Shown: positions 1 to 32,174 of the stretch, in pieces
How positions within the stretch are numbered: the stretch's first letter is position 1
How the letters are laid out: each line of letters opens with the position of its first letter
From: Bacteroidota bacterium
GTDB lineage: Bacteria > Bacteroidota > Bacteroidia > Chitinophagales > Chitinophagaceae
Assembly (NCBI GenBank): GCA_013288745.1
Contig: JABDBG010000026.1
Span: 1 to 32,174, forward strand
Length of the DNA stretch: 32,174 bases
Direction of reading: 5' to 3'
Notes under the pieces: generated by a model
What the model was told of the DNA's origin: nothing
Database searches by the model: none
The model's input: the letters and a program-made list of their open reading frames with translations, nothing else
Translations under genes and position numbers: made by a program

Positions 1-868
1 CACCTAATATTCTTTTACTGATCTGTTTAAATTCCAGCTCAGTAAAAATTTCTTTCAGCGCTTCTTTATTTTGTTCTTTTATTCTGAAATCTTCTTCATG
101 AAATTCAACAGGCAATTCGGTAATGATCGTTGCGAGTTTTTTGCTCATTATTGCTAGGTCTTTTCCGTTGCGTACTTTTTCGCCCAGCGCACCTTTTATT
201 TTATCAGCATTAGCTAATACATTTTCTAAGGTTTGATATTCCTTTAATAATTTGGCTGCAGTTTTTTCACCAACACCGGGTATGCCGGGGATATTATCTA
301 CGGAATCTCCCATCAATCCTAAAATATCGATTACCTGGTCTACACTTTCGATATCCCATTTGGCACAAACTTCTGCAGGGCCCAAAATTTCAAAATTGCC
401 GCCTTGGTATGGAGGTTTGTATATCTTAATATTTTCCGAAACCAATTGTCCGTAATCTTTATCAGGCGTAACCATGTACACATCATAACCCGCTTTCTCA
501 GCCTGTTTAGCTAACGCGCCAATTACATCGTCGGCTTCGTAACCATCGATAGCTATTACTGGAATATTAAATCCTTCGATTATTTTTTTTATATCGGGTA
601 GGGAAGAAGAAATATCTTCCGGTGTTTCCTGCCTGTTGGCTTTATAGTCTGCGAAATCTGTATGGCGTTCTGTAGGCGCACTTGTATCAAAACAAACGGC
701 CATATGCGTAGGGTGCTGATTATTGATAAGATCAACCAAGGTATTTGTAAATCCAAATTGCGCATTGGTGTTTCTTCCTGCACTGGTAAGGCGTGGGCTA
801 CGAATTAACGCATAATAGGCACGGAATACGAGTGCCATGGCATCTAATAAAAATAATTTCTTTCGCAT
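1..868 (-). CDS. polA: DNA polymerase I, N-terminal part (5'-3' exonuclease domain); C-terminus beyond left edge
   Basis: I translated this open frame on the minus strand from the ATG at 868-866; it stays open to the window edge (289 codons). It begins MRKKLFLLDAMALVFRAYYA, the usual start of a Bacteroidota PolA. Metal-binding and helix-3-turn-helix motifs of the 5' flap nuclease follow in order: a YEADD acidic cluster, TPDKDYGQLV, then GLMGDSVDNIPGIPGVGEKT. The enzyme removes RNA primers and fills gaps in replication and excision repair. Only the nuclease domain is visible; the 3'-5' exonuclease-like and polymerase domains would lie to the left. An eight-base T run (583-590 on plus) is crossed in frame, so long homopolymers are not always broken here. 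It lies downstream of the ParA-like gene but a hairpin terminator separates them. Confidence 0.95.
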   Translation of the reverse strand, partial: MRKKLFLLDAMALVFRAYYALIRSPRLTSAGRNTNAQFGFTNTLVDLINNQHPTHMAVCFDTSAPTERHTDFADYKANRQETPEDISSSLPDIKKIIEGFNIPVIAIDGYEADDVIGALAKQAEKAGYDVYMVTPDKDYGQLVSENIKIYKPPYQGGNFEILGPAEVCAKWDIESVDQVIDILGLMGDSVDNIPGIPGVGEKTAAKLLKEYQTLENVLANADKIKGALGEKVRNGKDLAIMSKKLATIITELPVEFHEEDFRIKEQNKEALKEIFTELEFKQISKRILG

Positions 869-883
869 GGCGTAAAAGTAATT

Positions 884-915
884 AAAAAGGCGAGATGTTA
901 GTCTCGCCTTTTTTT
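884..915. terminator. Intrinsic terminator between the ParA-like gene and polA
   Basis: An 11-bp perfect stem (884-894 with 903-913) closes an 8-nt loop. It carries A/T runs on both flanks, so it can act in either direction. On the minus strand it follows the ParA-like stop codon, with which it overlaps by one or two bases, and ends in a T5 run. Confidence 0.8.
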
Positions 916-1657
916 ATTCCACAACTCCTTCTTTAATTTCAGTCCACAGATCACTATAACATTTTGCTGCATAGCTGCTGCGGGCATACTCTTCAATTGG
1001 TTTGCGGTAAATACCCATTCTTTCTACATCAGATAAAGCGGGGATATAATTTTGAAAGAATTTTTTGTCTTTGTATAATTTCTCCATTATTTCATTGTGC
1101 ATATTTTTACGAAGATCCACCAGCGTAAAAAAACACATCATTTTACTGCCATCAAGATCTTTTTCTTTAAAATAATCTTTCACCATATCGTAGGTGCGGA
1201 TCGATAATGTTGTTGGGATGATCGGCATCAATACAATATCCGCAGCTGCAAAAATATTTTCGCTTAGTGCGCTAAAGCCAGGAGGGCAATCAATGAAAAC
1301 GAAATCGTATTCATTTTCCAGCTGTTTTAAAATTCCTTTCAACCGTGTTTTATTACCTTTCATTTCTTCTACCATGATATCAAAACTTTTGGCAGAATTA
1401 TCAGCAGGAATAATTTCAAGGTTGTCGTATTCCGTTGCTAGGATAGCGCTTTCCAAAACCACATCTTTACTGATGAGTTTCTTGATGCCCATTGCATTTT
1501 TAGGTTTTACATTGTAGTAAAAAGTAGTAGAGCCTTGAGGGTCGATATCCCAAAGCAAAGTTTTATAACCATCTTTTGCTGCGAGATAGGCAAAATTTAC
1601 GCAAGAAGCCGTTTTGCCAACACCACCTTTAAGGTTGTAAAGTGCTATAACTATCAT
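914..1657 (-). CDS. ParA/MinD-type P-loop ATPase (orphan)
   Basis: A 247-residue protein with the deviant Walker A motif KGGVGKT at residues 10-16, the DIDPQGS Walker A' segment near 38-44 and the FIDCPPG Walker B segment near 120. These define the ParA/Soj family of dimerising ATPases that position DNA or protein cargo. Length and motifs are complete. No ParB-like gene or obvious parS array is nearby, so its cargo cannot be told from context; it might serve chromosome partition or positioning of another complex. It follows uvrB by 35 nt on the same strand. A weak -7-like TATCTTTC lies in that gap, so it may be co-transcribed with uvrB or have its own promoter. Family certain, role inferred. 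Confidence 0.85.
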   Translation of the reverse strand: MIVIALYNLKGGVGKTASCVNFAYLAAKDGYKTLLWDIDPQGSTTFYYNVKPKNAMGIKKLISKDVVLESAILATEYDNLEIIPADNSAKSFDIMVEEMKGNKTRLKGILKQLENEYDFVFIDCPPGFSALSENIFAAADIVLMPIIPTTLSIRTYDMVKDYFKEKDLDGSKMMCFFTLVDLRKNMHNEIMEKLYKDKKFFQNYIPALSDVERMGIYRKPIEEYARSSYAAKCYSDLWTEIKEGVVE

Positions 1658-1692
1658 GTGTACAGGTTTTTATTAATATGAAAGATAAGAAA

Positions 1693-3732
1693 TTATTTTT
1701 TCATTCCTTCCAACTCCTTCTGCATCCTGAACATTTCGTCTCTTAAACGGGCTGCTTCCATAAAATCCAGGTCCCGGGCGGCTTTTTCCATTTCCTTTTT
1801 GGTCTTGCCAATGGCTTTCTCTATCTGGGGAATCGTATTATAGACAATCTGCTCATCTGCCGCAACGTTTACCAGGTCCTGATCTGCACTTACAGAATAA
1901 GGATTTGATGGATCGTAGCCCTTTACATCGAGTACGGAGCCTTGCGCCATTACCTGTTCTATACTTTTGATAATCGTCTTGGGTGTGATATTGTGTTCGA
2001 TATTATAAGCCATCTGTTTTTCTCTTCTTCGGGATGTTTCGTCGATGGTTTTTTGCATACTGTCCGTCATCTTATCAGCATAAAAAATTACCAGTCCGTC
2101 AACATTACGCGCCGCCCTGCCTGCAGTTTGTGTTAAGCTTTTTTCATTACGTAGAAAGCCTTCTTTGTCTGCGTCCAAAATGGCTACCAGCGACACTTCC
2201 GGCAGATCTAACCCTTCTCTTAATAAGTTAACGCCTACCAGAACATCGATCACTCCGAGGCGCAGATCACGCAAAATTTCTACTCTTTCCAAGGTATCAA
2301 CTTCACTGTGAATGTATTTACTTTTTATATCGATGCGTTTGAGGTATTTATCCATTTCCTCTGCCATCCGTTTTGTCAACGTGGTCACTAAAACACGATC
2401 CCCTTTTTTAATGCGTTTATCTATTTCATCCAAAAGATCATCGATCTGATTTACTGACGGACGGATTTCTATCGGCGGATCTAATAATCCTGTTGGTCTT
2501 ACAACCTGTTCAACAACTACACCTCCGGTTTTCTCCAATTCATAATCACCAGGCGTGGCTGATACAAAAACGGTTTGATTGAGCATGCTTTCAAACTCAT
2601 TAAAATTAAGCGGACGATTATCCATAGCCGATGGCAAACGAAAACCGTAATCAACCAATACTAATTTTCTACTTCTGTCGCCACCATACATACCACTTAC
2701 CTGCGGAATTGTTTGATGGCTTTCATCTATCACACATAAATAATCATTCGGAAAATAATCCAACAAACAAAAGGGTCTTGTGCCGGGTTTTCTTCTGTCA
2801 AAAAATCTTGAATAGTTTTCTATACCATTGCAGTAACCCAATTCACGTATCATCTCCAGATCATAATTCACCCTTTCTTCTATGCGTTGGGCTTCAATAT
2901 ATTTTCCTGTTTTTTTAAAGTATTCTACCTGTGCAGCAGTTTCATCCTGTATCTCATAGATCACTTGCTGCATAATATCCTTCGGTGCTAAATATAAATT
3001 CGCCGGAAAGATAGCGGCATTATCAACTAAACCAATACGCTTGCTGGTAGTCAGTTCCAGCGTTTCGATACTTTCTATCTCATCACCAAAAAAAGTAATA
3101 CGGTAACCGAAATCTACATAAGGCAAATTGATATCAACTGTATCGCCTTTTACCCTGAAAGTGCCTCTTGTAAAATCTATCTGCGTTCTCTTATATAAAC
3201 TATTAACTAAAGAATGTAAAAATCCTTGTCTTGATAATACCTGCCCTTTTTGAATGCGCACGATACCGTTTTCAAATTCAGTCGGGTTGCCCATACCATA
3301 GATACAGCTTACACTAGCCACTACAATAATATCTCTTCTGCCACTTAATAATTGAGCTGTTGCCTGTAAACGTAGTTTATCTAATTCTTCATTGATACTG
3401 AGGTCTTTTTCAATATAGGTGTTGCTAACTGGCATGTAAGCCTCCGGCTGATAGTAATCGTAATAGCTAACAAAATAGCCAACAGCATTATCAGGGAAAA
3501 ATTGTTTGAACTCGCCATACAATTGCGCCACCAATGTTTTGTTGTGTGTTATAACCAATGTAGGCTTCTGTGTATTTTGAATAACATTCGCCATGGTATA
3601 GGTTTTGCCGCTGCCGGTAACGCCTAATAATGTTTGGTATCTTTCGCCATCCAAAATGCCGTTGGTTAGCTTTTGTATAGCCTCGGGCTGATCGCCGGAA
3701 GGAGAATATGGTGATTGTAAGTTGAAAGGCAT
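1693..3732 (-). CDS. uvrB: Excinuclease ABC subunit B
   Basis: A full-length 679-residue UvrB, the damage-verifying helicase-like subunit of nucleotide excision repair, which is loaded by UvrA and recruits UvrC. Visible motifs are Walker A GVTGSGKT at 37-44, the beta-hairpin YYDYYQPEAY at 90-99, the DESH helicase motif II at 336-339, the TTLTKRMAE and AGRAARN helicase segments, and a C-terminal UVR motif (about 630-675) that contacts UvrC. The start ATG fits the family's usual MxFxLxSPYxPxGDQP opening. The membrane-protein gene ends 26 nt upstream on the same strand, so the two may share a transcript. Confidence 0.97.
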   Translation of the reverse strand: MPFNLQSPYSPSGDQPEAIQKLTNGILDGERYQTLLGVTGSGKTYTMANVIQNTQKPTLVITHNKTLVAQLYGEFKQFFPDNAVGYFVSYYDYYQPEAYMPVSNTYIEKDLSINEELDKLRLQATAQLLSGRRDIIVVASVSCIYGMGNPTEFENGIVRIQKGQVLSRQGFLHSLVNSLYKRTQIDFTRGTFRVKGDTVDINLPYVDFGYRITFFGDEIESIETLELTTSKRIGLVDNAAIFPANLYLAPKDIMQQVIYEIQDETAAQVEYFKKTGKYIEAQRIEERVNYDLEMIRELGYCNGIENYSRFFDRRKPGTRPFCLLDYFPNDYLCVIDESHQTIPQVSGMYGGDRSRKLVLVDYGFRLPSAMDNRPLNFNEFESMLNQTVFVSATPGDYELEKTGGVVVEQVVRPTGLLDPPIEIRPSVNQIDDLLDEIDKRIKKGDRVLVTTLTKRMAEEMDKYLKRIDIKSKYIHSEVDTLERVEILRDLRLGVIDVLVGVNLLREGLDLPEVSLVAILDADKEGFLRNEKSLTQTAGRAARNVDGLVIFYADKMTDSMQKTIDETSRRREKQMAYNIEHNITPKTIIKSIEQVMAQGSVLDVKGYDPSNPYSVSADQDLVNVAADEQIVYNTIPQIEKAIGKTKKEMEKAARDLDFMEAARLRDEMFRMQKELEGMKK

Positions 3733-3758
3733 AATGGAATCAGCAATTTACGAAATTG

Positions 3759-4859
3759 TTACAGGTATTTACTGATCAATCCATCAATTCCCTTGCCATT
3801 TAAAAAATCCTGTTCGTATTGTTTGATGGTTTCTGTTTCGAGGTCTAGAAAACCGAGGTTTCTCAGTTCATGCATTTGCAGCATTTCACGAATTGAGATA
3901 TCTCCGTCTAGTAAAAAGCCCATAATAATTAATAAGATGCAGATCTTTTTTTCTTCTTCGTTGGCAGCCTTTAATTTGTTGAGGTATCCTTCTTCTAAAA
4001 AATGTGTTTCTTTCGGTTCTATTTTATAAATGGTGAACAACATTTTTGTTAGTACGTAATGATTTTGATGAAAGTCTCTTTTGTTGATCGCGATGTATTG
4101 GAGCGTATCATACAAAAGGCTTTTGAATTCAGGCGTTGGCTCCTGGTCCACTTTTATTTTGGCGACAACCTGTTCAATTAAATTTTGTCCCATGATTACC
4201 ACTCTGGCTTCCTTCAATATCACTTTGGTACCATAAGCGTTCCATGCAGAGAAAATAAAAATACCGGCAAAGTCTTTCACAGCCTGCAATGCGTAGCGGC
4301 CAAGCATACGTTGTATTAACACCTTGAACAACATATTGCTCAAAGTAGCTTTTAATAAAAAGAAAAAGTTCCAGGTAAGTAAAGCTGTTTTATTAATGCC
4401 TTGCAATGGATCGATGCCGTATTTTAATTCTTGTTTATTCTTTTTCTCTAATCCTATATCAACAAGTAAATTTCTTTTGTGGGTTGATTGTTTGTTGGCA
4501 TGCGTTAAAAATCCTGTCGCAACCGCTACCTCATGTGCGCACCAGATATTTAAAAAAGTAAGCAGGGTGATCTCGATCATAACCAGGATAAAACTATATA
4601 TCATCATCACAAAAGGAATAGCGAAGGGTCTGCCGAAAGCAATAATTGTATAGGAAGGGAACAATTGCGGCCATTCTAATTGCGGCGTGTATAAAAGTAT
4701 AACGCCCATCATCCCAAAAAAAGCCGCTGCCCAGATGGCAAAACGTTCGTTTCTTTTGATCGTTCTGATTTCATCATCATTCAAAAGAAAGAGTTCGCTA
4801 TCGGCATTTATCTTCCGAATGGGTAATAAGCGATAAAATCTGTGGTAAATGGTTCTCAA
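3759..4859 (-). CDS. Uncharacterised membrane protein (possibly LBF_2804-type)
   Basis: A 366-residue protein I cannot assign a function to. Two strong hydrophobic segments lie near residues 43-60 and 75-105, a further hydrophobic stretch near 165-190 and another near 300-315. The C-terminal half is mostly soluble and helical, with a regular mix of charged and hydrophobic residues that recalls the tellurite-resistance TerB-like fold, although no metal motif is evident. It may belong to the family sometimes annotated LBF_2804 in Bacteroidota and spirochaetes; that is a memory-based guess. It lies head-to-head with typA across a 200-bp gap and 26 nt before uvrB. There is no sign of truncation. 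Confidence 0.7.
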   Translation of the reverse strand: MRTIYHRFYRLLPIRKINADSELFLLNDDEIRTIKRNERFAIWAAAFFGMMGVILLYTPQLEWPQLFPSYTIIAFGRPFAIPFVMMIYSFILVMIEITLLTFLNIWCAHEVAVATGFLTHANKQSTHKRNLLVDIGLEKKNKQELKYGIDPLQGINKTALLTWNFFFLLKATLSNMLFKVLIQRMLGRYALQAVKDFAGIFIFSAWNAYGTKVILKEARVVIMGQNLIEQVVAKIKVDQEPTPEFKSLLYDTLQYIAINKRDFHQNHYVLTKMLFTIYKIEPKETHFLEEGYLNKLKAANEEEKKICILLIIMGFLLDGDISIREMLQMHELRNLGFLDLETETIKQYEQDFLNGKGIDGLISKYL

Positions 4860-4950
4860 GATCTAAATGTTAGGTCAAATCAGTTGATTCAATATAAATA
4901 TACATCATATCCTAAAAGGAAGAATTACCTATATTAATTGACATTTAACC

Positions 4951-4980
4951 TTGATATCCGGCTGATTTTGAGTACCTTTG
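4951..4980 (+). promoter_or_regulatory. Bacteroidota-type promoter of typA
   Basis: TTG at 4951-4953, a 19-nt spacer and TACCTTTG at 4973-4980 match the Bacteroidota sigma-ABfr consensus (TTG / N19 / TAnnTTTG) exactly. Transcription would start near 4984, giving a leader of about 76 nt before typA. Confidence 0.8.
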
Positions 4981-4997
4981 CGCCTCGAAAAGCAACC

Positions 4998-5033
4998 GGC
5001 TATTGGTAGTTACGCTGTAACACACTAATAACC
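4998..5033 (+). other. Stem-loop in the typA 5' untranslated region
   Basis: TATTGGT (5001-5007) pairs with ACTAATA (5024-5030) with one G-U wobble, and inner GTTAC (5009-5013) pairs with GTAAC (5017-5021) around a 3-nt loop. Flanking GG/CC can extend the helix past a mismatch. The hairpin lies inside the predicted leader and ends about 26 nt before the start codon. It has no T run, so it is not a terminator; a role in mRNA stability or translation is inference. Confidence 0.45.
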
Positions 5034-5059
5034 AGCAACTAAGAACAAAAGGAAAATTT

Positions 5060-6865
5060 ATGAATATAAGAAACATCGCCATCATCGCCCACGTAGATCA
5101 TGGTAAAACTACATTGGTTGATAAGATCCTTCATACTACAAAAGTATTTAGGGACAACCAGGAAACAGGTGACCTGATAATGGATAGCAACGATCTTGAA
5201 AGAGAACGTGGTATCACCATCTTCAGTAAGAATGCATCTGTTATTTACAAAGATTATAAGATCAATGTTATTGATACTCCGGGACATAGTGATTTCGGCG
5301 GAGAAGTTGAGCGCGTATTGAAAATGGCTGATGGTGTTGTATTGTTAGTAGATGCGTTTGAAGGGCCAATGCCTCAAACACGTTTCGTACTACAAAAAGC
5401 TTTGGCTTTAGGTTTAAAGCCAATTGTTGTAATTAACAAAGTAGATAAACCAAACTGTCGTCCTGATGAAGTGCATGATGCAGTATTTGAATTATTTTTC
5501 AACCTTGATGCAACAGAAGAACAATTAGATTTTCCTACTTTTTACGGGTCTGGTAAAAATGGTTGGTTTAATAACACACTAGAACAAATTGATAATATCA
5601 ATCCTTTATTAGATGGTATCATTAAATATGTACCTGAACCAAAGATCAGTGAAGGTAATTTGCAAATGCAGATCACTTCACTTGATTATTCTTCTTTCCT
5701 TGGCCGTATCGCTGTGGGTAGAGTGGCTCGCGGTGTAATTAAAGAAAACCAGGTTATTAGCTTAATGCAGGCTGATGGCACCATCAAAAAACCAAGAATT
5801 AAAGAATTATACATATTCGAAGGAATGGGCAAACGTAAGGTTGCAGAAGTTCAGGCCGGAGATATTTGCGCAGTTGTTGGATTAGAAGATTTCAATATCG
5901 GTGATACCATTGCTGATTTTGAAAACCCTGAAGCCTTGGCATTGATCACTGTCGATGAACCAACAATGAATATGTTGTTCAGTATTAACAACTCACCTTT
6001 CTTTGGTAAAGATGGTAAGTTTGTAACAAGCCGTCACTTACGTGATCGCTTACATAAAGAAACTGAAAAGAACCTTGCATTAAAAGTAGAAGATACGGAT
6101 GGAGCAGATAGCTTCCTTGTTTACGGCCGTGGTATCCTTCACCTAGGTATTCTGATCGAAACAATGCGTAGAGAAGGATATGAATTAACTGTTGGTCAGC
6201 CACAGGTAATTGTAAAAGAAATTGATGGTAAAAAATCTGAGCCATTTGAAAATCTGGTTGTAGATGTTCCACAAGAATTTGCAAGTAAAGTAATTGATTT
6301 AGTTAGTCGCCGTAAAGGAGAAATGTTGATCATGGAAACCAAAGGTGATATGCAACATTTAGAATTTGAAATCCCTTCGCGCGGTTTGATCGGTTTGCGT
6401 ACACAAATGCTGACTGCAACAACGGGTGAAGCTGTAATGGCTCATCGTTTCTTAGAATATCGTCCTTGGAAAGGCCCTATTCCTGGAAGAAACAATGGTG
6501 TTTTATTATCTAAAACAACTGAAAAAACAACAGCATATTCTATCGATAAATTACAGGAAAGAGGAACTTTCTTTGTAGATGCCGGTGAAGAAGTTTATGC
6601 AGGTCAAATTTTGGCCGAACACATTAAGCCGGGAGATCTTGTTGTAAATGCAACGGAAGCTAAAAAACTAACTAACCACCGTGCAAGCGGAACTGATGAT
6701 GCGTCTCGTATGGCACCAAAAGTTGTTATGTCTTTAGAAGAATGTATGGAGTATATCCAGCAAGATGAGTGTATCGAAGTAACTCCGAAGATCATCCGCT
6801 TAAGAAAATTATTATTGAACGAAGATGACAGAAAGAGAGAATCAAAGAAAATGGAAACAGCATAA
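5060..6865 (+). CDS. typA: Translational GTPase TypA/BipA
   Basis: A complete 601-residue TypA/BipA, a ribosome-binding GTPase of the EF-G class that helps 50S assembly and growth under stress such as cold. GTPase motifs are G1 HVDHGKT (11-17), the G2/switch segment [17 protein letters not shown] for G3 and NKVDKP for G4. Domain II, the EF-G-like domains ([28 protein letters not shown]) and the BipA-specific C-terminal domain ([23 protein letters not shown]) follow in the normal order. The ATG matches the family start ([19 protein letters not shown]). It is monocistronic, with its own promoter and a strong terminator. Confidence 0.97.
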
Positions 6866-6872
6866 TATTACG

Positions 6873-6904
6873 AACGGCGAAATGAAAATTTCGCCGTTTT
6901 TTTT
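6873..6904 (+). terminator. Intrinsic terminator of typA
   Basis: A perfect 11-bp stem (6873-6883 with 6888-6898) is closed by a GAAA tetraloop and followed by a T run through 6904. It begins 8 nt after the typA stop codon. Confidence 0.9.
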
Positions 6905-6983
6905 CTGAACCGCTGATTAAACCTGATTATTTTGATTTCGCTGATTTTAAAATCAAATCAATCAACTTCACTCAATGGTTCAG
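6905..6983. repeat. Degenerate TGATT-rich inverted-repeat element
   Basis: CTGAACC at 6905-6911 is the exact reverse complement of GGTTCAG at 6977-6983. Between them the left half carries several TGATT units (including CGCTGATT twice) and the right half their complements (AATCA, AATCAATC), meeting at a TGATTTTAAAATCA palindrome. The whole can fold as a long imperfect hairpin. It abuts the typA terminator, and I see no coding content. It may be a REP-like element. Confidence 0.45.
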
Positions 6984-7005
6984 ACAAAATAATTATCTTT
7001 ACAAA

Positions 7006-7227
7006 GTGAAAAAAATAGCTATCATATTATTGAGCATCTGCGTTACTATTAATGCAATGGCTCAATGTTCTATCTGTTCTAAAACAGCACAGCAAATGGG
7101 CGAAAAACCCGCTGCAGGATTGAATAGTGGCATTCTTTATTTAATGCTAGCGCCGTTTGTAATTATTGGTATCATCGGCTATCGCTGGTGGAAACACAAT
7201 GGCAGCCAGCCACAAGATCAATCGTAG
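7006..7227 (+). CDS. Small exported or membrane protein with a CxxC motif
   Basis: A 73-residue protein starting at GTG. It has an N-terminal signal-like hydrophobic segment (KKIAIILLSICVTINAMAQ), a CSIC pair at about residues 22-25, and one transmembrane helix near residues 44-60 (GILYLMLAPFVIIGIIGYRWW) ending in a short polar tail. The CxxC after a signal peptide would face the periplasm and could bind metal, carry a redox disulfide, or have the first Cys lipidated. I do not recognise a named family. A weak -7-like TATCTTTA at 6994-7001 lies just upstream. Its 3' end overlaps the convergent meaB gene by 10 bp. The protein-like composition and clean signal-TM layout argue that it is real. 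Confidence 0.65.
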   Translation: MKKIAIILLSICVTINAMAQCSICSKTAQQMGEKPAAGLNSGILYLMLAPFVIIGIIGYRWWKHNGSQPQDQS

Positions 7228-8120
7228 TTTTTTATAAAACGATACAGGTTAAAATCAGCTCCTTCTTTTTTAATACTTTCCTGTAGTGCGGCTTTATTAA
7301 TATCCTTCAGTCTTTTTTGTTGAATTAAGTAGTAGGCTTTTTCTGCCAGTAACCAAAAGTGTTTGGTGTTTTTGGCAGACTGCTTAAGGTTTTCATTGAT
7401 AGCGGCATACAATTCTTCAATACCTTCTTTTTGTGAGGCGATCGTTTTTATAACTGCTACGGGTGTTTCTTGTCGGTGAAATGCAGGCGCTAACATCAAC
7501 CGTAAATTCTTTACAAAAGTATCTGCATCGGGTCGGTCGCTTTTATTCACTACAAAGAGATCGGCAATTTCCATGATACCGGCTTTCATGGTTTGTATCT
7601 CATCGCCGGCTTCCGGCACTACCACCACAACAGTTGTATCGGCGAGTCCTGCAATTTCAATTTCACTTTGCCCAACGCCAACCGTTTCAACTATGATGTA
7701 ATCAAATCCCGCAACCTTTAAAAGATCTGTTATTTCAATGATCTTGGGATGCAAACCGCCAAGTGAACCTCTTGTCGCCAGAGAACGGATAAATACATTT
7801 GGGTTATTATACCACTTGCTCATCCGTAACCTGTCTCCTAATAATGCCCCAAGATTAAATGGAGAAGATGGGTCAACACATAACACAGCTACTTTTTTTT
7901 CTTGTTCAACGATCAATCCTATCAAACTGTCTACCAACGTGCTTTTGCCAGCACCTGGCGGTCCCGTTATGCCAATAACAGGTGTTGCAGAAGAAGGCAA
8001 TAAGCGCATCAGGGATTCGTAGCCCTGTGATTCATTCTCAATTAAGGAAATGCACCTGGCCAGTGTTCTGATATCAGCCTGTTGTATTTTTTGCAGGTAT
8101 TGTTGCCACATAAGAAACAA
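7218..8120 (-). CDS. meaB: MeaB/ArgK-type G-protein chaperone of methylmalonyl-CoA mutase
   Basis: A 300-residue SIMIBI-class GTPase with Walker A GPPGAGKS at 53-60, the DPSSPFNLGALLGDRLRM segment typical of MeaB/ArgK, VETVGVGQSE as the Walker B/switch region and VNKSD as the base-recognition motif. Family members gate cobalamin loading and protect methylmalonyl-CoA mutase from inactivation. No mutase gene lies in the window, so the partner must be elsewhere. An alternative start is the Met at residue 4. It converges with the small membrane protein and diverges from the LON-domain gene. Confidence 0.92.
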   Translation of the reverse strand: MFLMWQQYLQKIQQADIRTLARCISLIENESQGYESLMRLLPSSATPVIGITGPPGAGKSTLVDSLIGLIVEQEKKVAVLCVDPSSPFNLGALLGDRLRMSKWYNNPNVFIRSLATRGSLGGLHPKIIEITDLLKVAGFDYIIVETVGVGQSEIEIAGLADTTVVVVVPEAGDEIQTMKAGIMEIADLFVVNKSDRPDADTFVKNLRLMLAPAFHRQETPVAVIKTIASQKEGIEELYAAINENLKQSAKNTKHFWLLAEKAYYLIQQKRLKDINKAALQESIKKEGADFNLYRFIKNYD

Positions 8121-8217
8121 ATTTCAAGAACCAGTAATCAAAATCCAAATAAAATCTCAAATTCGAATAGCTTCTAATCATTAACAATTTACCATTAACA
8201 ATTAAGCATTATCATTT

Positions 8218-8225
8218 TATATTTG
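8218..8225 (+). promoter_or_regulatory. -7 promoter element of the LON-domain gene
   Basis: TATATTTG matches TAnnTTTG exactly and ends 12 nt before the start codon. The -33 region has only TTA at the expected spacing. The AT-rich upstream stretch repeats CATTAACAATT twice. Confidence 0.55.
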
Positions 8226-8237
8226 CAGTAATAAGCT

Positions 8238-8874
8238 ATGACGAATTTTATTCCCATTTTTCCATTAGGTATTGTTGTATATCCCGGTGAGGAACTGAAT
8301 CTGCACATTTTTGAACCGCGGTACAAACAATTGATCAAAGATTGTCATGAATCTAAAAAGCCATTTGGTATCCCTTCCGTTGTAAATAATAAAATGACGG
8401 AGATGGGCACATTGGTAGAAGTGGCGGAAATTACAACGTTATACGATAACGGTGAAATGGATGTTAAAACAAAAGGTGTAAAACCATTCCGCATTCTGGA
8501 AGTGATAAAAGATATACCCGAAAAAATGTATGATGGCGCCATCGTTACTTATCCAACGAATGATCCGAAAGGGAGTAAAAAATTAATGCAAAAGGTAATT
8601 GAAGCAACGAGGCAATTACACGAGTTCTTAAAAGTAAATAAGAAATTTAAAAAAACCTGAAGAAGAATTATTGAGTTACGATGTAGCACATCATGTGGGA
8701 TTATCATTAGAAGAAGAATACGAATTACTCGAGTTACTAAGAGAATTATACAGACAAGAATATTTAAAACAACATTTAGTGAAAGTCTTGCCTGTGATGG
8801 CTGAAATGGAAACATTGAAAGACAGAATACAATTGAACGGGCATTTTAAAAATCTGGAAGGATTTAATCTATAA
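8238..8874 (+). pseudogene. Lon N-terminal substrate-binding-domain protein, split by a one-base frameshift
   Basis: The frame opened at 8238 reads a LON-domain protein (FIPIFPLGIVVYPGEELNLHIFEPRYK) up to a TGA at 8658-8660. The frame from about 8650 to 8874 continues it with PEEELLSYDVAHHVGLSLEE and a helical C-terminus. The join lies in a seven-A run (8649-8655): removing one A gives NKKFKKPEEELLSYDV and a 211-residue protein, the usual length for stand-alone LON-domain proteins. The downstream part has no start of its own apart from a TTG. These proteins share the substrate-binding domain of Lon protease but lack ATPase and protease domains; their role is poorly known. A sequencing error, a true mutation or transcriptional slippage could explain the break. 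A -1 ribosomal slip would not, because it gives the wrong frame. Confidence 0.85.
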
Positions 8875-8879
8875 TCAAA

Positions 8880-9608
8880 ATGAATAAAACACTCTGCTTT
8901 GATTTTGGAAACACCCGTTTAAAATATGCGGTATTTGAAAACGACCAATTTGTAAAAGAAGGTGTTTTACAAAATGCTACTGTTGACAATATCACAGCGT
9001 TGCTGGATGAATACAAGCCTGCGAAAACAATTTTATCATCTGTTATTGAACATGATGTTGCAATAGAAGATCTGCTGTCAGCAAAAAGCAGCTTTCATAA
9101 ACTATCATATCTTACTAAATTGAATTTTACGGCGCCCGTTAGCAAACCGCAAACGATTGGTGCAGATAGGTTGGCCCTGTGCGCTGCTGCGGTTCATTTT
9201 TATCCGGGTAAAAATAATTTAGTGATCGCTTTAGGCAGTTGTATTACGTATAATTTTATTACGCAAAGCCACCAGTTCATAGGAGGGTCAATTTCTCCGG
9301 GCATGGAAATGCGTTTTAAATCAATGCATGATCATACGGCGCTGTTGCCATTGGTACATGCCGAATGGAAATTCCCCGTAATTGGTTATGATACAAAAAC
9401 CAATTTACAAAGCGGGGTGATCGCGGGCATGGGATATGAGATCGATGGCTTCATTAATTTTTATAAAAGCAAATACCATAACTTAAACATAGTTTTAACC
9501 GGTGGCGACGCAACATATTTTGCAGGTCAACTTAAAAACGAGATATTTACCGACCTGAATTTTTTATTTAAAGGCCTTTATGCATTGAGTGAGATCAATA
9601 ATGGATAA
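8880..9608 (+). CDS. coaX: Type III pantothenate kinase
   Basis: A 242-residue acetate/sugar kinase-fold protein that phosphorylates pantothenate, the first step of coenzyme A synthesis. It shows the N-terminal phosphate motif DFGNTR (8-13), the GADRLAL pantothenate-site motif, the GSCITYNF motif, GGSISPGMEMR and a C-terminal LTGGDA. The usual DxGT motif reads AxGS here, so its aspartate appears replaced by alanine, which is notable for this family. The gene starts 5 nt after the LON-domain gene and overlaps lptC, so the three probably form an operon. Confidence 0.9.
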   Translation: MNKTLCFDFGNTRLKYAVFENDQFVKEGVLQNATVDNITALLDEYKPAKTILSSVIEHDVAIEDLLSAKSSFHKLSYLTKLNFTAPVSKPQTIGADRLALCAAAVHFYPGKNNLVIALGSCITYNFITQSHQFIGGSISPGMEMRFKSMHDHTALLPLVHAEWKFPVIGYDTKTNLQSGVIAGMGYEIDGFINFYKSKYHNLNIVLTGGDATYFAGQLKNEIFTDLNFLFKGLYALSEINNG

Positions 9609-10197
9609 CACATCGTGCCAACAAAAAATGACTACTCAATACTTATATACAAAAATGATCACCCTCCTTTTAGCAGGCTGTTTATTGATAGTTAGCTGTA
9701 GTGAAAAAGAAAAAGACGCACCAGCAAATCTTAAGAAAAAAGTAGGTGTTGAAACTGCTCAGTATGTAACGGTAAGATATTCTGTTGGTAAAACACGCAA
9801 AGCTTTCTTAAGCGCACCTTTAATGAACAGGGTTGCTGATACAGTTGTATATACTGAATTTCCTAATAAAGTACATGTTGATTTTTATGATGCAGATACT
9901 TTAGAGAGTAAATTGGATGCGCACTATGCAAAGTATAAAGAGAATGAAAGTAAAATATTTTTGAAAGATAGCGTGACGGTCATCAACATAAAAGGCGATA
10001 CACTCCATGCGAAAACTTTATATTGGGATAAGAACCGAACAGGAGCAGAGTTTTATACTTCTGATTCCATCTGGATAAGAACAAAAACGCAAATTATCAA
10101 TGGTATTGGTTTAGATGCACAACAGGATTTTAAAGCGTGGCATATCGTAAGACCAACAGGATTTATAGAAGTGCAGAATGCCGAAATGCCTAAATAA
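9601..10197 (+). CDS. lptC: LptC-like lipopolysaccharide export protein (lipoprotein)
   Basis: About 198 residues. A hydrophobic segment ends in the lipobox-like LLIVSC, followed by a charged stretch and an LptC-type beta-jellyroll repeat region (VRYSVGKTRKAFLSAPLMNR, DTVVYTEFPNKVHVDFYDAD, NESKIFLKDSVTVINIKGDTLHAKTL taken in pieces). LptC links the LptBFG transporter to LptA in the lipopolysaccharide bridge. The frame is open from a GTG at 9589. I prefer the ATG at 9601, which overlaps the coaX stop; the ATG at 9628 is also possible and gives a tighter signal peptide. Cys lipidation is inferred. The coaX-lptC order is common in Bacteroidota as I recall. Confidence 0.85.
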   Translation: MDNTSCQQKMTTQYLYTKMITLLLAGCLLIVSCSEKEKDAPANLKKKVGVETAQYVTVRYSVGKTRKAFLSAPLMNRVADTVVYTEFPNKVHVDFYDADTLESKLDAHYAKYKENESKIFLKDSVTVINIKGDTLHAKTLYWDKNRTGAEFYTSDSIWIRTKTQIINGIGLDAQQDFKAWHIVRPTGFIEVQNAEMPK

Positions 10198-10273
10198 CTA
10201 TTTGATAAGATCAGGCTGATACTAATTGTTGAACTTTGCTTAATTTTAATATCACACATTAAATAATAATTAA

Positions 10274-11263
10274 ATGGAATACCGTCGTTTAGGGAAATCG
10301 GGCTTACAAGTAAGCGTTTTATCTTTTGGCAGCTGGATAAGTTTTGATACACAAATAGCTGATAAAATGGCCGATGAATTAATGGGCGTTGCCTATGATA
10401 ATGGTATCAACTTTTTTGATAATGCAGAAATATATGCACTGGGAGAAAGTGAAAAAATGATGGGCCGTGTGTTAAGTAAAAAGAAGTGGGACCGTACTTC
10501 TTACACCGTTTCTTCAAAAGCATTTTTTGGCTGGCGAGGAGAAAAAAATAAACCTAACCAAACAGGCAATAACCGCAAGCATTTAATGGAAGCTTGTAAC
10601 GAAGCATTGCAACGTTTACAGGTAGATTATTTAGATCTGTTTTTTTGTCACAGGCCGGATAAAAATACACCGATGGAAGAAACAGTTTGGACGATGAATC
10701 AATTGATCCAGCAAGGAAAAATATTATATTGGGGCAGTAGCGAATGGAGCGGCGTAGAAATTATGGAGGCGCACAGGGTCGCAGAACATTATAGATTGAT
10801 CGGTCCTACAATGGAACAGCCACAATACAATTTGTTTGAAAGAAATAAAGTAGAGAATGAATTTTTAGAAATATACAAGACAGTAGGATTAGGTACAACT
10901 ATCTGGAGTCCTCTAGCATCGGGTTTGTTGACTGGAAAGTACAATGACGGTATTCCTAAAAATAGTCGCTTAGGCTTGAAAGATACAGGTTGGTTAAAAG
11001 ACAGGCTGTATGTTGATGACAAAATTAAAAAAGTAAAAAAATTAACTGACCTCGCAGATAAATTAGGCATTACTACAGCAGCATTGAGCATCGCATGGTG
11101 TATCAAAAACCCAAATGTCAGTACAGCTATTTTAGGCGCTACAAAAAAACAACAGCTATTAGATAATTTGAAAGCGATAGATGCGATGGCAAAATTAACG
11201 CCTGAGGTAATGGAGAAGATCGAAAAGATAATGCTGACTAAACCCAAATTACCTGAATATTAA
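10274..11263 (+). CDS. Aldo/keto reductase (Kv-beta/YghZ-like)
   Basis: A 329-residue NADPH-dependent aldo/keto reductase of the voltage-gated potassium channel beta-subunit-like branch. The catalytic tetrad is visible in order: Asp and Tyr in FFDNAEIYALGESE, Lys in TVSSKAFFG and His in DLFFCHRPD. The family opening MEYRRLGKSGLQVSVLSFGSW and the C-terminal cofactor segment (VSTAILGATKKQQLLDNL) are intact. Physiological substrate unknown; relatives reduce aldehydes such as methylglyoxal. It lies 76 nt after lptC and 9 nt before the ArsC-like gene, so it may open an operon with the next two genes. Confidence 0.93.
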   Translation: MEYRRLGKSGLQVSVLSFGSWISFDTQIADKMADELMGVAYDNGINFFDNAEIYALGESEKMMGRVLSKKKWDRTSYTVSSKAFFGWRGEKNKPNQTGNNRKHLMEACNEALQRLQVDYLDLFFCHRPDKNTPMEETVWTMNQLIQQGKILYWGSSEWSGVEIMEAHRVAEHYRLIGPTMEQPQYNLFERNKVENEFLEIYKTVGLGTTIWSPLASGLLTGKYNDGIPKNSRLGLKDTGWLKDRLYVDDKIKKVKKLTDLADKLGITTAALSIAWCIKNPNVSTAILGATKKQQLLDNLKAIDAMAKLTPEVMEKIEKIMLTKPKLPEY

Positions 11264-11272
11264 TGTAGCATT

Positions 11273-11617
11273 ATGACAATTTACGGAATACCGAACTGCG
11301 ATACAATTAAAAAAACCTTCGATTGGTTTAAAAAGAACAAGATCGACTACGAGTTTCATGATTATAAAAAATCAGCTATAACAAAAGCAAAGCTGGAAGC
11401 ATGGAGCAAGAAAGTAGGTTGGGAAGTTTTACTGAATAAAAAAGGAACCAGCTGGCGTAAACTAACACCTGAACAGCAAGAGAAAGTAACAACGCAGGTA
11501 GCAGCAATAAAAGTAATGATGGAAAATAATAGTATCATTAAAAGGCCTGTTATAGAGGCAGGAGAAAAATTACTGGTTGGTTTTAACGAAACAGATTTTA
11601 TCAAACAATTAAAATAA
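11273..11617 (+). CDS. ArsC/Spx-superfamily thioredoxin-fold protein (YffB-like)
   Basis: A 114-residue thioredoxin-fold protein with the single active-site Cys at residue 9 (IPNCDTIKK), the YEFHDYKK segment and IKRPVIE, which holds the conserved cis-proline context. These fit the YffB/Spx branch of the ArsC family rather than true arsenate reductase, which has additional arginine motifs. YffB relatives are thought to act as glutathione-dependent thiol reductases, whereas Spx proteins bind RNA polymerase. Length and the lack of a CxxC redox pair point to YffB, but the role is not settled. It sits between an aldo/keto reductase and an OsmC-type peroxidase, suggesting an oxidative-stress group. 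Confidence 0.85.
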   Translation: MTIYGIPNCDTIKKTFDWFKKNKIDYEFHDYKKSAITKAKLEAWSKKVGWEVLLNKKGTSWRKLTPEQQEKVTTQVAAIKVMMENNSIIKRPVIEAGEKLLVGFNETDFIKQLK

Positions 11618-11622
11618 AAAAA

Positions 11623-12033
11623 ATGAAACGTAACGCAACAGCAGTTTGGAACGGAACAGGAAAAGAAGGCACAGGTCATCTTACCACACAAAGTACAACA
11701 CTAAATAAAACACAATATTCTTTCAGCTCCCGCTTTGCTGATGGAGTAGGTACTAATCCTGAAGAATTAGCAGCAGCAGCTCATGCAGGCTGTTTTACAA
11801 TGAAGCTTAGCTTTGTTTTGAATGCAGCAGGTTTTACCGCAGATGAAATTTCTACTAAATGTGATGTTACTTTAGAAGACGGTGCTATTACTGAATCACA
11901 TTTACATGTAACGGCAAAAGTTCCGGGTATTTCTAAAGAACAATTTGATGCAAGTGTTGCTGATGCAAAGGCAAATTGCCCCATCTCAAAATTGTTCAAC
12001 ACGAATATTACACACGAAGCAACTTTAGCGTAA
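11623..12033 (+). CDS. OsmC-family peroxiredoxin
   Basis: A 136-residue OsmC/Ohr-fold protein. Two redox cysteines are visible: C57 in AAAHAGCFTM and C119 in KANCPISKL. These are the peroxidatic and resolving residues of the family, which reduces organic hydroperoxides. NPEELAAAAHAGC is a hallmark of the OsmC branch. It starts 5 nt after the ArsC-like gene and is followed by a strong terminator, so it ends the transcript. Confidence 0.93.
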   Translation: MKRNATAVWNGTGKEGTGHLTTQSTTLNKTQYSFSSRFADGVGTNPEELAAAAHAGCFTMKLSFVLNAAGFTADEISTKCDVTLEDGAITESHLHVTAKVPGISKEQFDASVADAKANCPISKLFNTNITHEATLA

Positions 12034-12050
12034 TATAATATTCAATAATA

Positions 12051-12081
12051 AAAAGGCCGGCTACCAATGCCGGCCTTTTTT
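12051..12081 (+). terminator. Intrinsic terminator after the OsmC-like gene
   Basis: An 11-bp stem (12051-12061 with 12069-12079), GC-rich at its core (GGCCGGC/GCCGGCC), closes a 7-nt loop and runs into T's. A -7-like TAAATTTG at 12085-12092 follows at once and may start the SDR transcript. Confidence 0.9.
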
Positions 12082-12108
12082 AATTAAATTTGGTAAAACA
12101 ACTTGCAT

Positions 12109-12927
12109 ATGTCATTTCAAAATAAGACAGTCTTAATAACCGGCGCCTCACGTGGCATTGGTAAAGCGATCGGGATAAAATTGGCAAAGGAAGGTGCTAA
12201 TATTATTATCGCATCCAAATCAACAGAAGAAAATCCTAAGCTTGGCGGAACAATATTTTCTGCTGCTGCAGAGATGGAAGCTGCGGACGGTAAAGCATTA
12301 CCGGTACAATGCGATATCCGTGATGAAGCACAAGTTCAAAATGCCATAGACAAAGGCGTAGAGCGTTTTGGCGGCATTGATATATTGATCAACAATGCAT
12401 CTGCAATTGCTTTAACAAATACGGAGACTACGGAACCAAAACGTTTTGATCTGATGTATGATATAAATGTTAGGGGAACTTTTTTTGTCAGCAAAGCTTG
12501 TATACCGCATTTAAAAAAATCAGGCAATGCGCATATACTTACTTTATCTCCACCGGTTAATATGGATATGAAATGGTTTGCAAATCATTTAGCATACACG
12601 ATGAGCAAATATAATATGAGCATGATCGCAATGGGATTGGCTGCTGAGTTAAAGAAATACAATATAGCATCGAATGCATTGTGGCCACGCACAACAATAG
12701 CCACGGCTGCAGTAAATAATTTATTAGGCGGCGATGCCTTGATGAAGATGAGCCGCACAACAGATATACTAGCTGATGCTGCTTATTATATTTTATCTAA
12801 GCCCTCAAAAGAATGTACGGGCAATACTTTTATTGACGAGGATGTTTTAGCAAAAGAAGGCATTACTGATTTGAGTAAATATTCAGTTGTGCCGGGTGCG
12901 CAATTATACAACGATCTGTTTTTATAA
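12109..12927 (+). CDS. SDR-family oxidoreductase, HSDL2-like
   Basis: A 272-residue short-chain dehydrogenase. The Rossmann motif TGASRGIG lies near residue 10, NNAS near residue 90, a catalytic Ser in TLSPPVN, and the YxxxK pair in YTMSKYNMS. The sequence resembles hydroxysteroid-dehydrogenase-like protein 2 (HSDL2) and related enzymes rather than FabG. Substrate unknown. The frame can start at TTG 12103, but the ATG at 12109 gives the typical MxFxNKTVLITGAS opening and sits 16 nt after a TAAATTTG box. It converges with lysS and shares a bidirectional terminator with it. Confidence 0.88.
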   Translation: MSFQNKTVLITGASRGIGKAIGIKLAKEGANIIIASKSTEENPKLGGTIFSAAAEMEAADGKALPVQCDIRDEAQVQNAIDKGVERFGGIDILINNASAIALTNTETTEPKRFDLMYDINVRGTFFVSKACIPHLKKSGNAHILTLSPPVNMDMKWFANHLAYTMSKYNMSMIAMGLAAELKKYNIASNALWPRTTIATAAVNNLLGGDALMKMSRTTDILADAAYYILSKPSKECTGNTFIDEDVLAKEGITDLSKYSVVPGAQLYNDLFL

Positions 12928-12932
12928 GATAC

Positions 12933-13068
12933 AACCACTGAGACACTGAGGTCACTAAGTTTCACTGAGGAGCGAATATTTTTTAAAACACTATAAAATA
13001 AAAAGAAGAAAAGTTTATGGCTTTTCTTCTTTTTATTCCACTCAGTGAACTTAGTGACCTCAGTGGTT
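12933..13068. repeat. Inverted-repeat element built of CACTGAG-like units
   Basis: The left arm (12933-12969) is a degenerate tandem of CACTGAG, CACTGAG, TCACTAAG and TCACTGAG. The right arm (13038-13068, 31 nt) is its reverse complement except that the left arm has an extra ACACTGAG unit and one extra T. The arms enclose the bidirectional terminator at 12997-13037. It is non-coding and sits between convergent stop codons. Similar CACTGAG/CACAGAG periodic sequences recur in many bacterial genomes as far as I recall; their function is unknown. Confidence 0.6.
12997..13037. terminator. Bidirectional terminator between SDR gene and lysS
   Basis: A perfect 17-bp stem of A/G-rich and complementary T/C-rich arms (12997-13013 with 13021-13037) closes a 7-nt loop. 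T-rich arms on both strands suit termination of both convergent genes. Confidence 0.75.
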
Positions 13069-13074
13069 AAAAAA

Positions 13075-14601
13075 CTATTCCGCTAGTTTCTCCGGCCTCA
13101 TTTGAGGGAAAAGCAATACATCTTGTATAGAATGCTGATTGGTCATCAGCATCGTTAAACGATCAATTCCAAAACCAATACCACTTGTTGGTGGCATACC
13201 ATATTCAAGCGCTCTTAAAAAATCGTAATCAATGAACATTGCTTCATCATCTCCACGTTCCATTAATTTAACCTGTTCTTCAAAACGCTCTCTCTGATCT
13301 ATTGGATCATTTAACTCTGTATAGGCATTGGCAATTTCTTTACCGTTAATGATCAATTCAAAACGCTCTACCAATCCGGGTTTACTGCGATGCTTTTTTG
13401 TAAGCGGACTCATTTCTACCGGATAATCTGTGATGAAGGTTGGCTGAACATAATTCGCTTCGCATTTAGCGCCGAATATTTCATCGATCAGTTTTCCTTT
13501 GCCAAATTTTTCATCTGCGTGTATGCCCAATTTCTTGCAAGCATCTCTTAAAGCTGCTTCATCCATTTCAGAAATATCAATACCTGTGTGTTCTTTAATA
13601 GCATCATACATCGTGATCCTTTTGTAAGGGGCCTTAAATTCAATTTCCTTATCTCCTGCCAATACTTTTGTCACGCCATTTGTTGCGATCGCAACTTTCT
13701 CTAATAATTGCTCGGTTGTATCCATCATCCATTCGTAATCCTTGTACGCGGTATAAAATTCCAATACGGTAAATTCAGGATTGTGTGTTCTGTCCATTCC
13801 TTCATTTCTAAAATTGCGACTGAATTCATACACCCATTCAAATCCACCTACGATCAATCTTTTTAAATATAGTTCGTTGGCTATGCGTAAATAGAAAGGA
13901 ACGTCTAATGCATTGTGGTGTGTTGCAAACGGTCTTGCTGCTGCACCTCCGGGAATGCTTTGTAATACAGGAGTATCAACTTCTAATGCACCGCGTTCAT
14001 TTAGAAAGTCGCGTATTGCAGTTACCAGCTTTGTACGTTTGATAAAAACTTCTTTTACCCCAGGGTTCACTATAAGATCGGCATAACGTTGACGGTAACG
14101 AAACTCAGGATCCGTTACTTCATCAAAAGCTTCACCGTCTTTTTCTTTAACGATAGGTAAGGGGCGCAATGATTTTGTAAGAATGGTAAATTCTTTTACG
14201 TGGATAGAGGTCTCACCGGTTTTTGTAGTGAATACATAACCCTTTACACCAATGATATCTCCGATATCAACTAATTTTTTCCAAACGGTTTGGTATAAGG
14301 TCTTATCCTCACCAGGACAAATATCATCTTGCTTAATATAAAATTGAATTTTGCCCACTGCATCTTGTAACACAAAAAAGTTTGCTTTACCCATATCGCG
14401 CACGCTCATGATACGGCCCGCGATGCATACATCAGCAAACTGATCTTTATTTTCTTCGCCCTTGTAATGTTCTTTTATATATGCAGAAGTAGTATTAACA
14501 GGGTATAGCGGTGCAGGATAAGCATCGATACCTAATTTTTTTAATTCTTCTAATTTTTCCCTGCGGATAATTTCCTGTTCTGATAGATGTAAAGTACTCA
14601 T
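13075..14601 (-). CDS. lysS: Lysyl-tRNA synthetase (class II)
   Basis: A full-length 508-residue class II LysRS that charges tRNA-Lys. An N-terminal OB-fold anticodon-binding domain ([20 protein letters not shown]) is followed by the catalytic core with motif 2 [15 protein letters not shown] and motif 3 [12 protein letters not shown]. There is no C-terminal extension of the kind seen in some Bacteroidota LysRS proteins. The start ATG precedes the usual [15 protein letters not shown] segment. A TATCTTTG -7 box lies 22 nt upstream of the start codon on the minus strand. Confidence 0.97.
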
Positions 14602-14623
14602 ATGCTCTTAGTGAAAATTTTTG

Positions 14624-14631
14624 CAAAGATA
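14624..14631 (-). promoter_or_regulatory. -7 promoter element of lysS
   Basis: On the minus strand this reads TATCTTTG, an exact TAnnTTTG match. The expected -33 position holds only TGG. Predicted leader of about 19 nt. Confidence 0.55.
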
Positions 14632-14708
14632 CCAGTTAGAGGGCATTCTCCCATATCAATAGTATTAGCCTGAATATTTGGCTAGAAAAATGTTGCTTAA
14701 ATGTTATT

Positions 14709-14728
14709 TACTATCGTATTTGATAGTA
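14709..14728. repeat. Short inverted repeat between lysS and the fatty-acid hydroxylase gene
   Basis: TACTATC (14709-14715) and GATAGTA (14722-14728) form a perfect 7-bp inverted repeat with a 6-nt spacer, between two divergent genes. There is no T run, so an operator-like site is more plausible than a terminator. Confidence 0.35.
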
Positions 14729-14803
14729 GAAAAAACAGAAAAATGACAAAAAGAGGCACGTCATTTGTAACAAATTATTATTTTTATACCATAATTATCT
14801 GCT

Positions 14804-15478
14804 ATGAAATTTGAAAAAATTCATAATAAAGGTCAGGCGCAGCTATTTAAGAACCAGTACGTTGAGCATCTCACAAAAACTCATCCCCTGGTAATATTTT
14901 CTATTTATCTGCCCGTTGTTTCTTACATGTTGTATTATAGTAGTTCACATTTAAGCTTATCTGTAGAACAGATCGGACTCACATTTTTATTGGGGATGTT
15001 CTTCTGGACATTTTTTGAATACATCCTGCATCGTTTTGTTTTTCACTTTTTTAGTGAAAGCGAAGAAGCAATGAAGATCATTTATATAATACATGGCAAT
15101 CATCACGAATATCCGCGAGACAGAGAACGTCTTTTTATGCCACCGGTGCCGAGTATTATTTTGGCGTGTGTGGTATTTATACTGATGTATTTTGCCGCAC
15201 AGTTATTTGCTGCCGGTGATTATGTTTTTGCTTTTTTCCCGGGTTTCATTGTCGGCTATTTAATGTATGGCAGCATGCACTATGCTATTCATGCCTGGAA
15301 CCCTCCATATGCCTGGATGAAACCATTATGGCGCAACCATCATTTACATCATTATAAAAATGAAGAACGCGGATTTGGTGTAAGTACAACTTTATGGGAC
15401 AGGCTATTTGGCACCATGTTCGATCTTACAAAAGAAAAAGAAGACAAAGAAAAAGTGCAGGAACTAATGTTTAAATAA
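14804..15478 (+). CDS. Fatty-acid hydroxylase (sterol desaturase superfamily, FA2H-like)
   Basis: A 224-residue integral membrane di-iron enzyme. The histidine clusters HRFVFH, HGNHHEYPRD, HYAIH and HHLHH lie between four hydrophobic segments, as in the superfamily. The HGxHHEYPRDxxRLxMPP signature is the one seen in fatty-acid 2-hydroxylases (Scs7/FA2H), so 2-hydroxylation of a sphingolipid or other membrane acyl chain is a reasonable inference, given that many Bacteroidota make sphingolipids. The cytochrome b5 domain of the eukaryotic enzymes is absent. It ends 2 nt from the convergent lamin-tail gene with no clear terminator between them. Confidence 0.9.
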   Translation: MKFEKIHNKGQAQLFKNQYVEHLTKTHPLVIFSIYLPVVSYMLYYSSSHLSLSVEQIGLTFLLGMFFWTFFEYILHRFVFHFFSESEEAMKIIYIIHGNHHEYPRDRERLFMPPVPSIILACVVFILMYFAAQLFAAGDYVFAFFPGFIVGYLMYGSMHYAIHAWNPPYAWMKPLWRNHHLHHYKNEERGFGVSTTLWDRLFGTMFDLTKEKEDKEKVQELMFK

Positions 15479-15480
15479 TT

Positions 15481-18099
15481 TTAGTGGTTATTACTAGCTA
15501 ACACGACCGTATTTTTAAAGTCTTTAGTTTTACCACTGAGGTCAAATATTTTTGTGTACACGATATAAGTACCTTCTATTAATTGCCTGTTTTTTTCACC
15601 CAGGCCATCCCAGATAAATTTACCATCTATACCACACAATGCATTTTGTTGTAAGGTTCTTACCATCTTTCCCGCTGCATCAAATATTACGATATTGGCT
15701 ACGTAACCTGTTTCAGGAAAGCTATATTCAATGGTCACGAAATCATCAATGCCATCGTTGTTTGGAGAAAATATTTCCGGATAAACTGTTATTTGTCCTG
15801 CAGCATATTGATCGATTCTGTATTGAGAGTTTTTATAAGTTGGCGTACCATAACCAATATTTGTAGCAGCGGAATGCCAGTTATCTTCTGACTGGGTTGG
15901 CGCATCATAATTAATTCTCTCCAATGAAACACCTTGTGTATTATCGAGTAATTGAAATTGCCAGCTATCATAGTATTGCAATTCATCTACAATATTTCCT
16001 TGTGTATTTAAAATAATAGCATCACCGTTTGCATCGTTGAATGGGGGCATGGTATTTATTTGTACAAATGCATCAGGGTTCTGTGCAACATATTGTGATT
16101 TTACAATTGAAGGGCTACTGGTAACTACAATATAATTTTGTGGAAACAATGAATAGTCATCACTTGTTAATTGTGCAATATTGCCAATCGTTCCGGAAGT
16201 ACTTCTATTAGCAATATATAATTGTTTTAGGTTAATGATCTTTTTACTACGATTATATAATTCTACATAATCAACACCATTGCCTTTTGGGTTATACAAT
16301 ATCTCATTAATAACAACATCAAAATTATTGGCCATAACACTTATCCCAACTCTTGCCGTATCACTAGTATTGATCACATTACCTGCACAATCAGTAATAT
16401 TTAATGCCGTAATAGTATAGGTTCTTTTGGCAGATAACGGTAGCGTTAGTTTTAAAGCGACCTTATCAAATAGAGGCCCAACGGCTATAGCGTTCAGCGG
16501 TGTACCTATGCCACCGCTGATAAAATAATTAGCTGCAACAGAAGCTTTGATGCTATCCAGCGGTTCATCAAAATACAAAGTAATATCTACACTGTCTTTG
16601 GCGAAGGCACGTAATAATCTCGGCGCATTCTGATCGGCATTTTTCGCATCAATAGAATTTATTTTTCCCGGCGTTCCTCCATTTACATTTGTACTTGCTT
16701 TCCAGTTAGAATAGCCATTGCATGGGTTTTTTGTATCGATCATTTCTAATGACCAGCCGCCTTGTTCCTTCAAGGCATTTTGATACCAGGCGGAAGAATA
16801 GTTAACGGCATGCATAATTTTTCCTGCCGGACTTTTCAATATCAACAGATCGCCGGTATTCAATAAAGAAGGGAAATTTGTTACAGAGATAGTAGGCCCA
16901 AACAATAGCATGGCATTTACGGCACTCCCGGTACATACAATAACAAAACTGTTGGGTTGTAAAATGAAATTAGGCATCGGTCCACTTTGTACGGTAGTGT
17001 CTCCAATGGTGAATCCTTGTAAATTAATTGCGTAAGCAGAAGTGTTTTTTAATTCGATCCATTCATTGTTGGGTAGTCCTACTACCGGTGTTGGGTCGGC
17101 CATAATTTCATCAATGATAATATCGTATTGTTGTGGCGTATATAAACTAAACAATGCCGTTGCTGTGCCAATGGCATTTCCTGCCAGGTCTTTCACATCA
17201 TTTACGGTTAGCGTGCAACTGATACCATTGGGAATTTTGTTAGCAAAAGTTAAATGTATCAATGCCGCATTCGCTGGATCCTGCGTAGCAGAAACCGGCC
17301 CGCCTAAATTGTTATCGGCTATATAATTTGTGAGTTGTTGACTGCTTACATTATCTACGGGCTCATTAAAAAGTACATCTAGCGTTGTACTTGAGATAGC
17401 TGTGACAGATAAAATAACAGGCGGCGTTATATCGGGCACATATGGTGTAACAATTATATCATCAAAGAAATGCCGTTTAAAAAAACTGGCTGTGCTTTGT
17501 TTAACCAGAATGCCAAAATAGGATGAAGTGCTATAAGTGTTATCCGTGACAGCGCCTTCAGTAAAATAGCTATTGCCCGTTCCCGTTAGGTCTCTGTATA
17601 AGGTCCATTGGTTTGCGGCATTTAAAACAACTTTTATTTTAACTACATTATTACTGGTATTCAAAATGCCATCAACGCCATCGATCAATTTAGTTATACT
17701 ACCTGTTGCATCTTTTCGATATAAACAAATATCATCGCTGGTATTACCTATGCGCACAAAATATCCTGTAGTAGTAGATTGTTTGATATTGCTTGATGAC
17801 GCAGTTAAATAAACATCTACATAATTGGCAGAGGAAGTATTAAAACCAAGTTTTGTGTAAAATTCCCATTGTGCAGTTGTGGCTAATGTGCTCGGAGTGC
17901 TTAAATAAAATGTATCGTTAGCTAATGTATCATTGCTTTGCAACTGATACGATGAATTAATGATCCAATTGCTGGTATCTCCGATCCATTTTGGAGCGCT
18001 TGTAAAATTGCTATCAGTAAAACTTTCGGTAAACTGAGCCTCTGAAACTGCAGAAAGGAGCAATAATAAGGGTAAAAAGCAAAGTAATTTTTTATTCAT
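15481..18099 (-). CDS. Secreted lamin-tail-domain protein with gliding/FlgD-like C-terminal domain
   Basis: An 872-residue exported protein. A signal peptide (about 1-21, ending SEAQF) precedes a concanavalin-like beta region. Bacterial Ig/SbsA-like repeats follow (DITPPVILSVTAISSTTLDV near 225 and a second near 490), alternating with two lamin-tail domains (IIDEIMADPTPVVG...WIELKN near 330 and VINEILYNPKGNGVDYVELYN near 595). A C-terminal FlgD/CHU_C-like domain (SPNNDGIDDF near 795, WDGLGEKNRQLIEGTY) completes it. Such C-terminal domains often act as type IX secretion sorting signals, so outer-surface display or release is inferred. Lamin-tail domains in bacteria are often linked to secreted nucleases or adhesins; no nuclease domain is visible here. 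It diverges from the asd leader. Confidence 0.85.
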   Translation of the reverse strand: MNKKLLCFLPLLLLLSAVSEAQFTESFTDSNFTSAPKWIGDTSNWIINSSYQLQSNDTLANDTFYLSTPSTLATTAQWEFYTKLGFNTSSANYVDVYLTASSSNIKQSTTTGYFVRIGNTSDDICLYRKDATGSITKLIDGVDGILNTSNNVVKIKVVLNAANQWTLYRDLTGTGNSYFTEGAVTDNTYSTSSYFGILVKQSTASFFKRHFFDDIIVTPYVPDITPPVILSVTAISSTTLDVLFNEPVDNVSSQQLTNYIADNNLGGPVSATQDPANAALIHLTFANKIPNGISCTLTVNDVKDLAGNAIGTATALFSLYTPQQYDIIIDEIMADPTPVVGLPNNEWIELKNTSAYAINLQGFTIGDTTVQSGPMPNFILQPNSFVIVCTGSAVNAMLLFGPTISVTNFPSLLNTGDLLILKSPAGKIMHAVNYSSAWYQNALKEQGGWSLEMIDTKNPCNGYSNWKASTNVNGGTPGKINSIDAKNADQNAPRLLRAFAKDSVDITLYFDEPLDSIKASVAANYFISGGIGTPLNAIAVGPLFDKVALKLTLPLSAKRTYTITALNITDCAGNVINTSDTARVGISVMANNFDVVINEILYNPKGNGVDYVELYNRSKKIINLKQLYIANRSTSGTIGNIAQLTSDDYSLFPQNYIVVTSSPSIVKSQYVAQNPDAFVQINTMPPFNDANGDAIILNTQGNIVDELQYYDSWQFQLLDNTQGVSLERINYDAPTQSEDNWHSAATNIGYGTPTYKNSQYRIDQYAAGQITVYPEIFSPNNDGIDDFVTIEYSFPETGYVANIVIFDAAGKMVRTLQQNALCGIDGKFIWDGLGEKNRQLIEGTYIVYTKIFDLSGKTKDFKNTVVLASNNH

Positions 18100-18187
18100 A
18101 GTAGTGGGGGTTGCCTTAAAGTTAACGACTTTATTGAATTAGCCATAAAATTGCTAAAAGAGCCATTTTAAAAATATTTTTTAATGT

Positions 18188-18219
18188 TTTGGGAGATATA
18201 TGATTTGTTGCTACTTTTG
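18188..18219 (+). promoter_or_regulatory. Promoter of the asd leader transcript
   Basis: TTTG at 18188-18191, a 20-nt spacer and TACTTTTG at 18212-18219 fit the Bacteroidota promoter consensus. Transcription is predicted to start near 18223, only one or two bases before the leader ATG, so the leader would be translated from an almost leaderless mRNA. A second in-frame ATG lies at 18230. Confidence 0.7.
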
Positions 18220-18223
18220 TGCC

Positions 18224-18286
18224 ATGTTTATGATTATCAAACAAATTAAGATTACCAAGAAGCATTCCGACAAGCGGGAGGGTTAA
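18224..18286 (+). CDS. Candidate leader peptide of asd
   Basis: A 20-codon ORF reading MFMIIKQIKITKKHSDKREG, with stop TAA at 18284-18286. It contains five Lys, four Ile, two Met and one Thr codon, all end products of the aspartate pathway that Asd feeds, concentrated in codons 1-13. It lies between a promoter and an intrinsic terminator upstream of asd, with its last two codons and stop inside one arm of a competing RNA structure. This is the arrangement of an attenuator leader peptide such as thrL. AT-rich DNA favours Lys and Ile codons anyway, so composition alone would not be proof. Confidence 0.65.
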   Translation: MFMIIKQIKITKKHSDKREG

Positions 18287-18348
18287 CGGTGTTTTGTTTG
18301 TTCTACAATATTCACAAGCCTTCCAGTAAAATGGGAGGCTTATTTTTT
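18265..18348 (+). promoter_or_regulatory. Transcription attenuator upstream of asd (three competing RNA pairings)
   Basis: Terminator: AAGCCTTCC (18316-18324) pairs with GGGAGGCTT (18333-18341), 9 bp with an 8-nt loop, followed by T6 (18343-18348). Antiterminator: GGGAGGGTT (18276-18284), which differs from the terminator's 3' arm by one base, can pair with the same 18316-18324 segment. Protector: TTCCG (18265-18269) can pair with CGGGA (18275-18279). The antiterminator arm overlaps the leader peptide's final codons and stop. A ribosome finishing the leader would hide it and allow termination; a ribosome stalled at the Ile/Lys/Thr codons would free it and allow asd transcription. No other plus-strand gene lies upstream that this terminator could serve. 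Confidence 0.72.
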
Positions 18349-18373
18349 AACACTCATATATAAAAACAAAAAA

Positions 18374-19363
18374 ATGAAAGTAGCTGTAGTAGGCGCTACC
18401 GGTTTGGTAGGTAGTAAAATGTTGCAGGTTTTAGCGGAAAGAAATTTTCCGGTAGATGAATTAATCCCTGTTGCCTCTGAAAGATCAATTGGTAAAGAAG
18501 TTGAATTTAAAGGAAAGAAGTATAAGATCGTTGGCTATGCTGATGCTATTGCTGCTAAACCGCATATTGCAATTTTTTCTGCCGGAGGCGGAACGTCATT
18601 AGAACTTGCTCCTAAGTTTGCCGAAGCTGGTATTACAGTAATTGACAATTCATCTGCATGGCGCATGGACCCTACTAAAAAATTAGTAGTGCCTGAAGTT
18701 AATGCCAATGTATTAACGAAAACAGATAAGATCATCGCAAACCCTAATTGTTCTACGATTCAATTAGTAGTGGTATTAAAACCATTGCATGAAAAATATA
18801 AAATTAAAAGAGTAGTGGTATCAACTTACCAAAGTGTTACCGGTACGGGTGTTAAGGCGGTCGATCAGTTAATGAACGAAAGAAAAGGGATACAGGGAGA
18901 AATGGCATATAAATATCCTATCGATCTGAATGCAATACCGCAGATAGATGTATTCCTTGATAATGGTTACACTAAAGAGGAAATGAAAATGACCAATGAA
19001 ACAAAGAAGATCATAGGTGATGATTCTATCAAGCTAACAGCTACTACTGTACGTATACCGGTAATAGGCGGGCACAGCGAAAGCGTGAACATTGAATTCG
19101 AAAAAGATTTTGATCTGAAAGAATTAAGGGATCTTTTGAGCAAGGCGCCTGGTGTTGTTGTTGAAGATGATATTGCGAACAACATTTACCCAATGCCATT
19201 AACAGCGCACGAAAAAGATGAAACTTTTGTAGGAAGGATCAGAAGAGATGAAACACAAGCTAACACGCTAAACTGTTGGATAGTTAGTGATAATCTGCGT
19301 AAAGGCGCAGCTACAAATGCTGTACAGATCGCTGAATATCTATTAGCGAACAAATTGGTATAA
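18374..19363 (+). CDS. asd: Aspartate-semialdehyde dehydrogenase
   Basis: A complete 329-residue enzyme that reduces aspartyl phosphate to aspartate semialdehyde with NADPH, the branch point to lysine/diaminopimelate, methionine, threonine and isoleucine. The N-terminal nucleotide motif is GATGLVGSKM (7-16). The catalytic Cys is C126 in NPNCSTIQ, and the substrate Arg/His region is VRIPVIGGHSE. It starts 25 nt after an intrinsic terminator preceded by a leader ORF, so attenuation control is proposed. A strong terminator follows and no pathway partner is adjacent. Confidence 0.96.
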   Translation: MKVAVVGATGLVGSKMLQVLAERNFPVDELIPVASERSIGKEVEFKGKKYKIVGYADAIAAKPHIAIFSAGGGTSLELAPKFAEAGITVIDNSSAWRMDPTKKLVVPEVNANVLTKTDKIIANPNCSTIQLVVVLKPLHEKYKIKRVVVSTYQSVTGTGVKAVDQLMNERKGIQGEMAYKYPIDLNAIPQIDVFLDNGYTKEEMKMTNETKKIIGDDSIKLTATTVRIPVIGGHSESVNIEFEKDFDLKELRDLLSKAPGVVVEDDIANNIYPMPLTAHEKDETFVGRIRRDETQANTLNCWIVSDNLRKGAATNAVQIAEYLLANKLV

Positions 19364-19380
19364 CATATCCTAATTTAGGT

Positions 19381-19410
19381 AAAAGGCTCCGGTAACTCCG
19401 GAGCTTTTTT
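19381..19410 (+). terminator. Intrinsic terminator of asd
   Basis: GCTCCGG (19386-19392) pairs with CCGGAGC (19398-19404) around a 5-nt loop and is followed by T6 to 19410, with A's on the 5' side. Confidence 0.88.
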
Positions 19411-19473
19411 GTTGATTATAAAGCCAATATCGCCGCTTGTGTAATAGCGGTTAACAAATAGATAACAAAGCAG

Positions 19474-19481
19474 TATTTTTG
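19474..19481 (+). promoter_or_regulatory. -7 promoter element of the glycosyltransferase gene
   Basis: TATTTTTG matches TAnnTTTG exactly, 32 nt before the start codon and after the asd terminator. The -33 region is weak. Confidence 0.5.
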
Positions 19482-19513
19482 CAGGGCAACAAAAAAGATC
19501 GCTTTAATTAAAT

Positions 19514-20617
19514 ATGCTCACAGAAATACGACGAAAAAAAATTTTATTGGATTTTGAGCGAATGCGGGACCTCTATACCGGTTTTTACAATTTCAATCTA
19601 AATTTCGGACGGTCACTTTTAAAATTGGCTTCTGATAAATTCGATTTCAGTTTTTATATGGTTCCCTGGCAAGAGGGACTCTTTGGAAAAAATAATCATT
19701 ACGAAAGTGAAACGTATACTAAGTCTGAGAAAAATCGTTTTGTGCAATTTTTTCAGAAAGAAAAAAAACGTGGTGAGTATGATATTATTCATATATCTGA
19801 TCAGCATTCCACTTTTCAGCCGGGCGATACAAAGGCGAAAATTATTCTTACCATACATGACCTCAATTATCTAACGGAAGAAAGTCCGGATGTAAAATCT
19901 ATTGAAAAAGAAAATCAAAAACATCAGCGTATTATTGATAAGGCCGATCATATTGTATGCATCTCCAATTTTTCACGCGATACTGTTTTAGCAAATCTTG
20001 ACATAAAGAATAAACCGATAGATGTAATTTACCAGGGTTGTACTTTAGAAGAATTGCCTGTTTTGAATAAACCGCGTTACTTACCTAAGCGCCGTTTTTT
20101 ATTTGCTATCAGTAACCTGTATCCCAAAAAAAATTTCCATGTTTTACCTTGCCTGTTAATTGGAAATGACCTGGAACTTATTATTTCGGGTATCGTTGAA
20201 CATCCCCGTCAAAGAGCCTATGTAAAAGTTATTATGGAAAATGCCAGGATGCATGGTGTGGCAGACAGGGTTATCATTACGGGGCCCGTATCAGATAATG
20301 AAAAGCAATGGTATTATAAAAATTGTATGGCTTTTATGTTTCCTTCTTTAGCAGAAGGCTTTGGTATTCCGCCTTTAGAAGCCATGTATTTTGGAAAGCC
20401 CGTATTTGCATCTACCTGTACATCGATCCCTGAAATTTGTGGTGATGTGGCCTACTATTTTAAAAGTTTTGAACCTGCTGAAATGATCACTGTTTTTAAA
20501 GAAGGCATGCTCCATTATGAAACGGTTAAGCCAATACAGAAAATAAAAGACAGGCACGATTTTTTTAGTTGGGATAGAACAGCCAGTGCATATATCGACT
20601 TGTACGAAAAATTATAG
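19514..20617 (+). CDS. Family 4-type glycosyltransferase (GT-B fold)
   Basis: A 367-residue retaining glycosyltransferase of the GT4 type, adding a sugar from a nucleotide donor to a glycan or lipid acceptor. The N-terminal domain carries DYIIH-like and TIHDLNYL segments and a HIVCISNFSRDTV motif typical of acceptor-side loops. The C-terminal domain has the donor-site E-x7-E motif in AEGFGIPPLEAMYFGKPV. No signal peptide or membrane segment is visible, so it is cytosolic or peripheral. It stands alone rather than in a polysaccharide cluster, so the product cannot be named. An A8 run near its start is read through in frame. Confidence 0.9.
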   Translation: MLTEIRRKKILLDFERMRDLYTGFYNFNLNFGRSLLKLASDKFDFSFYMVPWQEGLFGKNNHYESETYTKSEKNRFVQFFQKEKKRGEYDIIHISDQHSTFQPGDTKAKIILTIHDLNYLTEESPDVKSIEKENQKHQRIIDKADHIVCISNFSRDTVLANLDIKNKPIDVIYQGCTLEELPVLNKPRYLPKRRFLFAISNLYPKKNFHVLPCLLIGNDLELIISGIVEHPRQRAYVKVIMENARMHGVADRVIITGPVSDNEKQWYYKNCMAFMFPSLAEGFGIPPLEAMYFGKPVFASTCTSIPEICGDVAYYFKSFEPAEMITVFKEGMLHYETVKPIQKIKDRHDFFSWDRTASAYIDLYEKL

Positions 20618-20638
20618 ATATTAAATGAGCAATAATAA

Positions 20639-20669
20639 AAGAGCCGCTATTTATTTAACAGCGGCTCTT
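20639..20669. terminator. Terminator between the convergent glycosyltransferase and korB genes
   Basis: AAGAGCCGCT (20639-20648) and AGCGGCTCTT (20660-20669) form a perfect 10-bp stem with an 11-nt loop. Flanking A/T-rich DNA on both sides suits both convergent genes. Confidence 0.8.
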
Positions 20670-20688
20670 CATATTTTTAAAATTGGTA

Positions 20689-21738
20689 TTAACCTATTGT
20701 CCAGGTCTCGCTACCTTTTAATAATTTATCCAGATCTCCTTTGCCTTTTTTAGCAATGGCTTCTTCAATTTGCATTGCCATCACATCTTCGTAACAAGCT
20801 CTGTCAGTTTCGTAGAACACACCAAATGGACGCGGTAAATGGCCTTCTACTCTTGGATCGTCAAACATGCGAACCAATATCTGAGCTTTATAAAAATCTC
20901 TTTCATCGTGTATCCATAAGTCATTGATGCTTGCATCTTTTCCTATTTCAACAATAACCGGTTTAAAGCCATCTAATTTAATTCCTTTATTCTGCGTAGC
21001 ACCAAAGATCAATGGTTTGCCTTGCTCTAAGAACAAAACTTCTTCGGCCTTTGTTCCTTTTTCAGTAAATGTTTCAAAAGCACCATCGTTAAAAATGTTA
21101 CAGTTTTGATAGATCTCTAATAAAGAAGCACCCTTATGCGCTTGCGCACGTAACAGCATTGCCTGTAAGTGCTTAGGATCTCTGTCCATGCTTCTTGCAA
21201 TAAAACTTGCATCTGCACCTAGAGCTAATGCTAATGGATTAAATGGATGATCGATACTTCCCATTGGCGTACTCTTTGTGACCTTATTCTTTTCTGAGGT
21301 AGGAGAGTATTGGCCTTTTGTTAAACCGTAGATCTGGTTATTGAAGATCAACAAATTAATATCAAAATTTCTGCGTAAAAAATGGATCGTATGGTTACCA
21401 CCGATACTTAGGCTATCTCCATCACCGCTAACAACCCAAACGCTTAATTCAGGTCTTGCAGCTTTTAAACCGCTGGCAATTGCAGCAGCTCTACCATGAA
21501 TGCTATGCATACCATAGGTATTCATGTAATAAGGAAAACGGCTGCTACAGCCAATCCCTGAAACTATTACAATATTTTCTTTAGGAATACCTAATGTAGG
21601 CATCACTTTTTGTACCTGTGCTAAAATTGAATAATCACCACAACCCGGGCACCAACGAACTTCCTGATCCGTTGCAAAATCTTTTGCGGTCAATACCGGC
21701 ATTGTTGTTTTCTCTGCTGCTGTTGTTATTTCGCTCAT
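20689..21738 (-). CDS. korB: 2-oxoacid:ferredoxin oxidoreductase, beta subunit (2-oxoglutarate type)
   Basis: A 349-residue thiamine-diphosphate-binding beta subunit. The cluster-binding CPGCGD motif is at 30-35 with a further Cys in GIGCSSRFPYY, and the TPP motif runs from GDGDSLSIGGNH to NNQIYGLTKGQ. The complex oxidatively decarboxylates a 2-oxoacid to acyl-CoA and reduces ferredoxin. The length and sequence fit the 2-oxoglutarate (Kor/Oor) branch best. The alpha subunit, usually adjacent, is absent from the neighbourhood (adk lies upstream, a convergent gene downstream), so it must be encoded elsewhere. Confidence 0.9.
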   Translation of the reverse strand: MSEITTAAEKTTMPVLTAKDFATDQEVRWCPGCGDYSILAQVQKVMPTLGIPKENIVIVSGIGCSSRFPYYMNTYGMHSIHGRAAAIASGLKAARPELSVWVVSGDGDSLSIGGNHTIHFLRRNFDINLLIFNNQIYGLTKGQYSPTSEKNKVTKSTPMGSIDHPFNPLALALGADASFIARSMDRDPKHLQAMLLRAQAHKGASLLEIYQNCNIFNDGAFETFTEKGTKAEEVLFLEQGKPLIFGATQNKGIKLDGFKPVIVEIGKDASINDLWIHDERDFYKAQILVRMFDDPRVEGHLPRPFGVFYETDRACYEDVMAMQIEEAIAKKGKGDLDKLLKGSETWTIG

Positions 21739-21863
21739 ATTACCTGTTGTTAAAGAGGGACTGCAAGGTACGAAGAATGCCCAATTTTTTAAAAACTTTA
21801 GTCTTAAATCGGGGTAATTCCAACGGATTTTAGTTAGGATAGCTTACGAAATACGGCATTTTG

Positions 21864-21904
21864 GCAAAAAAGAAGGGATCGAGGTATTATTTACTTCGAT
21901 CCCC
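21864..21904 (-). terminator. Intrinsic terminator of adk
   Basis: A 12-bp stem with one G-T wobble (21875-21886 with 21892-21903) closes a 5-nt loop. On the minus strand it is followed by a T6 run. It starts about 20 nt after the adk stop. Confidence 0.88.
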
Positions 21905-21924
21905 ATCAATAAATGCAATCGGTA

Positions 21925-22503
21925 CTATTTCAACTTAGCGTCAATTTCCTTAGAAATACTGGCAAATATCTCATCGATACTTCCTTCGCCTTCGATCATT
22001 TCTACTTTATTGAATTTTCTGTAATGTTCCGCAACCGCACTAGTTTCGTTATGATAAACATTAATCCTTTCTCTGATCACATTTTCATTTGTATCGTCGC
22101 TTCTTCCACTTGTTTGTCCGCGTTTTAGTAAGCGTTTTACCAATTCCTCTTCACTAACCTCCAGCGCTAACATCAGGCTGATAGAAGTTTTTTTTAATTC
22201 AAGTAATTTGTCCAAAGCATCTGCCTGTGCAGTTGTGCGCGGAAAACCATCAAATAAAAAACCAGCTACTTTTGGATTGGCATCTACTGCAGAGCTGATC
22301 ATTCCTATCACAACTTCGTTGGGAACAAGCTGTCCCTTATCCATAAAACTTTTGGCTTCCATTCCTAATGGCGTGCCCTGCTTTATTTCGCTGCGCAGCA
22401 AGTCTCCGGTGCTAAGGTGTTTTAAACCATATTTTTTTATTAGGTTTTCACTTTGAGTTCCTTTGCCACTGCCGGGAGGACCAAATAAAATTAAGTTGAA
22501 CAT
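21925..22503 (-). CDS. adk: Adenylate kinase
   Basis: A 192-residue short-form adenylate kinase, which interconverts AMP plus ATP with two ADP. The P-loop GPPGSGKGT is near residues 8-16, the AMP-binding STGDLLR follows, then GFPRTTAQA. The LID region (KRGQTSGRSDDTNENVIRERI, taken with its flanks) is short and lacks the zinc cysteines of long-form enzymes. The family opening MFNLILFGPPGSGKGTQ fixes the start. It has its own -7 box and terminator, so it is probably monocistronic. Confidence 0.97.
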   Translation of the reverse strand: MFNLILFGPPGSGKGTQSENLIKKYGLKHLSTGDLLRSEIKQGTPLGMEAKSFMDKGQLVPNEVVIGMISSAVDANPKVAGFLFDGFPRTTAQADALDKLLELKKTSISLMLALEVSEEELVKRLLKRGQTSGRSDDTNENVIRERINVYHNETSAVAEHYRKFNKVEMIEGEGSIDEIFASISKEIDAKLK

Positions 22504-22538
22504 AGTAATTTCTTGAGGCGCAAATATAGGAAATTACT
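22504..22538 (-). promoter_or_regulatory. adk promoter -7 box flanked by a 9-bp inverted repeat
   Basis: On the minus strand TATATTTG (22528-22521) is an exact TAnnTTTG match about 17 nt before the start codon. AGTAATTTC (22504-22512) and GAAATTACT (22530-22538) are perfect inverted copies flanking it, and the downstream copy abuts the ATG. This could be an operator straddling the promoter. Confidence 0.5.
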
Positions 22539-22561
22539 GAAAGAGCGAAAGCATGCCGATC

Positions 22562-23212
22562 TTAGTTAAGGATAACGATGCCATTTCTAATGGCGTATAT
22601 TACCAGGCCGATCCTTGATTTTACCTGTAGTTTTTCAAAAAGGTCGCCGCGATAGCCATCAACGGTACGCGGGCTTACACATAATTCGTCAGCGATCTCT
22701 TTGTAGGTTAATTCTGTGCAGGTGTATTTGAGGAAATCTATTTCGCGGTTGGTTAGTTTAATGAGGTTCTTTAAATCACTGCCATCATCATCAATTTTAT
22801 TGATCGCATTGATCAGTTTGCCACTTACAAGATCAGAATAATAGTAGCCTTTTTTCATTAGTGCAACGATGGCGTCTTGTAATTCAGAGGGTTCGCTGTC
22901 TTTTAAAAGATATCCTTTGGCACCGTTTTTCAACATACGTATAATAGAATTTTCATCATCATACATACTAAGTGCCAACGTTTTTATAGAAGGATGGTTT
23001 GTTTTGATCCAACCGGCAGTTTGGTATCCGTCCATTTCGGGCATATTGATATCAAGCAATACAATGTCAGGTAAAGATTTAGGTTGTAAGTTTTCGATAA
23101 AATGTTTTCCGTTGTCAGCTTCAAACAACACTTCATGGCCAAGATTTTTAACCAATGTCGCCAGGCCCTTACGTAATAATGCGTGGTCATCAACTAAAAC
23201 AATATTTGCCAT
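22562..23212 (-). CDS. NarL/FixJ-type response regulator
   Basis: A 216-residue two-domain regulator. The receiver domain has the acidic pair in LVDDHALLRKG, the phospho-acceptor Asp in LLDINMPEMDG near 53 and the conserved Lys in YLLKDSEP. The C-terminal LuxR-type helix-turn-helix (LTNREIDFLKYTCTELTYKEIADELCVSPRTVDGYR) binds DNA. It lies 7 nt downstream of the histidine kinase gene, its certain partner by context. Target genes are unknown. Confidence 0.94.
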   Translation of the reverse strand: MANIVLVDDHALLRKGLATLVKNLGHEVLFEADNGKHFIENLQPKSLPDIVLLDINMPEMDGYQTAGWIKTNHPSIKTLALSMYDDENSIIRMLKNGAKGYLLKDSEPSELQDAIVALMKKGYYYSDLVSGKLINAINKIDDDGSDLKNLIKLTNREIDFLKYTCTELTYKEIADELCVSPRTVDGYRGDLFEKLQVKSRIGLVIYAIRNGIVILN

Positions 23213-23219
23213 TTAGAGA

Positions 23220-23999
23220 TTACTTATTTAACGTTATTTGAATGGTTGTTCCGGTATTTATAATTGAAGTTATAGAAAAAATACCGCCAATCAAAGTCGT
23301 TCTATTTTGCATATTTTTTAATCCTATGCCTTTGTGTGATGATTGTAAGAGTGAAGTATCAAAACCAACACCATCGTCAGCATAAATAAATTTGAAAATG
23401 CGCGATTCGTATGCGAGTGTAACCGTAATATTTTGTGCTTTAGAATATTTGATACCATTGTTTAGCGCTTCTTGTAATACGCGAAAAATAACTATCTCTT
23501 CTTCGTTATTTAACCTGAATGGCTCTCCAATGATCTTTAATTCTGTTTTGTATTGTCTGGTATTTTGCAAAATCTTTAATTCATTTGCTATGGCTTCCTG
23601 TATACCAAGATCGGCAATTTTATCACCATGCATACTGCGACTAAGGTCTCTTAAATCATTAATCGCTTTACCGATTAACTCTTTTGTATCACCAACTTTT
23701 GTTTGAATACTTTCATCTGTATTTGATGGAAAAGTATTCAAATTGAGTTTAGCTAAACTAAGTACCTGGCCTACGTTATCATGTATTTCCTGGCTGATTG
23801 TTTTGAGTGTTTGCTCCTGAATTTCAATTTGAGTATGCAACAATTCTTCGGTAAACTGAATTTGTAACAATTGTTTCTCTACTTTATACTGTCTTCTTTT
23901 TCTTTGGTAGATGGCAAGAAACGCAAAAATAAAAGTTGACAACAAAAAGAGTAATAAAGAAGTAGCTATAATAGGGATAAGGATATCGCGATTGGTCAT
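23220..23999 (-). CDS. Sensor histidine kinase, HisKA_3/NarX-like, without a sensor domain
   Basis: A 259-residue kinase with one N-terminal transmembrane helix (about 8-30), a short coiled-coil linker and the HisKA_3 dimerisation domain with the phospho-acceptor H73 in SQEIHDNVGQVLSLAKLNL. The HATPase domain has an N box in EALNNGIKYSKA, G1 in DDGVGFD and G2 in GIGLKNM. Almost nothing lies outside the membrane, so it cannot sense a ligand by itself in the periplasm; the 7-TM protein encoded 1 nt upstream is a likely signal-input partner. Its cognate regulator follows downstream. Confidence 0.93.
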   Translation of the reverse strand: MTNRDILIPIIATSLLLFLLSTFIFAFLAIYQRKRRQYKVEKQLLQIQFTEELLHTQIEIQEQTLKTISQEIHDNVGQVLSLAKLNLNTFPSNTDESIQTKVGDTKELIGKAINDLRDLSRSMHGDKIADLGIQEAIANELKILQNTRQYKTELKIIGEPFRLNNEEEIVIFRVLQEALNNGIKYSKAQNITVTLAYESRIFKFIYADDGVGFDTSLLQSSHKGIGLKNMQNRTTLIGGIFSITSIINTGTTIQITLNK

Positions 24000-24000
24000 G

Positions 24001-24663
24001 TTAAATTATTTTATTCATTTTGATATTGTCTGATACGTCTAATAAAATGCCGGTTGAGTATAGTATATACATGGAGATGTTAAAAAATTGATACGTTACA
24101 AATATTAAGGTAATCTCTTCACTGGTTGAAAGCATTATATAATCCCATAAGCCAAATATTAAAATAGTGCAACTAGTAAAAAAAAACATGCCAAGTAAGT
24201 ACCAAAAAAGAGGCATTCTTGAATGTAAAAATATTGAGTCGTCTTCATAAATATCTAAAAGCAATGATAAGATCCAGGCGGTATAAATGATATTATTAAA
24301 ACACACCCATTCGCTAATGAAACGACCTTTCAAACCAACAAAAAATAAAAAATACAATGCCATTATAAATCCTATACCCCCCAAAGCGTAGAGGATCTTC
24401 TTCCCTCTTTTTGAAAACAGGTTTGCATTAAAAAAGAAAAAAGTGATAATGTATTCTGTTGGGATCAGGATATTATAACACATCCCTTTAATTTTTGCGT
24501 CTGTACAAAACAATTCGGCAGGCTGGGCAATACTGTCTGCAATACATAATAGGACTATTAACTTTGAGTTTACGCGTAATTTTTTCAAAGTTAATAATCC
24601 TATTAATGAAGGGATGATAGAACTGTATCCCGATATTTCATCTATTATTTTGTATGTAACCAT
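24001..24663 (-). CDS. Uncharacterised seven-transmembrane protein of a two-component module
   Basis: A 220-residue protein made almost wholly of hydrophobic segments: I count seven likely membrane helices (near residues 13-27, 37-52, 62-84, 90-110, 117-138, 148-175 and 184-206) joined by short loops. There is no catalytic motif. It is followed after 1 nt by a histidine kinase that lacks a sensor domain, then a NarL-type regulator. Translational coupling and gene order suggest that it is the sensor or a sensor accessory. The family is unnamed as far as I can tell. It begins 6 nt after the frameshifted gene upstream and may share its transcript. Confidence 0.75.
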   Translation of the reverse strand: MVTYKIIDEISGYSSIIPSLIGLLTLKKLRVNSKLIVLLCIADSIAQPAELFCTDAKIKGMCYNILIPTEYIITFFFFNANLFSKRGKKILYALGGIGFIMALYFLFFVGLKGRFISEWVCFNNIIYTAWILSLLLDIYEDDSIFLHSRMPLFWYLLGMFFFTSCTILIFGLWDYIMLSTSEEITLIFVTYQFFNISMYILYSTGILLDVSDNIKMNKII

Positions 24664-24669
24664 GCATGT

Positions 24670-25205
24670 TTAATGGCCGACAAAATAATCAATATCGTTG
24701 GATTGTTTGCCGCCTTTCGCATTATTTCTTACAATATGACCTCCTCCTGGTGGCGGGTTAGGATCTCCATACTCATTCGCAGTGAATTTCAGTTTTTTCA
24801 ATGGATAATATCTTGTTTCACTTTTACCTTTACTGTCTTTCTCTACTCTTTTTTCACAGCCCGCTGTGATCACATTTAACGTACCACCTTCATAACCTTT
24901 GGTTTTTCCATGATGAACGCCGAGTATCACCATTAAAAAAATTGGCGCTAACCGGGTTTCCATGTTCGTCTTTTTCACTACCGTCAAAAAAAACGCATGA
25001 TACTTTCTTTACTAAAAATAAAAGCCTGATGATCACAATCGATCATGGCTTTTGCCTTTTTTAATAAAGCGGCATCAGCACCTTTTGCTTTTGTGGCATT
25101 TACTTTGGTTTCAGTAATGTTTTTAATTTGATTGCGTGTGTGGATCATCTCGGTTGCTTCGTCCCAAGAGATCGGTTTTCCATAGCTTCTTTCGTTTGTT
25201 TTCAT
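24670..25205 (-). pseudogene. Unknown Bacteroidota protein, broken by two one-base frameshifts
   Basis: Three frames join into one plausible 177-residue protein. Frame 1 (ATG at 25205) reads ISWDEATEMI...AFIFSKESIMRFF. An extra base in an A8 run (24986-24993 on plus) shifts to DGSEKDEHGNPVSAN. An extra base in an A7 run (24935-24941) shifts again to LMVILGVHHGKTKGYEGGTL. The restored order resembles small uncharacterised Bacteroidota proteins with a [FIL]F[SN]K[ED] motif followed by a glycine-rich beta segment. Without correction, two ORFs remain (24984-25205 and 24670-24963/24987). Function unknown; the protein looks soluble. It precedes the 7-TM/kinase/regulator genes by 6 nt. Confidence 0.7.
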
Positions 25206-25383
25206 TCTGTGTTAGTTTAGATGATTAAATATAGAGCTCGTTAAATTCTAAACGGGTACCTTGAAAAATTAGTATGTGTTATGCAAAAGAAAGGCGTTAA
25301 TTAAAATATTAAGGGTGTTTTACACGGGTGCAAAAAACTTTTTCACGGGGTACAGTAGGCATTACAGTATAACTTATGCTGTA

Positions 25384-25413
25384 ATAAAAGAGGCCGCAAT
25401 AACTTGCGGCCTC
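25384..25413 (-). terminator. Intrinsic terminator of the superoxide dismutase gene
   Basis: GAGGCCGCAA (25390-25399) and TTGCGGCCTC (25404-25413) form a perfect 10-bp stem with a TAAC loop. On the minus strand T's follow. The rest of the 25206-25383 gap holds an ATTACAG/CTGTAAT inverted repeat and no convincing gene. Confidence 0.85.
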
Positions 25414-25436
25414 ATCCTAAATATGTTCTTGTTTAT

Positions 25437-26039
25437 TTATGCAGCTGCAAAACGTTCCGCAACTTTTGTCCAGTTTACAACATTCCAAAAAGCAGTTAAA
25501 TAATCAGCACGGCGATTTTGATATTTTAAGTAGTACGCATGTTCCCATACATCAGCACCTAAAATTGGTGTTCCCTTAACTTCAGCAACATCCATTAACG
25601 GATTATCCTGGTTAGGTGTAGAAGTAACTTCTAATTTACCATCCTTAACAATTAACCAAGACCAGCCGCTACCAAAGCGTGTCATACCTGCTGCTGCAAA
25701 TTTTTCCTTGAATGCATCCAAAGAACCAAATGCAGTATTGATAGCATCTGCTAATTTGCCCGTTGGTGCACCACCTGCTTTAGGCGCTAAGCTTTCCCAG
25801 AAAAAAGTATGGTTCCAGTGCCCACCACCGTTATTGCGTACAGCCGGACTAATTGAACCGGCAGCTGCAACCAGTTGCTCGATGGTTTTGCTTTCGTTCG
25901 GTGTGCCTGCGACTGCTTTATTAAGGTTATCTACATAGGCCTGGTGATGCTTGCCATGATGTATTTGCATGGTTAATGTGTCGATATGTGGCTCAAGTGC
26001 ATCGTGTGCATATGGTAGAGCCGGTAGTGTAAATGCCAT
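25437..26039 (-). CDS. sodA: Superoxide dismutase, Mn/Fe family
   Basis: A complete 200-residue iron/manganese superoxide dismutase, converting superoxide to hydrogen peroxide and oxygen. The metal ligands are visible: the first His in [15 protein letters not shown], the second in [11 protein letters not shown], and Asp and His in [12 protein letters not shown]. The GGGH motif and the NQD segment (Gln in [11 protein letters not shown]) look more like the manganese or cambialistic form than a strict iron enzyme; the metal cannot be fixed from sequence. No signal peptide, so cytosolic. It has its own promoter and terminator. Confidence 0.96.
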
Positions 26040-26076
26040 AGTTTATTAGATTTTTATTGATTGAAAATTTATTCAA

Positions 26077-26108
26077 CAAATGTAGTTGTGTTCTTGTAAG
26101 ATGACAAA
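26077..26108 (-). promoter_or_regulatory. Promoter of the superoxide dismutase gene
   Basis: On the minus strand TTTG (26108-26105), a 20-nt spacer and TACATTTG (26084-26077) match the Bacteroidota consensus. The start codon lies 37 nt downstream of the -7 box. Confidence 0.7.
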
Positions 26109-26133
26109 TTCAATGCCATAAGATATTTACGAA

Positions 26134-27481
26134 TTAAGAAGCTTTTTCTTTTATGATAACTTTTACTTTATCGATCCTGTTCTTGTTTATTTCCAAAGGG
26201 ATAAAAATGAAATCTCCACTGACGATCTCTTCATTTACCTGTGGAAATTCTCCGGCGATCTCCAATATCAAACCTGCCAGTGAATCGCTATCACCTCTTA
26301 TTTCTTCAAATGTATTTGGCGGTAAGCCTAAAGCCTGGCAAACATCGTTGATCATTGTTTTGCCTTCAAAAATATAGGTAAAGTCATCGATCTTTTTATT
26401 GCCGCTCTCTTCGTCATCAAATTCATCTTTTATGTCGCCTATAATTTCCTCCATGATATCTTCCAGCGTTACAATTCCCGATGTGCCACCAAATTCATCT
26501 ACCACAACAGCAAAGTGTATGCGCCTGTTTCGAAATTCCTGTAAAAGATCTTCTATTAATTTTTGTTCATGTACAAAAAATGCAGGTCGTATCAAAGTAT
26601 GCCAATCGTAATTTTCAACTTTTGATGCATTTACATATGGCAATAGATCCTTGGTATGCAGCATACCCGCAACTTCATCCAGGTTATTTTTATATACGGG
26701 TAAGCGGGAATAATGCAGTTCTTCTATTTTTCTGATCACATCTTCAAAAGTGATGGTATATTCGATGCCACTAACGTCTAGGCGTGTACGCATTATTTGC
26801 TTAACAGTTGTGTCGCCAAATTTTCTGATACCTTTTAATATTTGTTTTTTCTTCAATAGTTGCCGCATTCTCAGGTAAACGGTCAATGGCGTAATCTAAT
26901 TGGCTATCATCCATCGCAGTAGAATTTTTTCCCGAAAAATTTCTTTCAATCCTGTCGCCAAAACTTACAAAGCGTTTACTTAAACGGATAACAATACCAT
27001 TGAAAATTTCTATCACTAAAGAAGATGCTGCGGCAAACCATATTTTATGGTTGGTAGCCCAAACCCTTGGCAGCACTTCTCCAAACAAAACAAGGATCAC
27101 TGTTACAATAACGATTTTAATAGCAAAGCTTACCCAAAAAGGAATAACAAAAGCGCTCAACCAGCCGGTCAATAAAATATTCAGAATTAAAATGATAGCT
27201 ATGTTCACGAGATTATTAGCGATCATGATAGATGCTAATAAAGTTTTAGGTTGCTCTAATAGAGTGATGATGCGTTTATATGCCGGCAGCTGCTTTGTTT
27301 TGAGTAGGTTGATATCTTTATATGTTAGAGAAAAGAAAGCTACTTCTGAACCGGCTACTAAAAAAGAAATAATGAAAAGAAATAAGGCTAAAAAAATAAG
27401 TATGGCAGAATCTGCAATTTGTATTGATAGCAAAGCAAAATGCAAATGGGTGGTAAAATTAAAAACCGAATGGTAATCCAA
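26134..27481 (-). pseudogene. gldE: GldE-like gliding-associated CNNM/CBS protein, split by a one-base frameshift
   Basis: The upstream frame (TTG at 27481 to 26801) encodes a CNNM/DUF21 membrane domain (ILIFLALFLFIISFLVAGSEVAFFSL, in parts, and LFGEVLPRVWA) and ends in IEEKTNIKRYQKI. The downstream frame (26886 to 26134) encodes a CBS pair (TVKQIMRTRLDVSGIEY, VVDEFGGTSGIVTLEDIMEE) and a CorC/HlyC C-terminal domain. Removing one A from an A6 run (26845-26850) restores ATIEEKQILKGIRKFGDTT and a 448-residue protein, the normal GldE length. GldE supports gliding motility or type IX secretion in Flavobacterium; the family also resembles magnesium/cobalt transporters. The ssb-mutY order upstream supports the name. 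Error or true mutation cannot be told apart. Confidence 0.88.
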
Positions 27482-27505
27482 AACAAATAATTTTAATGAA
27501 CAATT

Positions 27506-27533
27506 TTATTGTGGCAACAAATTGCCATAATAA
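27506..27533. other. Stem-loop between ssb and gldE
   Basis: A 12-bp stem (27506-27517 with 27522-27533, one G-T wobble) closes a 4-nt loop in the 60-bp gap. No T run follows on the minus strand, so it may be an mRNA-processing or stability element rather than a terminator. Confidence 0.4.
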
Positions 27534-27541
27534 GTTAAATT

Positions 27542-27961
27542 TTAAAAGGGTAGCTGTTCAGGTCTATCATCTACAGGAGGGATGTCTCCATCCATTCCTT
27601 CAGGAAATCCGCCGCCAGGGCTTCCATCGGTACGTTTATCCAGCATGATCAAATTATCGCCTACAATTTCTGTTGCGAATTTTTTATTGCCCTCTTTATC
27701 TTCCCAGCTGCGTGTTTTCAATCTTCCTTCAATATAAACCAGGCTTCCCTTGCGTAAATATTTTTCTGCTAATTCTGCCAATCCTCTCCACAAAACAATG
27801 GTGTGCCATTCTGTTTGTGAAATAAGTTTACCGCTTCTGTCTTTATAAGCTTCAGTAGTTGCTAATGAAAATTTAGCTACTGAAATATTCCCTTCTAAGA
27901 TTTGAATGTCGGGATCTTTACCTATGTTGCCAATCAGCATTACCCTGTTTACGCCTCTCAT
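27542..27961 (-). CDS. ssb: Single-stranded DNA-binding protein
   Basis: A 139-residue SSB. The OB-fold domain occupies about residues 1-105 (RGVNRVMLIGNIGKDPDI, TEWHTIVLWRGLAELAEKYL, YIEGRLKTRSW). A Gly/Pro-rich linker follows, then an acidic tip ending EQLPF, which serves as the partner-docking peptide. It protects single-stranded DNA and recruits repair and replication enzymes. It lies 38 nt downstream of mutY and upstream of gldE on the same strand. Confidence 0.96.
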   Translation of the reverse strand: MRGVNRVMLIGNIGKDPDIQILEGNISVAKFSLATTEAYKDRSGKLISQTEWHTIVLWRGLAELAEKYLRKGSLVYIEGRLKTRSWEDKEGNKKFATEIVGDNLIMLDKRTDGSPGGGFPEGMDGDIPPVDDRPEQLPF

Positions 27962-27999
27962 GTTGCTAGGTTTAAAAACGTTTACGAATTCCTATCCCT

Positions 28000-29085
28000 T
28001 TATAACAAATTTAAAGATACATTTTTATCCTGCAAATAGCCCGTGATAAATTTAGGAAAGGGCAATTTATCTAGCTTTTTTTGTGAAACAGCCTCATAAC
28101 CGGCTATCGATAAAGGCGCGGTTGTTTTGATCCTGATAAATTGTCCGTGTATAGTTTGGTGGGTCAATAATTGCCGGTACGGTTTTGAAATTTGCGTCAC
28201 TTCAAAAGAATTTTTACCAAATATATTTTTGATCGCCGCTATTTTTTTTAAGTTCTCCAGCGGCAATATTTTATCGTTTTCTATCAATACGAATTCATAT
28301 AAATTTTCCCAGATATCCTTCGCGCCGCGTTTGTGAACGAGTACTGATTGATTATGTTCAATTATCAAATAATAAAACCATCTTGTCTTTTTTACAATTG
28401 ATTTTTCTTTGATGGGCAGCAGGTTGATGGTCCCTTGTAAATACGCACTGCAATTGGTTTTCAGCGGACAAGTCGTACACAATGGCTGTTGCGGTTTGCA
28501 AATCGTAGCGCCGAGGTCCATCAATGCCTGGTTATAAATACCCGGCTGTTTTTTATCCAGTAATTCATTCGCTAACTGAGTAAATTCTTTTTTACCCTCT
28601 GTACTGTCAATCGGTGTTGCAATGCCGAATACCCTTGATAGAACACGAAACACATTTCCATCTACAACAGCATGCGGTAAATTAAAAGCAAAAGACCCAA
28701 TCGCTGCGGCAGTGTATGGGCCAATTCCTTTTAAGCCAATTATGCTTTCATACTCATCAGGAAATTTACCTTTCAATTTTTCAGAGATATATTTTGCAGT
28801 GGCTATTAAATTCTTGCAGCGGGTATAATAACCCAATCCTTCCCATAATTTAAAAACGGTTGTTTCCGGAGCTTTTGCAAGCTTTTGAATCGTTGGAAAT
28901 TGAGTGATAAAACGATTGTAATAAGCTAAGCCTTGTTCAACGCGGGTTTGCTGTAATATGATTTCGCTGAGCCATATTTTGTAAGGATCTTTTTCTCCCT
29001 TCCAGGGCATTTTCCGGTCGTTATCGGAGTGATTCCATGCAAGTAATTTTTTCGCAAAGAATTTCCTGTTCGCAGTTTCTTCCAT
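28000..29085 (-). CDS. mutY: A/G-specific adenine glycosylase
   Basis: A complete 361-residue MutY, which removes adenine mispaired with 8-oxoguanine. It shows the catalytic Glu in LQQTRVEQGLAYYNRF, the helix-hairpin-helix GLKGIGPYTAAAIGSFAF, the catalytic Asp in VVDGNVFRVLSR and the iron-sulfur cluster ligands C-x6-C-x2-C-x5-C (CKPQQPLCTTCPLKTNC). A NUDIX-like C-terminal domain that recognises 8-oxoguanine follows. It diverges from the HU-like gene; a 15-bp palindrome lies between the two starts. Confidence 0.96.
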   Translation of the reverse strand: MEETANRKFFAKKLLAWNHSDNDRKMPWKGEKDPYKIWLSEIILQQTRVEQGLAYYNRFITQFPTIQKLAKAPETTVFKLWEGLGYYTRCKNLIATAKYISEKLKGKFPDEYESIIGLKGIGPYTAAAIGSFAFNLPHAVVDGNVFRVLSRVFGIATPIDSTEGKKEFTQLANELLDKKQPGIYNQALMDLGATICKPQQPLCTTCPLKTNCSAYLQGTINLLPIKEKSIVKKTRWFYYLIIEHNQSVLVHKRGAKDIWENLYEFVLIENDKILPLENLKKIAAIKNIFGKNSFEVTQISKPYRQLLTHQTIHGQFIRIKTTAPLSIAGYEAVSQKKLDKLPFPKFITGYLQDKNVSLNLL

Positions 29086-29110
29086 TATCCTTCAAATTTC
29101 CAATAAAATT

Positions 29111-29125
29111 TGCTGATAATCAGCA
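29111..29125. promoter_or_regulatory. 15-bp palindrome between divergent mutY and HU-like genes
   Basis: TGCTGATAATCAGCA is perfectly symmetrical around one central base, a typical dimer-operator shape. It lies 25 nt from the mutY start and 70 nt from the HU-like start. Confidence 0.45.
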
Positions 29126-29195
29126 TATAAGCTTGTTTTTTTGGATTTTTTGTAGTACTTTTCCTTTACTACACATAAATTAAATCTTATCAAAT

Positions 29196-29504
29196 ATGAG
29201 AAAGGCAGATTTAATAGCAAAAATTTCAGACAAAACAGGCATCACTAAGGTAGATGTTATGATAACCCTGGAAACAATGTTTAAAGAAGTTAAGGAGTCT
29301 CTTATCGAAGGAGAAAATATTTATATACGTGGCTTCGGTAGTTTTATTACCAAAAAGAGAGCTGCTAAAATTGGTAGAAATATCAAAAAGAATATTGCCG
29401 TAGAGATCCCTGAACATTATATTCCCGCATTTAAGCCTGCTAAAGAATTTATTCAGGAGGTTAAAAATAAAAAGATCAGTACAGATACCCTGACTGATGA
29501 TTAG
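29196..29504 (+). CDS. HU/IHF-family DNA-binding protein
   Basis: A 102-residue HU-fold protein: RKADLIAKISDKTGITKVDV at the N-terminus, the GFGSFITKKRAAKIGRNIKK arm region, and the IPAFKPAKEFIQEV end typical of the family. It bends DNA as a dimer. The arm has IPEHYIPAFKP, where P-A-F-K-P is conserved and the tip is slightly longer than in E. coli HU. A short acidic tail (STDTLTDD) is extra. A candidate promoter (TTG / N20 / TACTTTTC, -7 at 29156-29163) lies upstream. Confidence 0.93.
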   Translation: MRKADLIAKISDKTGITKVDVMITLETMFKEVKESLIEGENIYIRGFGSFITKKRAAKIGRNIKKNIAVEIPEHYIPAFKPAKEFIQEVKNKKISTDTLTDD

Positions 29505-29507
29505 GCC

Positions 29508-29515
29508 TACCTTTG
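29508..29515 (+). promoter_or_regulatory. -7 promoter element of the TPR-protein gene
   Basis: TACCTTTG, exact TAnnTTTG, lies 3 nt after the HU-like stop and 19 nt before the GTG start. It continues as GCGCTTC, close to the GCGCCTC that follows the typA and adk boxes. No clear -33 element. Confidence 0.5.
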
Positions 29516-29534
29516 CGCTTCAAAATTATTTTTT

Positions 29535-30386
29535 GTGAAGCAACAGTTGATCTTAGCCGGCGGAGGATTACTCCTTTTGGCTTCTTTATTCTTCTTTGGA
29601 AAAACAGTTCAGAAAAAAACTCCAATGGTTATGCCAGCCATGGGAATGCCTGCTGCGCCCACCTTCAGTGTTGATACCTTTATCCTTGCAGAAAAGAAAA
29701 AGTTACCTGTTTATCAGTCAGATTACCTGGATAAGACAGAAAATAGTGTTGCCCGTGGCGATGTGAAGGAACAGCAGATAAAGGTTGATAATGAGCTCGC
29801 TGCGTTCTGGAAAGACTCTGTAAAACAAGCCGATTTATATATTTATTATACAGGAAAGGCCGCAGAGTTGGAAAATAATGAAAAAAACCTCACCTTTGCA
29901 GCCCAATTAATTTTACAGAGCCTCAAAGGAGAATCGGATGCTGGTAAAAAAGGTTGGAAAGCCGAACAGGCGATAGGCTTGTTCAATCAGGCAATTGAAT
30001 TGGATCCGAATAATGATGACCTGAAAGTTGGATTAGGAAGTTGTTACGTATTTGGAAAGGGAATGGCCGGAGATCCACAGGAGACAATGAAAGGCGTAAT
30101 GCAGTTATTGTCAGTGGTACAAAGGGATTCTACCAATATGAAAGCACAAATGGTACTTGGAATTGGGGGTGTGATCTCAACACAGTACGATAAAGCTATC
30201 GATCGTTTAACAACTGTTGTAAAGAATCAACCTAACAACTTAGAAGCAATATCATGGTTAGCAGATGCCTACGCAGGAAAAGGGGATAAAGCAAATGCGA
30301 TAAAATGGTACGAGATAACAAAACGGATGGTCAACGATCCCGAATACAGCAAAGAGATCGATCAAAGGATCAAATTGCTGCAATAA
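29535..30386 (+). CDS. Membrane-anchored TPR-repeat protein
   Basis: A 283-residue protein starting at GTG. One N-terminal membrane anchor (LILAGGGLLLLASLFFFGKTV, taken with its flanks) is followed by a low-complexity Met/Pro stretch and tetratricopeptide repeats (AIGLFNQAIELDPNNDDL, DKAIDRLTTVVKNQPNNLE, NAIKWYEITKRMVNDPEY). TPR proteins act as assembly scaffolds; no partner can be named. It follows HU by 30 nt and lies upstream of the small basic protein and RNase G, a gene group often seen in this order in Bacteroidota. The GTG start fits the -7 box just upstream. Confidence 0.85.
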   Translation: MKQQLILAGGGLLLLASLFFFGKTVQKKTPMVMPAMGMPAAPTFSVDTFILAEKKKLPVYQSDYLDKTENSVARGDVKEQQIKVDNELAAFWKDSVKQADLYIYYTGKAAELENNEKNLTFAAQLILQSLKGESDAGKKGWKAEQAIGLFNQAIELDPNNDDLKVGLGSCYVFGKGMAGDPQETMKGVMQLLSVVQRDSTNMKAQMVLGIGGVISTQYDKAIDRLTTVVKNQPNNLEAISWLADAYAGKGDKANAIKWYEITKRMVNDPEYSKEIDQRIKLLQ

Positions 30387-30454
30387 CAAGAGAATAAGAG
30401 ATACAATATAAAAATTATTTAAAAATTATTTTTCAACAACAAAAAGACTAGAAT

Positions 30455-30544
30455 ATGCCTTGTGGTAAAAAAAGAAAACGTCATAAGATTGCTACACACA
30501 AGCGTAAAAAGCGTTTAAGAAAGAACCGTCATAAGAAGAAATAA
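30455..30544 (+). CDS. 29-residue basic protein of the AURKAIP1/COX24 (bS22-like) family
   Basis: A 29-codon ORF, MPCGKKRKRHKIATHKRK then KRLRKNRHKKK and stop, lysine- and arginine-rich. It matches the small proteins annotated in Bacteroidota as AURKAIP1/COX24-domain proteins. They are related to mitoribosomal mS38 and the mycobacterial ribosomal protein bS22, which sit near the decoding region of the small subunit. A ribosomal role is therefore inferred from that family, not from the sequence alone. It falls between the TPR gene and RNase G and is followed by a GC-rich hairpin. Confidence 0.8.
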   Translation: MPCGKKRKRHKIATHKRKKRLRKNRHKKK

Positions 30545-30560
30545 TTTCTTTTTATAACAG

Positions 30561-30582
30561 GTGCCGGCATCCTCGCCGGCAC
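30561..30582 (+). terminator. GC-rich hairpin after the small basic protein gene
   Basis: GTGCCGGC (30561-30568) pairs with GCCGGCAC (30575-30582) around a 6-nt loop. The T tract after it is weak, so termination may be partial. The remaining 106 nt to RNase G contain a CATGCAC/GTGCATG inverted repeat and no recognised gene. Confidence 0.5.
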
Positions 30583-30688
30583 ACATTTATCAGCATGCAC
30601 TATGGTTTATCTATATGGTTAATCATCGTGCATGTATTGTAAGTTTTCCTTCCATAATGTTACAGGTCTAATTTAAAAAAAATTACGC

Positions 30689-32174
30689 TTGACAAAGGAA
30701 TTAATCATAAATGTAATGCCCCAGGGTGTAGAAATTGCACTGATGGAAGGCAAACGATTGGTGGAGTTGCATAATGAAAAGAATGATGCTAACTTCAGTG
30801 TGGGAGACCTATACCTTGGAAAGGTTAAAAAATTGATCCCCGGCCTTAATGCGGCCTTTGTAGATGTAGGATTTGAAAAAGATGCTTTTTTGCATTATAC
30901 AGATCTTAGTCCTTACATCAAATCCATCTTAAAATTTACCACACAAGCTGTTAACGATAAAAGTGACGGAAGCTTTGATTTTAGCAAATTTAAAGTTGAA
31001 CCTGAAATTGTTAAGACAGGTAAGATTGCAGAAGTATTAAGTGGTAAGCCCCATATTTTAGTACAGATATTAAAAGAACCAATCGCTGCTAAAGGTCCGA
31101 GATTAAGTTGCGAATTGTCTCTTCCGGGAAGATTTGTTGTACTAACTCCATTTAATGATATCATCGCGGTATCGCGTAAGATCCATAGTTCAGAAGAAAG
31201 AAAAAGATTGCACAAAATCATTGAAGCGATTAAGCCTAAAAATTTTGGCGTGATTGTGCGGACTGCTGCAGAAGGAATGAACACGGCAGAATTACATGAA
31301 GACCTGTTGTCATTGATCAGTACCTGGAAGACAATGCAGAATAATTTGAAAGGTGCAATACCTCCGGCAAAAATATTAAGCGAACAAGGCAAAACAAATA
31401 GTATACTTCGCGATCTGTTAAATGAAGATTTTAACCGTATCGTGGTAAATGATAAAAACATTTTTGCCGATACAAAAAATTATATCCAACGCATAGCACC
31501 TGATAAGGTTGATATTGTTAGCTATTATAATAATGGTTCTCCGATATTCGACAGCTTTGGTATTACACGCCAGGTAAAAGCTGCATTCGGAAAAACAGTG
31601 AATCTTCCAAGTGGCGCGTACTTAATTATTGAACATACAGAAGCATTGCACGTTATCGATGTAAACAGCGGCTATAAAAGTGTAAGCAATAACCAGGAAC
31701 AAAATGCACTGGAAACAAATTTAGAAGCAGCAGAAGAAATTGCGCGGCAATTACGTTTACGTGATCTGGGCGGTATTATCGTTGTTGATTTCATTGATAT
31801 GAAATTGGCCGATAATAAAAAAAGGCTGGCTGATGAAATGGAAAAATACATGCATACAGATCGCGCAAAACATTCTGTATTGCCGATCAGCAAATTTGGT
31901 TTGATGCAGATCACGCGTCAGCGCATGAAGCCGGAGATGACGATCAATACTTTAGAAGTTTGCCCTACTTGCAATGGAACAGGGAAGATTTCTTCAACAA
32001 TGATATTGGAAGATGAGATAGAAAAGAACCTAAGCTATCTTATCATGCAAAAACATACCGGCTTAACAATTGAGGTACATCCTATCCTTCATGCTTTTTT
32101 AACGAAAGGATTTATCTCAAAAAGAAAAAGATGGAGCTGGAAGTACAAACAAAAAATTAAAGTAAAAGCTAACT
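30689..32174 (+). CDS. rng: Ribonuclease G/E family endoribonuclease; C-terminus beyond right edge
   Basis: I read this open frame from a TTG at 30689; it stays open to the window edge (495 codons). It opens with TKELIINVMPQGVEIALMEG and an S1-type RNA-binding domain (VGDLYLGKVKKLIPGLNAAFVDVG, in parts). The catalytic metal-binding Asp residues are in VIDVNSGY and VVDFIDM. The Zn-link CPTC lies in EVCPTCNGTGK. The family matures rRNA and degrades mRNA. The TTG matches the start I expect for the family in these bacteria; no ATG lies in frame before residue 10. The missing part is probably only a few tens of residues. Confidence 0.95.
   Translation, partial: MTKELIINVMPQGVEIALMEGKRLVELHNEKNDANFSVGDLYLGKVKKLIPGLNAAFVDVGFEKDAFLHYTDLSPYIKSILKFTTQAVNDKSDGSFDFSKFKVEPEIVKTGKIAEVLSGKPHILVQILKEPIAAKGPRLSCELSLPGRFVVLTPFNDIIAVSRKIHSSEERKRLHKIIEAIKPKNFGVIVRTAAEGMNTAELHEDLLSLISTWKTMQNNLKGAIPPAKILSEQGKTNSILRDLLNEDFNRIVVNDKNIFADTKNYIQRIAPDKVDIVSYYNNGSPIFDSFGITRQVKAAFGKTVNLPSGAYLIIEHTEALHVIDVNSGYKSVSNNQEQNALETNLEAAEEIARQLRLRDLGGIIVVDFIDMKLADNKKRLADEMEKYMHTDRAKHSVLPISKFGLMQITRQRMKPEMTINTLEVCPTCNGTGKISSTMILEDEIEKNLSYLIMQKHTGLTIEVHPILHAFLTKGFISKRKRWSWKYKQKIKVKAN

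Follow-up and report, generated by a model that had tools for sequence, protein, structure and literature searches.

Why should an intrinsic terminator lie between a promoter and the biosynthetic gene that it faces? The question is raised by asd, the aspartate-semialdehyde dehydrogenase gene of a member of the Chitinophagaceae, in a 32,174-nucleotide stretch of DNA that we analysed at its full length and call the window. A sequence-only reading of this locus had proposed ribosome-mediated attenuation, with a leader peptide of Lys, Ile, Met and Thr codons controlling asd through a three-way RNA switch. We find that the observation is real and that this interpretation is largely right. In our judgement the element is, with a probability of roughly 0.8, an attenuator of transcription that works through the translating ribosome and responds mainly to how much charged lysyl-tRNA is available.

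Anatomy of the asd leader

The features of the locus, in window coordinates, are as follows.

18188..18219, + strand: Bacteroidota-type promoter, TTTG at 18188-18191 and TACTTTTG at 18212-18219, spacing 20 nt
18224..18286, + strand: leader ORF of 20 codons, reading MFMIIKQIKITKKHSDKREG, with an in-frame second ATG at 18230
18240..18256, + strand: 5' arm of the protector helix, within the leader codons (folds; covariation)
18257..18262, + strand: Lys-Lys pair (codons 6 and 7 in the numbering of the family alignment), likely control codons
18265..18279, + strand: inner protector hairpin, TTCCG/CGGGA (predicted folds)
18277..18284, + strand: antiterminator arm, partner of the terminator 5' arm at 18317-18324 (8-pair duplex, -12.6 kcal/mol)
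18288..18302, + strand: 3' arm of the protector helix (folds; covariation)
18316..18348, + strand: intrinsic terminator, stem 18316-18341 and T tract to 18348 (terminator scan; covariation)
18374..19363, + strand: asd, aspartate-semialdehyde dehydrogenase, 329 aa (NCBIfam NF011456 and TIGR01296; Pfam)
19381..19409, + strand: terminator of asd itself, 3' of the gene

Promoter, 20-codon ORF and terminator were all present where they had been described, the terminator ending 25 nt 5' of the asd ATG, and the identity of asd was borne out by both NCBIfam models. The leader that is conserved in the family spans 18223-18349. Both promoter boxes were checked in the sequence; a sigma-70 promoter scan of the window, which does not cover the Bacteroidota promoter type, yielded no excess over shuffles. 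A promoter of the same kind (a TAnnTT[TC]G -7 box with TTTG or TTTT 18-22 nt upstream, as the -33 box) precedes 87 of 99 family leaders, with a box spacing of 20 nt in 78 of those 87. The -7 box alone occurs in 88 of the 99 leaders and in 3.4% of the shuffled control, in which both boxes together reached 0.4%.

The distance from the -7 box to the leader ATG ranges from 4 to 10 nt across the family. Because the first ATG in the window lies only 4 nt past the box, the leader mRNA is probably leaderless or nearly so, if transcription starts at the usual distance from such promoters. Leaderless mRNAs are a minority in Bacteroidota: 5.5% in Flavobacterium psychrophilum (PMC9723704), and in Bacteroides thetaiotaomicron about 3.7% of 5' UTRs are shorter than 10 nt (PMC7366714).

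Among ORFs of at least 100 aa, none upstream on the plus strand would account for the terminator, as had been argued. The nearest of them ends at 15478, and the interval from there to the asd leader holds an ORF at 15481-18099 on the minus strand. This divergent ORF encodes a protein of 872 residues in which lamin-tail, Ig-like and type IX secretion signal domains were recognised. A gene for lysine--tRNA ligase (NCBIfam TIGR00499) is found at 13075-14601 on the minus strand, about 3.8 kb from asd; its upstream region in the window was inspected for a leader and none was seen.

The segment GGGAGGGTT (18276-18284), at the end of the leader ORF, differs at one base in nine from the 3' arm of the terminator, GGGAGGCTT (18333-18341), and the pairing of this leader arm with the same terminator 5' arm is reproduced in the window. 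The predicted fold contains a 15-pair helix between 18240-18256 and 18288-18302, which encloses the TTCCG/CGGGA hairpin. This hairpin (18265-18269 with 18275-18279) had been named as the protector; its pairing does appear in the predicted folds, but it is only the tip of a structure whose main part is the 15-pair helix. The evidence from the window sequence alone is modest: 67 of 5000 dinucleotide shuffles matched the leader-terminator pairing of -12.6 kcal/mol, and the leader fold gave z = -1.0 without the terminator (31 of 200 shuffles equally good) and z = -3.4 with it. The doubt left by these window-only statistics was lifted by comparison with relatives.

Conservation and covariation among relatives

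We took 110 asd loci, consisting of (i) the best 80 of 588 confirmed named candidates and (ii) 30 from 59 related genomes, and read 230-260 upstream bases per locus, a distance beyond which elements could escape; three loci had shorter upstream sequence (fewer than 90 bases in L007 and L033, 120 in L090). The same anatomy was picked out by eye in 36 of the 110, and leaving out L016, from the same contig as L097, gave 35 seed leaders (alignment A1). Carriers among the seeds include Chitinophagaceae bacterium DXS, Niastella yeongjuensis, Sediminibacterium roseum and Limnovirga soli, and about half of the same-genus asd loci that were read are without the element. Five of 14 such loci tested (L093, L096, L098, L101 and L102) share CTTAA[AG]TGTTTACAA at 102-154 nt upstream of asd, perhaps another control site.

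A covariance model, R1, was built from the 35 seeds; the window, itself among the training sequences, scores 100 bits (E = 5.9e-14). Within the family, 232 of 394 genomes have a match at E<=1e-4 (counted from the match table) and the other 162 have none at that threshold; at E<=0.01 the count is 271 of 394 genomes, in 83 of 101 genera. We use the figure of 232 because plain terminators of the window's own genome reach E = 1.9e-4, placing the noise near 1e-4. These own-genome matches (L141-L145, E 1.9e-4 to 0.07), considered as further targets, were rejected: four stand before other genes and one has no ORF, none precedes asd or dapA, and they look like plain terminators. In a sample of the order, 71 of 298 genomes matched, 10 of them outside the family with best E values of 7.9e-5 to 8.9e-4. 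In a sample of the class, 15 of 345 genomes matched at E<=1e-4; five belong to the family, and the other 10 are spread over four families that lie outside the order. One of these 10 (G879) is the contig of seed L022, and two of the leaders are identical. With a broader second model, R2, 18 of 395 genomes in a phylum sample matched, 11 in the family and seven outside; none of the seven precedes asd (five are before other genes, one is without an ORF, and in one a Thr/Ile leader is followed by an amino-acid kinase gene).

The genes downstream were assigned by BLASTP comparison with the window's Asd and with DapA of genome G271, the latter confirmed by NCBIfam TIGR00674. All 30 of the matches L111-L140, which include the window, precede asd; the next 18 comprise 15 before asd and three before dapA, a further batch of 20 divides into 10 and 10, another batch has asd downstream in 10 of 10, and so do the class-sample matches outside the order (10 of 10), some loci recurring between batches. 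Every R1 match at E<=1e-4 whose downstream gene was checked stands before asd or dapA. Four genera share the 13 occurrences before dapA (6, 5, 1 and 1). What had been presented as a single case acting on a lone asd is instead a family, found before dapA in four genera and before asd in four families outside the order.

A second alignment, A2, holds 99 distinct leaders, 87 from asd and 12 from dapA, after one identical row was removed from 100. Nine followed loci lie outside it (L154, L157, L159, L197 and L208-L212, with L208 the 13th dapA leader), and L156 and L167 were left out of use. Comparison with relatives for promoter, leader ORF, codons and compensatory changes, the check that had been proposed, came out in favour of the attenuator. 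In A1, changes on both sides occur at seven of nine counted pairs of the protector and seven of 10 pairs of the terminator, and 0 of 500 shuffles reached the observed value in either case; the protector was counted on the 15-pair helix only, with the inner TTCCG/CGGGA hairpin outside the count. A2, fitted to the model and hence biased towards it, gives seven of nine and eight of 10.

Pairing partners also fit each other within sequences. Protector arms pair at -10.4 kcal/mol within sequences vs -7.3 between them, and antiterminator arm with terminator arm at -14.5 vs -12.6 kcal/mol (0 of 10,000 permutations for each), with the reservation that the shuffle and permutation controls correct only partly for relatedness. 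For the window's protector arms their own partner beats all 34 foreign partners; for its antiterminator arm, 21 of 34 foreign terminator arms pair better than its own. The leader copy has changed in step with both arms of the terminator in one relative (L014). RNAalifold on the raw MAFFT alignment recovered the terminator only and no protector, which we identified by folding sequences singly and by inspecting those of relatives. A terminator stem with compensatory changes is thus conserved between leader and gene, and the two mutually exclusive pairings, protector and antiterminator, are both fitted to their own sequences. Folds, covariation and this co-fit support the proposed three-way switch of protector, antiterminator and terminator.

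Leader codons, ribosome position and the likely regulatory signal

All 99 leaders in A2 have an in-frame ATG and stop and encode 14 to 22 residues. Single-base codon differences are synonymous in 64% of cases in the leader frame vs 8% and 14% in the other frames (sequence pairs, relatedness uncorrected), and judged by this pattern the short ORF is under coding selection. Lys occupies codons 0, 3, 6 and 7 in 78, 71, 78 and 75 of the 87 asd leaders, and in 11, 11, 12 and nine of the 12 dapA leaders, which were drawn from few genera and are not twelve independent events; the other three dapA leaders have Thr at codon 7. At codon 5, 49 of the asd leaders have Thr and 20 have Ile, and the dapA leaders divide into nine with Val and three with Ser. 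The ten asd leaders from outside the order (nine distinct) contain 54 Lys and three Thr among 187 residues. Thr and Met make up 13% and 10% of asd leader residues in A2, the start Met being counted, and the aligned leaders have no conserved Met codon beyond the start.

Asd supplies all four end products, lysine, threonine, isoleucine and methionine, and DapA catalyses the first step devoted solely to lysine and diaminopimelate. Because Lys persists in the dapA leaders and, both within the order and beyond it, in those of asd, we take lysine to be the main signal, a view that gains support from the occurrence of the element upstream of dapA, a gene confined to the lysine and diaminopimelate branch. 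Most likely, to judge by codon content, the signal is lysine, with Thr and Ile secondary and Met without support. The sequence-only reading, which listed Lys, Ile, Met and Thr codons together, thus stands for Lys in all leader sets and for Thr and Ile mainly in the asd leaders of the window's family, but not for Met, which has no specific support.

The position of the leader ribosome was modelled with usual footprint sizes, counted from the first base of the codon in the A site and reaching 18 nt upstream and 12 nt downstream of it. When the A site holds codon 7, the last conserved Lys, the footprint leaves the antiterminator arm uncovered in 90 of the 99 leaders; for codon 6 the number is 98. 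A ribosome whose A site holds the stop codon covers the whole arm in 93 of 99, although leaders differ in whether the stop codon precedes the arm, lies within it or follows it. Stalling at the Lys codons would therefore leave the arm free, and a ribosome at the stop codon would cover it. The modelled capture of the terminator 5' arm by an upstream partner, before its own partner has been transcribed, is in the window 0.998 with a stalled ribosome, 0.003 with a ribosome at the stop and 0.20 with none; the means over 99 leaders are 0.97 (stalled at codon 7), 0.12 and 0.67, and the no-ribosome capture exceeds the stalled value in 11 of the 99. The two ribosome-state values follow almost directly from the masked bases and act as a consistency check. 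Since capture without a ribosome averages 0.67, the model predicts that many relatives would read through if untranslated, which speaks against tight control without translation in those relatives.

We propose that transcription starts near the leader ATG. With lysine plentiful, the translating ribosome would reach the stop codon and cover the antiterminator arm (18277-18284); once it has gone, leader codons 18240-18256 would pair with 18288-18302 and shut the arm away. In either situation the terminator (18316-18341) would form and asd would be off. With lysine short, the ribosome would stall on the Lys-Lys codons at 18257-18262 and cover the 5' side of the protector, and the freed arm would pair with the terminator 5' arm, blocking termination and allowing asd to be transcribed. 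The Thr and Ile codons in the asd leaders of the window's family probably add sensitivity to the other branches.

Other explanations share parts of this evidence. An attenuator of the same type might sense lysine, threonine, isoleucine and methionine jointly, with no dominant signal, as the sequence-only reading held. Asd feeds all four end products, 69 of 87 asd leaders have Thr or Ile at codon 5, and the Thr and Met contents given above point the same way; yet codon 5 is Thr or Ile in none of the 12 dapA leaders, Thr is nearly missing from the asd leaders outside the order while Lys is retained there, and Met is not conserved after the start, all of which make joint sensing unlikely. That the codons are no sensor at all, and that a conserved K-H-T-K peptide arrests, together with a ligand, the ribosome that makes it or else has a function in trans, would fit the conserved His and Thr at codons 1 and 2 (74 and 75 of 87 asd leaders). 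These two codons nevertheless appear to be kept as bases, like a helix arm (CAT in 70 of the 74 His, ACA in 69 of the 75 Thr), for which the protector helix accounts, but the Thr codons at position 5 end in any of the four bases and seem kept for their amino acid; the C-terminal half and the length of the peptide vary across relatives, and we hold such a functional or arrest peptide to be improbable.

A riboswitch, or a site bound by a regulatory protein, in which the ORF is incidental is more improbable again. The leader is structured and has alternative pairings, as such a site would, but synonymous change is specific to the leader frame and alignment A1, inspected by eye, has no conserved aptamer-like loop outside the coding part. 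Scans with all 4227 Rfam families gave nothing relevant to a riboswitch or known RNA family, neither the window nor any of 20 loci matching at the gathering threshold; a relaxed scan returned seven weak matches to unrelated families, the lysine riboswitch not among them. Least credible is simple insulation, in which the terminator only shields asd from transcription that arrives from upstream and the near-copy in the leader arose by chance. The shuffles that pair equally well in the window alone, and the existence of such terminators elsewhere in the genome, would allow for it, but 2.7 kb upstream lack a plus-strand ORF of at least 100 aa, the family promoter sits upstream of the terminator, and relatives preserve both the leader and its pairings. 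The arrangement of genes and the place of the promoter disfavour insulation.

Related leaders and known attenuators

The proposed attenuator, with lysine as its main signal, can be set beside leaders elsewhere in the aspartate pathway. We collected thrA upstream regions from 20 of 25 genomes with a PF00742 (homoserine dehydrogenase) match (L241-L260). In 20 of 20, a different short ORF ending in Thr/Ile runs precedes the aspartokinase-homoserine dehydrogenase gene, the ORF being chosen by a script that prefers Thr and Ile; in the genome of the window (L259, G000:C21:33000-34200) it ends ATTIITIIATR. This ORF is closed by an AACCC/GGGTT-type hairpin in the 20 genomes examined, and a terminator scan of the 200 nt before thrA found one site in the 20 genomes, the hairpin itself. 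The thrA leader may work by another route, for example Rho or translation. In G678 (L284), outside the order, a Thr/Ile leader, MYNSTIIITIIITTGRNLAEE, and an intrinsic terminator stand before an amino-acid kinase gene that is probably thrA. From the thrA and G678 Thr/Ile leaders vs the asd and dapA Lys leaders, it follows that codon content tracks the pathway branch. On balance we incline to the view that the aspartate pathway of Bacteroidia carries a set of leader-peptide switches with codons chosen by branch (Thr/Ile for thrA, Lys with Thr/Ile for asd, Lys for dapA), lysine being sensed by a ribosome on a near-leaderless ORF.

Attenuators with leader peptides are familiar from the thr, his, trp, ilv, leu and phe leaders of Proteobacteria. 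The present element resembles them in its short ORF of end-product codons, protector, antiterminator and intrinsic terminator before the gene; unlike them, it would respond mainly to lysine and act on asd and dapA in a Bacteroidota host, and its Lys codons themselves form a protector arm on a probably near-leaderless ORF. Attenuators of trp and ilv are described for Actinobacteria in PMC1262725. In Bacteroidota, leader-peptide or amino-acid operon control is likewise suspected for the Bacteroid-trp motif (RF01692; PMC2864571) and for unnamed leader-peptide candidates of F. psychrophilum (PMC9723704) and B. thetaiotaomicron (PMC7366714); the main text of PMC9723704 does not mention asd, lysine or dap. 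An RNA element before asd is also known from the asd motif of Lactobacillales (RF01732; PMC2864571) and from an attenuator-like sequence in Streptococcus mutans (a title cited in PMC2864571), both of another phylum. Covariance models of Bacteroid-trp, the asd motif and the T-box had no match in the window or in the 20 loci. The L-box binds lysine directly, and it too has no Rfam match at the present leader; PMC1262725 names this riboswitch as RNA-level control of lysine genes elsewhere. SEP5 of Sinorhizobium meliloti, a translated short ORF with six Thr and three Lys codons, is a proposed leader peptide and precedes a gene that is there called aspartate dehydrogenase; it differs, by the available account, in its phylum, in being conserved only in Sinorhizobium and in having no switch structure given (PMC10117765). 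Bacteroidetes, asd, dapA and lysine are all absent from the main text of a survey of premature terminators (PMC2965389). The literature searched, outside which most subscription journals fall, yielded (i) no asd, dapA or lysine leader-peptide attenuator for Bacteroidota and (ii) no leader-peptide attenuator with lysine as an established signal. The mechanism is known; the family, its target genes and the lysine signal appear to be new.

If our reading is true, lysyl-tRNA would be a new signal for classical attenuation, lysine being sensed elsewhere by the L-box. Leader-peptide attenuation is textbook material, yet for Bacteroidota it was only hinted at in the literature searched. With about 100 aligned examples the logic of the switch can be read from sequence, including one stretch of bases that doubles as lysine codons and as the arm of an RNA helix, and the cultured carriers N. 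yeongjuensis, S. roseum and L. soli make the switch testable. The family suggests that the supply of lysine and of cell-wall precursors in this group is under RNA-level control.
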